Virus record (IMG/VR): IMGVR_UViG_3300009418_000002
Span: 1 to 47,034 of that record
Reading direction: 5' to 3' (one strand)
DNA from: a virus
Length of the DNA: 47,034 bases
The notes under the pieces: generated by a model
Databases searched by the model: none
The model's input: the letters and a program-made list of their open reading frames with translations, nothing else
What the model was told of the DNA's origin: nothing
Translations under genes and position numbers: made by a program
In this document: in pieces, positions 1-47,034 of the stretch
Position numbering within the stretch: the stretch's first letter is position 1
Layout: every line of letters begins with the position of its first letter

Positions 1-93
1 ACTCCCGTAGTTGAACGTCAACGATTCAACGTGGTCGCTCAGGTCTACGCCATTCACCTCGAATAGCGCGTTCTTGTAAATGATTGTTGCCAT
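1..93 (-). CDS. partial copy: N-terminus of tail-tube-like protein
   Basis: This is the first 31 codons of the gene that is complete at 46591-47004, cut by the left edge of the window inside the terminal overlap. It starts at the ATG whose complement ends at base 93. It should not be counted as a second gene. Confidence 0.95.
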   Translation of the reverse strand, partial: MATIIYKNALFEVNGVDLSDHVESLTFNYGS

Positions 94-123
94 TTGCCTA
101 TACTCCTCTTGGTTGTTATTGAA
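1..123. repeat. terminal direct repeat, left copy (circular overlap)
   Basis: Bases 1-123 are identical to 46912-47034. The identity stops at base 123 because the window ends there. An exact repeat of this length at both contig ends is what assemblers leave when a circular or terminally redundant genome closes on itself. Genes read smoothly across the join: the tail protein that starts at 47004 is cut at the left edge and complete at the right edge. I infer a 46,911-bp circular or circularly permuted map rather than a biological 123-bp terminal repeat. Confidence 0.95.
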
Positions 124-487
124 TCCCCATAGACGCTAGAAATTTCTGTCCACCGCTTGTCGTGGGTTCCCAATTTGCTCGCCAGAACTGTCTGTGTGTG
201 CTGGTGACATTTGCTGTAGTCAGTGGCGTTGGCCATTCACCCACACGACATGATGCACTAGTGAACTCCACATGGCAGGTGAACTTCCCGCTTCCGAACC
301 CACTGGATGATGACCCTTGAATCCGCACCTTGATTTCACCTGCTGTAGATGACGACAGAATATGAAGAGCCGCATATAACGATGTCCCTGCATAGACGCC
401 ACCGATGTCATAGGCTGTCCCATATCCGCAGGTTGATACCGCCGTGCCGGATGCGTCCTTTAAGGGTGTGACTCGTGCGATTGCCAT
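116..487 (-). CDS. virion-associated tail protein, function unknown
   Basis: This 123-residue protein is rich in Ser, Gly and Thr and has alternating beta-type segments, as is typical of small phage structural proteins. I do not recognise the family. It lies between two paralogous tail-tube-like genes (491-892 upstream, 46591-47004 downstream across the join), so it is probably a tail component. The start is an ATG just after the TAG of 491-892, with a GAGG Shine-Dalgarno sequence. Two cysteines near residues 20 and 50 are visible but no catalytic motif is. Confidence 0.7.
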   Translation of the reverse strand: MAIARVTPLKDASGTAVSTCGYGTAYDIGGVYAGTSLYAALHILSSSTAGEIKVRIQGSSSSGFGSGKFTCHVEFTSASCRVGEWPTPLTTANVTSTHRQFWRANWEPTTSGGQKFLASMGIQ

Positions 488-490
488 AAG

Positions 491-892
491 CTATGCCTCG
501 ATACCGCGACCTTCGATGGTCACGTTAAATGTAAGAAGTTCACCAACACCCCCGCCGACCGTGAACTCCGAGATCACGCCTTTGAACGCAAAGCCGCCAG
601 GGGCCGAATCGCCCACGGTCACGCCGTTGGCATAAAGACTCACCACCTTGTCGTCTGTTCCCATCAGTCCAAAGTACGCATCATCGGCAAGATTCGGTGC
701 CGAGTTCTCCCAAAAGCCTGAACCCGTCACGCTGACGACCTGGAGACCACCTTTATTGATTCTCGTATCATCTCCAAAGCTCGTTTCGTCCTGCATTTCG
801 GCAGAGTATTCGAGTGTTAATTCTGAATGTGCCGTCGATAGATCGTAGCCATCAATGAAAATGTTTGCGTCTTTATAAATGAGCGTTGCCAT
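491..892 (-). CDS. major tail (tube-like) protein, copy 1
   Basis: This 133-residue protein begins MATLIYKDANIFIDGYDLS and carries the block ETSFGDDTRINKGGLQ at about residues 36-51. The gene at 46591-47004 begins MATIIYKNALFEVNGVDLS and has ETAMGDDTRINKGGLK at the same place, so the two are paralogues. Position after the tail terminator gene and before the tail chaperones and tape measure is where siphophages keep the tail tube gene. The C-terminal part (KGVISEFTVGGGVGELLTFNVT) is beta-rich and resembles tail-tube folds. The assignment is by synteny, size and style, not by a recognised signature. Confidence 0.7.
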   Translation of the reverse strand: MATLIYKDANIFIDGYDLSTAHSELTLEYSAEMQDETSFGDDTRINKGGLQVVSVTGSGFWENSAPNLADDAYFGLMGTDDKVVSLYANGVTVGDSAPGGFAFKGVISEFTVGGGVGELLTFNVTIEGRGIEA

Positions 893-901
893 AGTTATAT
901 C

Positions 902-1300
902 CTAAGCCGTGAGGTCTTTCACAATGCGATAATTACAGGCAATCCGTGTCCGTTCCTGATCGTCACGTTCAAGCATGAACGGCGACTGCAAGGCTTCGAT
1001 ATACAGATACCGCGTGCCGTTGATAGTTGTCTGATACAGTCCATCCAATAAATCGAAACACTGATCGGCCGTTGTTCGAGCCGTTGAATAACTGGTCGAA
1101 CGAGTCACCACCTGAATCGACGGTTGCTCCGCGAGTGCTGTGCCAGGCGACCCACTCATCCCATGCACCGCAGGTGATCCTCCTGTTTCGTAAATCGTCA
1201 CCACGGTACTCGGATCACTCGGTTGCCGCCCTCGATAGATGGCAGTCGTCACACCAGAGGTCGTCAGATAGTCGTCCATGTCAGTCAATAATAATGCCAT
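902..1300 (-). CDS. tail terminator / minor capsid-type completion protein
   Basis: This 132-residue protein has the layout of phage tail terminator or minor capsid completion proteins: an N-terminal helix (MALLLTDMDDYLTT), a central beta strand PSIQVVTRSTSYSTARTTADQCFDLLDGL and a basic C-terminus. The pattern of strand, then 'Y..A...A....D.L.G' helix is common to that group. It starts at an ATG two bases after the TGA of 1303-1623. It is expected to cap the tail tube at the head-tail junction. Function is inferred from pattern and from position between the head-closure genes and the tube gene. Confidence 0.65.
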   Translation of the reverse strand: MALLLTDMDDYLTTSGVTTAIYRGRQPSDPSTVVTIYETGGSPAVHGMSGSPGTALAEQPSIQVVTRSTSYSTARTTADQCFDLLDGLYQTTINGTRYLYIEALQSPFMLERDDQERTRIACNYRIVKDLTA

Positions 1301-1302
1301 CG

Positions 1303-1623
1303 TCAGACCGCCACGAATCCTGCCAAGCGCATGACATCCAAGGCGCGTACCTGAATCATCTTCGGTGTTGTATCACGTTCGGTCGAGTGTGCCAGATTCG
1401 TCACTTCAAGGGCTACCAGTTCCGCATAGGGTGTTAATTCCATCTCGCCCTTGTCATCCATGTGAAAGAGTCGATCTACTGCAATCGCAGACGTTAGAAA
1501 ATGGTCATAGACCAAGCCGCATAATTCCGGATCGTGTGACTCCTTCAACGTCGCCACCATCGTCCGCATCACGCTATCGGTGTGCGGAGAAAAGCTAATC
1601 GTCGCAGAGCAAGTCGAAGTCAT
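1303..1623 (-). CDS. hypothetical head-tail region protein
   Basis: This 106-residue protein of unknown family overlaps the preceding gene by ATGA (start at 1623, preceding stop at 1620). It has mixed helix and strand with no membrane segment and no obvious motif. Its place between a gp10/minor-capsid-2-like gene and the tail terminator suggests a connector or completion role, which is inference from order only. Confidence 0.65.
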   Translation of the reverse strand: MTSTCSATISFSPHTDSVMRTMVATLKESHDPELCGLVYDHFLTSAIAVDRLFHMDDKGEMELTPYAELVALEVTNLAHSTERDTTPKMIQVRALDVMRLAGFVAV

Positions 1624-2063
1624 TTGCTTGAAAGGTTCGCTTTCACCCAGCCTCTATAGATCCGGTTTGCAACCTTCTTTCCAATAGTGTCTTTCACGGC
1701 CATGAGTGGCTTTTCAAGATATTTCGACTGACCTCGCCCTTGATGTTTCAGTTTCATCGAGACCGCTCGACCTTTTTTTCTATCCCAATGTAAATCTTCA
1801 TGCTGGAACATCGCGTATTCGGTGTTATAGCCCATCTCCACCGTGAACGTGTTTGCTTTGTGTGTCGGTTGTTCGACGTGTCCACTCGATCGAAGAGGGT
1901 TGTCGTCGACCGGCACGATGCGCTTCGATGCCGTCATGATGAGTTCGGCTTCCGTATAGAGAGCTTGTCCAATCAATGTGTCGTTCAGGTGTTCCAATTT
2001 ATTCAAGTTCTTTACTACGTTCCTCACACCTGTTAACGAAAAGCCCTTCCCTTTCGTTGCCAT
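1620..2063 (-). CDS. HK97 gp10-like head-tail joining protein
   Basis: This protein has 147 residues from the ATG at 2063. A TTG four codons further upstream would also be in frame, but the ATG sits in a TAATG overlap with the previous stop and is preferred. The sequence 'LIGQALYTEAELIMTASKRIVPVDDNPLRSSGH' followed by 'VEMGYNTEYAMFQHEDLHW' matches the usual order of gp10/minor-capsid-2 type proteins (helix, 'VPVD.G.L..S', then 'Y..Y...QH'). These proteins join head and tail. The C-terminus is Lys-rich. Confidence 0.75.
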   Translation of the reverse strand: MATKGKGFSLTGVRNVVKNLNKLEHLNDTLIGQALYTEAELIMTASKRIVPVDDNPLRSSGHVEQPTHKANTFTVEMGYNTEYAMFQHEDLHWDRKKGRAVSMKLKHQGRGQSKYLEKPLMAVKDTIGKKVANRIYRGWVKANLSSK

Positions 2064-2407
2064 TACTTGAGCCAAATCTTCGTATGATGGAATCCGCTCT
2101 GGTCTGGCACATGATTTACTGCCAGAATGGTCGGACTCACGATCTCTTGTCCTGTGGACGCCACATCACCAGTCGAGAGCGTCACACGGTCGCCAGCCCC
2201 GATTTTCACGTTGCTGCCGAGGTAGATGTGCGACCTTGAAAAGACTTCCTGCCCAGTCCAATCTACGACGTTCTCAGCCCGTCCAACGATACGAGCCTTA
2301 TAGGACACGTCTGCACCAAAAGAAGGCTCTCCAAAGTCATTCAGTGAGCTTCTAGGGGCAATGCTGACCGACTGGGGCATCATGTCGAACCATCGGCTCA
2401 CAGACAT
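2063..2407 (-). CDS. head closure / minor capsid-1-like protein
   Basis: This protein has 114 residues from the ATG at 2407, which overlaps the previous TGA by one base and has GGAGG about 11 bases upstream. An in-frame GTG at 2425 would add six residues. The sequence is beta-rich with 'SYKARIVGRAENVVDWTGQEV' and 'IGAGDRVTLSTG', as in head-closure (SPP1 gp16-like or minor capsid 1) proteins, which form a small beta barrel. It lies directly after the connector gene, as expected. Confidence 0.7.
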   Translation of the reverse strand: MSVSRWFDMMPQSVSIAPRSSLNDFGEPSFGADVSYKARIVGRAENVVDWTGQEVFSRSHIYLGSNVKIGAGDRVTLSTGDVASTGQEIVSPTILAVNHVPDQSGFHHTKIWLK

Positions 2408-3075
2408 CAGAAGTACCGCCTCCACGGGTCGATTAACTGGGTCGCCATGTCTTCGGTGCCTTCGGTTGCGTAGGTAATCGCCAAGTCTCCAACCTTCTTA
2501 CTTTTCACCACGCCCTCGGCGTTGATATACAACTGCCGTGCCTTGATCATCGTGGCACGAATAATCTCCTGGGGCATCGTTGCTACCGTTGACGTGACCG
2601 CATAGGTATCGGTATCGGTGGAACTCGACCCGCTCGTATTCAGGAATCCGGCTTCGTATTCCACCAACCAGGGTGCGGTCTCGGAATTCGGAATCGGGGT
2701 GTAGGTGATATTCCAGTAATTCTGGGCCGTCCACTGCCATCCGCGATCCCGATTTAAGAAACCACCATCCAGATCGACACGATAATCGGTGCTGCACAAC
2801 TCAGTCGCGTCACCCGTATCGGTCGCGCTAAAGACGCGACGGACACCGCGAATTGGCGTTCTGGAGAGAGACAGATTGACACCGCCAAAGGCTTTGACGG
2901 TTTCAGAATAAACGGCTCGATGTAAAGGTTGGCCGATATAATTAGCTGTCCACCGGCTCGCGGCGAGATGCGCTTCGTCGATCCCACACGAACTCGCGGT
3001 CACACCAATGACGCGCATCAGTTCGTCCATTGTCCCGATCAGTTCGTTTGTCGAACTGGCGCATACTGTGATCAC
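2407..3075 (-). CDS. head-tail connector (gp6/gp15-like adaptor)
   Basis: This 222-residue protein begins with GTG, with GGAG upstream. The N-terminal half is helical (ELMRVIGVTASSCGIDEAHL) and is followed by 'TPIRGVRRVFSATDTG' and 'YRVDLDGGFLNRDRGWQW', then 'WLVEYEAGF' and a helix 'PQEIIRATMIKARQLY'. This order, including 'V.Y.AGF' followed by a helix that starts near 'P..i..A', is typical of gp6/gp15-type adaptors that sit under the portal. It follows the capsid genes, which supports the role. Confidence 0.75.
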   Translation of the reverse strand: MITVCASSTNELIGTMDELMRVIGVTASSCGIDEAHLAASRWTANYIGQPLHRAVYSETVKAFGGVNLSLSRTPIRGVRRVFSATDTGDATELCSTDYRVDLDGGFLNRDRGWQWTAQNYWNITYTPIPNSETAPWLVEYEAGFLNTSGSSSTDTDTYAVTSTVATMPQEIIRATMIKARQLYINAEGVVKSKKVGDLAITYATEGTEDMATQLIDPWRRYF

Positions 3076-3076
3076 T

Positions 3077-3898
3077 CTACTGCTCCGTCATGATTGGAAT
3101 GTTCGCACCCCTCGCCCGAAGCTCGGCAACCTGCTTCACATATTCAATCTCTTGCAAGGCTCCGTCGAGAGTGGCGGCACTCGCCATGTGTTTGTTCTTG
3201 GCGGCTCGTAAGGCATCGATACGCAGGGTCAGTTCTTCAAGGTTCGGCATCGGCCCCGTGCCTGGGTGTTTCGCGTAGCCATACCGATGGGTCTGAGTCA
3301 GCAAGGCGCATGACTGCGGGATATTGAGGTCAATGCCTTTCCCGTGGGCCACGCCAAGCCAGAACTCAACACATGCCTTCTGGACTTCGTATTCCGTACC
3401 AACCACCAAGTCAATCCCGTAGAGATGAATCTTGCCGAACCCTTCGCTAATTGCTAGGGCCACCATATAGGCAACCGTCGAGGTGAAGTAATCCGATGCC
3501 GAGGCAATCATGCGTTCAATCGGAAACCGGATGGAGGTCGGCAGGTCAGGATTGCGTTCGACCATATAGATCGGAATCCCGCACTCTCTCAGCCACTTCG
3601 GATGGTCGGTGCCTTCCACGTTATCTTCAGTCCAGTTCCGATGAATATCGAACCATCGGTCGGCGCGGTCAATATGTCGATACAGTTGATTGAGGCCCCA
3701 TATCTCGACACGCTTATCATCAAACGGAATCAGGTGCCGTGTGCTTGAGGCGAATCCACAGATGGCAACTTCTGATCGCGGAGGATTGACTTCGACAATG
3801 GCCTCATCGCCATCAATGACCTTCGGATGGGCTGCACAAGGATGATCTGGATTAACACCCACACTCTCGGCTACTGCATCAGTGACATGACTACTCAT
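3077..3898 (-). CDS. GT42/DUF115-like Rossmann protein, paralogue A
   Basis: This 273-residue protein has a Rossmann-type half with strand SEVAICGFASSTRHLIPF, then VEIWGLNQLYRHI and RADRWFDIH, then DYFTSTVAYMVALAIS followed by GFGKIHLYGIDLV, and a conserved HRYGY. Order and spacing recall the GT42 sialyltransferase and DUF115/MAF flagellin-glycosylation folds ('IAGNGPS', 'RCNQFYF', 'ITSGVYMCAVAIALGYKEIYLSGIDF' in Cst-II from memory). The C-terminal 60 residues are helical. The gene at 8340-9098 is a paralogue. Both lie in the head operon, where no enzyme is needed for assembly. I infer a sugar-transfer or nucleotide-sugar-binding role and do not claim activity. Confidence 0.55.
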   Translation of the reverse strand: MSSHVTDAVAESVGVNPDHPCAAHPKVIDGDEAIVEVNPPRSEVAICGFASSTRHLIPFDDKRVEIWGLNQLYRHIDRADRWFDIHRNWTEDNVEGTDHPKWLRECGIPIYMVERNPDLPTSIRFPIERMIASASDYFTSTVAYMVALAISEGFGKIHLYGIDLVVGTEYEVQKACVEFWLGVAHGKGIDLNIPQSCALLTQTHRYGYAKHPGTGPMPNLEELTLRIDALRAAKNKHMASAATLDGALQEIEYVKQVAELRARGANIPIMTEQ

Positions 3899-4134
3899 TG
3901 GTTTCCTTTGCGTTTGGCGGTAGAGACACGACGACGCACTCGCGCCTGTCGATGTTTCGGTGGGGTAGGTGGTGCGGCGGTGTGGACTGAGGAATCTGAC
4001 CGCAGAGCAGTCGCTTTGACACGACCACTCTGGATCAGAGATTCCGCTACGTCATCATCGACACCAAGAGCTTCACCGCACCTGTAATGCACACCGGCTA
4101 ACGCTAAAGCTCTCCCGACAACAATCACCCGCAT
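3895..4134 (-). CDS. small basic head-region protein
   Basis: This protein has 79 residues from the ATG at 4134; a TTG two codons upstream is also in frame. The N-terminal half has the pattern 'hYrCGEALGVDDDVAESLIQSGRVKA', as in short phage head proteins in which a 'd..A..Li..G.A' motif follows a small beta hairpin. The C-terminal half is strongly basic (KHRQARVRRRVSTAKRK) and could bind nucleic acid or capsid. It overlaps the next gene by ATGA. Function is unknown. Confidence 0.6.
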   Translation of the reverse strand: MRVIVVGRALALAGVHYRCGEALGVDDDVAESLIQSGRVKATALRSDSSVHTAAPPTPPKHRQARVRRRVSTAKRKGNQ

Positions 4135-4154
4135 CGCCAAAGTCTAGCACTTCA

Positions 4155-4757
4155 CTACGCCGTTGTCTTAACAACAACTCCGGTGGACGTGCTATTCGGC
4201 AATGACTCTGCCGCATCACCCAACGCCAACGCACCAGCGATCCGAAGCACGCTGCCACCTGACGATGATGCGTGAACTTCTGGAAGCAGGTTGACACTCA
4301 AGAATCGCTGTGCGCCTGTCAGCGCATACGTTCCAAGATCGCCATACCATACGGCTGTTCCGGTGCTGGTTGAAATTCCTGCATCGGTAGACATCCGGCC
4401 TGAGGCATTGCCTGTGCTGGTTGCTGTCGTGTTGGTGACAATATACAAGCCCTGCAAGCCCTTACGGTCTGCGGTGGACAACTCATTGAAGTCGCCAACA
4501 CAGGTCGTCGATGAGTGCATCATCTTGACTTGGAAGCCGACGAATCCGCTATCCACCGTCGTGGTGCCAATCTCGCCAACAGCCGTCATCACCGCTTTCA
4601 CGGAGTTGAAGCTATTCCCAAGACCCACTCTATCAACGATGAGGCCCATCACCTCATTGCCAGTGCTGGATGCGTTCACACTTCCACAGCTTGCGTCGAA
4701 TGTGTGGTGTTCTAGCACTGAGAACTGCGCTGTCTGACTTAATCCTCTATTGATCAT
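4155..4757 (-). CDS. putative capsid decoration or structural protein
   Basis: This 200-residue protein rich in Ser, Thr, Gly and Val lies directly downstream of the major capsid gene. It is predicted to be beta-rich with few charged residues, as in capsid decoration proteins. The start is an ATG with GAGAGG. I do not recognise the family. Its place next to the capsid gene and its composition suggest a virion surface or cement protein, which would also make it a possible target for sugar attachment. Confidence 0.6.
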   Translation of the reverse strand: MINRGLSQTAQFSVLEHHTFDASCGSVNASSTGNEVMGLIVDRVGLGNSFNSVKAVMTAVGEIGTTTVDSGFVGFQVKMMHSSTTCVGDFNELSTADRKGLQGLYIVTNTTATSTGNASGRMSTDAGISTSTGTAVWYGDLGTYALTGAQRFLSVNLLPEVHASSSGGSVLRIAGALALGDAAESLPNSTSTGVVVKTTA

Positions 4758-4787
4758 GATTCAACCTCTCCACTTATTCAGTGCTAA

Positions 4788-6065
4788 TTAAAAGTCTCCA
4801 GGTGCCCAATCGACTCCCGTGAGAACCGCAATGGCTGCGTCGTGTCGCATTCCAAAGTCATGCTCTGAGATGGCACGCACGACCGTCTGATCCTGCGAGT
4901 AGGCAGCGATGACGTTTGACCCGTCATGGTAGGCTGCCGTATCACTAGCACTGACTTGAAGAGATGCGCTTTCACCGATGATGGCCTGACTAAAATCGAC
5001 GAAGTAGATTTCGCTTTCATCGTTACTGCCAGCACCAGTCGTGTCAAGTGTGATCGGAATACTGGTAGTGCTTCGAAATGGGAAGCCCCACAGTGTTCCT
5101 CCAGCCATCTCATCTCGGAAGGCAGGAACGCCATTCGCGTTGAGAGCGGTCATCAACATCTGCTCCGTGCGTGGCGCGAAAAGCCACCCTGGGGTAGTCA
5201 TCGGCACGTTGCCTTCTTGTAACGCCAACACCAATTTGCCAAGGTCTTGGAAGGTGTTGACAAGACTGACCGTGCCATCAGCAGCAATCTTGTTGCCACC
5301 AGGACACCAACTGAGGAGTCCGCGAGGCGCACCATCAGTGCCGTCGCCTCGGATGAACTTCTGGTCTTCTTTGACGCGCATCCCTTCCACTAGGTCAGTC
5401 CGAACCACTTGGTCGGCTCCCGGTGAACTGTAGCGAATCAGGTCATTGCTAATCGGCGTCAGCACCGCGAGCTTCTTGAACGACAACTTGAGATTGCCGA
5501 ACACTTGCTCGCTCTCAGCGATGTTCGTGTTTTCGCCGATGTAGGCCGCTGTCGCCCCACTCGTGAGCTTCGGAATGTTCAGCGTTCCAGATCCCGCGAT
5601 GGAAATCGTGGTGGCACCCATTGCACGCACTACCGACCGTGCGCGCAGCAGTTCGATGAGTTCTGTGCTGTATTCCTCTGGCACGAGAAATCCACCACTC
5701 GCCGCATCACCAGCCGACAGTGCTTTGGTGCGAGCCTCCTGCCACTTGTCGGCAAGGTCATCATCGCCCCATCGCTTGAGTTGACTAATCGCGCCATCAA
5801 CACCAGCGTCGTTGAGCTTGGCCCAGGCTGTTGCACGAAGGCAACGAGCAAGAGCGACCCCTTTCTCCCGTTCCCGTTTCTGCGGAACGCTCGATGCGGC
5901 CATAGCTTTCGTGGTCAGTGCCTCCGTTCGTTCTCGAATCGGAGCCACCGCTTTCTCAATGTTGTCTCGTACTAGCTCGGCCACATTGTTGTCGCAGAAT
6001 TCCTTGATCTCAGGAACGACCTGTTCCTTGATGTGGTCGGTTAGCTGTTCTCTGGTCAATCGCAT
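4788..6065 (-). CDS. HK97-type major capsid protein
   Basis: This 425-residue protein has a charged helical N-terminal delta-like region (residues 1-100). It is followed by the HK97-fold marks 'SGGFLVPEEYSTELIELLRARSVVRAMGATTI', 'KLSFKKLAVLTPISNDLIRYS', 'KEDQKFIRGDGTDGAPRGLL', 'LFAPRTEQMLM' and 'LWGFPFRSTTSIPI'. The length is typical. It would assemble the icosahedral head, and its N-terminus is probably removed by the protease encoded just upstream (6091-7650). The start is an ATG with AGAGGTG. Confidence 0.93.
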   Translation of the reverse strand: MRLTREQLTDHIKEQVVPEIKEFCDNNVAELVRDNIEKAVAPIRERTEALTTKAMAASSVPQKREREKGVALARCLRATAWAKLNDAGVDGAISQLKRWGDDDLADKWQEARTKALSAGDAASGGFLVPEEYSTELIELLRARSVVRAMGATTISIAGSGTLNIPKLTSGATAAYIGENTNIAESEQVFGNLKLSFKKLAVLTPISNDLIRYSSPGADQVVRTDLVEGMRVKEDQKFIRGDGTDGAPRGLLSWCPGGNKIAADGTVSLVNTFQDLGKLVLALQEGNVPMTTPGWLFAPRTEQMLMTALNANGVPAFRDEMAGGTLWGFPFRSTTSIPITLDTTGAGSNDESEIYFVDFSQAIIGESASLQVSASDTAAYHDGSNVIAAYSQDQTVVRAISEHDFGMRHDAAIAVLTGVDWAPGDF

Positions 6066-6090
6066 GTGTATTCACCTCTTGTTAGAAAAG

Positions 6091-7650
6091 TCAGTCAACG
6101 CGACCCGATGCACGGTTGACCATTGCCCGAACTTCCTTGTCTACAACTTGCGCGACGGTGTTGGTTGTAGCATCGACAAGGGCATCCCTCAACATATTGG
6201 GATCAATATCGACATGCAAATCAGAATCGCCCTCAATGAGTTCAATAAACTCATCATCAACGCTTGCCTGATTCGGCACGCTCTCCTTCTTTGGTTTTGG
6301 CTTGTCGGTGTAAAGCCCCGACCCTTCGACATATCGGAAAGTATTCTGGAACCTGTCCACGTTCTTGATCGTTTCTCTGACCGCAACCTTGATGTTATTC
6401 ATTTCCTTGCGAATAGCATCAAGGAACTGGTTCATGTCGTCCATGTGTTCTTCAGGGACGTCCTCGGCCTTTCCCTGTTCTTTGTTGTCTTGATCTGTGA
6501 TCTCTGGCATAGGTTCACTCATTAAGTCCTTATCATGAACAGCAACCGACTCGGCCTCATCGGTGAAGCCGTGCGTCTGAAGAAGTGCGCCCAACTCCAC
6601 GTCACTGATATCGGCATGGGCATCTCGAACTTCAATAAACTTTGTCCATGACTCCACATCCCGTTCCCAGGGAGCCACGCGGTCAAATTCTTTGTAATGG
6701 TTGGCCAGATGTGCGCGAATCTTTCCGAAGTCGTCGGCAGTGAAGCCTGTCTGATCAAGTCGTCCAGCCGCCGCCGCGACACCACGAAATACCACATCAG
6801 CCCCTTGTGGGCGATGGTGCGGAAGTTTCAGGTCGCCATAATTTGCTGGAGGCATATCAACCGCATACGTGAAATGCCGTGAAATTGCTCTGCGTTTGTC
6901 AGCGTCAACTGAATCCCACGGAGCCGACGTAAAGTCTCTCAGCGATGGCCGACTCCACATTTCGTTCATCGGGGCCAGGCCATACTCGGACGGATTGTTC
7001 GGAACCATCCCCTTCGTCTCGGTTGATTTAGGGTCGGCTTGTGTCAGCCAGGACTTCGCCCATGCCGTTATCGGCTCAACATCAATGCCGTCTTTTGAGG
7101 CGGCGATTAAAGCGTGAGGATTGGCAGGAATCGGAACGACACTATATTCGAGCAGTTCTTGTTCCTCGAAGTCGAACCCTTGTTGCCCGTTGTCTCGCTC
7201 GGTAGACTTGAACTTCTGCGGTCTAAATCCAACAGATACCGCATTCAGAAAGCCTCCCTTGATCATCCGGTACACCGTATCGGCAAACGGATTCAGGTCG
7301 GCGGTGGCAAACTCGGCAGTCGAAACCAGGCTTCCATCTTCTTCTTCAATAGAGATGGCCCGTGCGATAGGGAGTTGCTTGTAGTCGTGCGCGAACATGA
7401 CCACTGGATTCTGTCGATAGGCGTTTAACACCCACCCTTCAGATCGTAGTCGGTCATTCTCGCGGTCAACGTCACCCGTGGAGATGGTGAACTTGATGCG
7501 ACGTTGCCCCACATCTTCGGCATTAGCAACGGCCTGTTTCCTGACAATCGTTTGCGTGCCGTCATCGCCACCTTGGACTCGCTGCTTCCAGTCAACCAGA
7601 TCAAGCACGGTCGGCACAGGTGTTGTGCCTTGTGTTTTAGAGTTGCTCAT
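6091..7650 (-). CDS. HK97-type prohead protease with long scaffold-like extension
   Basis: I start this gene at the ATG ending at 7650 (519 residues), because a longer frame adds a short unlikely leader encoded by an A-tract. Residues about 40-180 carry the prohead protease pattern: 'IKFTISTGDVDRENDRL', 'NPVVMFAHDY' with the likely catalytic His, 'FLNAVSVGF' with the likely catalytic Ser, and 'LLEYSVVPIPANPHAL'. A second domain (about 205-330) contains 'LKLPHHRPQGADVVFRGV' and 'IRAHLANHYKEF', often attached to such proteases. The acidic, helical C-terminal 190 residues look like a built-in scaffold. The protein is much longer than a simple protease. Confidence 0.88.
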   Translation of the reverse strand: MSNSKTQGTTPVPTVLDLVDWKQRVQGGDDGTQTIVRKQAVANAEDVGQRRIKFTISTGDVDRENDRLRSEGWVLNAYRQNPVVMFAHDYKQLPIARAISIEEEDGSLVSTAEFATADLNPFADTVYRMIKGGFLNAVSVGFRPQKFKSTERDNGQQGFDFEEQELLEYSVVPIPANPHALIAASKDGIDVEPITAWAKSWLTQADPKSTETKGMVPNNPSEYGLAPMNEMWSRPSLRDFTSAPWDSVDADKRRAISRHFTYAVDMPPANYGDLKLPHHRPQGADVVFRGVAAAAGRLDQTGFTADDFGKIRAHLANHYKEFDRVAPWERDVESWTKFIEVRDAHADISDVELGALLQTHGFTDEAESVAVHDKDLMSEPMPEITDQDNKEQGKAEDVPEEHMDDMNQFLDAIRKEMNNIKVAVRETIKNVDRFQNTFRYVEGSGLYTDKPKPKKESVPNQASVDDEFIELIEGDSDLHVDIDPNMLRDALVDATTNTVAQVVDKEVRAMVNRASGRVD

Positions 7651-7779
7651 AAACGTCCAGACATAAAAAAAAGCGGCACAGGCTGACAGCACGTCAACCT
7701 CTACCGCAAACCTCGTCCTCGTGCGGAGAGCAGAACTGTCAGCAATTCTGCATTACTGCAAACTGATTGTCAATGTTAA

Positions 7780-7974
7780 TCAGTCGTCATTCTTTAATTC
7801 TGTCGAGCGTTCGTGTTCCATCCCGACGACGACTGACCGCGTATCGCAGGAACCAGGCCGCAAGCGCACTGAAATATGCACTTGTCGCAGGTCTGTGGAT
7901 TCATCGATCAAGGGTTGCCAGCGTTTGAGTTCTGTTTCAACTGCTTTCGCAACAGACACCGTGCGGCTTGGCAT
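7780..7974 (-). CDS. hypothetical small protein
   Basis: This 64-residue protein starts immediately after the TAA of the nuclease gene 7975-8340. It has a helical N-terminus (VAKAVETELKRWQPLI) and then a beta segment (VHISVRLRPGS). I see no motif. The 129 bases between it and the protease start hold no convincing gene. Tight spacing with the upstream gene supports it as real. Confidence 0.5.
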   Translation of the reverse strand: MPSRTVSVAKAVETELKRWQPLIDESTDLRQVHISVRLRPGSCDTRSVVVGMEHERSTELKNDD

Positions 7975-8340
7975 TTAGTAGGTAGCTCTCTCGGCCATCC
8001 TTGCTTCGACCATTGACTCATTCAAATTCACACCATCAGCCCATACCGTTACCAACCATCGGCCATACTTGCCTTGAGCCTTTTCATTTGATGGGCGTGT
8101 TTCAATCATGACGTAATCAGCGTGATCCATTTCCTTTATCAACCAGTCACGCGACGCGATTCCTCGATCACGTTCTTCGCCTCGAACCTCTGGCGCATTG
8201 ATACCGTAGAGCCTACCCGTAACCGTTAAAGTGGCACTGAACCCTAAGTCAAGTCGCAATTCCATAAGCGTGTCGCCATCATAGACACGACAATCAAGCA
8301 TCGGAAACATCCAACGATGGCGTAACACTCCGATAGGCAT
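7975..8340 (-). CDS. staphylococcal-nuclease-like (SNase) protein
   Basis: This 121-residue protein carries the SNase signature in order: 'CRVYDGDTLMELRLDLGF', 'RLYGINAPEVRGEERDRG', 'ASRDWLIKEM', 'YVMIETRPSNEKAQGKYGRWLVTVWADGVNLNESMVEARMA'. The Asp of DGDT, the Asp/Glu-rich loop after RGEERDRG and the KYGRWL Arg fit the calcium and phosphate site of thermonucleases. I see no signal peptide, so it acts in the cell or in the virion. Its place inside the head operon is unusual. It starts one base into the previous stop (TGATG). Confidence 0.85.
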   Translation of the reverse strand: MPIGVLRHRWMFPMLDCRVYDGDTLMELRLDLGFSATLTVTGRLYGINAPEVRGEERDRGIASRDWLIKEMDHADYVMIETRPSNEKAQGKYGRWLVTVWADGVNLNESMVEARMAERATY

Positions 8341-9098
8341 CAGGTGACAAGTGTTTTGACCTGTTCGATGTGTTCGGCACGGTCAAGGTTCAGGTTTCTG
8401 ACTCGTTGCTCCGTCCACCGCTTTTCTGTCCAATACTCATAGCCGTAGCGGTGCGGGTGACGTAGGGTCGAGCTATGGTCAGGGAAGGCGACTCGACCAC
8501 CGCGACCTTGAAAGAGTCCGAGCCAGTATGTGACAGATGGAAGCTCCACCTCACGTTCTCGGTCGCTACCGAATACCAAGTCCACACCATAGAGTCCAAT
8601 CTCCTCAAAGCCTTCAACAATCGCCAGGGCAATTTGATAGGCAAACGTGCAGGAAAAGTAATCCGCATAGCCTAACGCTTCAATGGATTCCATCGGGAAT
8701 CGAAGCGTATTCGGCAAATCCGGTTCGTGGTTCAACGTATACAGTGGGCGCGGATTGTTGTGAATCCACTCCATGTCGTCGGCGTTCTGCACCGACATCG
8801 GATGCAGTTCAAACCATCTGTCAGCACGAAGTCGTTCGTGTGGGTCAAGACACATCACCAGATTACATGACCACACTTCGAGGTCGGGATCATCAAACGG
8901 CAAGGCATACCGCAACGGCATCCCGCCAATAATCGCCAACCGTTTGCGCTTCGGAGACAGGTCGAGTGTGCCAGCCGCCGCGTCCAGAATCGTCCACTTA
9001 GCGTTGAGTGGATGTTCGACGACCTGCTGACTTGCTCTTGGCTTTAGATGATCCACTGGTGGTCTTTCTCGCTGCTGCTGTTCGCTTGTGAGTGGCAC
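8340..9098 (-). CDS. GT42/DUF115-like Rossmann protein, paralogue B
   Basis: This 252-residue paralogue of 3077-3898 has KRLAIIGGMPLRYALPFDDP, 'LEVWSCNLVM', 'ADRWFELHP', 'DYFSCTFAYQIALAIVEGF' and 'EEIGLYGVDLVFGSDRE', then 'YWLGLFQGRGG' and the shared HRYGYEY. It starts at a GTG inside the 3' end of the portal-MuF gene, an overlap of about 100 bases, with only a weak Shine-Dalgarno sequence, so the exact start is uncertain. As for its partner, a glycosyltransferase-like fold is inferred from the strand and motif order; activity is unproven. Confidence 0.55.
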   Translation of the reverse strand: MPLTSEQQQRERPPVDHLKPRASQQVVEHPLNAKWTILDAAAGTLDLSPKRKRLAIIGGMPLRYALPFDDPDLEVWSCNLVMCLDPHERLRADRWFELHPMSVQNADDMEWIHNNPRPLYTLNHEPDLPNTLRFPMESIEALGYADYFSCTFAYQIALAIVEGFEEIGLYGVDLVFGSDREREVELPSVTYWLGLFQGRGGRVAFPDHSSTLRHPHRYGYEYWTEKRWTEQRVRNLNLDRAEHIEQVKTLVT

Positions 9099-11532
9099 GG
9101 GCTTTCTTTCTAGGCTTTTGAGCTTTCTCTTTGGTGGTCTTCTCGACCAACACTAGCGCACATCGACAATTCGGATGCACGGGCGGTGCCGTTACACCAC
9201 CAGGATTTAGCTTTGACGAAGTGTTCGGGAAGATGGCTCCCGCATCCATGCTTATTCGCTCACCTTCAAGTTGCACGCACAATGGGTCAACGTCATACCC
9301 TGCGGTTAGCCATTCACGTTCAACATCATCTCGGTCAAGCAGATTTGCCTCAACCGCTTCTTCCCATAAGATGTTCTGTCCGGCATTGGCTGCTTTCGCC
9401 AGTTCAGTTCGAGCAATCAACTTAGCTCGCATTCGCTTATAGGCGGTTTCGATTCGATCTACCTGCCCTGCAATCTTCTCCACGTCTTTCGGATACTTCT
9501 GTGACAGTTCTTCAACGGTCACACCGCGACGCTTGGCGGCTTTCTTGAGCAGACGTTCTTCTCTGTGAATGGCAGCGTTCTTATAGAAGTCGGTCAGCCC
9601 GACCGCACTTCTGATATGCCGTGCGGTCTTGTCCGAACCCCATCCCTCTTTCACTGACGTGGCGATAATGGACTGGATGGTTTTCTTGTTTTCAATCCCC
9701 ATCTCGCTGATTAAGAGTGCGGCTTCAGTCTTTGCATAATTCACAGTCGCATTGTTCACCAGGTTAAAACTAATCGGAGCCACGCCCACAGTAATCTGCT
9801 TCCCTGTCTGGTTCTTTGTCAGTTGGATTCCCGTCTGGTCGGCGGCAAATGTCGCACCGCGTAAACACATCGACGCCAACTCGTCTTGGAGTTTGCTCAT
9901 GGTATCGAGCCAGTCTTGGAGTATCGGGTCGATGAAGGTCATCACACGATTACTCCTAACGGCTACCAGTAGCTTCTCCAGGGAAATAGATTCCTCGATA
10001 CCTTTCCACTCGCTGATAAGTTGTCGGCGCATTGCCCCTTCGCGTCGGTCAGCAAGTCTGATCAGGGTCGGTAAGCCTTCTTCACTGTCATCCTCAGCTT
10101 TCTGCTCCACGGGGAGTTCAGCCTTTTGTGCCGTGTTGGTATCTGCGACTGCTTTCACTGGCTCAATCTTGCCAGTTTCTAATGACCCTCCTTCTGCCGG
10201 TGGCGGTGTCTGCCCGAGCGAGACTTCCAGTAGATTTGATGGCATCAAATGAACGTCACCTCGATCATCATCGAGCGGGTCGTAGCCCGACAGTTCCCGC
10301 CATTCGTCAACCGTCAGGACAGCCGTGTTCGACTTAGCCGCATCGAGTTCGTGTCGCTTGTCTTCCTGCACAGGTGACTCGTAGTCCACAATCAATCGCT
10401 CGTCGTATTCAGGGATAAGCCGTTCCTGAAAGACTGACCGCAAGAACTCTAGCCGTGGTGTCAAGACATACTTGGCGAACATATAGTCAGCCGCGTCAAT
10501 CGTGGCACGGTTCGAGTTCTCGATGACGCCAAGAATCTCAGGTGGCAATCCGAACGTCTGGATAATGATGTCCCGTTGCGCTGACCGGAGTTCACTGAAC
10601 TGCATGGACCGAAAGTCGGTAGCCAGTTCTTTGACTTCAATCTCTCGACTCACAAAGTAGGGCTTGAAGGCTCGCCAGAAGCCTTGATTCTTTGACAGCC
10701 AGTCATGTTCGAGTCGTTCCACTTCTTCGGGTCGAAGTGGTGAGTCGGTTCCACTCTTTTGCTTCGGGGAGATGATCAGGTCAGGTCTGGCGCGATTGAA
10801 GAAGAACTGACGCAGATGCCGACCCGCATACTCATTTGTCTCCAGTTCGTCGGCTAACACGTTCCCCAGGCCACTTCCTCTCCCATACGGGTTCGCTGGA
10901 TTCGGATCACTGAGCCAGAGGATTTCCGTCTCTGGAATGTTGCCCTGCCATCCACGGAAGCCAATCTCGTAATGCTTTGTCTTTGGTGTTGGTGTGGCTC
11001 TGACCCAGTCCGGTGGAATCGGCCAGAAGGCGACCGGTGCTGACAAGCCGTTCCTCTGCTTGAGCAGAAACGCATCGCCAATCAAATCGAGATGCACCTG
11101 AACGGTCTTCATCATTGCTCGACCAGTCTGGAGACTGTTCCCGTAGTTCAGGGCATCGAGGAGAATGTGTTCTTCTACCTCAGCAACGTCAGCCATCTTT
11201 TGTCGCGCCTGGAGCCGTGAGTCTGGTGAACCGACCTGCATGGCTCGTGTGCGAACCGCCCGTCCCTCTTTCTGATGCACATAGAGACTCCAATGTGTTG
11301 ACGCAATGGCGGTCGCTATCTTGGCACTGCACGCACGCAACCACGGCATCTCGGAATACGCATTCAGAAGATTCCTGGTGCCTTTCTGCGGGGCATCGCC
11401 TCGCTCGGAAGGAAACAGGGCGTTCAATAATCCGTGCGTGTCGGTATTGATTTTCGTGTCGTCGCTGAAGACACTGACTACCGCTTTGCTGGCGGCTTTT
11501 AACTTTTCGACGAATGTGGCAGAACTATCCAT
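8998..11532 (-). CDS. portal protein fused to Mu gpF-like head protein
   Basis: This 844-residue protein starts at the ATG ending at 11532, which has a strong AGAGGG; a TTG six codons upstream is less likely. The N-terminal 430 residues are HK97-type portal: 'ALNYGNSLQTGRAMMKTVQVHLDLIGDAFLLK', 'GLGNVLADELETNEYAGRHLRQFFFNRARPDLII', 'FGLPPEILGVIENSNRATIDAADYMFAKYVLTPRLEFL' and 'RLIVDYESP'. The C-terminal third has Mu gpF signs: 'RAKLIARTELAKAANAGQNILW', 'REWLTAGYDVDPLC' and 'PPVHPNCRCAL'. The tail is Lys/Arg/Ser-rich. The portal is the head gate and MuF is a minor head protein. Here they are one continuous chain. Confidence 0.92.
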   Translation of the reverse strand: MDSSATFVEKLKAASKAVVSVFSDDTKINTDTHGLLNALFPSERGDAPQKGTRNLLNAYSEMPWLRACSAKIATAIASTHWSLYVHQKEGRAVRTRAMQVGSPDSRLQARQKMADVAEVEEHILLDALNYGNSLQTGRAMMKTVQVHLDLIGDAFLLKQRNGLSAPVAFWPIPPDWVRATPTPKTKHYEIGFRGWQGNIPETEILWLSDPNPANPYGRGSGLGNVLADELETNEYAGRHLRQFFFNRARPDLIISPKQKSGTDSPLRPEEVERLEHDWLSKNQGFWRAFKPYFVSREIEVKELATDFRSMQFSELRSAQRDIIIQTFGLPPEILGVIENSNRATIDAADYMFAKYVLTPRLEFLRSVFQERLIPEYDERLIVDYESPVQEDKRHELDAAKSNTAVLTVDEWRELSGYDPLDDDRGDVHLMPSNLLEVSLGQTPPPAEGGSLETGKIEPVKAVADTNTAQKAELPVEQKAEDDSEEGLPTLIRLADRREGAMRRQLISEWKGIEESISLEKLLVAVRSNRVMTFIDPILQDWLDTMSKLQDELASMCLRGATFAADQTGIQLTKNQTGKQITVGVAPISFNLVNNATVNYAKTEAALLISEMGIENKKTIQSIIATSVKEGWGSDKTARHIRSAVGLTDFYKNAAIHREERLLKKAAKRRGVTVEELSQKYPKDVEKIAGQVDRIETAYKRMRAKLIARTELAKAANAGQNILWEEAVEANLLDRDDVEREWLTAGYDVDPLCVQLEGERISMDAGAIFPNTSSKLNPGGVTAPPVHPNCRCALVLVEKTTKEKAQKPRKKARATHKRTAAARKTTSGSSKAKSKSAGRRTSTQR

Positions 11533-11534
11533 AG

Positions 11535-12866
11535 TCAACCCTCTGGCCAATAGACACCATCGCTTTTCAGAGCATTCGACACGGTCTGCGAAGCTCGACT
11601 CTTGCGAATGGCGGCAAGGCGTTCTTGTGTGTCTGACGACGGTCGGTCAAATTCCAACAGCCGCCAATCTTTGTTGGCAAACCGACGACGGGCTTCAACG
11701 GCCAAGGCCAAGGCACAGACGCAATCATCGTGCATGCCAGGTGGCGCAGAATACCGCACGCCGGTCGGCGTATATTCATATTGGAAGGACATCAGTTCGT
11801 TCGACACGACACCATCGGGATATGTCACCTGCTGATTGCCTATCGCCACGACCAGTCCTTCGATGAGTTGTTGTTTACTGCTACTGCTAAATTTGAATCC
11901 TTCAAAGTGTGCGCCCGTATTCGACGCACGAGCCACCTTCTGTAGAGACTCTAACACCGGATCGCCCAATCCGGTAGAGTCAATCAGGGCAGGTCGGTCT
12001 CCGACAAGTTTTACAATGTCGTCAATCGTTTCATTCCACGGCCGTTGCCAGCGAAGCATCTGCGTACACTGTCCCGACTGGTCAAGGGCGATACCCACTG
12101 TCCAGTCCACTGACTTCGCCAAGTCCCATCCCCACACTGCCGTCTCCTCGGTGGACAGTTCCATCACACACGAGTTGATCGCGTCAGCCGTGCCGAACGG
12201 ACAGCCTTCGTCATCAGACGGTTCGGCTTCATAGAGTTCTTGAAAGGCGGCAGTGTTACCACGGAAGACACTCTTGGCATCGAGGACTTCGTCTTTGTCT
12301 AACACGCCAGCGTCAATCGCGTCCCAGGCCGTGATCTTGGCGTAGTGCCAATCCGGTTCACCACTCTCGGCACGACGGGCGAGTTGGTACGCCCAGTTGC
12401 GGCGACCCTTGACATTGCCAATGACACGCACCGAACCGCCTGTGGCAGTGATGGTCGTCCGTGCGGCAATCCACGCATCTTCTTTACACCGTGACGCCTC
12501 GTCAATCACCATGCCATAGACATCCTCACCATAGAGGGCATCTGGTTTATCGGCTGACTTGAACGCGATGATCGTGTTCGACGGACGGACATGAATCTCT
12601 AAGCCTTGTTCATGGGCTTCATAGAGACTGGTATCGAGATATTGCTTGAGCCGTTTGAAGGCAATCTTGGACTGTTCTCGAATCGGCGCAATCCACCAGT
12701 ATTGATTCCCTGTTTTCCCTTGCAGGGCTTGCTCGAACAGCCAGATAATACAGCCGACCGTCTTGCCGCTTTTCGTGCTGGCCTCAATCACGCTATACCG
12801 CGCAGGAGAGAAGATGGCTTCTAACTGCTTGGGATACATCCACGGGCGAGAGTATCGCGCAATCAC
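11535..12866 (-). CDS. terminase large subunit
   Basis: This 443-residue protein starts with GTG, overlapping the small subunit by GTGA. The N-terminal ATPase has Walker A EASTKSGKTVGC (about 28-39) and Walker B YGMVIDEASR (IDEA about 121-124), with the coupling motif near 'TGGSVRVIGN'. The C-terminal nuclease (RNase H-like) has 'VWGWDLAKSVDWTVGIALD' and later Asp residues ('LIDSTGLGDPV', 'HDDCVCALALA'). It pumps DNA into the prohead and cuts it. Length and order of motifs are normal for terminases. Confidence 0.95.
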   Translation of the reverse strand: MIARYSRPWMYPKQLEAIFSPARYSVIEASTKSGKTVGCIIWLFEQALQGKTGNQYWWIAPIREQSKIAFKRLKQYLDTSLYEAHEQGLEIHVRPSNTIIAFKSADKPDALYGEDVYGMVIDEASRCKEDAWIAARTTITATGGSVRVIGNVKGRRNWAYQLARRAESGEPDWHYAKITAWDAIDAGVLDKDEVLDAKSVFRGNTAAFQELYEAEPSDDEGCPFGTADAINSCVMELSTEETAVWGWDLAKSVDWTVGIALDQSGQCTQMLRWQRPWNETIDDIVKLVGDRPALIDSTGLGDPVLESLQKVARASNTGAHFEGFKFSSSSKQQLIEGLVVAIGNQQVTYPDGVVSNELMSFQYEYTPTGVRYSAPPGMHDDCVCALALAVEARRRFANKDWRLLEFDRPSSDTQERLAAIRKSRASQTVSNALKSDGVYWPEG

Positions 12867-13306
12867 GTTTCGTCCTTCGTGGTGTTGCTGCTCAGAAGAC
12901 GCTTTACGAGTGATGCCTTGTGTGGTGGTGGTGGAATGTTGAGCTTGATTTCAATCTCGTTGTTCTCGCCCTGCCCCATGTGTTCCACTTTGTCGCCGTA
13001 GGTTTCACGGCGATGCGCCTTGAGAATAAAGATGGCCGCGAGGTCGCTCTTCTCCCTGGCACGCTTATGCAATGAGGCAAGTGTGAGGTCAAGCCCGTCT
13101 TCAATAGCTTCGTTCCATGCTTCTCGAAACTGTTTATTCTTGTCGCGTTCCCGATAGACGACTGCACGGCTGACACCAGCCTTCCGAGCCGCAATCGCAA
13201 TCACCGGCATCACTGCCAGCGTCGCCAGGAACACCGGCTTCCATTCACCAGCCGACTTCGGGCTGACACCCTTCTTGCGTCCTCCGAGTTTCTTTGGTGC
13301 TACCAT
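12863..13306 (-). CDS. terminase small subunit
   Basis: This 147-residue protein has a helix-turn-helix-like segment 'PVIAIAARKAGVSRAVVYRERDKNKQFREAW' (about residues 34-64), a helical middle and an acidic-proline tail. This is the usual form of terminase small subunits that bind the packaging start site. The N-terminus is basic (APKKLGGRKKG). The start is an ATG with GAGGA. It overlaps terL by four bases. Confidence 0.85.
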   Translation of the reverse strand: MVAPKKLGGRKKGVSPKSAGEWKPVFLATLAVMPVIAIAARKAGVSRAVVYRERDKNKQFREAWNEAIEDGLDLTLASLHKRAREKSDLAAIFILKAHRRETYGDKVEHMGQGENNEIEIKLNIPPPPHKASLVKRLLSSNTTKDET

Positions 13307-13313
13307 ATCGTCC

Positions 13314-13568
13314 TCACTGTGTCAGTCTCCGCGAGATCCACATGCCAAGTATCGCACCGAGACTTGCTCCGACGCCATACGACGCAGCGAACTCCCACGA
13401 CTGATACCCGCTCGATGTGCCAGCGTTTAGCCACCAGACAAAACTAATCAGGAACGCGGTGCATCCGGCATAACCATACTGCCCTCGGCTAATGAACACG
13501 GTCGATGCGCTGACGGGTGCGACTTGCAGACAGCCACGGAGTACCATCTCCAGCACGTCGCCCATCAT
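13314..13568 (-). CDS. small two-helix membrane protein
   Basis: This 84-residue protein starts at the first of two adjacent ATGs, in an ATGA overlap with the methyltransferase gene; AAGGTG lies just upstream, and the second ATG at 13565 has better spacing. Two hydrophobic stretches are visible: GYAGCTAFLISFVWWLNAG and YGVGASLGAILGMWISRRL. Position before the terminase genes gives no clear role. It could be an accessory holin-like or superinfection protein, but that is speculation. Confidence 0.6.
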   Translation of the reverse strand: MMGDVLEMVLRGCLQVAPVSASTVFISRGQYGYAGCTAFLISFVWWLNAGTSSGYQSWEFAASYGVGASLGAILGMWISRRLTQ

Positions 13569-14800
13569 GTCACCTTGGTCGCGGTCTTCCCCGTGAACGC
13601 TTCCCATCGATCAATCGTGACCTGGCAATAGGACGGTTCGATTTCGATGCCGTAGCAATGACGGCTTAGTTGTTCGGCTGCAATAATCGTTGATCCAGAA
13701 CCTAAAAACCCATCGAACACTATGTCATCAGACACACAACTGTTGCGGATAGCTCGACTCATTAAATCATTTGGTTTTGTAGTCGGATGATCGGGACTGG
13801 TTGGTGGACGTGGTATTTCCCACACCGTCGTTTGTGTGCGGTCGTTTATAAAATAATGCGATTTGCCTGACTTCCATCCGTACCATAACGATTCGTGCTG
13901 CCAGTGGTAATCCTGACGACTTAAAACCATTCTGTCTTTAACCCACACAATCATTTGTCGAATTTCGTGTATTGTTTCCAACGCATTCACAACCTGTCGA
14001 TCTCCACCTGACGCACAAACATAAAAACTTCCACCAGACGACAATGGCCATGCTGCAATTGCGCTTTTAAGAAATAAAGCAAACGACTCCGGTGACAGAG
14101 AATCGTTTGGCACAACCAATCCATCTGTGCGTCGTCTGCGCTTTTTTAATTGTTCTATGCTGGCATCATCTTGGTATCCGACGTTATAAGGTGGATCAGT
14201 AAATATCATTTGAGCTTTGTTTCCATTCATTACCAGCGCCACGTCATCGGCGTTCGTGCAGTCACCGCACAGCAACCGGTGGTCGCCAAGCGTAAACAGA
14301 TCACCCGTCTTAATATCCGTAGCGCGTTTCGCTGGCACATCATCAGGATCGGTAAGACCACCATCAGGCTCAGGAGTCTCCAATAGGTCAGCGAGTTCGT
14401 CCTCGTAAAAGAACGGCGACAAGTCCAGCCCATCCTCCGCATCCTTCAGCAACTGGCCAACATCCCACTCAGCTAATTCACCAGTGCGGTTGTCATACAA
14501 CGCCAGGTCGCGCTTCTGAGCCTCTGACAGCCCCGTACGGCGCACCGCGACAAGCTCTGACCCCTTAGCCTCAACCACCTTCAGGTCGGTGATACCAGCC
14601 TCGCCAGCGGCTTCTATGGTCGCGTTCCCTGCCAGCACTTCGTTGTTCTCATCAATGACAATCGAGCGACCGGTGCCGACCTTGTGTAGTGCCTCGACAA
14701 TCATGCCGACATTTCGTGGCGTGTGCTTGCGTCGGTTGTTCGGGTCAGGAACTAAGTCCTTGATATGAGTAAGCGGCTTTGCTCTTTTTTTAGGTGTCAC
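13565..14800 (-). CDS. ParB-like domain fused to DNA (amino) methyltransferase
   Basis: This 411-residue protein starts with GTG. Residues 10-110 form a ParB/Srx-type domain ('IKDLVPDPNNRRKHT', 'VIDENNEVLAGNATIEAA', 'LSEAQKRDLALYDNR'). Residues about 165-405 are a beta-class amino-methyltransferase: 'LLCGDC', catalytic TDPPYNVGYQ (DPPY at 202-205), then the S-adenosylmethionine loop DGFLGSGSTIIAAE near 365-375. It is expected to methylate adenine or N4-cytosine in phage DNA. The fusion is known in phages. Its place just before terminase suggests marking of DNA for packaging or protection from host restriction. Confidence 0.92.
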   Translation of the reverse strand: MTPKKRAKPLTHIKDLVPDPNNRRKHTPRNVGMIVEALHKVGTGRSIVIDENNEVLAGNATIEAAGEAGITDLKVVEAKGSELVAVRRTGLSEAQKRDLALYDNRTGELAEWDVGQLLKDAEDGLDLSPFFYEDELADLLETPEPDGGLTDPDDVPAKRATDIKTGDLFTLGDHRLLCGDCTNADDVALVMNGNKAQMIFTDPPYNVGYQDDASIEQLKKRRRRTDGLVVPNDSLSPESFALFLKSAIAAWPLSSGGSFYVCASGGDRQVVNALETIHEIRQMIVWVKDRMVLSRQDYHWQHESLWYGWKSGKSHYFINDRTQTTVWEIPRPPTSPDHPTTKPNDLMSRAIRNSCVSDDIVFDGFLGSGSTIIAAEQLSRHCYGIEIEPSYCQVTIDRWEAFTGKTATKVT

Positions 14801-14821
14801 CTTTTGAGACTTTCCTCTCTA

Positions 14822-15406
14822 TTAAGCATATCCTGCTGCCCCGCCTCTTACTGACGCACCGTCACGATAGAGATGTTGCTGGTGTTTATAGTGACGTAAT
14901 TCATCAGGTGAACGAAGCTCACGAATCTTCTTGGCGTAGGCTTGTCCTGTGGAGAATGTTTTCAGATGGGCGCGGTCGAGAATCTCTGAATACAGACACC
15001 AACCGAGAAGCGTATAGTCCGTCTTAATATCCTGCTCTGTCTGGTTCCACGTTTCACACAGCATGAGTGCATACGCATCCACTGATTTTAAGTCTCTGTT
15101 CTTTTTCAGCGGCACGATAAGATGGTCGGTGCGTCTGGTAACAGCTTTGACATCCACACGTAGACCAGAAGGCAAGACGCAATCGTAGCCACCGAAACGC
15201 GGTTCAGTCGTAAGGTCTGGATAAGCATTCATTAACTTAGAGAACGCCACCTCTGCACCAAAGCCACGTCGCTCCATGACCATTGGTGAGGAATTCGCAT
15301 AGAGCGCATCTGTCACACCAGCCTTTCGGTTGCTCAGATACCGACAGTTCGAGACAAACTCAACGAGACGCAGTTCTGTCTTGTTCAATGTCGTGCTGTT
15401 ATCCAT
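14822..15406 (-). CDS. putative PD-(D/E)XK-type nuclease-like protein
   Basis: This 194-residue protein contains 'ERRGFGAEVAFSKLMN' followed by 'RFGGYDCVLPSGLRVDVKAVTRRTDHLIVPL'. An acidic helix, then D, then a strand 'VDVKAV' fits the E...D...(D/E)xK layout of PD-(D/E)XK nucleases (E near 50, D near 75, DVK near 86). The rest is helical. The start is an ATG with AGGGGATAG. Such phage proteins can be resolvases or restriction-like enzymes. The family is not certain. Confidence 0.6.
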   Translation of the reverse strand: MDNSTTLNKTELRLVEFVSNCRYLSNRKAGVTDALYANSSPMVMERRGFGAEVAFSKLMNAYPDLTTEPRFGGYDCVLPSGLRVDVKAVTRRTDHLIVPLKKNRDLKSVDAYALMLCETWNQTEQDIKTDYTLLGWCLYSEILDRAHLKTFSTGQAYAKKIRELRSPDELRHYKHQQHLYRDGASVRGGAAGYA

Positions 15407-15408
15407 GT

Positions 15409-16641
15409 CTATCCCCTTTTCATATTCATTTCATAGACCTTCTGAACAGCTTGCCCCAGTACGGCTCCCACCCGCACAGCATCCGTGTCGCTCATGGATG
15501 CAATGATATTGCCACATGACCGATGTAACAAGATTCCCGCACGAAATGACAGGGCTAACACCTGGTTAAGCTCGGCGTCTGTAAGTCCAGTAAGACGAAA
15601 GTGAACTGGATACCCTTCCATTAAGCCAGGCGTTCCATTCGCCTCAGCATTGAAGGCTTCGCGTAGAACATGACCTCGTTCCCACATTCGTTCACTAATC
15701 GACTCCGTGCGATATCGTGTGATGACTTCCTTGGCGGCTGATAGTCCAAGCAACGACCCGCCAAACGTGCTACTGATCAGTTGAGCTTCTTCCATGACAT
15801 CTCGCGTCCCACAGATAGCGGCAATCGGGACACCGTTGCCAAGAGCTTTCCCAAAGCACGCAATGTCAGGAATCGTGTCGCTCTTGCACCAGAGTTGTTG
15901 ACTGCCACCGAGCGCATGACGGAAACCGAAAATCATTTCGTCGAAGATTAACAGTGCCCCATGCTTGTCAGCGAGTCGTCGAGCTTCGGTGTAGAACCGT
16001 CGTTGTGAATGCTGCGTGATATCCAGTGAGTCGGCAACAGGAAAACGATACGGCTCGATCACAATCGCTGCCACCGCATTAGGTAAGGGGTCATCGAGTG
16101 AGTCCAATACTCTTGCAAGGTCGGCGTGGTCGTTATCACGGAACGTCGTGATGTGATCGTTGACCTTGCTGTAGTATTCTGTCGCGTTCTTGGGATCGGC
16201 ATAGCGATGTGGAGCTTGACACCATTCATGCCAGCCATGATACGAATGTTGAGCCACTACCACTGTGCTTTGACCTGTAACGGCACGCGCAATCTGCACG
16301 GCTCCCTGCATGGCTTCGCTGCCAGTCATGACGAACCGCGTCATCTCTGCACACGGAATAACTTCTGACAACCTGGTGGCGACTTCATTCTCAAGGCGAT
16401 GGGGCAATGACAGAATTGACCCCATCGTCAGGGCATCACTCACGGCCTTCGTGACTCCCACATCCCCATAGCCCAGTGAAATCGCGCCAAGTCCTGCGAC
16501 TAAATCAATCACCTTGGACTCGTCAGAACACACGACACGACACCCTGACCCCGACTCGGCATAGCAAGGATAGACGTCGGTTGGCCCAACGGCACCAAAG
16601 GCTTTCGACCGTGTTTGCGAATCGCCTGGTGTGTGCAACAT
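15409..16641 (-). CDS. PLP aminotransferase of the HemL/class III type
   Basis: This 410-residue protein is a pyridoxal-phosphate enzyme of the glutamate-1-semialdehyde aminomutase group: 'VTGSEAMQGAVQIARAVTGQSTVVVAQHSYHGWHEW', 'AAIVIEPYR', 'GALLIFDEMIFGFRHALGG', and the PLP lysine in ACFGKALGNGVPIAAICG. In this cassette it is more likely an aminotransferase for a sugar intermediate than a tetrapyrrole enzyme. It is often paired with SpsF-like cytidylyltransferases in surface-sugar loci. It starts directly after the TAG of 16642-17337, with GGGGCG upstream. Confidence 0.85.
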   Translation of the reverse strand: MLHTPGDSQTRSKAFGAVGPTDVYPCYAESGSGCRVVCSDESKVIDLVAGLGAISLGYGDVGVTKAVSDALTMGSILSLPHRLENEVATRLSEVIPCAEMTRFVMTGSEAMQGAVQIARAVTGQSTVVVAQHSYHGWHEWCQAPHRYADPKNATEYYSKVNDHITTFRDNDHADLARVLDSLDDPLPNAVAAIVIEPYRFPVADSLDITQHSQRRFYTEARRLADKHGALLIFDEMIFGFRHALGGSQQLWCKSDTIPDIACFGKALGNGVPIAAICGTRDVMEEAQLISSTFGGSLLGLSAAKEVITRYRTESISERMWERGHVLREAFNAEANGTPGLMEGYPVHFRLTGLTDAELNQVLALSFRAGILLHRSCGNIIASMSDTDAVRVGAVLGQAVQKVYEMNMKRG

Positions 16642-17337
16642 CTACGACGCCCCTTTCAACATCCCGCAGAGGCGTGCCCCCTCAAGGACGTTCTGTGCCG
16701 AGTAGTCGTGAGGCACGAGATATCCACACACCTGTCGAACTCGGTCAAGGTCTTTTTGTCGATCCACGCTGAGCTTCAGATAGCCATAGTCGTGTTCGGA
16801 TAATACGTCATGAGTTTTATAGTTCGAGCGAATCCACGGCGTAACGTGTTCACGGTCATGGCGAGCATTCGCACGTTGAGCCGCCTCATGTAAGACTTTG
16901 GCTGACATGACTTCCGTATCAAACCCATCCGGCCATCGCGCTTGACGGCCGACATTAGACACATAGTCATAGGTCGATTTCAGGTATTCGTCCAAAACGT
17001 ATGACGACACATCTGAGGCCAGCAACGGACAATCACCAGTGATACGCATCACCACATCGGCCTTCATAAATCGTGCAGCATGATCCATGCGTCCCAACAC
17101 ATCCCACTCCGACCCACGATAGACACAGATACCACTCGATGGACGCTCAAATACTGCCGCCAACCGATCATCATGTCCGTTGACACTGGTAACAAGACAG
17201 ATTCCGGTGAGTCCTTCTATGCGAGAGACACGAGTTATGACGTGCTGAATCATGGACTGACCAGCAATTTGAGAGAGCGATTTTCCCGGCAATCGCTTCG
17301 ACCCCATACGAGCCTGAATCAGCGCGACAACTTTCAA
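16642..17337 (-). CDS. SpsF/NeuA-like cytidylyltransferase
   Basis: This 231-residue protein begins KVVALIQARMGSKRLPGKSLSQIAGQSMIQHVITR, the nucleotide-binding signature of CMP-sugar synthetases and SpsF. It also has 'IRITGDCPLLASDV'-type sequence (MRITGDCPLLASDVSSYVLDEY) for substrate and metal. It would activate a nonulosonic acid or similar sugar with CTP. The start is a TTG in a TTGA overlap with the upstream gene; no internal ATG would keep the signature. The neighbours are the synthase and acetyltransferases. Confidence 0.85.
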   Translation of the reverse strand: MKVVALIQARMGSKRLPGKSLSQIAGQSMIQHVITRVSRIEGLTGICLVTSVNGHDDRLAAVFERPSSGICVYRGSEWDVLGRMDHAARFMKADVVMRITGDCPLLASDVSSYVLDEYLKSTYDYVSNVGRQARWPDGFDTEVMSAKVLHEAAQRANARHDREHVTPWIRSNYKTHDVLSEHDYGYLKLSVDRQKDLDRVRQVCGYLVPHDYSAQNVLEGARLCGMLKGAS

Positions 17338-18365
17338 TGGACCACTCTCTCGACAGCACGTGCCTGACAGGAGTGAATCGGTTGAAGAAAATCCTCACCC
17401 CCAAAGCCGCGACGGAAGAACTCGATATTGGATTCCTTTTCGGTGACGCTGCCTCCCTGATGACCCATCTCGTAATACTTCACACCGAGTTCCTTTAAGC
17501 GTTTGATGATGGCCCACTGAATTGGATGTGACACGTTCGGTGCAAGACTCGCAGCACTGGCATAGTAGGCATAGTCTTTCCATCGCAACACATACGCAAA
17601 TCCAAGAACGCTCTCGCCTTCTCTTGCCACAAACCACGACGCATGGTCAGCCAGCACGAAGCTATCCTGACAGACCCATGAATCGGACGGGCGCGTCACC
17701 CGACCGGAGGCGCGGTGGTGTAAGTCTTGGCACAGTTCCCTGGTGTGATCGTGCCGTTCCTCAGTGACCGTGATTGCCGAGTCTCGAATGATGTGCCTGT
17801 AGCTTTTTCTCACGTCAGCCCATAACCTAGTCAGGGGGATAGATAGATCGATAATACGTGTCCTGATGGAGTCTTCCTGCCAGCCGTTGTCTAATACCAA
17901 TGCTGAATACATCGGTGGATTGCACCACATTCCTTTAAGCATGTCATCAGGAACAAAGTGTGGATGAATCGGCATTATGCGAAAACCGACACGACTATCA
18001 GCGTGACTCACTACCGACTCCAACACTTCACACATGATCGGCAACACGACATCCATCGCAAACCGTTCGTCTGGATGATCCACCAACGCTTCATGCAACA
18101 GCAATGGGGCAGGGGCAGGAAGGTCGCCAAGCCCAAACAGGTTAAGCTCTGGATGATAGGTGAGAAGTTGTGCGGCCACGACTCTCCCGTCTACCGTCAC
18201 GCCCCATGAATGATCGACGAGTGTCGGGTTCCGTGCTATCTCATAATCCCGCCAGAGCGGTCGATTCCAGAACCAGAGGGCGTCTTTTTTGATGACAAGC
18301 TCGTCAACTTGTTCTGTGATCTTTACACCTGACACCGGAACCACTTGGATTCGTGTGTCTTTCAT
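17334..18365 (-). CDS. FemAB/GNAT-like acyltransferase
   Basis: This protein has 343 residues from the ATG at 18365 (ATGA overlap with 18362-18889). The N-terminal half has 'NRPLWRDYEIARNPTLVDHSWGVTVDGRVVAAQLL', as in GNAT-type domains, and the second half has 'ADVRKSYRHIIRDS', 'SWFVAREGESVLGFAYVL', 'YYASAASLAP' and 'KRLKELGVKYYEMGHQGG', as in FemAB-type acyltransferases. It is likely to add an acyl or aminoacyl group to an amino sugar. The substrate is unknown. Confidence 0.75.
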   Translation of the reverse strand: MKDTRIQVVPVSGVKITEQVDELVIKKDALWFWNRPLWRDYEIARNPTLVDHSWGVTVDGRVVAAQLLTYHPELNLFGLGDLPAPAPLLLHEALVDHPDERFAMDVVLPIMCEVLESVVSHADSRVGFRIMPIHPHFVPDDMLKGMWCNPPMYSALVLDNGWQEDSIRTRIIDLSIPLTRLWADVRKSYRHIIRDSAITVTEERHDHTRELCQDLHHRASGRVTRPSDSWVCQDSFVLADHASWFVAREGESVLGFAYVLRWKDYAYYASAASLAPNVSHPIQWAIIKRLKELGVKYYEMGHQGGSVTEKESNIEFFRRGFGGEDFLQPIHSCQARAVERVVH

Positions 18366-18889
18366 AACCGATAGTCCAGTGTCCAGATGTCTCCGCGTTG
18401 ACGACTCACCCAAAAGCCGCACGACCGAAACGCGCACAGCGATGGCTCGTTGTGTCGCTTGACGACTGCTTCAAGAGTTGGTACGCCGAGATCCTTGGCC
18501 TTGCGACAGACGGCACGAAGCATTGGTGTGGCATACCCACATCCTCGGTGAATCGGCGCGACAGTAATCGACACCCGACCATGACGCAGCAGATGGCGAT
18601 TCGGTGAATGCGAGTCATCCTGCACAGAAGGTCGCAAGTCGAGGGCAACGGTTCCAAGATCATCCCACTGAGTATGAGCAATAAACGACGGCGTGAGCGG
18701 GTCTTCCATCATGCTGTGGAGCCACTCCAGATGGTCATCGAACTCAATCGGATCTGAGGAAAGCGAGTTTCGTCGTGTCTGTGGATCGTTGGCCCATCGA
18801 TACAGCAGGGGTGCGTCATCTGCCGTGACCTTTCTCAGCCCAACCACGGGATCTGAACCCTGGTGATCCCTGGTATTACCTGGTCTCAT
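18362..18889 (-). CDS. GNAT N-acetyltransferase (PseH-like)
   Basis: This 175-residue GNAT protein has 'GLRKVTADDAPLLYRWANDPQTRRNSLSSDPIEFDDHLEWL', 'VSITVAPIHRGCGYATPMLRAVCRKA' with the acetyl-CoA loop (RGCGYA), and 'LEAVVKRHNEPSLCAFRSCGF'. The order and the 'W.ND......S...I....H..WL' start are those of PseH and related amino-sugar N-acetyltransferases. It is overlapped on both sides by ATGA. It probably acetylates a 4-amino sugar before the synthase step. Confidence 0.85.
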   Translation of the reverse strand: MRPGNTRDHQGSDPVVGLRKVTADDAPLLYRWANDPQTRRNSLSSDPIEFDDHLEWLHSMMEDPLTPSFIAHTQWDDLGTVALDLRPSVQDDSHSPNRHLLRHGRVSITVAPIHRGCGYATPMLRAVCRKAKDLGVPTLEAVVKRHNEPSLCAFRSCGFWVSRQRGDIWTLDYRL

Positions 18890-19734
18890 ACTCCGACGCG
18901 AAACTGCGCCATCTCCGCTTCTTCGTCCACCTGTTGCTTGTCAGAAGTTCCCATCGCCAGTTCAGCGACCTCCACGTTCAGGACATAGCTCTGTAGCTGG
19001 TCAGGAGTCATGGCGTGTGCATAGTCTGGATTCTTCGGGTCGGTGTCAGGCACTCTGAAATGTGCCTCAAGAATCTCAGCACCCGCACAGACCGCAAGTG
19101 CGCCAGAGGTCACGTAGTTGGGAGCCGTATGATCTGAGAATCCACTAAACGCCAAGGCTTCACGCTTGTTGTCGCCCTTCGACGGAGCCAGGAACGAGCG
19201 ACGCAATACCTTCAAATTTAGCGACCCGTAAGAAGCCGGATACGCACTGACGCAATGCAACAGCTTGAGTTCGTCGGCGGTATAACTGAACGCGAAGTCC
19301 AGATCATTGATACTGGTCATGCCTGTGCTGACGATCATGGGCTTCATACATGCAGACATTGCGTCCCGCAACTCTGCATCCTGGCACTCAAATGACGAAA
19401 TCTTAAACATCGAGACATGCGGGGCGATGACCTCGACATCCTCTGGCAAATAGACGGTGCAAAGATAATCGACCCCTCGTTGCTTGGCGATAAGAGCAAG
19501 TTGTTCATGCCACTCGGCTGGCCATTGAAGGAGATTCTTATAGTGGGCCGCGAACGGAGTCTTCGTCGCGTGGCGGCGTTTCGCCATTTTCCTGGCTGAG
19601 CTTGTCCATTGAAACTTCACCGCACTTGCGCCAACAGAAGCCGCGACCGTGATGAGATGTTCCATCTTTGAAAGGGACGCATCCCCGCAGGATCCAGCTT
19701 CAGCGATGAGGGTCGTTTTGATATTGTTGGGCAT
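18886..19734 (-). CDS. NeuB/PseI-family nonulosonate synthase
   Basis: This 282-residue TIM-barrel protein has 'LIAEAGSCGDASLSKMEHLITVAASVGASAVKFQ', 'CTVYLPEDVEVIAP', 'FKISSFECQDAELRDAM', 'MIVSTGMTSINDLDFAF', 'LLHCVSAYPASYGSLNL', 'GFSDHTAPNYVTSGALAVCAGAEILEAHFRVP'. These are the NeuB/PseI/LegI marks, including the metal and phosphoenolpyruvate residues. It condenses phosphoenolpyruvate with an amino sugar. The usual C-terminal SAF (antifreeze-like) domain of about 60 residues is absent. It overlaps the Gfo/Idh/MocA gene by about 35 bases. Confidence 0.92.
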   Translation of the reverse strand: MPNNIKTTLIAEAGSCGDASLSKMEHLITVAASVGASAVKFQWTSSARKMAKRRHATKTPFAAHYKNLLQWPAEWHEQLALIAKQRGVDYLCTVYLPEDVEVIAPHVSMFKISSFECQDAELRDAMSACMKPMIVSTGMTSINDLDFAFSYTADELKLLHCVSAYPASYGSLNLKVLRRSFLAPSKGDNKREALAFSGFSDHTAPNYVTSGALAVCAGAEILEAHFRVPDTDPKNPDYAHAMTPDQLQSYVLNVEVAELAMGTSDKQQVDEEAEMAQFRVGV

Positions 19735-20563
19735 CGTGAATCATCTCCACGACAAGCGCACCATCTGTGATAGTGGCTGCCGTTGTTGAAGGTTTCCGAA
19801 GTGTCAGAGCTTGCATGAAGTCCTTGAGTTCGTCTTTATACATCGGTGCAATCGCTGACGGTGGATGTCGCAAATTATAATTAGTCTTCGTCTGGTCGTC
19901 CCATGCGACAGTCAGGGTTCGACATTCCTCTCGTGGATGGCTGACATATTTCAACTCACAATCAATTTCCAAGTCTTCTTTCTTTTTGCGTGGCGCGGTA
20001 AGACCAATCCATGCCGAGGTCGGTTCCACCTGTGCGAAGTTGACGCGAGTCGCCCCAAAGAAGTGGCAAGCAAGATCAAGTTCATGACTGGCTTCATAAA
20101 TGACATCCCCATACGTCGAAGCGAATCCCGGCCAGAGACTTCGACACGAATAGCATGTCAGCTTGACATGGGTCGCTCTGGTTCCTTTTTTAAGCGTGGC
20201 ACACATCTCGCTCATGGCACGAATTATCGTGCGATTAAACCGCCAGCAGTAGCCGACCTGCGTGATACGTCCCACGCTCATCTCTACCAGGGAGGTCGCC
20301 TCGTCAAGCGATGAACATAACGGCTTCTCGATAAAGACTCCCGCCTCGGTCTGTTCAAGTGCATCTTTTGCGATGTCGTAGTGGGTTGAGAATGGTGTGC
20401 AGATCAGAATCCCATCAGGCTGACGAGACAATGCGTCCTCAAGTGGAGGCGAATCTGAGACTCGTGGGTCAACAATTTCGATGTCATCTTGGACACCGAG
20501 AGCGAGGGCGTTCCGATGATGACGCTTGCCAATGGAACCGAATCCAATAATGAGCAGTCGCAT
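19700..20563 (-). CDS. Gfo/Idh/MocA-family sugar oxidoreductase
   Basis: This 287-residue protein begins RLLIIGFGSIGKRHHRNALALG, the NAD(P)-binding Rossmann loop, followed by 'ILICTPFSTHYDIAKDAL' and 'VFIEKPLCSSLDEA' (EKP motif), and 'YEASHELDLACHFFG' with the substrate-domain histidine. It would oxidise or reduce a sugar hydroxyl in the cassette. It is shorter than usual (330 or more). AGGGA precedes the ATG, which follows the TGA of 20564-21562 directly. Confidence 0.88.
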   Translation of the reverse strand: MRLLIIGFGSIGKRHHRNALALGVQDDIEIVDPRVSDSPPLEDALSRQPDGILICTPFSTHYDIAKDALEQTEAGVFIEKPLCSSLDEATSLVEMSVGRITQVGYCWRFNRTIIRAMSEMCATLKKGTRATHVKLTCYSCRSLWPGFASTYGDVIYEASHELDLACHFFGATRVNFAQVEPTSAWIGLTAPRKKKEDLEIDCELKYVSHPREECRTLTVAWDDQTKTNYNLRHPPSAIAPMYKDELKDFMQALTLRKPSTTAATITDGALVVEMIHDAQQYQNDPHR

Positions 20564-21562
20564 TCAATATCCCTGCTCGTCTGCTGATGCGATAAGTGAC
20601 CGTAGCTGGGCGTCATTCATGAGCCTATCCGGTGCGTTGCTGGTGTATCGGTAGGTGGAAGGCACGGCTTTTCCTGCCCAGGCATCCTGCGTCCACGTTG
20701 GGCCAGATGGCGGGACAATGTAGAGGTCACACGACGAATCATAGAGTGTGCGGGTTACTTCCTCAGTCGAGAGCAAGACCTCATGCACCTTCTCGCCACC
20801 AGCCCGAATTCCAATAACAGACGCATTGAGTTCTCTGAAGTTCCCTGTCTGCCTAACGACTGTTCGCATCAAGTCATGCACGGATGCCGACTTGAGTGAC
20901 GGCACGAAGATTTCGCCACCCACTTGACGATCTATCGCTTTCCAGACCAGTTCAACGGCCGCCGATAACGGCATCCAGAACCGTGTCATCTCGGTGTCGG
21001 TAATCTGTAGCCGCTCACCTCGCTGTTGCTGCTTGCGCCAGAGTTGCAAGACCGACCCGCGTGAGCCAAGCACGTTGCCGTAGCGCACGACAGACGCACG
21101 GAACGTCTCAGGGTGATAGGCATTGGAGCCAATCACGAAACCCTCAGCACTGGCCTTGGTTTTGCCATATTGGTTCATCGCCTCAACCGCTTTATCTGAA
21201 CTGATGAAGACCAACTGCTTGACCCCACAGGCAAGACAGGCATTGACGACGTTCATTGTGCCGATGACATTCGTCTTAATCAGTTCGCCGCCATCGGTGT
21301 GGGCGTTGACCCGTTTCAATGCCGCCGCATGAACCACCACGTCCGTGCCATAGAACGCCTGACACAGCCGATGATAGTCACGCACGTCCCCCAGGTAGGC
21401 GCGGAACTGGTGATAGGTTTTGAACTGGTCGCCAATCTGGTCAGCTTTCACCTCATCGCGTGACAAGGAAATCAGTCGCGTCACTTCTGGATGATGCTCT
21501 TGACAGTGCCCGATGAAGGCTCGACCAAAACTGCCCGTCCCGCCTGTGACCAGTATCTTCAT
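20564..21562 (-). CDS. PseB/CapD-like UDP-sugar 4,6-dehydratase
   Basis: This protein has 332 residues from the ATG at 21562, which overlaps the preceding small gene by ATGA; a longer frame is an unlikely start. The NAD-binding MKILVTGGTGSFGRAFI, 'DVVVHAAALKRVNAHTDGGELIKTNVIGTMNVV', the active site 'VFISSDKAVEAMNQYGKTK' and 'RYGNVLGSRGSVLQLW' match short-chain dehydrogenase type dehydratases such as PseB (UDP-GlcNAc inverting dehydratase). It makes the 4-keto-6-deoxy intermediate that starts pseudaminic or legionaminic-type pathways. Confidence 0.9.
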   Translation of the reverse strand: MKILVTGGTGSFGRAFIGHCQEHHPEVTRLISLSRDEVKADQIGDQFKTYHQFRAYLGDVRDYHRLCQAFYGTDVVVHAAALKRVNAHTDGGELIKTNVIGTMNVVNACLACGVKQLVFISSDKAVEAMNQYGKTKASAEGFVIGSNAYHPETFRASVVRYGNVLGSRGSVLQLWRKQQQRGERLQITDTEMTRFWMPLSAAVELVWKAIDRQVGGEIFVPSLKSASVHDLMRTVVRQTGNFRELNASVIGIRAGGEKVHEVLLSTEEVTRTLYDSSCDLYIVPPSGPTWTQDAWAGKAVPSTYRYTSNAPDRLMNDAQLRSLIASADEQGY

Positions 21563-21783
21563 GTGCCTCGGCTCATTCGGTTGATGTACCGATGATCGAC
21601 ATTGATCCGACACTTCACTCGCATCCGTTCGTGGGCCGGAAGCGACCAGAACCACATCTTCTCCTCGATGACATATCGTAAACGAGGATAGATTCTGAGA
21701 GCCATCCCACACACGCCAAGACCAGTCAACCAGATGAGATGGTTACACCACGAACGAGCGGTCGCAAAATGGGCAGGTGACAT
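21559..21783 (-). CDS. small protein with one membrane segment
   Basis: This 74-residue protein overlaps its upstream neighbour by about 40 bases and the dehydratase gene by ATGA. Residues 14-29 (CNHLIWLTGLGVCGMALRIY) form one hydrophobic stretch, and the C-terminal half is basic (KCRINVDHRYINR). No family is recognised. Its tight coupling to the sugar cassette suggests a link, which is inference. Confidence 0.5.
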   Translation of the reverse strand: MSPAHFATARSWCNHLIWLTGLGVCGMALRIYPRLRYVIEEKMWFWSLPAHERMRVKCRINVDHRYINRMSRGT

Positions 21784-22297
21784 CAGAGGTTTTCCCTTCC
21801 GTGGTTGTTCCAGGAGTGAGTTCTTCTGGTTGGTTCTTTTTGTGCTGGTGTAGATGCTCTCGTAAGTCTTCTCGGCTTAATGCTTGATCGTCACAGTACG
21901 CCAGCAACTTGTTCCGGTCGTCCACGTCTTTCACCTTCATGGCTTCCTGGTGGTGTGACCATGACAGCTTCGTCGCAAACGGACGGTCATTCTGTGGGTA
22001 GGCTTTAGAGATACGCACCGCCTGAGAGAGCGTCCAGTACGACTTCTGTGTGAGTTCGACAGCCTGTGTGTAGGATTCACCGTAGTCGCCTCGACCTTCT
22101 CCGTATAACAGCAGGTCGCCAATGGCCCACATCGTGGCGTTCGCCATGAGGTAGCAGTTTTGTAGCCCGCTACAAAACTCCTCAATCGTGGGTTCACCTG
22201 TAATAACGGCTCCGGTAGCGGTCAGATTGATTCCACCTCCCAATTCAATCGACTGGTCTGGAGAGGCGATCAGAATAGTCTCGGCCTTTCTTGTCAT
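21743..22297 (-). CDS. hypothetical HTH-like protein with C-terminal CxxC
   Basis: This protein has 184 residues from the ATG at 22297, with GAGGA about nine bases upstream; a TTG at 22318 would add seven residues. The middle part 'MWAIGDLLLYGEGRGDYGESYTQAVELTQKSYWTLSQAVRISKAYPQNDR' resembles DUF3102/ParB-tail type proteins that combine helix-turn-helix segments. The last residues TCPFCDRSFVV form a half zinc knuckle. A DNA-binding role is likely but the family is not sure. Confidence 0.55.
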   Translation of the reverse strand: MTRKAETILIASPDQSIELGGGINLTATGAVITGEPTIEEFCSGLQNCYLMANATMWAIGDLLLYGEGRGDYGESYTQAVELTQKSYWTLSQAVRISKAYPQNDRPFATKLSWSHHQEAMKVKDVDDRNKLLAYCDDQALSREDLREHLHQHKKNQPEELTPGTTTEGKTSDVTCPFCDRSFVV

Positions 22298-22314
22298 GTA
22301 GTCTGTTCCTCGGC

Positions 22315-22626
22315 TCAAAGAAGTGGATGGCTGAAGACCCGTCGAGCCATACGGATGTTCAGCACCAACGCATTCGCCTCGTCAACGGTTCGCACGATGA
22401 CCACGGGTGTGCCGCGCCATGACTGATGCCACGACCGTTGCAATTCATTCAGCTTGTTATTGCCGACCTTGACTTCGACCGGCACCGTCCACCCATCGAC
22501 ACCAAGTATGAGGTCAGGCACCCCACCGCCAAGCGTGGCAGTACTGAAGACGCTCACACTAGGATGCCGACGAAACGCTTCCACGATGGCACCATGATTC
22601 CGGTCAACCTTGGCGAATCTCGTCAT
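22315..22626 (-). CDS. VRR-NUC-like nuclease
   Basis: This 103-residue protein has the short phage VRR-NUC/PD-(D/E)XK layout: 'VDRNHGAIVEAFRRHPSVSVFSTATLGGGVPDLIL', then 'GWTVPVEVKVGNNKLNELQRSWHQSW', and 'VVIVRTVDEA'. The Asp of PDLI and the Glu-x-Lys of VEVK are the expected catalytic residues. It probably trims branched or broken DNA. It overlaps the HNH gene by four bases, giving a small nuclease pair. Confidence 0.8.
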   Translation of the reverse strand: MTRFAKVDRNHGAIVEAFRRHPSVSVFSTATLGGGVPDLILGVDGWTVPVEVKVGNNKLNELQRSWHQSWRGTPVVIVRTVDEANALVLNIRMARRVFSHPLL

Positions 22627-22967
22627 ATAGGACGTGAGGATGTCACAGTTATCTCGCTATTGCACCCTAGCGACTCATCCTTAAACGAGAGCCAGATCTT
22701 ACGTGCATGCACTTTCTGATGACACTCCGCACATAACGCCAAACAATTTATCAGGCTAAATGTCTGTTCCAGTGGTAATCCTTTCGACCGGAAGACAACT
22801 TCGTGCATGTGGAGACTGCCACGTTCATGGCACACACGACAATGACGATCACGATTCATCACGGCGCTTCTGACTGAGGCGATTAAGTCGTTACGGACTT
22901 TTCGTTTGGCCCGACGACGGGACGATTGTTTCTGAGGCTTTGGAATGGCGATCATAGATATCTGCAT
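22623..22967 (-). CDS. HNH endonuclease
   Basis: This 114-residue protein has a basic N-terminus (SSRRRAKRKVRND) and the HNH core 'MNRDRHCRVCHERGSLHMHEVVFRSKG', 'SLINCLALCAECHQKVHARKIWL'. CxxC pairs and the His residues of the core are present. It may nick phage or host DNA, or act at packaging. The start at 22967 has only a weak Shine-Dalgarno sequence; the ATG four codons inward is a possible alternative. Confidence 0.85.
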   Translation of the reverse strand: MQISMIAIPKPQKQSSRRRAKRKVRNDLIASVRSAVMNRDRHCRVCHERGSLHMHEVVFRSKGLPLEQTFSLINCLALCAECHQKVHARKIWLSFKDESLGCNSEITVTSSRPI

Positions 22968-23068
22968 AATTCTTATCGGTGGCGTGGAGGTGCGGAGACA
23001 GGATTATGAGCCTGGATAGCCTGGGAAGCCATCAAACACCTGCACACCACCGCCTTTCATTTTACCAT

Positions 23069-23695
23069 TTAGCCCCGCTTGTTGATCCGTCTTCGATGAT
23101 GAAGTTGAGTTCTTGCTCGTTCGGCTTTGAGAACCGGACTGGCGTTCCAGCACAGACACCGTTCCACATAGTCATGGTCATAGAGATGGCGTTTACTAGT
23201 CTCGCATGAGCCACACAACTCCTTCTCTGTGCAGGAATACGACCGCCAGCCCGTATCACTACAGTGGTGGCAGTAGTAGGTCGCCACATGAATCGGTGCG
23301 GTTTTCCAGTTCTTGGCGTTTGGGAGTGAGTGGCCCGTGATGCGTTTATAGGTATCTAGGAACTCAGTACGCGCCTTCCTGAGCTTCTCTTCCTCATCAC
23401 GTTCAATCTGCGCCGGTGGCAATTGTTTAGTGTTCTCCGTATCTCTCGCCACCCGTTGCATGGCGTCATTGTCAGCGACTTCGTACCAACTCCCATCATC
23501 TGGCATGAACGGATTCGCTTCTTTACACAACGTCTGTGCGGCCACCTCAACACTCTCAATCGGTAAGTCACCAAGCACTAGAAACGACGCTTCCAGTTTC
23601 ACTTCGTCCGTCTTGGTGTTCTTCGAGGCTGCGACAAAGTTAAACACGCGAGTGAATCGTTCTGGCGCATCACGAGTCAATAGGTAGGTTGTCAT
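23069..23695 (-). CDS. hypothetical replication-region protein with zinc motif
   Basis: This 208-residue protein starts at an ATG with AAGGAGGGATAG. The N-terminal part has 'LEASFLVLGDLPIESVEVAAQTLCKEANPFMPDDGSWYEV', the middle is charged and helical, and the C-terminal part has cysteines in pairs: 'YYCHHCSDTGWRSYSC', 'LCGSCETSKR', 'CLCW'. A metal-binding role is likely. Its place downstream of the replication initiator suggests a loader or accessory factor, but I do not recognise the family. Confidence 0.6.
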   Translation of the reverse strand: MTTYLLTRDAPERFTRVFNFVAASKNTKTDEVKLEASFLVLGDLPIESVEVAAQTLCKEANPFMPDDGSWYEVADNDAMQRVARDTENTKQLPPAQIERDEEEKLRKARTEFLDTYKRITGHSLPNAKNWKTAPIHVATYYCHHCSDTGWRSYSCTEKELCGSCETSKRHLYDHDYVERCLCWNASPVLKAERARTQLHHRRRINKRG

Positions 23696-24238
23696 CTATC
23701 CCTCCTTGGTGAGCGCATCAGAGATGGTGCGCCCAAATAATGTTCCCTGAATAACACCAACTTCAACGGGAAGATTCATTGGACAAACGCTTGACAGTCT
23801 CGTTATTTCCCATTTGCGCTTGTCGCACAAGGGATGATTGTCCTGTCGATTACGAGTGTTGTTATTCCATGGCTTGCCTTTGATCGTGCCGACCAGACAC
23901 CAACCAGAGGCATTTAAGGTAATTCCAGGTTCACTGGCAAGTGTGTAAGTAATCAAACGGTGATAGCCCATAGACTTAGCGGCTTTCCATGCGGCTCCAT
24001 ACAGTTTCGATGGCGCATTCTTAGTCCCATCGGTGCAGCATCTCGTAACCTCCAAGGTTAGTCCATCATCAGAGGCACGAGTCACGGGTCGTCCAACCAT
24101 AATCACGCCGACAACCTTAATGCCATCATTAACAGCGATGCCCCACTTCCACCCCTGTGGAGGCACATGGTGTCGATGATGGGTCTGAACAAACCGACAG
24201 GCATCCTTGTAGGTTAGAGGCTGGAGAAAGAGAGTCAC
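23696..24238 (-). CDS. XF1762/Mom-like GNAT-fold protein
   Basis: This 180-residue protein starts with GTG, with GGAGGG just upstream. The motif run 'YKDACRFVQTHHRHHVPPQGWKWGIAV', 'VVGVIMVGRPVTRASDDGLTLEVTRCCTDGTKNAPSKLYGAAWKAAKSMGYHRLITYTLASEPGITLNASGW' is the XF1762-type phage family, which resembles the Mu Mom DNA-modification protein. Mom changes adenine in DNA; whether XF1762 proteins do so is unsettled. The gene lies between the initiator and nuclease genes. Confidence 0.85.
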   Translation of the reverse strand: MTLFLQPLTYKDACRFVQTHHRHHVPPQGWKWGIAVNDGIKVVGVIMVGRPVTRASDDGLTLEVTRCCTDGTKNAPSKLYGAAWKAAKSMGYHRLITYTLASEPGITLNASGWCLVGTIKGKPWNNNTRNRQDNHPLCDKRKWEITRLSSVCPMNLPVEVGVIQGTLFGRTISDALTKEG

Positions 24239-25011
24239 TATCCCTCCTTTCGATGTCGTTCAAGAAAGCGTTTACTGGCATCAATCATGGTGAGTGTGTT
24301 CGTGGTCAGTTTCGGTTTCTGATTAACCTGTGGTTCATCTTCCCATCGGCGTTCCTTGAGAAACCGCACCGCGTGGCAAATGTAGCGTTCGTCAATATCT
24401 TCATCCTCCCATGCTTTGAGATACAGCGTCAGTCCGTCCATCACCTCCTGATAGAGTGGTGTGTCGTGTTCAATTTTCAACTTCTTCCAAATTTCCGATG
24501 CGGCTTTCTTTCCTCGATTTCGTGGATACCTCGACCAGAATGATTCAAATCGAGCCGTATAGTTATTAGTACTATTATTAGTACTATTATTAGTACAGTC
24601 TCCACTTAACACCAGCGTATCAGTCGTCTGTAACTGCACGTCCTTGTGTGGTTTATCAGCGTCAGCTAGTAACACCGATGTTACAGGGGTAGCCACATGG
24701 GTATTACTACCCTTCGGTGAAATCAGTTTCAGTTGATACAAGTTCTCCACGTATTGCTGCGGCTTGATGGTCTGGTGTTGCACAGCCAACGCGCCGATGC
24801 CGAGCAGTTCCTTCACCCACCGATCAACGGTCGGCATCGAACACTTGAGAACCGTGGCAAGTTCTGACCGTGATGGATTCGCTAGACCATCACGGTCACA
24901 CCACCTTGCCGACAGATACGCATACAGCCGAATGGCTCCATGCTGAATAGACGATTCAAGAATCCAGAGCGGGACATGGGCGAGTGGTCCCGTGTCACTT
25001 TTGAGTGCCAT
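24238..25011 (-). CDS. replication initiator-like protein (winged HTH plus DnaD-like tail)
   Basis: This 257-residue protein has the N-terminal 'HVPLWILESSIQHGAIRLYAYLSARWCDRDGLANPSRSELATVLKCSMPTVDRWVKELLGIGAL', a winged helix-turn-helix of the replication-initiator type (recognition helix SMPTVDRWVKEL). The C-terminal 'FESFWSRYPRNRGKKAASEIWKKLK' resembles DnaD/phage replisome-organiser tails. Between them is an Asn/Ser/Thr linker encoded by 12-base repeats. It likely opens the phage origin and recruits host helicase. The start is an ATG with GGAGAAAA. Confidence 0.8.
   Translation of the reverse strand: MALKSDTGPLAHVPLWILESSIQHGAIRLYAYLSARWCDRDGLANPSRSELATVLKCSMPTVDRWVKELLGIGALAVQHQTIKPQQYVENLYQLKLISPKGSNTHVATPVTSVLLADADKPHKDVQLQTTDTLVLSGDCTNNSTNNSTNNYTARFESFWSRYPRNRGKKAASEIWKKLKIEHDTPLYQEVMDGLTLYLKAWEDEDIDERYICHAVRFLKERRWEDEPQVNQKPKLTTNTLTMIDASKRFLERHRKEG
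24563..24598. repeat. three tandem 12-bp AT-rich repeats (iteron-like)
   Basis: The unit TTATTAGTACTA occurs at 24563-24574 and 24575-24586 exactly, and again at 24587-24598 with two final changes. Each unit carries the palindrome AGTACT or part of it. It encodes the NNSTNNSTNN linker of the initiator. Small AT-rich iterons inside an initiator gene recall the lambda O gene origin. Origin function is inference. Confidence 0.6.
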
Positions 25012-25138
25012 AAGTTTTCTCCTTTAATGTCTTCCCAAGCGCGTGATATCGCTCCATCCCTTCGACTGTGTTTTTGTAGTGGTCACACCCACCCTTGCAC
25101 CAATCATCGGTGTCCGGCATATCGTCGAAGTTGTCCAT
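24995..25138 (-). CDS. small Cys-containing protein (47 residues)
   Basis: Begins MDNFDDMPDTDDWCKGGCDH and ends KTYGTQK, in a frame ending inside the start of the initiator gene (17-base overlap). A Cys-x3-Cys-x-His set hints at metal binding. The only Shine-Dalgarno-like AGG lies in a hairpin loop just upstream (25141-25157). I do not recognise the family. The GGAGAA that serves the initiator lies in its 3' end. Confidence 0.5.
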   Translation of the reverse strand: MDNFDDMPDTDDWCKGGCDHYKNTVEGMERYHALGKTLKEKTYGTQK

Positions 25139-25140
25139 AG

Positions 25141-25189
25141 CCGCTCTACCTGAGCGGTCTCCCGTCAGGGAGTGATTTAATTTTCAAAG
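25141..25189 (-). promoter_or_regulatory. boxA-like 15-mer followed by two hairpins, before the initiator operon
   Basis: On the minus strand the sequence CTTTGAAAATTAAAT (25189-25175) is followed by hairpin CTCCC-TGAC-GGGAG (25172-25159) and hairpin CCGCTC-AGGTA-GAGCGG (25157-25141), two bases before the ATG of 24995-25138. The same 15-mer, also followed by a hairpin, is at 36066-36052. The layout resembles antitermination (nut) sites, with a boxA-like core and a boxB-like hairpin. The second hairpin holds the AGG ribosome site in its loop, so it could also control translation. Both roles are inferred. Confidence 0.5.
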
Positions 25190-25261
25190 TGGACGTAGAC
25201 AGCGAAAACACCTCCTGAACTTCTCGCCAGGAAACTTCGCTGAATTCAATGGAGAGGTCAT
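25184..25261 (-). CDS. 25-residue basic peptide, possible
   Basis: Runs from an ATG that overlaps the previous TGA by ATGA, with AAGGAG six bases upstream, to a TGA inside the boxA-like 15-mer. The peptide is basic with a CFRC pair (EKFRRCFRCLRPL). Its KFPG segment recalls that of the small basic protein at 27637-27828. It may be a real short gene or only a way to keep ribosomes on the leader. Confidence 0.4.
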   Translation of the reverse strand: MTSPLNSAKFPGEKFRRCFRCLRPL

Positions 25262-25425
25262 GACTTCTCCTTCATAATCGCTATGTCGAATCTCGACGAC
25301 AGTGCGACGATAATGCCTGACAGAAACGCCAGAGCGATGGCAATCATGGGATACCGTGCCGCCCAATAGACTGCCACCGCCCCAAGTAAGACAGAGAGAA
25401 TGTTCCAGAGTAGATTCCAGTTCAT
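25258..25425 (-). CDS. small two-helix membrane protein (55 residues)
   Basis: Begins MNWNLLWNILSVLLGAVAVY and continues WAARYPMIAIALAFLSGIIV, then a short polar tail ending MKEKS. Two transmembrane helices with a short turn are clear. It overlaps the gene before it by ATGA and couples to the gene after it in the same way. Function is unknown. Small membrane proteins in early operons often act in superinfection exclusion, but there is no direct sign of that here. Confidence 0.65.
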   Translation of the reverse strand: MNWNLLWNILSVLLGAVAVYWAARYPMIAIALAFLSGIIVALSSRFDIAIMKEKS

Positions 25426-26156
25426 GATCTCACAACCGTCTTTAAGGTTTTCACTGGAGCCACGCCTGGAATACTAAGTTGTTCTTTCTCCTGTCTCGCT
25501 TTGGAATTGAGATACGTCATGTTGGCTTGGAGACATTGCAGGTCGGCATCCCCACGAGCCACCGCTTGGATGAGCATTTTCAGGTTCACAACCTCAGCGC
25601 GATAGTTGTGTCGCACAGAATGACCCTGTGGGCGGCTGTACGGCTGTTTAACAGGTGTATAATCGACTGCCAATGGTTGTGCCTTGAGTGTATCTGCTAC
25701 ATCAGACAGCACCGTTTTCGTGTCCTCGTCAGCTTGTGCTTTCTCTGCTTCAAGTTGGGCAAGTTCACGGTCACGTTTTTGCTGTGCCTCCTCCTCTGCT
25801 TTCTTCATTGCGGCTTGGAGTTGCTTCTGTGCTTTGGCTTCACGTTCTTGCTCCCACCCACGAATCAGGATTTGACATAGCTGCTCACCAGATTCACAGG
25901 GTTTCAAATCTTCCCTCTCGCTACCGCGTAGCAGGTTGACAGTTTCCTGTGCGCTACGTTTGAACGGCAGATAGTGGGCTTTGATTTTCTTCCGCATAGC
26001 CACAAACGATCCGAGTGCCACCTGCACTAGCTGGTATTGCACTTGTGACCGGATGCGCTTCGGAAGGGTTTCGTGTAGCTCCGAGACTTCCTGCACTTCA
26101 AGTGCATCCATTCTCAGGAAGTCATTGTTTCGTTTGACGAGTTCCGTGTTTGCCAT
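25422..26156 (-). CDS. coiled-coil protein of the recombination operon
   Basis: This protein has 244 residues from the ATG at 26156, with AAGGAGAG. Residues about 20-90 are helical ('LHETLPKRIRSQVQYQLVQVALGSFVAMRKKIKAHYLPF'), and residues 110-170 are a Lys/Glu/Gln-rich coiled coil ('AQKQLQAAMKKAEEEAQQKRDRELAQLEAEKAQ'). The C-terminus has 'RAEVVNLKMLIQAVARGDADLQCLQANMTYLNSKARQEK', helical and DNA-mimic-like. Its place directly after the exonuclease gene suggests a partner in recombination. The family is not recognised. Confidence 0.6.
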   Translation of the reverse strand: MANTELVKRNNDFLRMDALEVQEVSELHETLPKRIRSQVQYQLVQVALGSFVAMRKKIKAHYLPFKRSAQETVNLLRGSEREDLKPCESGEQLCQILIRGWEQEREAKAQKQLQAAMKKAEEEAQQKRDRELAQLEAEKAQADEDTKTVLSDVADTLKAQPLAVDYTPVKQPYSRPQGHSVRHNYRAEVVNLKMLIQAVARGDADLQCLQANMTYLNSKARQEKEQLSIPGVAPVKTLKTVVRS

Positions 26157-26730
26157 TTTTGCTCTCCTTTGCTTCGTGAAGTATCTCCATCCATGTGATG
26201 TAGTCGCTGATATCGTCGTACTGCTTGAGTGTCCACGTGCCATCGGCTTTAATGTACAGGCCGATACGAGTTAGCAGAGGCGGTGGTTGAATCAATAGAC
26301 TGTAAGCAGCAAGCTGATAGCGGTCTGCGTTGCGTGGCCCACCTGTTTTAATATCAAGCACCACCTTGTTCGGTTTGCCGTAAAGAAACCCAAACCGATC
26401 AACGATGCCGTGATAGCCGAGACTCTCTGACTCCAGTGCTGATTCAATCTTGAGCCATGCTGGTTTGGATGCTTCCATGAAATCTTGCCACGCGTAGCAG
26501 TAGCCTTCCAGTCCTCTTGGCATTTCGAACTTGCGTGTACGGCGGTTGTGAGATGGATTCGGATTCAGCCCGTGCTGATCTGTGTTGGCTGTCCACTCAT
26601 GCACCAGAGTTCCGCGTTCCAATGCGGCTGGTGGGACATGCTCTGCCCCACCAAACCGCACCGCCAGTGCGCGAGTGACCGACCACTCGGTCTGCCACTT
26701 TGGAAAAGAGAGATGGTTTCGAGGACTCAT
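26122..26730 (-). CDS. RecB/Cas4-type PD-(D/E)XK exonuclease
   Basis: This 202-residue protein has the RecB-family order: 'LERGTLVHEWTANT' with the metal His, 'ESLGYHGIVDRFGFLYGKPNKVVLDIKTGGPRNADRYQLAAYSLLI' with Asp (VDRF), the D-x-K of LDIKT and the Q-x3-Y of motif III. It resects double-strand ends to give single strands for annealing. It overlaps the annealing-protein gene by ATGA and the coiled-coil gene by about 35 bases. Confidence 0.85.
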   Translation of the reverse strand: MSPRNHLSFPKWQTEWSVTRALAVRFGGAEHVPPAALERGTLVHEWTANTDQHGLNPNPSHNRRTRKFEMPRGLEGYCYAWQDFMEASKPAWLKIESALESESLGYHGIVDRFGFLYGKPNKVVLDIKTGGPRNADRYQLAAYSLLIQPPPLLTRIGLYIKADGTWTLKQYDDISDYITWMEILHEAKESKNGKHGTRQTKQ

Positions 26731-27533
26731 TGCGTGGCCTCGAAATACGCATCATCCTCTAGCCATTTCTTAACCTCTTGGAAATCACTGAATGGAATGT
26801 CCTTTGGATCAGGCGAGCCAAACATTTTCTCTATGTACTTTTCGCACACCTGTGGATCACGATTGTTGTTCTTGACCAGAACGTGCCAATAGTTCACCTG
26901 CTTTGCAGAAATCTTCTTCACGCCATTCGGTGTGGTGGCTTGTGCTTGTTCTGTTTTCTTGGTCGCCTTCTTCGCCACCTTCTTTGGTGTCTCGACAGGC
27001 TCAATATAGATCGTTCGTTCGGCATCATCTGGCATCTCGTCATCTGAGACTTCACCGAATCCGACGAGCGAACTAATCGCACGATTACTGGCTCTGGTGT
27101 GGGCGTGTGCGCGGACGTTGTGTTCGGTGCTACGTAATCCACCTCTTGACTTCTCTGAGGCGAAGCATGACCCGTCGCCATCAACGAACGTACCGCTTTG
27201 TGTTGAGGCTCGATACCGCACATGCCATCCCCAATCTATCGACCCATCCTCAAGTGCAATCTCAACACGTTCATCATGAATACATTCCACCGTGAGATTG
27301 AAAGCGGCTCGCAAGGCTTTCCAGTATCCCTTCTTGCGATACGGCTTGCCTTGAATGTCCATGATTTCTTCGGGCATCGACTGGTCAATCGCGTGCTGGA
27401 GTGCCTTGTATGCTTTGAATGATTCCGCAAATTCAGGCCCACTAATCACAGGCATCACGGTTACTGGTGCTTGCGGCACAAGTGCCTGTTCTTCGATGAC
27501 AGGTTGTTCGACGTTCTTCGTCAATTTAGACAT
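26727..27533 (-). CDS. putative single-strand annealing protein
   Basis: This 268-residue protein has an N-terminal polar region, then 'FKAYKALQHAIDQSMPEEIMDIQGKPYRKKGYWKALRAAFNL', 'VRYRASTQSGTFVDGDGSCFASE' and 'EHNVRAHAHTRASNRAISSLVGFGEVSDDEMPDD'. This last piece (A-x-TRA-x2-RAI-x3-VG-x-GEVS) is typical of a phage and archaeal family found next to exonucleases and probably a Rad52/RecT-class annealing protein. A Lys-rich linker (KKVAKKATKKTEQAQ) joins a small C-terminal domain. The role is inferred mainly from pairing with the exonuclease. The start is an ATG with GAGGAAC. Confidence 0.65.
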   Translation of the reverse strand: MSKLTKNVEQPVIEEQALVPQAPVTVMPVISGPEFAESFKAYKALQHAIDQSMPEEIMDIQGKPYRKKGYWKALRAAFNLTVECIHDERVEIALEDGSIDWGWHVRYRASTQSGTFVDGDGSCFASEKSRGGLRSTEHNVRAHAHTRASNRAISSLVGFGEVSDDEMPDDAERTIYIEPVETPKKVAKKATKKTEQAQATTPNGVKKISAKQVNYWHVLVKNNNRDPQVCEKYIEKMFGSPDPKDIPFSDFQEVKKWLEDDAYFEATQ

Positions 27534-27604
27534 AGCTGTTCCTCATTGGAGATAGAAGTGTGCTACGATGGGAATACCATTTTCTTTCCCTTCACACTGA
27601 ACGG

Positions 27605-27626
27605 CGCGAAGTCTCCATGCTTCGCG
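27605..27626 (+). terminator. hairpin with plus-strand T-rich tail, terminator-like
   Basis: CGCGAAG (27605-27611) and CTTCGCG (27620-27626) form a 7-bp stem with an 8-base loop; TCGTTTCTTTTT follows on the plus strand. No plus-strand gene lies upstream, so it may stop antisense transcription. On the minus strand the hairpin has no U tail and could only pause polymerase or protect RNA ends between 27637-27828 and 26727-27533. Confidence 0.45.
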
Positions 27627-27636
27627 TCGTTTCTTT

Positions 27637-27828
27637 TTAGAGATGTGCGCGAATCAGTTGTTCGACGGTATCGGACTCAGACAGAAACCGATACTCGCCC
27701 TGTCTCCTTTCGAGTTTGTTAGTAGCCATCGGAGTCAACGTAAAACTTTTTCGCTGACTCTTACCAGGAAACTTCGTGCGTGGTGGCCGACGCTGTACTG
27801 TGTCAGACACCACTTGTGCCTTGCTCAT
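27637..27828 (-). CDS. small basic protein, RHH-like
   Basis: This 63-residue protein is very basic in its first half (RRPPRTKFPGKSQRKSFTL), followed by one strand-helix unit 'FTLTPMATNKLERRQGEYRFLSESDTVEQLIRAHL', as in ribbon-helix-helix DNA-binding proteins ('.....S.sdvIe.lI'). The start is an ATG with AGAGAGGG. It may be an autoregulator of the recombination operon, since it is its first gene after a promoter-like site. Confidence 0.6.
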   Translation of the reverse strand: MSKAQVVSDTVQRRPPRTKFPGKSQRKSFTLTPMATNKLERRQGEYRFLSESDTVEQLIRAHL

Positions 27829-27863
27829 AATAGCCCTCTCTGCTAGGTGTTAGTGTGATGTGT

Positions 27864-27869
27864 ATTATA
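27864..27869 (-). promoter_or_regulatory. perfect TATAAT -10-like hexamer
   Basis: On the minus strand the sequence is TATAAT, about 35 bases upstream of the ATG of 27637-27828. The best -35-like hexamer (TTGGGG at 27888-27883) gives only a 13-base spacer, and one at 17 bases is poor. I treat it as a possible internal promoter for the recombination and replication operon. Confidence 0.35.
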
Positions 27870-27943
27870 CCTCTTACCCTTACCCCAAACCCATGAATCT
27901 CATTTCGGTTGTCGCCAGAGCAGATGCACTTGTAATTTCTTGG

Positions 27944-28108
27944 CTAATGGTCTTTGTCCTTTCGCACGGTGATCCCAATCGCCTCTGCCAACATCGCAAT
28001 AAGATCGGTAACTTGCGGTAGCGCACCAGCGTGTAACGCGACTTGGCGTTCAAGCTCGGTCACTCGTTTCTCTAACGCTGTAATACGTGTGTCGTGTGTT
28101 TGTCTCAT
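27944..28108 (-). CDS. small coiled-coil protein (54 residues)
   Basis: Begins MRQTHDTRITALEKRVTELE and continues through RQVALHAGALPQVTDLIAML, then AEAIGITVRKDKDH. A heptad coiled coil is clear in the first 25 residues (I..L...V..L...V). It is likely a dimeric small protein. The ATG lies about 50 bases after the stop of 28158-29048. No family is recognised. Confidence 0.6.
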   Translation of the reverse strand: MRQTHDTRITALEKRVTELERQVALHAGALPQVTDLIAMLAEAIGITVRKDKDH

Positions 28109-28157
28109 ACCTGATAGACGATCCTAACGATAAAACCTGACAGTCTGCCTCCATTCA

Positions 28158-29048
28158 CTAGTCGTCGAAGATGATTTGACGCACTGGACATTCCTCAACC
28201 ATTGATTCGATGTTCGCAACGGTCGAAGCTATCTGCTCGTTGATGGATGCCTTGAACGATTCACTGTCCCGCATGTCTTTCACACTGACGCCACTGAGTA
28301 GCTTCCGCATATTCGCAACCGCCTCATGCATGTCCTGGTCATTAGCGAGATTACGAGCCTCGAAAGTTTCCATGAAGTCCGTGAGCTTATTCAGAATGGA
28401 AGCATGAATCGGGCGTTTGCGAGTACTGCCGTTCGACCCCGTGGGCTGGAGTTGGGATTTGAACTGCGTCACAAACTCTAGGCACGTTCGACGCATGATA
28501 GCCTTCGTGTACTCAGTCGCCTTTTCAAACTCCTTTTGGAGCTTGTCACGTTCACGCTGAAAGACTGCGCTACTGATGTCGGCCAGTTCGCCAGGGACGT
28601 TCGTTGAGATATATGACCACTCAATCCCGAATGCCGTAGCGACTTCAGCTACCGTGGGATAGTCATTATCTCGATATAGATCACCAAGCTGTTCACGGGC
28701 AGTCACTTCAACAAGCGTTGGCCACTCACCGCAGAGTGTGGCGACTTCACCCTTCATCTGTGACACGTAGTCACCCAACTGGTCTTCAACTTCTGAAACA
28801 AATTCATTTGGAAGTGCATACACCGCACCACGCAGTCCAGTTTCGACAGCCCGAGAGAGTAGATACGACCGTGCTTGATTCTGAATTCGCTGGATGCGTT
28901 TGTAGGTGTTTGACTGGAATAACTTCTTGTTGACGCTGACGAGAGTCTTGTCAGCCGTCGTCTCCACGCGACCCTTGTCAATCTTTCTGGTCACGCCGAG
29001 ACAACGAAAATGTAACGAGATGAATACCGCATTCTTGAGAGTAGCCAT
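28158..29048 (-). CDS. DUF3150-like protein linked to AAA ATPase operon
   Basis: This protein has 296 residues from the ATG at 29048 with AAGGAGAAC. The start 'KNAVFISLHFRCLGVTRKIDKGRV' and following helices ('LFQSNTYKRIQRIQNQARSYLLSRAVETGLRGAVYALPNEFVSEVEDQL') resemble DUF3150 proteins, which accompany AAA ATPase genes. The rest is helical and charged. Its ribosome-binding block (AAGGAGAACAGAATGGCTAC) is shared with the AAA ATPase gene at 32141. The 104-base leader contains two inverted repeats. Function is unknown. Confidence 0.55.
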   Translation of the reverse strand: MATLKNAVFISLHFRCLGVTRKIDKGRVETTADKTLVSVNKKLFQSNTYKRIQRIQNQARSYLLSRAVETGLRGAVYALPNEFVSEVEDQLGDYVSQMKGEVATLCGEWPTLVEVTAREQLGDLYRDNDYPTVAEVATAFGIEWSYISTNVPGELADISSAVFQRERDKLQKEFEKATEYTKAIMRRTCLEFVTQFKSQLQPTGSNGSTRKRPIHASILNKLTDFMETFEARNLANDQDMHEAVANMRKLLSGVSVKDMRDSESFKASINEQIASTVANIESMVEECPVRQIIFDD

Positions 29049-29064
29049 TCTGTTCTCCTTGAAA

Positions 29065-29130
29065 TTGGACACAAGCAAGTTATGTCCAAGTGATGTGCTA
29101 GGGATTGATCGATAGCATCGCATCGATCAA
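29065..29130. promoter_or_regulatory. two inverted repeats upstream of the DUF3150-like gene
   Basis: Plus-strand repeats are TTGGACA (29065-29071) with TGTCCAA (29083-29089), and TTGATCGAT (29105-29113) with ATCGATCAA (29122-29130), loop eight bases, both perfect. They lie in the gap before the ATG at 29048. They could be operators or RNA hairpins that protect or stop the upstream transcript. No U tail follows on the minus strand, so simple termination is unlikely. Confidence 0.45.
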
Positions 29131-29152
29131 CTTCTGTGCTAGATGCGTCGGT

Positions 29153-29383
29153 CTACAGCCGACTGGCGGCACGTTCAAAGGCGCGGGTGAGTCTCTCAAT
29201 CGCCTTGTCTACAGATTTAATCGTGCGGACATCAGTGGTGTTCAGCCGTAAGTCTGAGCAATCAATAACCATGCCATTAAGAGATTCGAGTCGGCGAATA
29301 AATCTCTCCAGCGACGCTTGGAGTGATGCGTGTGTCATGAGCGATATTGACCTGTCGAGTTTATGCCTAGACTTCTCTTCCAT
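29153..29383 (-). CDS. small helical protein
   Basis: This protein has 76 residues from the ATG at 29383 with a strong GGAGGAGACG. It is almost all helix ('HASLQASLERFIRRLESLNG', 'VDKAIERLTRAFERAASRL') with a mid segment VIDCSDLRLNTTDV. A coiled-coil or four-helix role is possible. It is in the AAA ATPase operon; no family is recognised. Confidence 0.6.
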   Translation of the reverse strand: MEEKSRHKLDRSISLMTHASLQASLERFIRRLESLNGMVIDCSDLRLNTTDVRTIKSVDKAIERLTRAFERAASRL

Positions 29384-29396
29384 TTCGTCTCCTCCA

Positions 29397-29726
29397 CTAG
29401 ATGCTTCGGTGTATCCAGAGCCAGTCACGTTCAACGGTAAGAGCCTCAGCGCGAGAGGCGTGTGGTGACATCACGATGGTCGGGCCATCGACAGGCGACA
29501 GGTTCACTTGCCACTGACATGACCAGTGCCGTGTCCATTCCACGAGGCCGATAGCCCGACACCGATGAAAGCACCACCGCAGGACGCGATGATGCGGTTC
29601 GATGTGCGACACCCGACGCTGATGACAGGTGCCTAGTGTGCGAAGGCTGGCGAGTGGGGCATCATCGACAAAGCTCAGAGAGCCGTTTTGCACGGTGATA
29701 CAGACGTGGTGTATGCCAATACTCAT
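29397..29726 (-). CDS. hypothetical His/Trp/Arg-rich protein
   Basis: This 109-residue protein starts in an ATGA overlap with the DUF2997-like gene. It is rich in His, Arg and Trp ('HHRVLRWCFHRCRAIGLVEWTRHWSCQW'). It has several Cys and could bind metal, but no spacing is convincing. It is held in the Ycf35/DUF2997 operon by overlap. Confidence 0.5.
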   Translation of the reverse strand: MSIGIHHVCITVQNGSLSFVDDAPLASLRTLGTCHQRRVSHIEPHHRVLRWCFHRCRAIGLVEWTRHWSCQWQVNLSPVDGPTIVMSPHASRAEALTVERDWLWIHRSI

Positions 29727-29905
29727 GACCGCACCCTGGTGGCTGTAGTGGCCTGTAAACGGCTCTCAGCGGTCATTGTGGTGGCCGTCTTCTTTCCCAG
29801 TGCCTTCTCTAGTTCTGCTGTGGCCTTGAGGCATTCCTTGCCCTTGAATCCAGACGTCTCCACCACCGCTTCTCCGTCCCAGATTGTGACCGTGATGGTC
29901 TTCAT
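29723..29905 (-). CDS. DUF2997-like protein
   Basis: This 60-residue protein is MKTITVTIWDGEAVVETSGF followed by KGKECLKATAELEKALGK. The beta hairpin, then 'GF.G..CL.AT..LE.ALG' is the DUF2997 pattern. In bacteria and phages such proteins usually lie next to DUF1257 (Ycf35-like) and Ycf46-like AAA genes, as here. It overlaps both neighbours by ATGA. Function is unknown. Confidence 0.8.
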   Translation of the reverse strand: MKTITVTIWDGEAVVETSGFKGKECLKATAELEKALGKKTATTMTAESRLQATTATRVRS

Positions 29906-30354
29906 GATTTCACTCCAATCACCTGTCGTCGACCTTGAGCGTTGACGCGAGTGCTGACGCGGTAGCCTTTGCGCTGGAGTTGCTTGACGGCTACCCGTTC
30001 GGCGTAGCTGTTCTTGATGGTTTCGAGTCCATCACCATATCGCTTCGCAATCTTTCGACCACTCGCGTAGTTGTCATAGAGCAACCGGTATCCGTCGCCG
30101 TTTGGATTCTTGACGACGCCGATTTCATACTCGGCTCCTTCAACCTTGATGGCATGTTCCGACTTGCCAAAGTCAGACGCATCGAAGCCGTTATCAACCG
30201 CCGCCGATGAGCCGTGGAAATCGTTCATCCATTTTCCATACCACTTGTAGGTACGCTGACCTTCGCAAAACGTCAGCCCGTCTGTCTGTTCAACGGCCTG
30301 TTGCAATGCGTCAAGGTCAGTCACGGTGAGTTCCACATTCGACACATGAGACAT
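29902..30354 (-). CDS. Ycf35/DUF1257-like protein
   Basis: This protein has 150 residues from the ATG at 30354 (TAATG overlap). 'MSHVSNVELTVTDLDALQQA', 'GQRTYKWYGKWMNDFHG', 'SEHAIKVEGAEYEIGVVKNPNGDGYRLLYDNYASG', 'IKNSYAERVAVKQLQRKGYRV' match the DUF1257 (Ycf35) layout, including the central W-Y segment and the final 'Y....l....rkGf.v'. Ycf35 is known from algal plastids and cyanobacteria, of unclear role. The neighbours are the Ycf46-like ATPase and DUF2997 protein. Confidence 0.8.
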   Translation of the reverse strand: MSHVSNVELTVTDLDALQQAVEQTDGLTFCEGQRTYKWYGKWMNDFHGSSAAVDNGFDASDFGKSEHAIKVEGAEYEIGVVKNPNGDGYRLLYDNYASGRKIAKRYGDGLETIKNSYAERVAVKQLQRKGYRVSTRVNAQGRRQVIGVKS

Positions 30355-30572
30355 TAGTTGTCCTCCTTGATTCCATGCGAGTTCCAACACCGAAGAATCT
30401 TGTTACTGTTTGCGTGCTTCACACGGATGCCAGCCTGTTTGAAACCGTTGGCAACCACCGACGCAGGATAACCAGCCGTGCCTCCGTACTGGCCTTCGTT
30501 CCAATCCCAATCTTGAATCTCAAGAAGGGCATTGACTAAAATTTCCTCTCGTTGTGTAAGTCTCGGCATCAT
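30354..30572 (-). CDS. small hypothetical protein of the AAA operon
   Basis: This 72-residue protein starts MMPRLTQREEILVNALLEIQ; the second Met (30569) is an equal choice. 'VVANGFKQAGIRVKHANSNKILRCWNSHGI' looks like a small winged helix or NUMOD-type fold, but this is uncertain. It overlaps the Ycf35-like gene by one base and follows the ATPase gene by nine bases. Confidence 0.55.
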   Translation of the reverse strand: MMPRLTQREEILVNALLEIQDWDWNEGQYGGTAGYPASVVANGFKQAGIRVKHANSNKILRCWNSHGIKEDN

Positions 30573-30581
30573 GTCTCCTTC

Positions 30582-32141
30582 CTAGTTGAGCTTGTGAGCG
30601 TCGCCAGCATCGAACGAGGACACATCAATCTGCCGTGTCTGTTCAGTCGGCGTGTTGGTCGGGCGATGATACGGCCCAGACTCGCTGGCTGAAATCCACA
30701 CGCCGTCCGCTTGCGACCGTAACGCCTCGATACTCCGTGCTGAGGCTTGTCCCTCTGGCACGATGTACGTGGCTGCTTCCTTCATTGTCAGATCAAGCGT
30801 TTGCGATGTCTCAACGCAGACTTGAATATTGGCAGGACTCCATCCATCGTCAGGAACCATCAGGTCTTCAAGAGAGTCTTCATCGTTACGCCAATGGCAA
30901 TAATTCTTCCAGATGGCTTTGCGGTCTTGAGCGTTCGGCAGGTCGAAGAAGAACTTGCCACTCTTGAATCTCCGCATCAGTGCCGGACTCAGACCAGCCG
31001 TGCTGTTGCAGGTTGCCAAGAACAAGACCTTGCCACGACTAACGGCATGGATGATGTTCATCGCCTGACGTAGCCGACTCTGAGACTCACCAACCAGTGA
31101 GTTCATCAAGCCACCGAAGTCCAACTGACACGTCAGCGTTCCGGTCGATTGCGACATCATCGACTTGCCAGTTCCCGGCAGTCCCATGAAGACCATCCCG
31201 TCGTACTGACGTTCCTGCATCTCTTGAAGAAGCACGTTGACCTGATCCATCACGATGCCGTTGCTTTCACCTTCGGCTCCGTGCAACTGCTTCTCGATCT
31301 CATCAATCCATACGACAAGATTGATGTCCTTCTTTTCAAGAAACGATTTGAGATAGGTCTTGCAGTTGTCGTACCCAATCACATCATCGAGTGTCGTGGT
31401 CGGCATCCAGATTGTGAGTCCCGGCGTATCGTCAATCATCGCCTTCTTGCGATCCCACAATCCGTCAATGTCCAGACCGTCTTTCGTCAGCGACATCGCG
31501 GTGACTTGCTCAGAGGTAAATCTCGACAGGCCAAACAAGGCTTCAACGGCATCCTCGATGAGTGCCGCCCCTGGTGACTGTTGATCGTGACCAGCTTCAT
31601 ACACCGACGTGACCACCGCCTTGAGTGCCTCACCATCAGGCAGCGGTTCGTCATACGTCATCACGTCATGAGAGAGTTCACGAGGCATCGTCATTCCCGG
31701 CGACAACAACACCAGCATCCGTTGATTGACCTTGAACTGATCGCGCAGATTGTAGATACCCTGAACAATGTCGATGGCTGGCTTGCCGTCTGGTGCAATC
31801 AAGAGATGGGCGTTATGGAGAAACACGATGCTCCCCTGCTCAACCTGAGTCAACCGGTTCAACACTTCGACCGGATTGAGCAAGCTGTCAGGATTGTTAT
31901 CAGATAGCGCAGTAATCGCGGCGGTGGCTTGCTTGACATGAGTGGTTCCCGATGAGGCTGGTGTCATGCCTCGCACCGCGTCCCATTGCAACGAGACACC
32001 GTGCTTGCCGTTCTTGGCTTGCACCGCTTCGATTTCCTTGACCACTGATACAACCGTGGAAGCGGCATCAGGTGTGCCAATCGAAATCAGCGGCGTGCTG
32101 ACCAGGTACGCACGTCGGACGTCTTCCAGTAATGTAGCCAT
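30582..32141 (-). CDS. Ycf46-like AAA ATPase with permuted Walker B/Walker A order
   Basis: This 519-residue protein has N-terminal residues 1-240 that match the Ycf46 N-domain ('LISIGTPDAAS', 'LQWDAVRGM', 'GSIVFLHNAHLLI', 'RMLVLLSPGMTMPRELSHDV'). The AAA core has 'DDVIGYDNCKTYLKSFL' (253-268), Walker B-like VVWIDEIEK (276-284), a helix, then Walker A FMGLPGTGKSMM (318-329), 'SLVGESQSRLRQAMNIIHAVSRGK', sensor-like VLFLATCNS (372-380) and Arg finger ALMRRF (387-392). Normally Walker B comes after SLVGES and before the sensor. Here it precedes Walker A. The start is an ATG with AAGGAGAAC. Confidence 0.88.
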   Translation of the reverse strand: MATLLEDVRRAYLVSTPLISIGTPDAASTVVSVVKEIEAVQAKNGKHGVSLQWDAVRGMTPASSGTTHVKQATAAITALSDNNPDSLLNPVEVLNRLTQVEQGSIVFLHNAHLLIAPDGKPAIDIVQGIYNLRDQFKVNQRMLVLLSPGMTMPRELSHDVMTYDEPLPDGEALKAVVTSVYEAGHDQQSPGAALIEDAVEALFGLSRFTSEQVTAMSLTKDGLDIDGLWDRKKAMIDDTPGLTIWMPTTTLDDVIGYDNCKTYLKSFLEKKDINLVVWIDEIEKQLHGAEGESNGIVMDQVNVLLQEMQERQYDGMVFMGLPGTGKSMMSQSTGTLTCQLDFGGLMNSLVGESQSRLRQAMNIIHAVSRGKVLFLATCNSTAGLSPALMRRFKSGKFFFDLPNAQDRKAIWKNYCHWRNDEDSLEDLMVPDDGWSPANIQVCVETSQTLDLTMKEAATYIVPEGQASARSIEALRSQADGVWISASESGPYHRPTNTPTEQTRQIDVSSFDAGDAHKLN

Positions 32142-32162
32142 TCTGTTCTCCTTGGTCGCGGC

Positions 32163-32609
32163 TTAGGCGACGGTTATTTTGCGGATGGGTGTGGTCTTCT
32201 TCGGCGTGTACTTCTTCAATCGACCTTCGAGTTTGGCGGTGTAATACTTGATGCGGTTCTGGTGTTTCTTGAGCGAGGTCATCTTTCGACCGATATCAGT
32301 AATGATCTTTTCACTGGCTTGCTGTGCCTCGTGCAGAAGTTGCTCGTCGCTCTGCGACCGTCGTGTGACGGGTGGACGTTTCCTCAGCGAGTAGCCACAT
32401 CTTCGGCATACCCTTCGACGTCTTTCATTCATAAAGACGTCAAGATGATTCGCCGTGTGGTTACAGTGAGAACAGGCCAGCAACGGAAGCGACTTGCCGT
32501 GTCGATCAGGGCCAAGTGCCGTCCTTGACTTGTGCCTCTTGTAGTAAGCCGTCTTCCGACAGGCGTTCTCATAGTCCCAATACTCTAGCGTCTTGTTTCC
32601 AAACGGCAT
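32163..32609 (-). CDS. zinc-ribbon protein
   Basis: This protein has 148 residues from the ATG at 32609 with AGGAGGACTGAC. It has a Zn-ribbon 'LACSHCNHTANHLDVFMNERRRRVCRRCGYSLRKRPP' (CxxC and CxxC). It has a Lys/Arg-rich C-terminus (KKYTPKKTTPIRK) that may bind nucleic acid. A regulatory role in the early operon is possible. Confidence 0.65.
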   Translation of the reverse strand: MPFGNKTLEYWDYENACRKTAYYKRHKSRTALGPDRHGKSLPLLACSHCNHTANHLDVFMNERRRRVCRRCGYSLRKRPPVTRRSQSDEQLLHEAQQASEKIITDIGRKMTSLKKHQNRIKYYTAKLEGRLKKYTPKKTTPIRKITVA

Positions 32610-32610
32610 G

Positions 32611-32847
32611 TCAGTCCTCCTTCCTCTGATACCACTCAGCATTAAGAAGCCGTGTCAGCTTGTCATGCACACCGACCAGCTTCACGTTGACCTGATGGGC
32701 GTGCCAGTTCGTGCGACGCTTTGCGCCACATGCCTCACAGTCAACAGATGAGGAATCCATCGCATCGGCCACACCAGCAATCAGGAGCATCGCTTCGTGT
32801 AGCTGATCAACCTGTGCTTGTGTGAGGCATGGCTCATGAATCGTCAT
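32611..32847 (-). CDS. small helical protein with CxxC
   Basis: This protein has 78 residues from the ATG at 32847, with GAGGAGGAC. It has two helices ('LTQAQVDQLHEAMLLIAGVADAM', 'HQVNVKLVGVHDKLTRLLNAEW') with a CEACGAKRRTNWH knuckle between. It overlaps the next small membrane gene. The family is unknown. Confidence 0.6.
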   Translation of the reverse strand: MTIHEPCLTQAQVDQLHEAMLLIAGVADAMDSSSVDCEACGAKRRTNWHAHQVNVKLVGVHDKLTRLLNAEWYQRKED

Positions 32848-32950
32848 CGTCGTCCTCCTCTTCATTCCAATTTTCAACCAGGTAAAACCCGACACAGCCG
32901 AACACGAATACAGCCAGTGCCGCGTAGATGGCAATCATCAGGTCAGGCAT
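32834..32950 (-). CDS. small acidic membrane protein (38 residues)
   Basis: Begins MPDLMIAIYAALAVFVFGCV, one transmembrane helix, then GFYLVENWNEEEDDDDDS, a very acidic tail. GGAGGATAACTA lies before the ATG. It ends by overlapping the start of 32611-32847. It is like small early phage membrane proteins; the role is not known. Confidence 0.6.
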   Translation of the reverse strand: MPDLMIAIYAALAVFVFGCVGFYLVENWNEEEDDDDDS

Positions 32951-32965
32951 TTAGTTATCCTCCAT

Positions 32966-33874
32966 TCATGTATGGCAATAGCCACTGCATTCGTTGTCAA
33001 ACAAATCCATCTGGTCGGTGTCGTCGTATGCGTCTTCGATTGGCACACCTGACTGATGCAGATACGGGTCACCACGCAGCAAAGCAATTCCCTTCGTGGC
33101 CATGACACGCTGGTCTTTCTCGGTAGCACTCCCGTCATCGATACGGGCTTTTGTGGCAAGGTATTCATCCCTCGTAATCTTTGGAATCTCCCGCAAGCTG
33201 CGGTCAAAGACAACCGCTTGGGCAAATTCTTCCGGTCTATGCTTCCGCATCTCGGCAAAATACCGTGACGAATGAAAGGGGCATCCAATGCAACTGCTTT
33301 TCACGGGTTCTCGCCCAATCACCTCTGTCACATACCGCTTGCAATCCTGCCTGTTGAAGCCAATTTCAATAAGGGGCCATCGTATGGTTTCCCAATGTTC
33401 GGTCGATGGCTTCATTCGACTGGCTTCGTCGGTAGAGATTCCAATCCATGTTTCGACATGATGTTTCCATCGTTGGTGAGGTTTATATCCGAGCAAACGC
33501 CGGACCTCTTTGACAATCGGTTGAATCTTGTATTCAGACGTACATTGCCGCCGCACGAATCCTTGTGAGCCGTCTTGGTTTTTAATATGAAGGGGCATCA
33601 TCGATGCGCCACGGGGAGAACGAATCGATCCGGCTGTTACTGTTCTGACCTCCACACCGTGTTCCTTTGCCCACACCTTCATATCTGACAAATGACGCAT
33701 CACGGCCGGTGGTTCCCATTGGGTGTCAGCGAAGATGGCAACGTCAGGTTTTTCAATGCTTGGAAATTCGTCACGACACGCAGCAATGAGAAGCGCCGTA
33801 GATTGCACCCCTGCACCAAAAGACAGCGTTCGATAATCGGGCGTTCTTTGATTGAGTTGCTGTGTTTTTGACAC
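32966..33874 (-). CDS. PAPS reductase/PP-loop-like protein
   Basis: This 302-residue protein has the PP-loop 'YRTLSFGAGVQSTALLIAACRDE' (SFGxGxxS at about 18-25), then 'AIFADTQWEP', 'TEHWETIRWPLIEIGF' and 'SSCIGCPFHSSRYFAEMRKHRPEEF' with the CxxC pair used by some PAPS-reductase-like and DndC-type enzymes. Such phage proteins bind ATP and may form sulfur-containing or adenylated groups. The substrate is not clear; the sulfur-related role is inference. Confidence 0.8.
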   Translation of the reverse strand: MSKTQQLNQRTPDYRTLSFGAGVQSTALLIAACRDEFPSIEKPDVAIFADTQWEPPAVMRHLSDMKVWAKEHGVEVRTVTAGSIRSPRGASMMPLHIKNQDGSQGFVRRQCTSEYKIQPIVKEVRRLLGYKPHQRWKHHVETWIGISTDEASRMKPSTEHWETIRWPLIEIGFNRQDCKRYVTEVIGREPVKSSCIGCPFHSSRYFAEMRKHRPEEFAQAVVFDRSLREIPKITRDEYLATKARIDDGSATEKDQRVMATKGIALLRGDPYLHQSGVPIEDAYDDTDQMDLFDNECSGYCHT

Positions 33875-34240
33875 TTACTCGTCCTCCGTTTTGCTTTCCC
33901 GTTTTCGCATCCATTCTTCGTCTTCTTCGTCCTGTGCCTTCATCCCTTGTTTTATCATTTCAGGGATCTTATGTCCCTTCTCGCATTCCCACTGTGTGCG
34001 CCATTGGCTGCGGTCTATCTTAAATACAGGAACAGTGACGAAGACTTCTGGTTCATCATCGGGCGAATTAGTCACAATGGCTCGGACATGCGACGCCGTT
34101 GGTATCCTGCGCTGCTCAGAAAGAACTATCGGGGTGTCACAAATCGGACACTCATCGAAGTCGAGAATATAGTCAATCATAGTGTAGCTTTCCTCTTGGC
34201 GTTGTTCATCGAGGTTGATGCTCTCTTTAGTGTTACTCAT
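33875..34240 (-). CDS. small zinc-type protein with acidic tail
   Basis: This protein has 121 residues from the ATG at 34240 with GGAGGAAC. 'DECPICDTPIVLSEQ' gives one CxxC and a later 'WECEKGHKIP' may give the second half. The C-terminus is charged (EDEEDEEWMRKRESKTEDE). It overlaps 34233-34574 by eight bases. Confidence 0.6.
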   Translation of the reverse strand: MSNTKESINLDEQRQEESYTMIDYILDFDECPICDTPIVLSEQRRIPTASHVRAIVTNSPDDEPEVFVTVPVFKIDRSQWRTQWECEKGHKIPEMIKQGMKAQDEEDEEWMRKRESKTEDE

Positions 34241-34574
34241 CAATAGGTTCCTCCAATGCCTTCTCAAGCGCGGCCGTTAAGGTTGCGATCTTGTCCTGCT
34301 TGTCCTTGTCAGCATGTGAACCAACCTGCGTCGAAGCCTTGACGATTGGCATCTTTGGCTCAGGCAGACCAAACAGAAATCCGGGGCCGTTCCCTTCTTG
34401 ATCCATCGAGACCTCCACGTTCCACGTCTCGCCCGTGGTTGGCGAGACCATCTTCAAAACCGGCCACACTTCGCCATCTTCCTCTTTCAGTTGAACGGCT
34501 TTGACCTTGCAGTTGACGAGTTGGGCGTAATACCCGCGAAGCCATGTTCGGTGTCTGAGTTCGTCTGTGTTCAT
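34233..34574 (-). CDS. hypothetical early protein
   Basis: This 113-residue protein has an ATG with AAGGAGAATG and, just upstream, the repeated hairpin 34587-34605. 'LVNCKVKAVQLKEEDGEVWPVLKM' and 'TGETWNVEVSMDQEGNGPGFLFG' form a beta-rich body, and the end is helical. The family is not recognised. Confidence 0.6.
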   Translation of the reverse strand: MNTDELRHRTWLRGYYAQLVNCKVKAVQLKEEDGEVWPVLKMVSPTTGETWNVEVSMDQEGNGPGFLFGLPEPKMPIVKASTQVGSHADKDKQDKIATLTAALEKALEEPIDE

Positions 34575-34586
34575 AACATTCTCCTT

Positions 34587-34605
34587 GGCGACTCGTTGGT
34601 CGCTG
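34587..34605 (-). repeat. repeated hairpin before a ribosome site, copy 1
   Basis: The plus-strand 19-mer GGCGACTCGTTGGTCGCTG occurs here and at 35219-35237. On the minus strand it reads as a GCGAC-CAACGA-GTCGC stem-loop placed directly before AAGGAGA of the next gene. It could set RNA stability or translation of the following gene. Confidence 0.6.
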
Positions 34606-34815
34606 CTAGCGTGGGCTATAGGTTTCGTAGATGTCGTTGATATCTTGTGGGGACTTGGCGACTGGCGTGCCTTCGGTCACATCAAACTTCAACCCTTTGA
34701 TGACGTTATCGAGTTGGCGTTTATATGCAGCCTGAGTGAACTTGAACACCCAACCGTCAACCGTGACATATCGACCATCGCTGATGGCTCGTGACATTCC
34801 GTAGTTGGCTTTCAT
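34606..34815 (-). CDS. small hypothetical protein
   Basis: This protein has 69 residues from the ATG at 34815 in a TAATG overlap. 'ISDGRYVTVDGWVFKFTQAAYKRQLDNVIKGLKFDV' contains a beta hairpin and a helix. The family is unknown. Its frame and overlap with the previous gene support it. Confidence 0.55.
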   Translation of the reverse strand: MKANYGMSRAISDGRYVTVDGWVFKFTQAAYKRQLDNVIKGLKFDVTEGTPVAKSPQDINDIYETYSPR

Positions 34816-35027
34816 TAGAGGCTCACCCTTTCTCCGCATACGCCACAGAAAAAGTAATTGCATTTCGCATTAACATGGTCGTAGCAGTCATGTCCGTTTT
34901 GCTTGACTCTCGCACTCTTTTGAACCCTTGCCCACGCCTCCTCCGAGGCGATTTCTTCCGGTGTCATGTCCACAAACTTGCCGCCGGTGTCAGGGCTAAG
35001 ACGTTGGTGTTGAATCTTGTCTGCCAT
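34815..35027 (-). CDS. small protein with zinc motif
   Basis: This protein has 70 residues from the ATG at 35027. The C-terminal part is HDCYDHVNAKCNYFFCGVCG, then ERVSL, a likely zinc knuckle; the middle is an acidic helix 'MTPEEIASEEAWARVQKSAR'. The start lies one base after the TAA of 35029-35205. Confidence 0.6.
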   Translation of the reverse strand: MADKIQHQRLSPDTGGKFVDMTPEEIASEEAWARVQKSARVKQNGHDCYDHVNAKCNYFFCGVCGERVSL

Positions 35028-35028
35028 G

Positions 35029-35205
35029 TTAGTTGGCCTCCGCATCAGTAAGCCTGTAAGTGAGCGTCTTCCGTACGTTGGTGCGGTTGTTCTCGTAAAT
35101 GGTGAGCGGTTCAGGATCGTCTGCACTGACGGTCGGCATCATCGCCCGAATCATCGCTTCGTCCTGTCTCAGTTTTGCTGCGACGTGTCGTAGTTGGTAA
35201 TACAT
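35029..35205 (-). CDS. small early protein
   Basis: This protein has 58 residues from the ATG at 35205, with AGGAGAGCAG, and preceded by the repeated hairpin 35219-35237. The sequence MYYQLRHVAAKLRQDEAMIR is helical, then 'EPLTIYENNRTNVRKTLTYRL' forms strands. No family is recognised. Confidence 0.6.
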   Translation of the reverse strand: MYYQLRHVAAKLRQDEAMIRAMMPTVSADDPEPLTIYENNRTNVRKTLTYRLTDAEAN

Positions 35206-35218
35206 GCTGCTCTCCTTT

Positions 35219-35237
35219 GGCGACTCGTTGGTCGCTG
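35219..35237 (-). repeat. repeated hairpin before a ribosome site, copy 2
   Basis: This is an exact 19-base copy of 34587-34605. It again lies directly before the AAAGGAGAG of the following gene (ATG at 35205). Confidence 0.6.
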
Positions 35238-35248
35238 GTTGCACCTGG

Positions 35249-35422
35249 TTATATAGTGTCCTTCGCCTTCCTGAGCTTCTCTTCCCGAAACTGATCTGCA
35301 CGTTTACTGAACGCCTCAAAAGATTCGCCATCGCGTGGTTTCGGAGTCATTGGACAATCATGAACATTCCAATCATCGCGGGACATCACTTTGCGGCATT
35401 GTTTGCACCTTACTGAATACAT
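35249..35422 (-). CDS. small zinc-finger-like protein, first gene after the structured leader
   Basis: This 57-residue protein begins MYSVRCKQCRKVMSRDDWNV, then HDCPMTPKPR, then a helical part ending RKAKDTI. CxxC at 6-9 and HxC at 21-23 suggest a zinc finger. The start is an ATG with AAGGAGAGTG, 17 bases after the closing helix of the noncoding stretch. It is the first gene of the early operon. The frame overlaps no other good frame. Confidence 0.7.
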   Translation of the reverse strand: MYSVRCKQCRKVMSRDDWNVHDCPMTPKPRDGESFEAFSKRADQFREEKLRKAKDTI

Positions 35423-35452
35423 AATGACACTCTCCTTGAGTAAGTAAAGTTT

Positions 35453-35483
35453 GATGTGTTGTTCTTTCAGGATGTTCGTATGT
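35453..35483. repeat. 31-bp imperfect inverted repeat, left arm
   Basis: Pairs with 35581-35611; 27 of 31 positions match. As minus-strand RNA the four differences become three G-U pairs and one C-A mismatch. As plus-strand RNA they become one G-U pair and three mismatches. The loop is 97 bases. Confidence 0.9.
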
Positions 35484-35580
35484 CGTATGCCAAGAGGGTC
35501 GCACCTGAGATATTTATTAGGGCCTCGGCACGATACATAGTGATCGTCCTAGCCTCACACACGTTACCTTTGACTGCTTA

Positions 35581-35611
35581 ACACACGAACACCCTAAGAG
35601 AACAACACATC
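35581..35611. repeat. 31-bp imperfect inverted repeat, right arm
   Basis: Pairs with 35453-35483 (see that entry). On the minus strand it begins GATGTGTTGTTCT, shared exactly with the plus strand of the left arm. The same TGTTCT core is also part of the boxA-like site at 36070-36063. Confidence 0.9.
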
Positions 35612-36051
35612 CAATGAAGACTCACCAGTACCGGAACTCTGCATCCGGCACCGGTGAGGTGACGCTAGCCTCAACTGAATCGGCGATACGTGGTGTCAAC
35701 GTCCACGACATCGTAATCTTCAAATATGGTGGATGCGAGGCTTCTCAGCAAGTTTGCCACACTTGCCTCGGTGACACTCGCGACCGCAAAGTTTCAAGAT
35801 ATTCGTTTCGCTCTCTGGCGGCGACTGGCGTGCGTCTCATCTCAGCGAGAATGAACCTTTCGGCGACGTGATCACGCTCTTGGGTGTTTTAGTTGCTTGA
35901 ACATCTCACGAACTTTGTACTGATCACTTCTAAGAGCTTGCTACTCTTCGCAACCCCTAGCGCGTCCTCTGTGGCTGTCTTGGCGTCGTGGCTATTAAGC
36001 TCGGCTCGGCTCCTGGCGTTGTGCGCTACGGACGTTTGTAGCTGACCAGCT

Positions 36052-36066
36052 ATTTAATTTTCAAAG
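36052..36066 (-). promoter_or_regulatory. boxA-like 15-mer with following hairpin, near main promoter
   Basis: The minus strand reads TGTTCTTTGAAAATTAAAT; the last 15 bases also occur at 25189-25175. TAGCT-GGTC-AGCTA follows as a small hairpin (36052-36039). TGTTCTTT is close to the boxA core of rRNA and phage nut sites. It lies about 15-30 bases after the predicted start site. It may load Nus factors so that polymerase can cross the whole genome. This is inference. Confidence 0.5.
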
Positions 36067-36090
36067 AACACATTACTTACTTACATATAG

Positions 36091-36119
36091 ATAATACACT
36101 AATTATACATATTACACAA
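36091..36119 (-). promoter_or_regulatory. sigma70-type promoter for the leftward operon and noncoding RNA
   Basis: On the minus strand the -35 is TTGTGT (36119-36114), the spacer is exactly 17 bases, and the -10 is TATTAT (36096-36091). The expected start is near 36084, which is just where the 5' strand of the closing helix begins. The surrounding bases are AT-rich. This is the best promoter in the window by eye. Confidence 0.6.
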
Positions 36120-36143
36120 GTTACCTCTCGCTTAGCTCCATGA

Positions 36144-36154
36144 TTCACGGTGAA
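36144..36154. promoter_or_regulatory. TTCACGGTGAA dyad and phased A-tracts between divergent genes
   Basis: The perfect dyad TTCAC-G-GTGAA lies 25 bases upstream of the -35 of the leftward promoter and about 70 bases upstream of the plus-strand gene. A-tracts at 36153-36157, 36164-36167 and 36176-36179 are spaced at near one helical turn, which would bend the DNA. It may be an operator or part of the control of the divergent genes. Confidence 0.35.
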
Positions 36155-36223
36155 AAACACACGAAAACATTAAGGAAAACGCACGTCCAAAAAAGATTTG
36201 AACTCATTTGTGGTACGCTGTGA

Positions 36224-36520
36224 ATGTCGATGGGAATCAAGTCAAAATTCGCACGATGGGCTATCGGTCAAGGCGTGTCTGACTACCTCAAAAAGATGGG
36301 CGTCGATAAGCCGCATCGACAGCGAGTTGTGAAGGCGGTGCAAGATATGTTGAACCCGAAGAAAGAACCTGTGATGCTTGGCGGTGTGGTATCAGTCGCC
36401 GTCGCACTCGGCGCGGCGTTCGGACTTGACTTAACGGTCGAACAACTATCCGTCACAGTGGCAACGGTCATTGCCATCGTGACGTTCGTCCAACGGAAAT
36501 TCGTCTCCCCTAAACACTAG
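36224..36520 (+). CDS. holin-like membrane protein
   Basis: This 98-residue protein has a basic N-terminal part ('MSMGIKSKFARWAIGQGVSDYLKKMGVDKPHRQRVVKAV'), then one or two hydrophobic helices 'VMLGGVVSVAVALGAAFGLDLTVEQLSVTVATVIAIVTFVQRKFV'. The two membrane parts with a short polar turn fit small holins. It lies beside the lysozyme gene but on the opposite strand. No good Shine-Dalgarno sequence is seen; the Met at codon 3 is a possible start. Holin assignment is by context. Confidence 0.6.
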   Translation: MSMGIKSKFARWAIGQGVSDYLKKMGVDKPHRQRVVKAVQDMLNPKKEPVMLGGVVSVAVALGAAFGLDLTVEQLSVTVATVIAIVTFVQRKFVSPKH

Positions 36521-36529
36521 GAGGTCATC

Positions 36530-36793
36530 ATGGGATGGGTCACGATTGGCCTGAAGATCTTGCCGTTCATCGTAGAAGCGGTCAACTGGGTCGAGAAGTT
36601 TGTGACAAGAAAGGGTCAAGAAAAGCAAGACGCCGCTATCAAGATGTGTGTGTCGATGCTTGGGATTGCAGAGGCCGCACTCGAAAGAGACATCCTCGAA
36701 GATTCTGAAGTCGAAGAGGCGGCACGCAAGACAATTGATGCCGTGGTCGCGCTTCAGAACATCATCGCCAAGAAGCAAGCCGATTCGTCTTAA
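36530..36793 (+). CDS. small helical protein paired with the holin-like gene
   Basis: This 87-residue protein has a strong AGGAGG. The N-terminal 'WVTIGLKILPFIVEAVNWVEKFV' is amphipathic or weakly membrane-bound, and the rest is helical and charged ('KQDAAIKMCVSMLGIAEAALERDILEDSEVEEAARKTIDAVVAL'). It resembles small phage proteins found beside holins in lysis cassettes. Its stop overlaps the stop of the convergent lysozyme gene. Confidence 0.6.
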   Translation: MGWVTIGLKILPFIVEAVNWVEKFVTRKGQEKQDAAIKMCVSMLGIAEAALERDILEDSEVEEAARKTIDAVVALQNIIAKKQADSS

Positions 36794-37290
36794 AGAAAGC
36801 GCATCGCCCGACGTACCCATCCCACCAGGAAGACGACTTGTGAGGTGTCGCGTTGGGCGATTCGGCAGTAGCGTTCGACACGCGACCGCACCAGGTTGGT
36901 CAGAAGTTCCCCACTCGGCACACCTGTAATCAGCGACAGCGTTTGCGGCCCGATGATCCCGTCCACCTTGGCATCTCTCAGGTGTCGTTGAAGACTCTTG
37001 ATGGCGGTGGCGGGACCAGACAGCACCGCATCATCTAAGACCGCAGCTTGAACCGTGTTCGGCAGTTGGTCAATCTTCGTCTTTTGGAAATACTGCTCTC
37101 GATAAATCGTCAGGGCTTCGTCACGGGTCAGAGCCTTGACATCATCGATACTGACCGGCCCACGTCGCCATCGACGGAGCGTGGCTAGCGTGATGCCCAT
37201 GTTCGTCGGGCCACCATAATCCGATGCGTGATGAACGAATCCGCCTTCCGACTCGATCAGTGCGTCAAGCACCTCTCGACTACTGGGCAT
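36790..37290 (-). CDS. endolysin, GH108-type lysozyme with peptidoglycan-binding end
   Basis: This 166-residue protein has 'LDALIESEGGFVHHASDYGGPTNMGITLATLRRWRRG' (catalytic Glu at 15 in ESEGGF), 'LTRDEALTIYREQYF' and 'VLDDAVLSGPATAIKSLQRHLRDAKVDGIIGPQTLSLI' (PG-binding_3). This is the GH108/N-acetylmuramidase layout common in phages of Gram-negative bacteria. It cuts the cell wall at the end of infection. It overlaps the 37280-37573 gene by 11 bases. Confidence 0.93.
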   Translation of the reverse strand: MPSSREVLDALIESEGGFVHHASDYGGPTNMGITLATLRRWRRGPVSIDDVKALTRDEALTIYREQYFQKTKIDQLPNTVQAAVLDDAVLSGPATAIKSLQRHLRDAKVDGIIGPQTLSLITGVPSGELLTNLVRSRVERYCRIAQRDTSQVVFLVGWVRRAMRFL

Positions 37291-37573
37291 CCCGTCTTAT
37301 ACGCTGACTGCTGGTGAACTCGGCACGCAGTTCTCGAATGGCTTGTTCGCTGGCTTCGGTCACAGTCGTGTTCCTGGTAATCGCTTCTGAGTTCTGCGCG
37401 ATAATGGTCAACAACTGCTCCGTTAGTTCTCGTCCTTCTTTGAGACTTGCCTTCCATTCTGCTCGATGTCGGTTCGCGTCCTGCCGTGCATAATAAAACA
37501 CAATTAAGGCCAATGAACCGCCGATACCTAAGTGCGCGATGATGTCTCCAAGATTTCCGTTGAATAATTCCAT
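37280..37573 (-). CDS. spanin- or holin-like small membrane protein
   Basis: This 97-residue protein has residues 8-28 (LGDIIAHLGIGGSLALIVFYYA) forming one transmembrane helix near the N-terminus, followed by a long polar coiled coil ('AEWKASLKEGRELTEQLLTIIAQNSEAI', 'ASEQAIRELRAEFTSS'). This order resembles inner-membrane spanins (Rz-like), which also have an N-terminal helix then coiled coil. It overlaps the endolysin gene. A second outer partner is not seen. Confidence 0.65.
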   Translation of the reverse strand: MELFNGNLGDIIAHLGIGGSLALIVFYYARQDANRHRAEWKASLKEGRELTEQLLTIIAQNSEAITRNTTVTEASEQAIRELRAEFTSSQRIRRDAQ

Positions 37574-37582
37574 TCCCGTTTC

Positions 37583-38752
37583 CTAAGCTGGCACACCTGA
37601 CGAGAGATCAAAGGCGGCTCCGTGCTTAAGCAACACCCGTCCTCTATCTTGTGCTTCTTTCAGTGTGCGCGTTGGTTTCCATTGCTGGCCCTCATAGACG
37701 AGGGGCAGAGAATGTTCAAAGACCGCATTGACATGGTCTTCCAAGATGTGTCCTTGCTGAGCGTATTTCGCCATACGGTCGTGATTGCTCTGAATGAATC
37801 CTGCGGCTCCATCGTACTGGTGTCCACCGCCAGGAGATGTGACCTGATCTTCGGGACGGTTCTTTCCACCAGTTGGAGTCTTGAATGATGTCTGAAGCCC
37901 ACTGATGACCGTGCCTCCCACTTCGCGGAAGTCGTCCACTGGCACCTCAGTCAACCCGCGTTCATGCTCGGCTAGTGGAAGTTTCGGCGCACCACGACGC
38001 ATCGCTCGGAACATGCCGTTCCTCTCAGGCATGTGGGAGCCATTGTAGATTTCCCCAAGCTCTCTGAACGGCACTGCGAGGTGGCAGATGTCACGCACAA
38101 GCTGACACGTCTGTTCAAGATAATCGAGAAGGCGGTCATGCTTGCGGCCAAGCGTTTGAATGAAGAATTCCTGGCTCATACACCAAGCGATAGGAGCCAT
38201 GTCATGCCTGATCACTTGGTCGAACACCTCTTGGACGTGATTTGAATTCTTGAGTCCGTCAAACGGTTCCTCGCCAATCTCTCGGCGGCTTCCGGTATTA
38301 CAGCAGATGATGATGTGGGTGTTGTCTTTGACTTGTGGGTGCGTCAGATATTGGTGAATCTTTTCCGGTGTCCACTTCATCATTCGATGGCTGGCAATCC
38401 ATGTGGCTTCATCGCCGGGATACAGCCACGCCGACCGAGCCTTGCGCCAATCGTGACGGAGGCCGTTCCCGTTTTCAACGGGCGGTGGTTCTGGCTCTGG
38501 CCCTGCGACATACTTATTCTGAAGCCAGACGCGATAGGACTCCATCGAATGGCACTTGATCTCCCCGCCGTAGAAGGTAGACCCTCCAAGCAGCCACTTC
38601 GCTTCTCCGATCTGTTCCTCTGTTGGGAGATGCCCAACCACGTCTTGCCAAATGCCTTCGATATCTGCTGACTCTGTGCCGCACAGAGACTTCCAAGTGC
38701 CAGCCTCGCCATCAGGTAAGTTGATGCCGGTGAACCGTTGGTGGTTATTCAT
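37583..38752 (-). CDS. tail-fibre region protein, function unknown
   Basis: This 389-residue protein has 'GRKHDRLLDYLEQTCQLVRDICHLAVPFRELGEIYNGSHMPERNG', 'VQEVFDQVIRHDMAPIAWCMSQEFFIQTL' and 'HIIICCNTGSRREIGEEPF', which look like a mixed alpha/beta, perhaps TIM-barrel-like body. Pro/Glu-rich linker at about 84-95 (GPEPEPPPVENGNG). It lies between fibre and lysis genes, so a receptor-binding or tail-tip protein is likely. An enzyme that acts on host glycan is possible but unproven. Confidence 0.55.
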   Translation of the reverse strand: MNNHQRFTGINLPDGEAGTWKSLCGTESADIEGIWQDVVGHLPTEEQIGEAKWLLGGSTFYGGEIKCHSMESYRVWLQNKYVAGPEPEPPPVENGNGLRHDWRKARSAWLYPGDEATWIASHRMMKWTPEKIHQYLTHPQVKDNTHIIICCNTGSRREIGEEPFDGLKNSNHVQEVFDQVIRHDMAPIAWCMSQEFFIQTLGRKHDRLLDYLEQTCQLVRDICHLAVPFRELGEIYNGSHMPERNGMFRAMRRGAPKLPLAEHERGLTEVPVDDFREVGGTVISGLQTSFKTPTGGKNRPEDQVTSPGGGHQYDGAAGFIQSNHDRMAKYAQQGHILEDHVNAVFEHSLPLVYEGQQWKPTRTLKEAQDRGRVLLKHGAAFDLSSGVPA

Positions 38753-38754
38753 GA

Positions 38755-39114
38755 TTATAACTTTGCCTTGATGCTGTCGATCACTTGGGCTTCTACATCT
38801 TCACCAGCCACACTGGAGAGAACTTCTACAATAGCTTGCGCGACTCGTCGATCAGCAAGCATCGCAGTCGCAATACTTGTGAGATATACCTCGTTCGCCG
38901 CTTCCGCATCTGCATCGGACACCGCGTTAATTTCTACGATGGTTGGTTCGTCACCATAGCTCACATCAGGCGGAGTCCATGCTGCGATGAATGGGTCATC
39001 GCCCATTCCCTCATCTTGCAGTTCGTACACGCACGTTCCATCTGGTTGATGGTGATGTGGATCACAACCACGTCCGGTGATTACTGCGTCAAGTCTATTC
39101 TTGAATGTGGGCAT
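38755..39114 (-). CDS. small tail-region protein
   Basis: This 119-residue protein has an N-terminal His/Cys part ('ITGRGCDPHHHQPDGTCVYELQ'), a middle acidic part ('GDEPTIVEINAVSDADAEA') and a helical end. It could bind metal through HHH and two Cys, but no family is recognised. It lies between two tail-fibre genes. Confidence 0.6.
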   Translation of the reverse strand: MPTFKNRLDAVITGRGCDPHHHQPDGTCVYELQDEGMGDDPFIAAWTPPDVSYGDEPTIVEINAVSDADAEAANEVYLTSIATAMLADRRVAQAIVEVLSSVAGEDVEAQVIDSIKAKL

Positions 39115-39116
39115 CG

Positions 39117-40223
39117 TTACTGTCCGATGTAATCAATTGAAAAATATGTATTCGCTAGTCCGGCAACAAGCTCCGTATTACTGCCACGATTGTGCTGGCT
39201 ATAGATCTGAACATAACCACTAGTGTCTATCTGGAGCGTGACGCCAACTGGGAGGTTCCCGCCGTGCATATTCTGAAAACGATTCAAGCGAACCTCGGTA
39301 TTCGACACCCTGATCTGTGTCAGACACGACGAATCGTTTGGGCCGTCGATATAGGCTGCGGCAGATATTTGGTAATAGCCAAATCGTGGCACGGTAAACT
39401 CAAAGTTGCCAGCGCCGTTCCAGCCGCCGAACGTGTCATAGACGGTGGTGTCGTAATTCACGCGACGGAACGCACCGGTCGCCACCGTCTGATTGGCGTT
39501 CAATCGCACCAACCCGTGAATACTTTGATGCTCGCTCTCGACCCACCAGTTTGTGCCATCGCACGTCAGGACCACATAATCGCCTAAAGCGTAGAGTTTG
39601 AACCCGCCAGTCTGCCCGGGAGCATTAGCGATGGTGTCAGAGCCGTTCGGATCGACTGTGACAATATGGTTATCATCCGTTTCTTTCAGCACAGCGATGC
39701 GTCGTCCCGAATTACCAGAGGCAGCATAAAGATCAATATCAAACGCTGCTGCTCCTCCGGTCATGTGACATTTAATGAGTGCATCAAATCCACAATCCGC
39801 AACTGTGCAAGTATAGGCGGCCGTCTTTTGGAGAATCGTTGCAGTAGGACTCACCCAACTCACATCTGTGCCGTCAGTACCTAATCGGGTTCCTGCTGCG
39901 CCAACTGCCAGCCGTGTTCCTGTGACCGTTCCCGATGATGAGTACAGCACATCTCCGCGAGTGGTAAGAGGGCTTAAACTGGAGAAGGCAACTGTGTCCC
40001 ACGATACAGAACTGGCTCCGCTTTTCAGAAACTTCCCTGCGTCAGCCCCAAGCCTCGCAAGAGCCGTTGCGCTTGAGGCGTAGACAACATCTCCAGCCGC
40101 TTGACTGGTAATCGCCAAGCGACCACCATCCAGCATATTCAGGTTGTCCCGAACGGCTGAGTTCATAATGGCTGCGGTGACAAGCTCACCGCTGACCCAC
40201 GTTCTCGGACTAGTCCACGCCAT
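39117..40223 (-). CDS. tail fibre with C1q/TNF-like C-terminal domain
   Basis: This 368-residue protein has repeats rich in Gly/Ser/Thr/Ala in its first half ('RGDVLYSSSGTVTGTRLAVGAAGTRLGTDGTDVSW'), as in fibre shafts, and a C-terminal jelly-roll: 'QTVATGAFRRVNYDTTVYDTFGGW', 'GNFEFTVPRFGYYQISAAAYIDGPND', 'LPVGVTLQIDTSGYVQIYSQ'. This order is C1q/TNF-like and is used by phages for receptor binding. The N-terminus MAWTSPRTWVSGELVTAAIMN is the usual 'W..P.tW..ge.VTA...N' start of such fibres. Confidence 0.85.
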   Translation of the reverse strand: MAWTSPRTWVSGELVTAAIMNSAVRDNLNMLDGGRLAITSQAAGDVVYASSATALARLGADAGKFLKSGASSVSWDTVAFSSLSPLTTRGDVLYSSSGTVTGTRLAVGAAGTRLGTDGTDVSWVSPTATILQKTAAYTCTVADCGFDALIKCHMTGGAAAFDIDLYAASGNSGRRIAVLKETDDNHIVTVDPNGSDTIANAPGQTGGFKLYALGDYVVLTCDGTNWWVESEHQSIHGLVRLNANQTVATGAFRRVNYDTTVYDTFGGWNGAGNFEFTVPRFGYYQISAAAYIDGPNDSSCLTQIRVSNTEVRLNRFQNMHGGNLPVGVTLQIDTSGYVQIYSQHNRGSNTELVAGLANTYFSIDYIGQ

Positions 40224-40611
40224 CGCTTACTCCGTGTATTTTATTTTCTTCCAATAATTCTTTAATCGATTCTGTTGTCCAGTTACGAGAAGCCTCGTCG
40301 GTTCTCCTAAGCAGAACGTCTTCAATTTTCTTGGCATTTCGAGGGAAGCTAACCGTCGTATAAACTGAGCCGCAATCAAAACAACACGCCACTTTTATAG
40401 TGCGGCTGGTGAGTCCTGCCCCGTTACACTTTGGGCAATCCACAACCCAGCGACCATGATTGATATAGGCGCGTTTCTGGTCTTGATCTTCGTATTCAAC
40501 TTGCCCTTTGCTTGCTATCACCTTCCGATGCACATCACGATAGCTGTCCGTGTCAGTGACACCAGCATGAGCCATTCCTTCGCACGGTCCAAGAATACAA
40601 TCGTCACTCAT
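40210..40611 (-). CDS. zinc-ribbon protein in tail region
   Basis: This protein has 133 residues from the ATG at 40611 in an ATGA overlap. It has 'DCPKCNGAGLTSRTIKVACCFDCGSVYTTV', a two-knuckle zinc ribbon, then a basic-acidic tail. An ATG at 40623 is also in frame. It is unusual among tail genes. The family is not recognised. Confidence 0.6.
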   Translation of the reverse strand: MSDDCILGPCEGMAHAGVTDTDSYRDVHRKVIASKGQVEYEDQDQKRAYINHGRWVVDCPKCNGAGLTSRTIKVACCFDCGSVYTTVSFPRNAKKIEDVLLRRTDEASRNWTTESIKELLEENKIHGVSDGVD

Positions 40612-40790
40612 TTTCTCGTCCATTCGAGAAGCGTCTGAATTAACACCACACCAGCCAGGGTTCCGGCTTCGCCGTCGAGCCGGAGGTCGTAATTCGTAGC
40701 GGTGAGCAGTTGTAACGTAAGCAATACACCGCAAACAGCGAACACCCTCGCCAGCTTCCACACCGGATGAGTCGGATCTGAGAACGACAT
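40608..40790 (-). CDS. small membrane protein in tail region
   Basis: This 60-residue protein has 'KLARVFAVCGVLLTLQLLTATN' and 'GEAGTLAGVVLIQTLLEWTRK', probably two hydrophobic helices. It starts at the stop of the 40790-42367 gene (TGATG) and ends by ATGA in the next gene. It could be a second holin-like or superinfection protein. Confidence 0.55.
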   Translation of the reverse strand: MSFSDPTHPVWKLARVFAVCGVLLTLQLLTATNYDLRLDGEAGTLAGVVLIQTLLEWTRK

Positions 40791-42367
40791 CAGGCAAATC
40801 CTAAAGTCGTCGTCAGGCCCATTTCACTCGCCCCAACTTGGTTAAGAATCCAGAAGTTCTGCTGTTCGGCTGGAGATAAGACCCATGACACTTTGATGAT
40901 ACCGCCAGCTTCAACGCGAAACTGGCATCCATTGATAAAATAGCCAACTTCACCTGCGCCAACAGTTTCCACGAGGCCAGTCATCGACTCCGCAAGGGTA
41001 ATCTTGTCTCCCGGTTCCCGCGCAAGAGCTTGGGTCATTAGATATGTCGAGGCGTTCCCGACGATGGACATCTTCTTGATGACATAGCGAGGGTCTTTGT
41101 AACTATTCAGAATCCACTCGGCGATATTAGAAGCAAACTCTCCAGCGTTGCTTTCGTACTTCATGTCGATGCGACTGTCGATTTCTCCGTAACTTGTCGC
41201 TGAAGATGAATCGGATGCCGCCATGACCGTTTCGCTGACATCAGCAATTTCTGTTCCACGAACCTGAAGCGTCGTGAGGTACGCTGTGACTGCTCCATTG
41301 TTGACAATCTGAAAGGTGACAGCGTTCGCGGCGGTAGTAGCCAGCGTCACAGCCACATCGCCCGTGATAACGGACCCTGAGCCGTCTGAGGCGGTATTGG
41401 CAATCCAATCGGTTCCTGCAACAGGCGTAACGATTGACGAACCAGCTACGCGATAACTCTTGATTGAAGCTTCACGGAACAGGGCTGTTATTTGAATAGT
41501 GACACCAGCCGCGACTTCTGGAACGCTATCGGTTGTCGTCAGTTCATACAGCACACTCGCTGAACCTGCTGTTGTCCGAGGATGCACCACCACGTACACG
41601 CGATTGATAATATCGGCCCGTGAACGGCTGACCGACAGATCGACCATCGTTTCATCAAAGCTCCCAACGGCGGCTCCGAACTTCGGACGGGCATGACGAT
41701 CTTCAAATCTGAGAACCCCGCCCGTTGTGCCACCTTTAACGTAGAGGTAGCCAAGCTCGCTGAGGGTAACGTCAGCCAAGGCACTCAGAACAGGTGTCTG
41801 AGTATCGTTCATGTTGTCGAGAGCAATCACAAAAGTAGATTGGCCTGTGCTGTAGGATGTGGCGGCTGGTTGCCTGGTGACGGAGTTCGTCACAACAGTG
41901 GTAATAATCTCGTCGCTTCGCTTGTTGCTTTGAATACCGATGCCCCGAATCCGAGTTCTCGCGGCTTCGTCTATCCAATCCACAGCCGTGCAAATCACGG
42001 CTCGACGCTGATATTGTCCGGCGTCTGGAAAGACACTGATAAGGGTTCCCACGCCTTTGTAGTAATCCGTTCCTCCATACGTGAACTTTGCTCGAACGCC
42101 GATACCAATGTCCCATCCAGCCCGAGCATTCGTGTGGCCGGGAGTGTAATATCCGGCCTGTCCTCCGCTGTTTGATGAACTATTGTTCATAGCCCATGTC
42201 ATGGTTCCCGTTTGAGCTACACGGTCGAGTGGGCCTGAGCCGCCTATGCCATACGTGATTTCGAGAGGTTGCACATCAATGCGCGTGTCAGCCGTGACAT
42301 CTGTCCATCCTCCTCCAGCACCAGCGAGTTCAACCTGCATCACGACGGTCGCGGTAATCGTAGGCAT
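40790..42367 (-). CDS. tail-tip/hub-like protein
   Basis: This 525-residue protein follows the tape measure gene, where distal tail and hub proteins are encoded. It is beta-rich: 'DVTADTRIDVQPLEITYGIGGSGPLDRVAQTGTMTWAMNN', 'KFTYGGTDYYKGVGTLISVFPDAG', 'FEDRHARPKFGAAVGSFDETMVDLSVSRSRADIINRVYVVVHP', 'YVIKKMSIVGNASTYLMTQALAREPGDKITLAESMTG'. These recall hub/distal tail domains of siphophages. The assignment rests on order and style. Confidence 0.65.
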   Translation of the reverse strand: MPTITATVVMQVELAGAGGGWTDVTADTRIDVQPLEITYGIGGSGPLDRVAQTGTMTWAMNNSSSNSGGQAGYYTPGHTNARAGWDIGIGVRAKFTYGGTDYYKGVGTLISVFPDAGQYQRRAVICTAVDWIDEAARTRIRGIGIQSNKRSDEIITTVVTNSVTRQPAATSYSTGQSTFVIALDNMNDTQTPVLSALADVTLSELGYLYVKGGTTGGVLRFEDRHARPKFGAAVGSFDETMVDLSVSRSRADIINRVYVVVHPRTTAGSASVLYELTTTDSVPEVAAGVTIQITALFREASIKSYRVAGSSIVTPVAGTDWIANTASDGSGSVITGDVAVTLATTAANAVTFQIVNNGAVTAYLTTLQVRGTEIADVSETVMAASDSSSATSYGEIDSRIDMKYESNAGEFASNIAEWILNSYKDPRYVIKKMSIVGNASTYLMTQALAREPGDKITLAESMTGLVETVGAGEVGYFINGCQFRVEAGGIIKVSWVLSPAEQQNFWILNQVGASEMGLTTTLGFA

Positions 42368-42370
42368 AAG

Positions 42371-45300
42371 CTATTGAGCCAGAATTATCGCGTCACGTAA
42401 CATTATCGGCATGTTCCGAAGGTCTGTCCGAACGCCTCGCAATTCATCAAGGAGTTCTTTGTCGCCTAGTTGTTCAAGAGGAATCACGGCTTCGGGGCCA
42501 GCTTCTCCAATGAGAGCGGCTGTCGGTCGTGTCACGATGCCGCCTTCAGCCATGCCGGGGAAATTGCCTCCACCGTATTTACTCGTGGCCTTTTTGACCT
42601 GTTCGATTATGTTGATCCTCGTCGTAATTTCTGAGGGTAATCCGCGTAGCCCTCGGTCGATTCCAGAGATGCGGTCGATGAAACGGTCAAGCGAATTCAC
42701 CACCTTTAGCACCGCTGACTCAACAGCGGCCCAGCCTGACTTCTGTTTGTCTTCAAGAGTGCCAGCCTGGCGAGCTTGATCGATCAGTTTCTTCGTGTTC
42801 TCATCAATTGGAATCCCGAGCTTGTTGTGCGCCTCCATGATGGTCTTCAACGCTGGCCCCATCATCATGATCGCTTGGTGCTGGCTGAAGCCTGACTTGA
42901 TCAACTTGTCATACATCCGAAGCCCTTGGCGTTCCATTGCCGCTAGGGTGTCGGCGTTCAGCGCACCTGTCCGAGACAGGGCGAGCATCGTGCCATCCAG
43001 TGCTTCGACTGCCGTTACCAGGGTGGCATTGGCTTGAATCCGTTCTTGGAACCGAGCTAATTCCTGAATGGCGATGTTGTCACTGGTGAGGCCGAGGTCT
43101 TCTTGGGCTTTGATCACCGCGTCGATGGCAGGGCCATGCGCCTTGACCGCTTCGGTGAACGACATTCCGGCAGCTAGCGCCGACTCAAAACTGGCGACCG
43201 CCATCAGACCGAGGTCTTCAAGTTCGCCTTTGCTCTTGACGCCACTCGCCGCAATCGCGGCAACGCCTTCGGCAACAATCTTCGACTGTTCACCCACAAA
43301 CTTGAGAGTCTCAGCCGTGGTTCCGAACTTCTCGGCCAGCGTAATCAGTTCGACGAATTGTGCGCTGGCGATACCGCCGGACTCAACCAGTTCGGTGGCA
43401 AGTAAATTAAACGATTCGCCAAACGTCTCCGCGGCTTGGGCCGTTGTGATTGCACCCTGCTCAACGGCTGAAAAGATGTCTCTCACTCTGCGAATGGCTT
43501 TTTCCATTCCCATCGCCGCGACGCCGCCCATTTCCTCGATGATGTCGCTCATGTGCATCATCATCGCGCCGAAGTCTGAAGCGGTATTCTCCCGCGTTTT
43601 CTCTATGGCTTTCGACAGTCCTTCGGAAAGACTTTTCCCGAACATTTTCTCTGCTGTCTTAGAAACGCTTTCGGCGACAGATGGCTTCCCAAACAGTTTG
43701 ACAAGACCACCAATGAGCGGCCCTGCTAACGCGCCAATCGCCATACCGATGGGGCCAGCTAGTCCTGAAATCATTCCCATGATTCCACCAGAGGCTTCTT
43801 CTCCTTCCTTGTCCTTGCCGCCGAACGAACCAAAGAGGCTCCCAACCAGTTCCGATCCGAACTGTGAGCCAATCGCCTTGATCGCGCCTAATGCACCGCC
43901 GCCGCCAGTAAATGCGTCGGTGACGGTTTGCGGAATGTCTTTGATGATGGTTTGCCAGCCTTTGGTGAAACCCGTAGCCCACACCGACCCTGCACTGATC
44001 GCAGGTTCGGGCGGCAATGTCGGCAAACCGAGGCCGCCGATTCCCATGCTCGGCGCGAAAGCTTCAACACCGCCGAACATCTTATGGGCGTGCAACTCGT
44101 TGAACGCCACCAGCATGTCAGCGACCGACTGCTCGGTGACGTTTTTCGCTCGATCCATCCCTTGAACCCACCACTGGAACATCGCCTGATCTGGTTCCTC
44201 TCCAGCCGCTTTCATCTGGCGCATCGCCGTGCCTAGCTGCTCAGTCATCGTGGTGGTCTGAGCTTCAGTTAATGCGGCCACGCCTCCCACGTTTTCGAGG
44301 ACTGCTATCCAATCACGCGCAGGGGCAATTGCACCTCTCAACCCGTCTTTCAGTTTCTGCTGGTTTTCTGTAAGAAGTTCCACGGCCGGTGCGACCTCAC
44401 GACTGATGACTTCTGCTATGTCGCTTGTCGCTTCTTCCGCGTTCCGTGAGGCTTCTGCCGCCTGATCAAAGCCGACCATCATGTCATCGAGGACGTCGAT
44501 AGTCCCGTCGATGGCGCGAGTCAATCCATTCTGAGAGAAGATGTTCTTACCAGACTCAACAACCTGTTCCTGCTGTTTGTCATTTAATGAATCAAGTCCG
44601 TCTGCCCACTCACTAAGAATCGAGATGGTGTTGTCCATGCTTCCGCGCAAACCAGGGGTCATATTGATAATGTGCGCGATACCGAGAGCCACTTGGTTCA
44701 GAACTTCTGCGACCGACAGTGCGACAACGGCAAACGCCCGAAACGTGAACACCACCGTGGCGAGTCCAGGCTTAACAAGTCGAATGGCTTGCAGCAAAAC
44801 CTTGAAGGCACCAACCACCATCTTTGCAAACTTCGCCACCGCTCCCTGCATGTCACCGCCGAACGCACCGCGTAAAGCCTCAGCAATCTTGTTTGGAATT
44901 TCCTCCAGTGCAGGATTGCTCAACACGGTGTTCAGTTGAGAGACACCTTCCCGTGCAAACTCGAACAACGGTTTCAGGGCATCAGCGAGTGTAAGCTCAA
45001 TGACATCCTTGAGCGTACTGGTGACTCCTTCCCACGTCGCCGCCTGTTTGACCATGCCGCCGGTGAACTTTTCAAGGTCACCTTGAAATGCGGCATACAC
45101 TTCAGACGCACTCGCCCCTGCTTTCTGTAACTTCTCCATCTCATCTCGTGCCTTCGGAGACAGGACAGCGAGTTCTTGGAGTCGCATGGCTGCTTCACCA
45201 AAAGGCTTGCCAGATTGGAGTTGTGAATGTAGACGACCCACCCAAAAGCCAAGCTGATCAATCGGTGCGCCAGTTGCAGCACTCGCATCACCTAGCAGTT

Positions 45301-45721
45301 GAAGATTGGCCTTGGTGTTGAGTGCCTCGCCACCGAAGGTCTGCATCATGCGACTAGCTTCAATGATGGGGCCAGTCTCGAACGGTGTTTTCTTAGCGAA
45401 CTCGAATAGGCCTTTCACATGCTCTTCGGCCTTTTCAGCATCGCCCATTAAGGTGGCAAATTGCAGGGTCGAGGTTTCCAGGGTGGCGTTCATGTTGATC
45501 GCTGAACTCGCGGCACCACTCATCGCTCGTGCGGCTCCACCAACGACTGCCGTCACACCACTGATGACTGCTTGCGCCCCAATGAACCCGCCCATTGTGC
45601 CGAGTGCTGTTTTGGTTGCACCACGAAACATGCCCATCTTCTTGGTCGCAGTATTTAGCTGCTTGGACATCTTATCGTCCAACTCTAGCTTTGCTTCGAT
45701 GGTGCCGACGTTTACTGCCAT
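42371..45721 (-). CDS. tape measure protein
   Basis: This 1116-residue protein has a helical N-terminus ('MAVNVGTIEAKLELDDKMSKQLNTATKKMGMFRGATKTALGTM'), a hydrophobic alanine/glycine-rich centre ('GIMGMISGLAGPIGMAIGALAGPLIGGLVKLFG'), long coiled-coil regions and a C-terminal 'GGIVTRPTAALIGEAGPEAVIPL', the last being a classic end of tape measures. It sets tail length and enters the cell with DNA. It starts two bases after the end of the frameshifted GT protein. Confidence 0.95.
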   Translation of the reverse strand: MAVNVGTIEAKLELDDKMSKQLNTATKKMGMFRGATKTALGTMGGFIGAQAVISGVTAVVGGAARAMSGAASSAINMNATLETSTLQFATLMGDAEKAEEHVKGLFEFAKKTPFETGPIIEASRMMQTFGGEALNTKANLQLLGDASAATGAPIDQLGFWVGRLHSQLQSGKPFGEAAMRLQELAVLSPKARDEMEKLQKAGASASEVYAAFQGDLEKFTGGMVKQAATWEGVTSTLKDVIELTLADALKPLFEFAREGVSQLNTVLSNPALEEIPNKIAEALRGAFGGDMQGAVAKFAKMVVGAFKVLLQAIRLVKPGLATVVFTFRAFAVVALSVAEVLNQVALGIAHIINMTPGLRGSMDNTISILSEWADGLDSLNDKQQEQVVESGKNIFSQNGLTRAIDGTIDVLDDMMVGFDQAAEASRNAEEATSDIAEVISREVAPAVELLTENQQKLKDGLRGAIAPARDWIAVLENVGGVAALTEAQTTTMTEQLGTAMRQMKAAGEEPDQAMFQWWVQGMDRAKNVTEQSVADMLVAFNELHAHKMFGGVEAFAPSMGIGGLGLPTLPPEPAISAGSVWATGFTKGWQTIIKDIPQTVTDAFTGGGGALGAIKAIGSQFGSELVGSLFGSFGGKDKEGEEASGGIMGMISGLAGPIGMAIGALAGPLIGGLVKLFGKPSVAESVSKTAEKMFGKSLSEGLSKAIEKTRENTASDFGAMMMHMSDIIEEMGGVAAMGMEKAIRRVRDIFSAVEQGAITTAQAAETFGESFNLLATELVESGGIASAQFVELITLAEKFGTTAETLKFVGEQSKIVAEGVAAIAASGVKSKGELEDLGLMAVASFESALAAGMSFTEAVKAHGPAIDAVIKAQEDLGLTSDNIAIQELARFQERIQANATLVTAVEALDGTMLALSRTGALNADTLAAMERQGLRMYDKLIKSGFSQHQAIMMMGPALKTIMEAHNKLGIPIDENTKKLIDQARQAGTLEDKQKSGWAAVESAVLKVVNSLDRFIDRISGIDRGLRGLPSEITTRINIIEQVKKATSKYGGGNFPGMAEGGIVTRPTAALIGEAGPEAVIPLEQLGDKELLDELRGVRTDLRNMPIMLRDAIILAQ

Positions 45722-45723
45722 AG

Positions 45724-46283
45724 CTATCTCTTACGGTTCGAGGCTTGACGACGTTCTCGATCTTCTTGTCTAAACATCTTCATCAATGGGTCGATATAGC
45801 TTTCTGGAAGCGCACAGTACTCAGCCCACGACCAACGCATCCGTCGCATGATGCTTAGGTCTGCTTCCGCTTGCGCGAGGAAGGCTTCACTTTTTTTTCC
45901 TCTGTTGACGCCCTTTCATGCTCATCGAGGGCATTGTCGATAATGTCAAACAGGCCTTGATGAAGCGATTCCAGTGTTTCACGCGACACTGTCATACGCT
46001 TGTCTTGACCATTCATCAGTGACCAGTCCAAGAGATACGTCTCTGCTCTAGCGAAGCTGTACTCCGTCCACTCAAATTGAGCCTCCGGTGCTGCGGCCTC
46101 CTTAGCTTTAGCCGAAATCATAGGAGCCGTCACCTTGCTGATGCTTTTCAGCATTCGACGCTGTTCACCAACTGACAGACGTTTCTTGGCCTTAATCCAG
46201 AACGGACGATCTGTTCCTTCAAGGTCTGTCCAGTTCAGTTCGATCTTGACTTCTTCGGGTTCAACGACCCACGGATTAGACAT
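45724..46283 (-). CDS. tail assembly chaperone GT (product of -1 frameshift)
   Basis: Translation starts at 46283 and, after the run of eight A (minus strand, 45898-45891), slips back one base on A AAA AAA. It then reads SEAFLAQAEADLSIMRRMRW, then SWAEYCALPESYIDPLMKMF, RQEDRERRQASNRKR and stops at TAG 45724-45726. The fused protein has 186 residues (131 + 55). This is the lambda G/GT arrangement; the T part with 'W.W.....LP' is typical. Its end is two bases from the tape measure start. Confidence 0.85.
45855..46283 (-). CDS. tail assembly chaperone G (no frameshift)
   Basis: This protein has 142 residues from the ATG at 46283 with AAGGAG; the longest frame has 15 extra residues without support. 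'VKIELNWTDLEGTDRPFWIKAKKRLSVGEQRRMLKSI', 'EYSFARAETYLLDWSLMNGQDKRMTVSRETLESLHQGLFDIIDNALDEHERAS'. The size, acidic character and place before the tape measure fit gpG-type chaperones. The unshifted frame ends KVKPSSRKRKQT. Confidence 0.85.
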   Translation of the reverse strand: MSNPWVVEPEEVKIELNWTDLEGTDRPFWIKAKKRLSVGEQRRMLKSISKVTAPMISAKAKEAAAPEAQFEWTEYSFARAETYLLDWSLMNGQDKRMTVSRETLESLHQGLFDIIDNALDEHERASTEEKKVKPSSRKRKQT

Positions 46284-46581
46284 TCGCTGGCACTCCTTTC
46301 TCAATACTTGGTGGCCCTTCGACTTCAATAACCAGGCGAGACTCCGTTAGCTTCTCGCCAACAACTACGCCGTTCCAGACCCACCGATTCGACCCAAACT
46401 CCAACCACACATCTAGCGGTGAGCGAGAGGCCCACGGCTCATGTCGGGATACGACAGAGCCGGAGAGCCTGAATCGCTGAGTATGTGGGAGTATGAGAAC
46501 GGGTTCAAGTTTCCAGTCGCCAAGACAAGCAGCAACTTGATACTTGAACCGCAGGAGGCCCGATTTTCCGGTCGCCCTCAT
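46276..46581 (-). CDS. hypothetical tail protein
   Basis: This 101-residue protein has 'WKLEPVLILPHTQRFRLSGSVV', 'SPLDVWLEFGSNRWVWNGVVVGEKLTESRLVIEVEGPP', beta-rich with many Trp. It lies between the tail-tube-like gene and the chaperone gene and overlaps the chaperone start by eight bases. It could be a tail completion protein. The ATG has only a weak Shine-Dalgarno sequence. Confidence 0.65.
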   Translation of the reverse strand: MRATGKSGLLRFKYQVAACLGDWKLEPVLILPHTQRFRLSGSVVSRHEPWASRSPLDVWLEFGSNRWVWNGVVVGEKLTESRLVIEVEGPPSIEKGVPANV

Positions 46582-46590
46582 CAGGGAATT

Positions 46591-47004
46591 TTATGTCGCG
46601 GCAGTCGCCCGTGCCACATCACTCGCTGACTGAATCGTCACCGGAGCATCGAGGAGGCTTCCCACTGACCCGCCCTGCGGCTGATACGAATCAATCACGC
46701 CAATTGCTGAGAAGCGCGGATTGATTGCCGTCGAGCAGATGGCCTGGGGTCGCCACTCATAACAGGCCGTCGTTCCCACCAGGCTGAACAGCGTCGCGTC
46801 AACATTGGCAGCGGTGTAGTCTTGGTGAAAATTCACGTCAAGACTCCAGGTTTTGAGACCGCCCTTATTGATACGGGTGTCGTCACCCATCGCGGTTTCA
46901 TCCTGTACCTCACTCCCGTAGTTGAACGTCAACGATTCAACGTGGTCGCTCAGGTCTACGCCATTCACCTCGAATAGCGCGTTCTTGTAAATGATTGTTG
47001 CCAT
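46591..47004 (-). CDS. tail-tube-like protein, copy 2
   Basis: This 137-residue paralogue of 491-892 shares MATxIYK, the GVDLS/GYDLS turn and DETAMGDDTRINKGGLK. The middle has 'VNFHQDYTAANVDATLFSLVGTTACYEWRPQ'. The start is an ATG with GAGGAG and lies in the terminal overlap. One copy is probably the main tube protein, and the other a variant, tail terminator or tail-end protein. Confidence 0.7.
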   Translation of the reverse strand: MATIIYKNALFEVNGVDLSDHVESLTFNYGSEVQDETAMGDDTRINKGGLKTWSLDVNFHQDYTAANVDATLFSLVGTTACYEWRPQAICSTAINPRFSAIGVIDSYQPQGGSVGSLLDAPVTIQSASDVARATAAT

Positions 47005-47034
47005 TTGCCTATACTCCTCTTGGTTGTTATTGAA
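46912..47034. repeat. terminal direct repeat, right copy (circular overlap)
   Basis: Identical to bases 1-123 (see that entry). It contains the first 31 codons of the tail-tube-like gene 46591-47004 and its ribosome site. Confidence 0.95.

Follow-up and report, generated by a model that had tools for sequence, protein, structure and literature searches.

Sialic-acid-like sugars decorate flagella and cell surfaces in bacteria. The pseudaminic acid pathway (PseB-C-H-G-I-F) has the dehydratase, N-acetyltransferase, synthase and CMP-transferase superfamilies in common with the phage cassette analysed here, whereas the cassette is without PseC (DegT type) and PseG, has a transferase of the SpsF type and a synthase lacking the SAF domain, and carries Gfo, FemAB and HemL genes in addition. 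The legionaminic acid pathway of the Bacillus subtilis sps genes uses, as does the cassette, a synthase and a cytidylyltransferase of the SpsE/SpsF type on UDP-sugar precursors (PMC7439481). The sps pathway also requires SpsC, SpsD and SpsG, and in the cassette the SpsC/PseC-type DegT aminotransferase and the SpsG/PseG-type hydrolase are missing (PMC7439481). Phage enzymes altering a host nonulosonate are already known from EpaA/EpaB of Acinetobacter baumannii prophages, a gene pair which changes the host nonulosonate without an added glycosyltransferase (PMC12053666). EpaA/EpaB resembles the cassette in being phage-encoded and nonulosonate-acting, with a CTP_transf_3 domain in EpaA that is there fused to an aldo-keto reductase, but it comprises two genes which only epimerise host-made pseudaminic acid and lie in integrated prophages (PMC12053666). 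The cassette, by contrast, has seven genes, PseB and NeuB for the backbone among them, and the search for an integrase found none. An aldo-keto reductase is also present within some phage cassettes (L107).

The window, which is the whole stretch of DNA analysed (47,034 bases), is a virus record whose features are collected in Table 1. The exact direct repeat at both termini indicates a phage genome that is complete at about 46.9 kb. The record encodes a terminase, a portal, a major head protein and a tape measure, and the closest terminases are about 25-31% identical to that of the window. The preliminary description had proposed a nonulosonate-like cassette of seven genes in a phage, arranged as one overlapping operon, and both statements hold. 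The seven ORFs at 15409-21562 all have intact frames on the minus strand, and each overlaps or adjoins the next, with intergenic gaps of 0, -35, -4, -76, -4 and 0 nt in the order PseB to HemL. On balance, the operon is judged to be a working phage unit which makes a CMP-activated sugar resembling nonulosonic acid, is adapted from bacterial flagellin or surface-glycan clusters and probably serves the host surface late in infection.

Table 1. Features of the window, with the best supporting match of each
Feature	Coordinates	Strand	Match or remark
Virus record IMGVR_UViG_3300009418_000002	1-47,034		47,034 bases
Terminal direct repeat	1-123 = 46912-47034		123 bp, exact
HemL-like class III aminotransferase	15409..16641	-	PF00202 (Aminotran_3) 4e-40, 138 bits
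SpsF-like CMP-sugar cytidylyltransferase	16642..17337	-	PF02348 (CTP_transf_3) 6e-25; TTG start
FemAB-like transferase	17334..18365	-	TIGR04421 1e-13 and predicted fold
PseH-like GNAT acetyltransferase	18362..18889	-	PF13302 (Acetyltransf_3) 5e-15
NeuB-family synthase	18886..19734	-	PF03102 3e-42; 282 aa
Gfo/Idh/MocA dehydrogenase	19700..20563	-	PF01408 (GFO_IDH_MocA) 1e-12
PseB-type UDP-GlcNAc 4,6-dehydratase	20564..21562	-	PF02719 (Polysacc_synt_2) 6e-75
LmbU-family protein, upstream of cassette	21743..22318	-	NF038070 1e-14, below cut-off
Mom-like protein	23696-24238		weak match

Enzyme families and absent steps

HMM searches confirmed each of the families named in the preliminary description; FemAB was the weakest by sequence and was backed by TIGR04421 and the predicted fold. 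The PseB ORF opens at GTG 21712, and the probable start is the ATG at 21562 (MKILVTGGTGSFG), which had also been given as the end of the cassette. The nearest PDB match of PseB is 2gn4, a UDP-GlcNAc C6 dehydratase, and its S-D-K...Y...K motif is invariant in the 10 phage copies aligned. In NeuB the residues E12, K40, K111, E116, H202, E223, H225 and D237 are invariant (8 phage copies) and the catalytic Lys/Glu/His set is present, while the C-terminal SAF domain is absent from the protein and from the whole genome even at E<=1. SpsF matched 6oew in the PDB (5e-25). The Gfo motifs EKP and SHExDL are invariant in 6 phage copies, and the predicted PLP lysine K265 of HemL is invariant in 8, which places the latter among class III aminotransferases. 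The catalytic roles of these invariant PseB, NeuB, Gfo and HemL residues are presumed from family knowledge.

None of the cassette genes attained a curated cut-off of the pseudaminic or legionaminic equivalog models. PseB scored 287.6 bits (1e-85) against TIGR03589 with a cut-off of 407.75, and the GNAT scored 32.3 bits against the PseH model TIGR03585 (93.1). The synthase falls outside PseI by score (113.9 bits against TIGR03586, cut-off 340.25) as well as by the absent SAF domain, and SpsF falls outside PseF (19.4 bits against TIGR03584, cut-off 205.7). For the legionaminic pathway, the LegB model TIGR04180 gave 45.7 bits (cut-off 475), and no PF02350 match stood for LegG. In the complete genome PseG (TIGR03590), DegT-type PseC (PF01041) and UDP-GlcNAc 2-epimerase (Epimerase_2, PF02350) gave no match even at E<=1. 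Ten whole non-fusion viral records lacked DegT as well, and eleven viral records lacked PseG; the gaps noted earlier at PseG and PseC thus persist in the complete genome and in ten other viral records. Judged from sequence, the cassette would lie outside both canonical pathways. Since the equivalog cut-offs were not reached and HemL-like and FemAB-like enzymes are added, the product is probably neither plain pseudaminic nor plain legionaminic acid, in accordance with the earlier suggestion that it may be new.

The identity of HemL as the housekeeping enzyme was rejected on the basis of its score against TIGR00713, the glutamate-1-semialdehyde aminomutase model (165.8 bits, cut-off 527.3), and of its position in the tree outside the housekeeping clade. 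The cassette proteins lie outside housekeeping HemL, GabT and ArgD, and the window protein groups with viral proteins only, in a set of 11 rows (support 100/99) of a tree whose bacterial rows were picked by NeuB similarity. Some class III aminotransferases are known to use sugars as substrates, and C-6' aminotransferases and NeoN are among the PDB matches of HemL; the structure model has a pLDDT of 69. HemL probably replaces PseC. It is the candidate aminase in the ten non-fusion viral records because DegT is absent there, and it may perform another step in bacterial clusters and in phages of the fusion type, because these retain DegT alongside HemL.

The FemAB ORF reaches a GTG at 18437, and the probable start is the ATG at 18365, giving a 4-nt overlap and a gap of -4 instead of -76 nt. 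Its Pfam match is weak (Acetyltransf_6, 3e-4, slightly short of the cut-off). The predicted model (pLDDT 80) showed the tandem GNAT fold of the FemX type in Foldseek, where the top matches were Sbb17/Sba18 followed by FemX (E about 1e-12). These top matches belong to the aminoacyl-tRNA-dependent synthases, and two of the structures were determined with streptothrisamine, an amino-sugar antibiotic precursor. FemAB, being closest in its model to aminoacyl-tRNA-dependent amino-sugar ligases, probably tailors the sugar.

Recurrence in viruses and bacterial counterparts

Five further phage lineages share the seven-gene order, with protein identities as low as about 25-48%, and since the identical order recurs in lineages so diverged, chance is excluded. 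The viral contigs L004-L006 have the order of the window at 43-89% identity. In L011, L013/L014 (together with the fragment L012), L015 and L016 the order is likewise kept, identity being about 25-48%, and the cassettes lie near ParB-like/methyltransferase and terminase-small-subunit genes. All seven gene kinds are present in L105 in a different order, and looser or fused versions occur in dozens of viral contigs, several of which have terminase, portal or capsid genes next to them. Phage hallmark genes were found near the cassette in all the contigs tested (L013, L016, L105, L107, L113 and L177).

Scanning viruses with the HemL alignment yielded 80 loci, 70 of them outside the window group, with near-duplicates included, hence the counts are not independent. 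PseB and SpsF were each present at 58 of these 70 HemL-selected loci, NeuB at 50, Gfo at 39, the PseH-like GNAT at 25 and FemAB at 12, while PseB, HemL and NeuB occurred together at 47. An SpsF-HemL fusion is encoded at 20 viral loci, 17 of which also have DegT as compared to 3 non-fusion loci. In 50,697 phage records no FemAB relative and no NeuB match spanning 80% of the protein was found, and SpsF was found in only one marine Kyanoviridae contig. Phage nonulosonate cassettes containing HemL/SpsF had no counterpart in the open-access text searched. In neither this literature nor the annotated phage collection did we find a nearly complete and deeply conserved phage route that includes HemL and FemAB. 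The preliminary description had missed both this conservation in many phage groups and the bacterial counterpart in flagellin-glycosylation islands.

In several bacterial genomes SpsF and HemL are adjacent, with NeuB and mostly with DegT too. FemAB, used as the only query against 398 genomes, gave six matches, of which the top two adjoin NeuB. A further match (L195) adjoins PseB-DegT-aldo/keto reductase-SpsF-HemL-PseG/H-NeuB, FliD, flagellins and two Maf-type proteins, and another (L194) is accompanied by DegT, PseG, NeuB, Maf, flagellins and a PIG-L deacetylase. These gene neighbourhoods tie the unusual parts, SpsF with HemL and FemAB, to flagellin nonulosonate glycosylation. The L195 island is like the phage cassette in having the SpsF and HemL pair with PseB and NeuB, the FemAB homologue being about 1.7 kb off, and is unlike it in retaining DegT and PseG, in carrying Maf transferases and flagellins and in the low similarity of its proteins to those of the phage. 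A recent capture from a known host was considered and is unsupported in view of the uniform G+C and of bacterial NeuB proteins that are about 30-36% identical at best, a value which refers to the best of 574 sampled matches listed, so that closer cellular relatives may exist. The combination of HemL, FemAB and SpsF suggests that nonulosonate chemistry has an uncharacterised branch, which bacteria also use in flagellin-glycosylation islands.

Proposed route and target of the sugar

PseB would convert host UDP-GlcNAc into a 4-keto-6-deoxy UDP-sugar, and this keto-sugar would be aminated by the HemL-like enzyme, the sole sugar-type aminotransferase found in the genome, instead of PseC. The PseH-like GNAT may then acylate the resulting amine, and UDP would be released by some host or phage activity substituting for PseG. 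A GT-B-like ORF was tried as the PseG substitute and rejected, being recurrent in one viral group and absent from the window. The free sugar would be condensed with PEP by the SAF-less NeuB and activated to the CMP-sugar by SpsF; the SpsF-HemL fusions link these two enzymes' steps. Gfo and FemAB are the putative tailoring enzymes, the former for further oxidation and the latter for aminoacyl or acyl transfer onto an amino group.

The absence of PseC and PseG also suits a cassette which merely tailors a nonulosonate made by the host, through oxidation, amination, acylation and CMP activation, with the host PseC and PseG filling the gaps. Oxidation, transamination and acylation together are an established conversion of a sugar hydroxyl to an acylamino group, and the bacterial clusters with HemL on top of DegT as well as the EpaA/EpaB precedent point the same way. 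Pure tailoring would need neither PseB nor NeuB, but these backbone steps are kept in most cassettes, and this explanation is regarded as possible at a low probability.

Under the favoured de novo synthesis for the host surface, host transferases, assumed as are the host precursors, would probably attach the sugar, late in infection, to some structure on the host surface, since no known glycosyltransferase domain was recognised among the ORFs scanned in the window, where short ORFs were partly covered. Phage ORFs without a family match could include a glycosyltransferase. The host surface is favoured as the target because no transferase was recognised and EpaA/EpaB act through host transferases. 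The altered surface would change receptors for other phages or for the released progeny. Lysogenic conversion as with EpaAB is unsupported because no integrase or resolvase match (PF00589 or PF00239) was found in the genome.

Decoration of the virion by the product of the same pathway, with the sugar on capsid or tail proteins for particle shielding or altered adsorption, is the next most likely use. It stays a strong rival, although carrying a minor share of the probability, because related cassettes sit among structural genes. The cassette lies directly after the major head protein amid structural genes in L107/L113-type phages, adjoins terminase and portal in the L177 type and adjoins TerS/TerL in the window, and such a late gene position suits virion assembly. 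Against this, no protein glycosyltransferase was recognised in the window, and gene position alone is weak evidence.

Modification of phage DNA by the sugar or its parts, as hypermodification against restriction, is less likely than either the host surface or the virion and is considered improbable. The cassette neighbours ParB/DNA-methyltransferase genes, relatives have 7-deazaguanine genes at the corresponding place, a TET-associated glycosyltransferase (TAGT) lies about 0.4 kb after SpsF in L105, and the window encodes the weak Mom-like protein. However, the window has no TAGT, which among the viral loci searched was confined to L105 and, as a weak match, L165, and the bacterial counterparts adjoin Maf and flagellin genes. 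We know of no DNA modification by a CMP-nonulosonate.

A wider claim would be that many phages make, by a de novo route of their own, nonulosonic acids of a new class that are aminated and possibly aminoacylated, with HemL taking the place of PseC and FemAB adding an amino acid from tRNA, and that the sugar is a phage-specific label on the virion or the infected-host surface. This is put forward tentatively and is rather doubtful in its full extent. The cassettes suggest that viruses evolve their own activated surface sugars, and they turn a single oddity into a widespread, testable trait of uncultured phages.

Selection, mosaicism and regulation

The window was compared with L006. The dN/dS of SpsF was 0.08 against 0.04 for TerL, and pN was well below pS for the other cassette genes; by this sequence comparison, SpsF is under purifying selection. 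Identity is 88-89% for SpsF and the N-terminus of HemL and 94% for TerL, while the block from PseB to the middle of FemAB is strongly diverged, as is the middle of HemL (residues 121-228, 37% identity). The latter covers the region aligned with the lid of GSA aminomutase. An exchange of allele blocks, perhaps setting product specificity, is possible, but the genome is mosaic elsewhere as well.

The mosaic nature of phage genomes, with further segments of the window likewise replaced in L006, would also be in line with non-functional or passenger genes acquired from a host. This is highly improbable, as the frames are intact, motifs and order are conserved across diverged phages, the G+C of the cassette (53%) matches that of the remaining genome (52-53%) and, within the sample, the HemL copies group in an all-viral clade with good support.

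The promoter and terminator scan gave a signal no better than chance. The LmbU-family protein encoded upstream is a possible regulator of the cassette, and an LmbU-family gene is found upstream of the cassette in L004-L006 too.

Deacetylase-like genes beside the sugar cassettes

Open reading frames resembling PIG-L deacetylases were found recurrently near nonulosonate cassettes, at 16 viral loci including L108, L110, L112 and L126, an identity based on the sequence start and on the homologue at the bacterial locus L194. The HemL-like aminotransferase gene and its neighbour in viral contig L005 (8502-10543) contain internal duplications, which are possibly assembly errors.

DNA-modification and metabolic genes

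The features are summarized in the table. The PAPS-reductase-like protein is a putative auxiliary metabolic gene product. The glycosyltransferase of viral contig L105 is located about 0.4 kb downstream of a related cassette.

Features outside the cassette
Feature	Source	Position	Match
ParB-like N-terminus fused to DNA methyltransferase	window	13565-14800	
Candidate Mom DNA-modification family protein	window	23696-24238	PF25680, 4.5e-4 (weak, below cut-off)
PAPS-reductase-like protein	window	32966-33874	phrog_424, 1e-37
TET-associated glycosyltransferase	L105	13454-14386	PF20691, 2e-47

7-Deazaguanine genes in related contigs

Reading of the sequences revealed QueD-, QueE- and FolE-like genes for 7-deazaguanine synthesis in L005 and L006 (13-16 kb) and, together with a QueC-like gene, in the more diverged L015 (14-18 kb). 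These genes are placed between the methyltransferase/ParB-like and terminase small subunit genes, and none for this synthesis was read at the corresponding place in the window. In L006 the ParB-like part is present without the methyltransferase domain, whereas the two are fused in the window.

Follow-up and report, generated by a model that had tools for sequence, protein, structure and literature searches.

A ribosomal-type boxA ahead of a conserved non-coding leader suggests host-assisted antitermination in a phage genome

Does a 15-nt word that occurs twice on one strand of a phage genome, each time close to a hairpin, mark a pair of λ-type nut sites, or does one of its copies belong to another kind of signal? 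The window in which this question arises, by which we mean the whole 47,034-nt stretch of DNA analysed here, is IMG/VR virus record IMGVR_UViG_3300009418_000002. Because it has a direct terminal repeat of about 123 bp (at 1 and 46912), it is probably the complete circular map of a tailed phage; recognised phage genes encode terminase, portal, capsid, tape measure, endolysin and a replication initiation protein (24238-25011). The earlier note on this DNA had likened the repeated word to boxA and the hairpins to boxB, in a genome whose genes all run in one direction. Gene direction is in fact not uniform, since two genes with homologues (36224-36520 and 36530-36793), just upstream of the leader promoter described below, are on the plus strand. 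Their homologues in L006 are co-directional with the structural genes, so the 36224-36793 block appears inverted in the window.

The word itself, CTTTGAAAATTAAAT, is present exactly as claimed, on the minus strand at 25189-25175 and 36066-36052, and at no other site in the window with up to two mismatches. Its repetition is by itself no evidence, since dinucleotide shuffles of the window contained on average 1.57 directly repeated 15-mers, with at least one in 72% of them, so that an isolated pair is expected; we therefore discarded the pair as an argument. Several other exact repeats of 15-22 nt are found in the window. Those of 21-22 nt are located at 29041-29061 and 32134-32154, spanning the ribosome site and start codon of two genes, at 23372 and 35264, and at 34585 and 35217.

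Hairpins follow both copies on the same strand, as the earlier note had said: CTCCC-TGAC-GGGAG and CCGCTC-AGGTA-GAGCGG at 25172-25141 after the 25-kb copy, and TAGCT-GGTC-AGCTA at about 36053-36040 after the 36-kb copy. A perfect 5-bp hairpin lies equally near to about 6.6% of minus-strand positions. Between the copies the stems differ, and so do the loops (TGAC, AGGTA, GGTC), from which it follows that they have no boxB in common, in contrast to the conserved boxB hairpin that follows boxA at each site of a λ-type nut pair.

Two nut-like sites at 36 and 25 kb, served by an unrecognised phage antiterminator as in λ, would nevertheless account for an identical word on the coding strand with a hairpin at each copy, one copy lying after a promoter and the other before the replication gene. 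Apart from the unlike hairpins and the chance expectation for 15-mer pairs, the 25-kb copy (25175-25189, minus strand) itself argues against such a pair. It reads CCACTTTGAAAA, with three mismatches to TGTTCTTTGAAAATT, lacks the GTT of the boxA core (CCACTTTG, in the longer context CCACTTTGAAAATTAAATC), and its tail diverges after AAAT; CCACTTTGAAAATT thus departs from the GYTCTTT core and A-rich tail of a boxA. The segment of about 225 nt between a 55-aa gene and the replication gene, including the two short hairpins at 25141-25172 (minus strand), is absent from two relatives of about 82% DNA identity (L008 and L009, the latter the same contig as L003), and searches found no homologues of it. 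Among the larger window proteins scanned, no N-like gene was recognised, N proteins being small and diverse. Since, in addition, the motif is degenerate at 36 kb in a further relative (L205, see below), we regard the nut pair as very unlikely.

The 25-kb copy also overlaps the stop of a 25-codon ORF (25261-25184, minus strand), CTT TGA being its last codon and stop. This ORF is in frame with one of 47 codons beyond the TGA, and read-through (25261-24995, minus strand) would yield a Cys-rich protein (CFRC ... WCKGGC), possibly the product of a broken zinc-ribbon gene; no homologue of the joined ORFs was found in phages. Most likely the 25-kb copy is a coincidence with no role in antitermination. 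We leave roughly one chance in five for a weak, phage-specific second site, because the particular word CTTTGAAAATTAAAT is rare (expected count 5e-5) and a chance 15-mer repeat landing exactly on a boxA is therefore improbable.

The 36-kb copy has the GYTCTTT core and the A-rich tail (GTTCTTTGAAAATT). It extends to the 19-mer GTTCTTTGAAAATTAAATA (longer context TGTGTTCTTTGAAAATTAAATAGC), which is exactly the rRNA boxA word, and the full element GTTCTTTGAAAATTAAATAGC (36049-36069, minus strand) matches in several cases over all 21 positions. The 12-nt rRNA boxA GTTCTTTGAAAA is expected only 0.008 times anywhere in the window. About 20 nt upstream of the element, a likely promoter (36091-36119, minus strand) can be read from the sequence, with a −35 box TTGTGT (36119-36114), a 17-nt spacer and a −10 box TATTAT (36096-36091), or alternatively TATAAT (36107-36102). 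It is called likely only, because it falls below the threshold of the consensus scan. Transcription would be expected to start near 36084, which would place boxA about 15-35 nt past the start. Just after boxA follows a hairpin, GCTAC-AAACGTCC-GTAGC (36025-36042, minus strand).

To what extent this word is a ribosomal signal can be judged from its occurrence in bacteria. Searching 84,980 species genomes for GTTCTTTGAAAATTAAATA returned 111 stretches. In 16 of them a 16S, 23S or tmRNA gene starts no more than 400 nt downstream on the strand of the word, and in none does one do so in the opposite orientation; L075, L088 and L093 are cases before tmRNA. One further match lies 118 nt before the first repeat of a CRISPR array (L050) and two precede pemK RNAs (L027, L053), as annotated with Rfam. 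Each of five genomes of 2.2-3.9 Mb has a single copy of the 17-mer, which precedes 16S in four of them and a CRISPR array in the fifth; in these genomes, then, it is no frequent AT-rich word. Within the phylum to which one of the five belongs, 57 genomes yielded 8 matches, 7 of them 73-86 nt before 16S, and none to the reversed word. Its location before 16S, 23S and tmRNA genes identifies the 36-kb element as an rRNA-type boxA, by comparison across many phyla with a word that may differ from the boxA of the phage's own host.

These results also bear on the possibility that the 36-kb word matches boxA by chance, being AT-rich, and that the RNA behind it serves translation control or is a stable RNA, antitermination playing no part. 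The AT-rich surroundings and the degenerate word in L205 would be compatible with this, but the placement of the word would be improbable, and in the five genomes of 2-4 Mb it is found once per genome and before 16S or a CRISPR array; we consider a chance match fairly unlikely.

The 19-mer also occurs in other settings. Most matches in IMG/VR belong to one Lactobacillus-type prophage locus, where it runs antisense to the start of a coding sequence and was therefore rejected as a boxA. In one Spiroplasma chromosome (NZ_CP065193.1), about 20 copies in similar context (L026, L039, L043, L044, L047 and others) apparently belong to a repeated element. In MAGs of Clostridia and Bacilli (L028, L058, L071, L101), the 19-mer opens a conserved non-coding leader of about 250-300 nt (GAGTTGGAAATCGCCGATATCTGCCGACTCG...) before a small gene (MNAKETLNLISKQWCDLNDL...); searches with the leaders of L028 and L058 gave no Rfam matches. 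Finally, a 76-kb virus contig (L187, 1558-1576) has ATGTAAGTAAATTGTGTTCTTTGAAAATTAAATA after an AT-rich promoter-like block and 22 nt before an ORF, an arrangement that resembles the promoter and boxA of the window.

The unexpected part of the locus is what lies behind its boxA: a conserved, undescribed leader RNA. From the likely promoter to the first early gene, about 640-660 nt (35423-36084, minus strand) are non-coding, with no minus-strand ORF of at least 50 aa. The leader folds better than shuffled sequences (z −4.5, and −3.5 for its homologue in L205). Within it we distinguish module I (35728-35966, minus strand) and module II (35454-35612, minus strand), the latter an interrupted stem of about 28-31 pairs around about 95 nt. 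A point against a working boxA is that the predicted fold has it paired with 35971-35962, although boxA acts on the nascent RNA. Two candidate helices were rejected: one closing the whole leader (GTAAGTAAGTAA with TTACTTACT), which is absent in L205, and one at 35927-35921/35874-35868, which is broken by sequence changes there. The first gene after the leader (35249-35422, minus strand) has the ribosome site AAGGAGAG and encodes a Cys/His-rich protein of 57 aa.

No Rfam family matched the leader even at a permissive threshold, and searches of 50,697 phage records and 72,556 plasmid records yielded no homologue. A covariance model of module II, run against 18 related or boxA-bearing virus records, matched only the contig of L205, and a DNA word from this module retrieved only a near-identical contig and that of L205 from IMG/VR. 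Two relatives that share the upstream genes (L006, L007) do not share the leader. A search for relatives with PAPS reductase as query found none.

The sole informative relative covering the leader is L205 (contig IMGVR_UViG_3300008216_001107; in full, L207), and conservation and pairing are judged from two distinct sequences, near-identical contigs (L004, L005) carrying no information on conservation. L205 retains part of the AT-rich promoter block (AATATGTATATTAATGTTATTATACATATGTAA), a 33-nt block after boxA (94% identity) that includes the stem of the hairpin (GCTACGAACGTCCGTAGC), module I (86%) and module II (94%). It differs from the window in the interval that separates promoter from boxA, in the sequence joining the modules and in the first gene. 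Module II exceeds every aligned gene block, these ranging from 68 to 88% identity; in the neighbouring plus-strand gene, 18% of third codon positions differ, compared to about 6% of positions in module II. Of the 52 consensus pairs of this module in the two sequences, none is broken and four carry a one-sided change that preserves pairing, which lends modest support to a functional RNA. We conclude that the leader probably is a functional RNA, whose modules may form a free-standing molecule.

BoxA itself fares differently. The earlier note had named absence of the motif from close relatives as a refutation of its reading. This absence holds for the 25-kb copy and in part for the 36-kb copy, where L205 has the degenerate ATTCTTTTCATA, with 4 mismatches in 12, the TTCTTT core being kept and the rest lost. 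This site is the main evidence against strong selection on boxA. It would also fit a leader RNA that itself modifies the polymerase in the manner of the put RNA of HK022, which acts without a boxA, the boxA word then being incidental: a structured and conserved leader stands at the very start of the transcript, and boxA is not conserved in L205 while the flanking leader sequence is. Against this, an exact 19-mer rRNA boxA directly after the likely promoter is improbable by chance, given the expectation for its 12-mer, and the leader is far longer than put. A put-like leader thus seems unlikely.

That boxA stands between a likely promoter and a long leader that is not translated supports a reading as rRNA-type antitermination. 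We therefore favour, with a probability of a little under 0.6, that a single rRNA-type boxA recruits host Nus factors so that the untranslated phage leader is made in full length, and not a λ-like nut pair. From the earlier nut-site proposal this retains the boxA at 36 kb, as one of rRNA type, and drops the 25-kb site, the shared boxB and the λ-like pairing. In the scheme we infer, boxA would emerge at about +15 to +35 in the leftward transcript and be bound in the nascent RNA by host NusB-NusE, together with NusA, NusG and perhaps further factors; in rrn operons, boxA is both required and enough for the antitermination complex to form (PMC10250234). RNA polymerase would thereby become Rho-resistant while crossing about 640 nt of untranslated leader; in the absence of boxA, Rho would often halt transcription ahead of the first gene. 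Rho is the likelier obstacle because strong intrinsic terminators are few on the minus strand, besides one at 14 kb and one in the leader. The latter is a terminator-like GC-rich hairpin of 15 pairs with a weak T tract (35621-35658, minus strand), located where L205 has other leader sequence. The conserved structured leader might be cut at the long stem of module II, where RNase III could plausibly act. On the plus strand, opposite to the genes there, a strong terminator-like hairpin of 14 pairs followed by CTTTTT is found at 27599-27632.

If this is right, the phage exploits the elongation machinery of host rRNA synthesis through a ribosomal boxA, without a recognised N- or Q-like protein. 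The conservation of module II beyond that of any aligned gene block would point to an undescribed structured RNA, and the boxA word could be used as a query for further RNAs of this kind, be it in phages or in other mobile elements. Only as a tentative possibility, we suggest that the leader might represent a previously unseen class of phage RNA, large, modular and structured, which the first phage transcript would yield in bulk via the host's rRNA antitermination signal; inter-module segments would be exchanged among phages, and the RNA would act in trans and be more than a leader.

Among the closest known systems is the boxA of rRNA operons (rrn antitermination with NusA, NusB, NusE, NusG and SuhB), where the same word of 19-21 nt follows soon after the promoter and precedes a long untranslated structured RNA; here, however, the word belongs to a phage, the RNA behind it is something other than rRNA and runs straight into an early operon, and strict conservation is lacking in the one informative relative. 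The boxA of CRISPR leaders and tmRNA likewise stands before a non-coding transcript other than rRNA, although the downstream RNA is unrelated to that of the phage. With λ nut (boxA, boxB and N protein), the locus shares a boxA on an early phage transcript, but it has no shared boxB, no recognised N-like gene and no supported second site. HK022 put (PMC9378689), like the leader, is a structured RNA with which an early phage transcript begins, but the leader is much longer and has no family match. In size and nature, the leader resembles GOLLD and ROOL, large ornate RNAs of about 600-800 nt that are structured and phage-encoded (PMC12286853), but it matches the Rfam covariance model of neither and no tRNAs were seen near it.

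Follow-up and report, generated by a model that had tools for sequence, protein, structure and literature searches.

The window analysed here is the whole 47,034-nucleotide stretch of the IMG/VR virus record IMGVR_UViG_3300009418_000002, and it contains tailed-phage genes encoding a terminase, a portal, a major head protein and a tape measure. On its minus strand, positions 30582-32141 (stop codon included) hold an intact open reading frame with an ATG start that encodes an AAA ATPase of 519 amino acids, and genes for DUF1257, DUF2997 and DUF3150 proteins follow downstream on the same strand. The features of this region are the following:

30582..32141, minus strand: permuted AAA ATPase gene, 519 aa; intact ORF, split Pfam AAA match, conserved among 58 relatives
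31347..32141, minus strand: Ycf46-like domain at the N-terminus plus a small helical part (aa 1-265), a degenerate module resembling AAA but lacking a P-loop; from AlphaFold secondary structure, the p97 D1-D2 tandem fit and phage ycf46 folds
31206..31325, minus strand: displaced block B (aa 273-312), with beta-3, Walker B VVWIDEIEK and helix alpha-3; from profile alignment and invariant residues
31032..31205, minus strand: block A (aa 313-370), with beta-1, Walker A GLPGTGKS, alpha-1, beta-2, pore-loop-like SLVG and alpha-2; K326 and G351 invariant
30666..31031, minus strand: block C (aa 371-492), with beta-4 and sensor 1 ATCN, the RRF arginine-finger region, beta-5 and the lid; T377, N379 and R391 invariant
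30354..30572, minus strand: 72-aa ORF between the AAA and DUF1257 genes, found only in the close relative L001
29902..30354, minus strand: DUF1257 (Ycf35-type) protein; PF06868, E 9.6e-6, above cut-off
29723..29905, minus strand: DUF2997 protein; PF11211, E 2.5e-11
28158..29123, minus strand: DUF3150-like protein; PF11348, E 5.9e-4, under cut-off here, while homologues in other loci pass

Every profile that serves to detect AAA proteins has the element order of their core built in, and this order is regarded as fixed. Most attributes of the classical family (PF00004) can be recognised in the window protein, namely a P-loop of the GxxGxGK[ST] type (GLPGTGKS, 320-327), a Walker B of the form hhhhDE (VVWIDE), the sensor 1 asparagine (N379) and the conserved arginine of the second region of homology (R391). 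The order Walker A, Walker B, sensor 1 (beta1-beta2-beta3-beta4) is, however, not respected: VVWIDEIEK (276-284) precedes GLPGTGKS, and KVLFLATCN (371-379) comes last. The first-pass annotation had already placed Walker B ahead of Walker A, with residue numbers that proved exact, and had claimed that the segment SLVGES...RGKVLFLATCN runs into the sensor with no DEI between; we likewise found no acidic Walker B between alpha-2 and sensor 1. Against the Pfam AAA profile the window protein gives two interrupted matches, the better of which covers only positions 1-63 of 131, and a normal-order relative gives a single continuous match (2-130), so that family searches recognise proteins of the permuted order only by half. 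Compared with its relatives, the arginine-finger helix is slightly different, reading RRRF and lacking their KGRFD. The alpha-1 region (aa 328-336, window positions about 31134-31160) is approximately 4-6 residues shorter than in nearly all relatives.

Block exchange and its conservation among relatives

To locate the displaced segment we used profile alignment (hhalign) of the permuted family against the usual-order family. The natural order scored 542.6, removal of the 40-residue block B gave 553.8, and placing this block between alpha-2 and beta-4 raised the score to 687.4. Scanning the insertion point along the chain produced one sharp maximum of 692.8, after IHAVSR in the alpha-2/beta-4 loop. 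The displaced block thus corresponds by homology to beta3-alpha3 in normal relatives, and for this reason its position is more than a chance arrangement of motifs. Each of the three junctions is located in a short loop that links two elements (alpha-0/beta-3, alpha-3/beta-1 and alpha-2/beta-4) and, once block B has been moved back, the N-domain, the linker, the AAA motifs and the C-terminal part align end to end with normal relatives over 473 columns.

The same order, Walker B, Walker A, sensor 1, is common to 58 proteins, found in phages (including the isolate Tunturi_3) and in bacteria of five phyla. Beside the window protein this set comprises 15 viral loci, Tunturi_3 and 41 bacterial loci, with identities to the window protein of about 27-93 percent. 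The closest is L001, another virus contig (93 percent), in which Walker B again comes before Walker A; gp103 of Tunturi_3, at 32 percent identity, aligns collinearly in one piece and has the same motif order. The paper describing Tunturi_3 makes no mention of its ATPase (PMC11924767). A profile search of viral contigs returned 38 loci, the 15 permuted ones and 23 of usual order that are more distant, and a scan of bacterial genomes returned 41 permuted loci (33-40 percent identity) together with 39 of usual order, the two orders being separated by similarity without exception. More distant relatives have the normal order in 62 of 62 loci. Among the approximately 120 loci whose motif order was read, no duplicated or intermediate form (A-B-A or B-A-B) was observed.

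As the window belongs to a metagenomic virus record, it could be asked whether the order of the blocks is an artefact of assembly or sequencing, or whether a single phage genome was rearranged locally and recently. The 57 other proteins come from independent metagenomes, from bacterial genomes and from an isolated phage, and this refutes such an explanation, whose probability is practically nil. The search for homologues of the same order that the first-pass annotation had proposed was successful, and the case it had named against itself, that of a rearrangement missing from relatives, is excluded.

Conservation of the catalytic residues was complete: D280, E281, E283, K284, G320, K326, G351, T377, N379 and R391 are invariant in all 58 proteins. 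Position 327 is always S or T (58/58), V350 is found in 57 of 58, and in many relatives the second-last G of Walker A is replaced by A. When the window gene was compared with that of L001, about 80 synonymous and 30 nonsynonymous changes were counted (dN/dS 0.077). Block B has 11 synonymous and no nonsynonymous changes and block A 14 and 1, so purifying selection is strongest on the two exchanged blocks. Since a single swap has persisted in no fewer than 58 relatives from phages and bacteria, none of which has lost a catalytic residue, the permutation appears to be a functional variant of an enzyme fold that is among the most conserved.

Our main reading, to which we give a probability of roughly 0.86, is that the two halves of the core exchanged order in a Ycf46/Cdc48-type AAA protein, made of a degenerate N-terminal AAA module and a single catalytic AAA domain, that is predicted to be an active remodeller. 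The segments [beta1-Walker A-alpha1-beta2-alpha2] and [beta3-Walker B-alpha3] would have exchanged places. The permutation would be limited to the stretch from beta1 to alpha3, leaving the start of the chain (alpha-0) and its end (beta-4, sensor 1, beta-5 and lid) unchanged. The exchange could have come from a tandem duplication of the beta1-alpha3 segment followed by loss of the outer halves.

Origin of the permuted order and its gene cassette

Maximum-likelihood trees were built from reordered sequences. All permuted proteins fall into a single clade (100/100), whose sister group consists of normal-order proteins of Planctomycetaceae (100/99); the next group out is also of usual order (98/95), and several of its members lie beside DUF1257 or DUF2997. 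Given this nesting among usual-order relatives, the ancestor most likely had the usual order and a single swap most likely took place, a conclusion from sequence trees that depends on the rooting among usual-order relatives. In this way the transposition of a strand-helix block within one continuous frame, suggested in the first-pass annotation, agrees with the profile alignment, with the 58 proteins of the same order and with a single origin. The sister proteins L122, L123 and L124 share with the permuted ones the C-terminal signature WTGAEI..CC, although their blocks are in the normal order, and one Planctomycetaceae genome (G013) possesses both forms, with segments N, A, B, C on contig C88 and a permuted copy on contig C180.

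We also considered a foreign origin of the Walker B block, and it is not supported: the N-domain, the C-terminal part, block A and block B, each taken alone, separate the same permuted and normal groups (100, 99, 95 and 92, respectively; the block B tree has 40 columns and weak resolution). The N-domain, which makes this separation too, lies outside the swap.

Concerning the neighbouring genes, DUF1257 was detected near 45 of 57 permuted loci, DUF2997 near 42 and DUF3150 near 48. The same neighbours are found near some usual-order Ycf46-type relatives of phages and bacteria, including groups adjoining the permuted clade (L085, L087, L101, L019 and L092), and DUF1257 and DUF2997 both lie beside the normal-order genes L122 and L123. 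These relatives have Walker A before Walker B, whereas the permuted members constitute one separate clade. All three DUF genes are thus companions of the permuted and of the usual form, which places the swap within a functioning cassette, and the permuted enzyme replaced, or descends from, a usual-order enzyme of the same cassette. The occurrence of both enzymes in the same cassette is good evidence that they do the same job. DUF1257 and DUF2997 have been reported in one cyanobacterial gene cluster together with ferredoxin, with no function given (PMC4284462).

Bacterial copies are sporadic, being present in 8 of 100 genomes of one acidobacterial order and in 1 of 100 in Nitrospirota; overall they come from Acidobacteriota, Nitrospirota, Armatimonadota, Myxococcota/Deltaproteobacteria and Planctomycetota. 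The Bryobacteraceae genomes G004 and G009 each have at least four divergent permuted AAA copies. Acidobacterial cassettes often include an NrdG-like radical SAM gene and a Gp157-like gene. In three acidobacterial loci (L134, L156 and L054) the permuted cassette lies near a ThiF gene of the PRTRC system (TIGR03736 above cut-off in L134 and L156) and an NrdG-like radical SAM gene (L134, L156 and L054); surroundings of this kind suggest that a mobile element carries an enzyme of the ThiF/E1-like kind. Because the copies are sporadic, sometimes present several times in a genome and in some cases near the PRTRC-type ThiF gene, they are likely to be carried by mobile elements. A prophage origin of all of them is not supported, as no terminase of family phrog_2 was found on their contigs. 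Membership in a defence system was rejected: the PADLOC matches are weak and reflect the shared AAA domain, and the IetA/anti-phage AAA family model (PADLOC, NCBIfam) gave 25.1 bits against a cut-off of 510.

Predicted structure and function

An AlphaFold model of the permuted protein, computed with 16 permuted sequences, has all five core strands, with a confidence (pLDDT 82.7, pTM 0.68) similar to that of a usual-order relative (82.8), although the program may be biased towards the common AAA fold. Beta-3 was assigned as a strand at pLDDT ~91. The PDB sequence search returned fragmentary AAA matches only. The permuted model fits Vps4 (4d82) with Z 15.3, 2.5 A over 201 residues, and p97-D2 (6g2v) with Z 14.8, 2.6 A over 196 residues, while the usual-order model reaches Z 25.2 over 258 residues and Z 25.4 over 252 residues on the same chains. 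A smaller fit is what would be expected of a sequential aligner, which must drop one of the two exchanged blocks; these have 40 and 58 residues, roughly the difference observed. VIA-align reports outer ranges only, and either block could be the one skipped. The full-length permuted model was also superposed on the p97 D1-D2 tandem (Z 18.2, 5.2 A, 406 residues). Set beside the classical AAA proteins Cdc48/p97, Rix7 and Vps4, the permuted model fits p97 D1-D2 in its tandem architecture and Vps4 in its catalytic domain, but its N-terminal module has no P-loop and the order of its core blocks is different.

For the N-domain, the top folds in BFVD (viral) are phage proteins annotated as ycf46, in support of the Ycf46-like N-domain recognised in the first-pass annotation. 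Together with the profile alignment with normal relatives, these folds identify the arrangement of Ycf46-type proteins, in which a Ycf46-like domain at the N-terminus is joined to an AAA domain at the C-terminus, and from which the window protein departs in the order of its core.

The invariant D and E, the confident beta-3 strand and the good superposition on p97-D2 and Vps4 for most of the domain favour a placement of IDEI at the ATP site. On this reading, the strands would assemble into the usual sheet 5-1-4-3-2, with beta3 connected to beta1 through alpha-3 and beta2 to beta4 through alpha-2, and in such a sheet E281, K326 and N379 would come together in a single ATP site.

Inactive AAA domains are known, and the strand before Walker A might instead pack elsewhere, for example on the N-terminal module, in a protein that has lost its true Walker B and acts as an ATP-binding, non-hydrolysing scaffold. 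We consider this very unlikely, given that D280 and E281 are invariant in 58 diverse proteins, as are the sensor 1 N and R391, that the block is homologous to beta3-alpha3 and has no amino-acid change with respect to L001, and that no alternative acidic motif lies between alpha-2 and sensor 1. It is also conceivable that the displaced strand-helix block completes the sheet of the neighbouring subunit, giving a strand-swapped ring in which each ATP site is made by two chains; the permuted order could favour swapping, and the structure predicted here is a monomer. However, the linkers around the block are of about 3 residues (alpha-0 271 to beta-3 275; alpha-3 311 to beta-1 314) and leave little room for strand exchange, so that we regard this arrangement as very unlikely.

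The position after beta-2, which in Vps4 and p97 is the substrate-gripping pore loop, reads S-L-V-G in the window protein. This, together with the tandem fit to p97 D1-D2, suggests that the permuted protein may be a ring-forming protein remodeller. The ring would remodel or thread a protein substrate, with the DUF1257, DUF2997 and DUF3150 proteins as possible adaptors or substrates.

A P-loop fold that keeps its chemistry despite a changed motif order is known in circularly permuted GTPases of the YlqF/RsgA type. In those proteins, however, the whole domain is circularly permuted (G4-G5-G1-G2-G3) and the fold is that of GTPases. In the open-access literature we found no published AAA protein with a permuted Walker order, and novelty is claimed provisionally on this basis. 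We think it probable that these proteins are the first known AAA lineage with a naturally permuted catalytic core, in which the halves bearing Walker A and Walker B changed places only once, a change that was fixed and spread by phages and mobile elements, within a conserved AAA-DUF1257-DUF2997-DUF3150 cassette and with ATPase function predicted to be kept. A natural lineage in which the order is broken and the catalytic residues are kept suggests that fold and chemistry are independent of chain order, and the permuted lineage with its close normal-order relatives in the same cassette constitutes a natural experiment.

Elsewhere in the window, positions 15412-21712 contain genes for a class III aminotransferase, a cytidylyltransferase, a NeuB-family synthase, a Gfo/Idh oxidoreductase and a polysaccharide-type epimerase, which look like a pathway for a nonulosonic (sialic-acid-like) sugar. 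A gene similar to phosphoadenosine-phosphosulfate reductase (phrog_424) lies upstream of the AAA gene, at 32966-33874, and its sole homologue among the fetched loci is beside a bacterial permuted AAA gene (L068).

Follow-up and report, generated by a model that had tools for sequence, protein, structure and literature searches.

The window analysed here is the whole 47,034-nt stretch of the viral record IMGVR_UViG_3300009418_000002. Its first and last 123 bp form a direct repeat (1-123 and 46912-47034), for which the simplest explanation is a complete genome of 46,911 bp, circularly permuted, plus the 123-bp end repeat; a second contig, G002, spans the end-repeat junction, and the offsets fit. 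Nearly all of the genes are densely packed on the minus strand, in an order that runs from the early region through replication and DNA methylation to the terminase, portal and capsid genes, and then to the tail genes and an endolysin. The only clearly plus-strand genes are that for a holin (36224-36520; phrog_9752, E 3.5e-5) and the next small gene (36530-36793). Between the holin gene and the divergent first early gene is a gap of 800 nt (35423-36223), by far the largest non-coding stretch of this compact genome. The first early gene (35249-35422, minus strand) encodes 57 amino acids, has a AAGGAGAG ribosome-binding site and gave no family match above the cut-off.

The only relatives of the terminase are distant ones, found in MAGs of Planctomycetota, Chloroflexi and Acetobacteraceae. 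Elsewhere on the minus strand, positions 15409-21712 hold a cassette resembling those for synthesis of a nonulosonic acid of the pseudaminic, legionaminic or sialic type, with Polysacc_synt_2 (PseB-like), Gfo/Idh oxidoreductase, NeuB, GNAT, cytidylyltransferase and class III aminotransferase members. A single protein at 13565-14800 has a ParB-like N-terminal part followed by a DNA methyltransferase, while the product of 23696-24238 has a weak Pfam match, below the cut-off (E 4.5e-4), to the Mom DNA-modification family. In the early region, 32966-33874 (also minus strand) encodes a protein resembling phosphoadenosine phosphosulfate reductase (phrog_424, E 1e-37), for which no relatives were found in viral_contigs. 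Two contigs that match the window exactly have their ends on the two sides of the RNA region, L126 (the same as L005) starting at 35413 and L127 (the same as L006) at 36220; these ends may mark an assembly break or a genome end.

Using the holin, we searched for relatives of the locus. One diverged relative was found, IMGVR_UViG_3300008216_001107 (L128, L135; hereafter L128), which carries a diverged copy of the whole arrangement. Other contigs matching the holin are identical to the window, and L129-L134, with holins about 47% identical, have no match to the RNA. When the window is aligned with L128, three blocks within the gap are kept, at 36054-36022, 35966-35728 and 35612-35453, with 2 substitutions in 33 positions, 24 in 239 and 8 in 159, respectively; we call the second block module I and the third module II. 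The stretches separating these blocks are unrelated in sequence or unequal in length. Across the rest of the two phages, several tail proteins have 37-59% amino acid identity and some genes are not common to both, while the holin and the next gene are 92-93% identical. Part of the conservation could thus have come from a recent exchange of this segment between the two phages.

The substitutions in the blocks show no codon phase. Pooled over the three blocks, they fall 12/10/10 on the three codon positions, compared with 6/0/18 in the holin gene and 5/4/26 in the gene next to it. As the neighbouring genes do show a codon phase, we conclude that the blocks are under constraint, but not for an encoded protein; their substitution rates are 5-10%, against 18-30% at third codon positions next door. 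Short reading frames are present on both strands of the gap, but coding on either strand is rejected by the codon phase of the substitutions, and no conserved protein reading frame was found in the stretch. The original prediction that the gap holds no believable gene is therefore borne out.

The original prediction also described many helices on the minus strand, and here the picture is mixed. Across 661 nt, the fold of the minus strand is more stable than those of its shuffles (z -5.0, 20 shuffles; plus strand z -3.7), and this excess comes mainly from a long stem and a hairpin of about 15 bp. The 5' part (36080-35917), on the other hand, is no more stable than shuffles (z +0.25), and neither is module I alone (z -0.85). 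The 15-bp hairpin, at 35621-35658, corresponds to a predicted 14-bp stem and does exist in the window, but it is not conserved in L128. It lies in a variable spacer between the two modules (35613-35727), which is 115 nt long here and 286 nt in L128. A 9-bp helix proposed to close the RNA from end to end, and so to mark its boundary, is not supported, since a run of nine pairs occurs in 5.8% of shuffled 30-nt end pairs and the longest run in L128 is five pairs.

The predicted 31-bp stem is present, and no other inverted repeat in the genome is as strong. It forms the frame of module II (35453-35612, minus strand), in which arms at 35611-35581 and 35483-35453 enclose a domain of about 97 nt. Extended to 34 nt (35450-35483 and 35581-35614), the arms are 85% Watson-Crick complementary, and of the five departures three become G-U pairs on the minus strand and one does so on the plus strand. 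Module II has a z-score of -7.8 on the minus strand (200 shuffles), -5.7 on the plus strand and -6.1 in L128. In a genome-wide scan of 160-nt windows, a few other places equal or exceed it in stability relative to shuffles, namely the coding stretches at 46401-46560, 24801-24960, 20161-20320 and 29441-29600. Module II is distinguished instead by how long its stem is, as its inverted-repeat score of 19 is followed by a next best of 12 across the genome. A near-perfect stem of 31 bp is a good substrate for RNase III, and by the criterion of a near-perfect helix of more than about 20 bp, both phages have such a stem, making it a candidate RNase III processing site. Module II has too few substitutions for its preservation in the fold test described next to be separated from chance.

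Module I (35728-35966, minus strand), which differs from L128 by small indels in addition to its substitutions, provides a different kind of evidence. We folded the block from one phage and compared the number of pairs broken by the other phage's substitutions with the number expected if these were placed at random. The minus strand loses 4 pairs against an expectation of 11.0 (p 0.002), and folding the other phage's block instead gives 4 against 7.9 (p 0.028); the corresponding p values from MEA structures are 0.000 and 0.001. The plus strand gives p values of 0.13-0.27. The predicted fold of module I is thus shown computationally to be preserved, and in the minus strand specifically. A consensus fold of the two sequences has z-scores of -7.7 on the minus strand and -4.7 on the plus strand, with nine one-sided compatible changes, no broken pairs and no two-sided compensatory changes. 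Because both sequences went into the fitting of this consensus, and dinucleotides are not preserved in its shuffles, the single-sequence fold test carries more weight; the consensus folds also separate the minus from the plus strand by energy only, and not by pair counts. As for covariation, two sequences yield no two-sided change, while one-sided compatible changes and avoidance of pair-breaking are seen.

In the short block upstream of module I (36022-36054, minus strand, AATAGCTGGTC..CGTAGCGCA), GCUGGUC may pair with GAUCAGU of module I. Two G-U pairs in the consensus fold of this block become G-C pairs in L128.

Upstream of the blocks, we read a putative minus-strand promoter from the sequence, TTGTGT-17 nt-TATTAT (36091-36119), which would place the RNA start near 36084, as had been predicted. 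The sequence is present, but it has only 8 of 12 consensus bases, which is under the threshold of the promoter scan and was not reported there. L128 retains the -10-like TATTAT and ATATGTAA. Some 14 nt beyond the predicted start is a word, TGTTCTTTGAAAA (36058-36070, minus strand), that is boxA-like by a consensus chosen after the sequence had been seen; it is a lead only. It is the sole exact match in the genome to the pattern TGYTCTTTRAMAA, and when looked for in L128 it is not clearly kept. At the other end of the locus, a terminator scan found no terminator-like site on the minus strand between module II and the first early gene, which starts 30 nt downstream of module II. Both modules, their order and the promoter region ahead of them are common to the two phages. 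The reading frame that follows the RNA at a similar distance in L128 is apparently unrelated, although that contig stops after about 30 codons of it.

Searches for known RNA families were negative. With Rfam release 15, neither the window nor L128 has a match at gathering level to GOLLD, ROOL or any other family, and at E<=10 GOLLD, ROOL and OLE are still absent, the only matches being trivial ones (Zeta-pan, Plastid-ndhJ). Nothing was found in collections of phage and plasmid DNA beyond a 28-nt match (E 0.06) to giant enterobacterial phages, which we take as chance. Pattern scans of viral_contigs returned the known copies and chance matches only, the latter (L136-L141) being rejected by their flanks, and a pattern scan of the genome collection returned none. 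A covariance model of module II, run on 50 related records, detected no copies beyond the two already known, although many of these records are fragmentary and may end short of the locus. A 719-nt gap in a relative, G015, proved to be coding. A retron was considered as well, but the lack of any reverse transcriptase among the 30 Pfam-scanned proteins of the window (12.8-35.4 kb) speaks against it.

Constrained non-coding blocks are thus shown computationally at the locus, as is a very strong long stem that, like the domain inside it, is present in both phages. A conserved RNA on the minus strand very probably exists. The original prediction is confirmed in part: the non-coding stretch and its long stem stand, and a conserved structured minus-strand RNA is supported by the diverged relative, while the closing helix and the proposed identity with GOLLD or ROOL are not supported.

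The reading that we favour, tentatively, is that this RNA of about 630 nt is the structured 5' leader of the early transcript, and that it is probably processed. RNA polymerase would start near 36084, make the leader and continue into the early genes, as there is no terminator to separate the leader from them. RNase III or a similar enzyme would then cut the 31-bp stem, by analogy with the leader-trailer stems of pre-rRNA, which would release the RNA upstream and leave the early mRNA with a new 5' end. Until this cut, the leader would most likely act in cis on the polymerase and aid its passage through the long one-directional gene array, and the boxA-like word could, speculatively, recruit Nus factors. 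Antitermination is one candidate for the leader's task, suggested by analogy, and we consider it possible but not probable. That the leader is kept while the gene behind it apparently differs probably points to an operon-wide or trans function and not to regulation of a single gene. Counting against a processed leader are the small number of distinct sequences (two), in which no two-sided compensatory change occurs, a promoter that is weak by consensus and the boxA-like word that is not clearly kept; in addition, neither module I nor the 5' part shows unusual stability, and the holin is just as similar between the phages (93% of amino acids).

There are precedents for parts of this arrangement. 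Polymerase-modifying leader RNAs of phages, nut and put, sit just downstream of early promoters (PMC9378689, PMC6614801), and the HK022 put RNA is about 70 nt long with two stem-loops (PMC9378689). The element described here is likewise a phage RNA element ahead of early genes and just downstream of an early promoter (a putative one, at 8 of 12 consensus bases), but the conserved RNA spans about 600 nt, about nine times longer, and antitermination is only a candidate function for it. In pre-rRNA, boxA occurs together with long stems of 27-30 bp that are cut by RNase III (PMC10250234). The combination here of a boxA-like word close to the predicted start with a long near-perfect RNase III-type stem resembles the signals of rRNA leaders and lambda nut, but the word is not clearly conserved in L128; the stem also closes about 97 nt that are not rRNA, and does so at the end of the leader rather than enclosing it.

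The main rival to a processed leader is a free-standing large ornate RNA similar to GOLLD, ROOL or OLE, which would have its own promoter, accumulate during infection, and assemble or bind a partner, with its modules joined by variable arms. We regard this as possible but not probable. Large ornate phage RNAs do exist (PMC12286853), and the RNA described here is like them in being large, structured and non-coding, with conserved modules that are kept while the lengths of the spacers change freely; GOLLD and ROOL are phage-borne as well. An RNase III-like stem could release such an RNA from the mRNA. GOLLD and ROOL are, however, often encoded near tRNA islands (PMC12286853), unlike the RNA here, which has no tRNA neighbours, ARAGORN finding none anywhere in the genome, and the absence of any Rfam match, of a terminator of its own and of a conserved closing helix also counts against this explanation, as does a 5' part that is not unusually structured. 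The RNA further differs from these classes in being joined to an early operon and in having far fewer supported helices.

It is also conceivable, but unlikely, that the modules are two independent small elements, module I being a cis-acting leader and module II a hairpin element serving as a processing site or giving a small RNA derived from its loop. The modules fold separately, and the spacer between them is unrelated in the two phages and more than doubles in length from one to the other; on the other hand, the two modules share their order and promoter region in both phages.

Still less likely, in our estimation, is an inverted repeat acting as DNA, at a replication origin or a packaging or recombination site. 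A long inverted repeat in the largest non-coding gap, with identical contigs ending on both sides of it (35413 and 36220), is the sort of pattern that such a site might give, but the strand-specific preservation of the module I fold and the excess of G-U pairs in the minus-strand stem argue for RNA, there is no GC-skew switch here to support an origin, and a repeat search found no tandem iterons. The least likely explanation is an ordinary untranslated gap or a decayed gene whose conservation reflects recent exchange between the phages, which would fit a comparison of two sequences only, with short frames on both strands and an adjacent holin 93% identical, but not the lack of codon phase, a stem with z below -6 in both phages, blocks that change far less than adjacent third codon positions, or unrelated spacers between those blocks, which indicate that the segment had time to diverge.

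Returning to the processed leader, one might go further and propose a new class of large phage RNA, in which a leader of about 600 nt, cut free at a long stem, would serve as an RNA machine acting on the host polymerase or another host target, and which would be common to a group of uncultured phages; we consider this wider proposal possible but not probable. Phage genomes are compact, and some 600 nt of constrained non-coding RNA heading the early operon implies an important task. A leader acting on polymerase would exceed the known put RNAs about ninefold in size, whereas a free RNA would be a further class among the very few large RNAs known from phages. The conserved modules provide defined targets for deletion and probing.

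Follow-up and report, generated by a model that had tools for sequence, protein, structure and literature searches.

A conserved long stem ahead of a phage gene block, a candidate RNase III-type processing site with an exchangeable insert

What does a long inverted repeat do in a non-coding stretch of a phage genome, and on which strand, if either, does it work as RNA? We analyzed a 47,034-nt stretch of viral DNA (hereafter the window) in which the preliminary description had reported two 31-nt arms, 35453–35483 and 35581–35611, that differ at four places. The coordinates and the differences were as claimed, and so was the pairing asymmetry: minus-strand RNA forms 27 Watson-Crick pairs, 3 G-U pairs, and 1 C·A mismatch, whereas plus-strand RNA forms 27 Watson-Crick pairs, 1 G-U pair, and 3 mismatches. 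On minus-strand RNA, 35581–35611 is the 5′ arm and 35453–35483 the 3′ arm, as assigned from the arm comparison and the relatives, and the stem closes a 97-nt structured insert (35484–35580, minus strand).

With 30 of 31 positions paired on minus-strand RNA, this is the best 31-position stem in the window (arm span ≤400 nt). Across 60 dinucleotide-shuffled versions of the 47-kb sequence, the best stem reached 27/31 when G-U pairs were allowed and 23/31 when only Watson-Crick pairs were counted (versus 27/31 for the observed stem). The 31-bp stem is real and far above chance, and no second copy of the element was found within the 47-kb window. Folding both strands of 35450–35614, as had been proposed, gave a minimum free energy of −70.8 kcal/mol for the minus strand versus −57.4 for the plus strand (z-scores of −7.8 and −5.7, respectively). 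The raw energy of such a tile is not diagnostic and by itself is unexceptional: several of the 1172 165-nt tiles on the minus strand reach −70 to −76 kcal/mol.

The window is a tailed-phage genome, with portal, HK97-type capsid family, tape measure, and endolysin genes and a weak terminase match. Two records, G001 and G002, continue through its end into its start, so the genome is circularly permuted; G001 is identical to the window across the stem region. The minus strand holds nearly all the long plausible genes. The stem lies inside a non-coding stretch of ∼650 nt, and no minus-strand ORF of 60 aa was found between 36223 and 35423. A gap of 31 nt separates it from the start codon that opens a leftward (minus-strand) gene block, whose first ORF (57 aa, 35249–35422, minus strand) has an AAGGAG Shine-Dalgarno sequence between the stem and the start. 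A holin-like gene, oriented rightward from 36224, lies on the other side of the leader. A sigma-70 scan of the window locus returned no promoter, and we infer minus-strand transcription mainly from context. Three related contigs terminate in or right beside the locus (at window positions 35413 and 36220, and at the end of L026), which perhaps reflects population variation or a strong stem disturbing assembly.

Other features of the genome were noted along the way. A small hairpin, GCGACCAACGAGTCGCC, stands directly before the Shine-Dalgarno sequence of two genes (34574–34610 and 35205–35242, minus strand), and a variant of it occurs at a third gene, before 32141. Minus-strand genes at 15409–21712 match NeuB, a class-III aminotransferase, a Gfo/Idh oxidoreductase, and a polysaccharide-biosynthesis dehydratase, and thus point to a nonulosonic (sialic-type) acid cassette in the phage. 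A DNA methylase (13565–14800), a Mom-like DNA modification protein (23696–24238), and a PAPS-reductase-like protein (32966–33874), all on the minus strand, suggest that the phage DNA may be modified.

We searched viral contigs for relatives of the stem and found two true homologues besides G001, namely L026 and L028. In L026, the 159-bp element (stem plus insert) is 94% identical to that of the window, a higher identity than in any of the other aligned blocks of >100 bp (67–88%). An upstream module is 86% identical over 249 columns. The stretch between this module and the element and the stretch beyond the stem cannot be aligned with the window, and the homology ends at the arm ends; after the stem, L026 has no convincing gene before the contig end. 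The L028 arms match those of the window at 22/31 and 27/31 positions at fixed register. Between these kept arms the insert is larger and entirely different, consisting of a 106-aa ORF with a ribosome site and no match to a transposase or other family. Upstream, L028 shares a core with the window leader (nhmmer E = 2.6e-6).

The preliminary description had proposed to look for compensatory changes in related phages; pairing survives two-sided substitution at pairs 19, 27, and 31. Pairs 16 and 28 shift between G-U and Watson-Crick by one-sided changes that keep minus-strand pairing. Pair 1 also changed on one side; its minus-strand pairing is kept in L026 and broken in L028 at fixed register. 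Pair 20 is G·U in all three genomes, and pair 14 is C·A in all three on the minus strand (G·U if plus). L026 has a second site, pair 30, that is A·C on the minus strand and pairs, as G·U, only on the plus strand. The counts of Watson-Crick pairs, G-U pairs, and mismatches are 27/3/1 (window), 26/3/2 (L026), and 24/1/6 (L028) on minus-strand RNA and 27/1/3, 26/2/3, and 24/4/3 on plus-strand RNA, a comparison of three homologous stems only, two of them close relatives. Five of the six minus-strand mismatches in L028 fall at the outer end of the stem, where a 460-nt fold pairs GAUG with CAUC beyond a small internal loop. Overall, neither L026 nor L028 keeps the DNA repeat while breaking the minus-strand pairing.

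Do the arms then reveal the transcribed strand, as the preliminary description had argued from their G-U pairs? This argument is borne out only weakly: a 3:1 split of four transitions has P = 0.31, and G-U counts from one hairpin (3 versus 1) cannot identify the transcribed strand. Neither the L028 arms nor the conserved C·A, which would be G·U on the plus strand, fits it. Arm duplex energies are split, being stronger on the minus strand in two of three genomes (minus/plus: window, −45.7/−36.9; L026, −40.6/−37.1) and slightly stronger on the plus strand in L028 (−41.8/−44.1). RNAalifold of the stem element in the window and L026, a pair of sequences with no two-sided change, gave −60.2 for the minus and −49.5 for the plus strand. 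Minus-strand pairing is preserved across the relatives, yet the arms by themselves leave the strand unproven. The minus-strand RNA reading is nevertheless the better one because of the location in an untranslated minus-strand leader, the consensus energies, and the pairs kept in relatives.

We then considered the RNA ahead of the stem. Immediately upstream lies a 15-bp hairpin (35621–35658, minus strand) that looks terminator-like by simple scan; no counterpart was found in L026. Farther upstream is the untranslated leader (35728–36054, minus strand), with modules conserved in L026 (35728–35966 at 86%, 36022–36054 at 94%) and a core recognizable in L028. At its head, 36058–36070 (minus strand) is an exact match to TGTTCTTTGAAAA, a boxA-like sequence. 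At up to one mismatch, 0.11 occurrences of this motif are expected, a figure to be read with the motif having been picked after inspecting the sequence. Near-matches stand at the same relative place in L028 and in a distant phage, L030, and the motif is degenerate in L026. An excerpt of one source gives the E. coli-type boxA consensus as GYTCTTTAANA (PMC5725501). The boxA pattern was found in none of four unrelated bacterial genomes scanned; the Vibrio 16S leader carries its own boxA form, AGCTCTTTAACAA.

The upstream leader shows no strong folding excess over shuffles in the window (z = −1.6) or L030 (−0.5) and some in L028 (−3.0, from 20 shuffles only). RNAalifold of the leader module in the window and L026 gave −85.4 on the minus versus −70.5 on the plus strand, again with no two-sided change. 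Outside the boxA-like motif and the stem, and thus flanking the whole leader, 36070–36081 and 35439–35450 are complementary at 11 of 12 bases. We dropped the rRNA-like closing helix that these could form, because no matching complement was seen in L026; the complementarity is probably due to chance.

The distant phage L030 (51.9 kb) encodes a protein 59% identical to that of the window gene 40790–42367, and its first block gene is related to the window gene 34606–34815 (38% over 53 aa). The corresponding L030 junction carries an 8-bp hairpin followed by a two-part hairpin in which C·A separates 13 bp from 4 bp; each of the next three gene junctions likewise has a two-part hairpin. The four junction hairpins have z-scores of −6.4, −5.8, −4.9, and −5.1, and each beats all 200 shuffles. 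These four successive junctions (L030:17625–18828) look as expected for a series of RNA processing sites. The L030 leader begins with TGTTCTTTTAAAACCAAATAGCTC, close to TGTTCTTTGAAAATTAAATAGCTG of the window; kinship of the L030 hairpin at the corresponding junction with the window stem is no more than suggestive, as the two cannot be aligned outside the motif. Several L030 ribosome sites are also preceded by a recurring hairpin (CGCC..GGCG), comparable to the small GCGACCAACGAGTCGCC hairpin of the window.

Directly observed are the stem itself, where it lies, how sharply it is bounded, and that two relatives retain it despite insert differences. What they mean is a closer call: we give about even chances to an RNase III-type processing or stability stem that ends a structured, possibly boxA-led, untranslated leader. 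The leftward transcript would carry this leader, ending 3′ in a self-contained RNA hairpin domain. RNase III would cut the two-part stem and release the insert; leader RNA and mRNA would thereby come apart, and the mRNA would begin at a defined 5′ end. The enzyme would be the host's, since no RNase III domain was found in any of the four phage records searched, two of them short fragments. The fixed C·A mismatch may tune the cut, by analogy with the internal loop of T7 R1.1.

Several results favor the processing reading: the location in non-coding DNA, at 31 nt from a minus-strand start codon that AAGGAG precedes; an L026 homology that stops at the arms and makes the 159-bp element the most conserved block; and L028 arms that keep the mismatch around a different insert, with pairs changed yet kept. 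The L030 hairpins, arranged as T7-type processing sites ahead of genes of which the first is homologous to a window block gene, favor it too. It is weakened by the mixed strand signal in the arms, by an arm sequence identity higher than RNase III would need, and by the window having one long stem and a 15-bp hairpin, not a series.

Could the arms instead act as DNA? They could terminate a small insertion, or they could border a cassette that phages exchange and whose cargo varies between the same arms. The homology indeed ends at the arms, the cargo of the window and L026 is wholly different from that of L028, and the L028 arms pair slightly better on the plus strand. The two-sided changes fit either reading; the preference of the preliminary description for an RNA stem stands as the better reading, mostly on grounds other than those it gave. 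However, the repeat sits at the same place in all three genomes, has no visible target-site duplication at its arms, and keeps the G·U at pair 20 throughout; the L028 ORF has no transposase match. Further copies, the mark of a miniature inverted-repeat element, were found neither in the window nor in phage or plasmid records: blast of 35420–36240 against 50,697 phage records returned short chance matches only, and the stem had no match in 72,556 plasmid records. We consider a DNA-level repeat unlikely. A stem that is left uncut and shields the mRNA from 5′ decay, or controls the first ribosome site, would fit the 31-nt distance to the start codon and the small hairpins that directly precede ribosome sites of other block genes, but it would leave unexplained both the conserved mismatch and the translated-looking ORF inside the L028 stem; we hold it to be distinctly unlikely.

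Highly improbable, in our judgment, is that the stem is the last domain of a large structured trans-acting RNA, in kind like GOLLD or ROOL, which are also large structured non-coding RNAs of phages. The ∼650 non-coding nt, the modules conserved in L026 and partly in L028, and the boxA-like head speak for this. Against it, shuffled sequences fold almost as well as the upstream leader outside L028, the stem domain is small, the window has no tRNA, and no Rfam model, GOLLD and ROOL included, matched the window at the gathering threshold; at E up to 10, Rfam gave noise only over 35300–36300.

Among the hits of pattern scans of viral contigs, true homologues were limited to L026, L028, and the kin of the window. 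Of 21 stretches with CCCTAATAAATATCTC, those homologous were the window's kin and L026 only; of 5 with CTGAAAGAACAACACAT, L054 and L055 resemble coding sequence matched by chance; GTTCAYTCTCN{2,8}GAGATGARAC hit 4 viral stretches (L059 by chance) and 7 in genome_contigs, all by chance. With protein query A2, L028 and L030 were the only relatives among viral contigs, and genome_contigs yielded none. G003 (L006/L017), G004, and G005 had no match to the stem region. The element was not described in the literature searched on boxA with phage or non-coding RNA, boxA sequence, GOLLD/ROOL, T7/RNase III sites, and start-associated sequences.

How does the proposed processing stem compare with known systems? 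T7 R1.1 is described as an intergenic hairpin with an internal loop, and both strands are cut if it is made fully complementary (PMC8708148, PMC6121014). The stem shares the gene-junction position and the two helices with an unpaired interruption (C·A in 3/3 stems). A series of sites between block genes is seen at the four successive L030 junctions and not in the window. The stem is also much longer (30/31 pairs), has a 97-nt or ORF-bearing insert, and has a single mismatch in place of the 4/5-nt internal loop of R1.1, and its cutting is only predicted. Cluster K mycobacteriophages have, shortly before genes, imperfect inverted repeats with a variable spacer (ESAS; PMC3203893, in part). The likeness to ours is evident, but theirs recur at many genes with departures that, in the part of that source consulted, do not support RNA pairing; our stem is single copy in the window, without repeated 17-bp inverted repeats and start-associated sequences, and its departures mostly keep pairing.

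In rRNA operons, boxA stands at the transcript head, and an RNase III site lies in the long helix that follows, according to an excerpt of PMC10250234. By analogy, the locus would have a boxA-like head, non-coding RNA, and a long helix within one transcript, but its helix closes a separate downstream domain and not the leader, and there is no rRNA. An rRNA-operon-like phage leader, in which boxA-headed untranslated RNA precedes a processing stem with the conserved C·A and in which this stem acts as an interchangeable holder, from which host RNase III frees a small structured RNA in some phages and a gene in others, is an idea we regard as decidedly doubtful. The long stem, the fixed mismatch, and the exchangeable insert are new; in other respects the element is a variation on known kinds. 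Should the stem prove to be a processing site, related phages would use one closed stem to enclose a structured RNA or a gene, and a boxA-like signal would head a long phage untranslated RNA, a setting in which rRNA-type antitermination would make sense.
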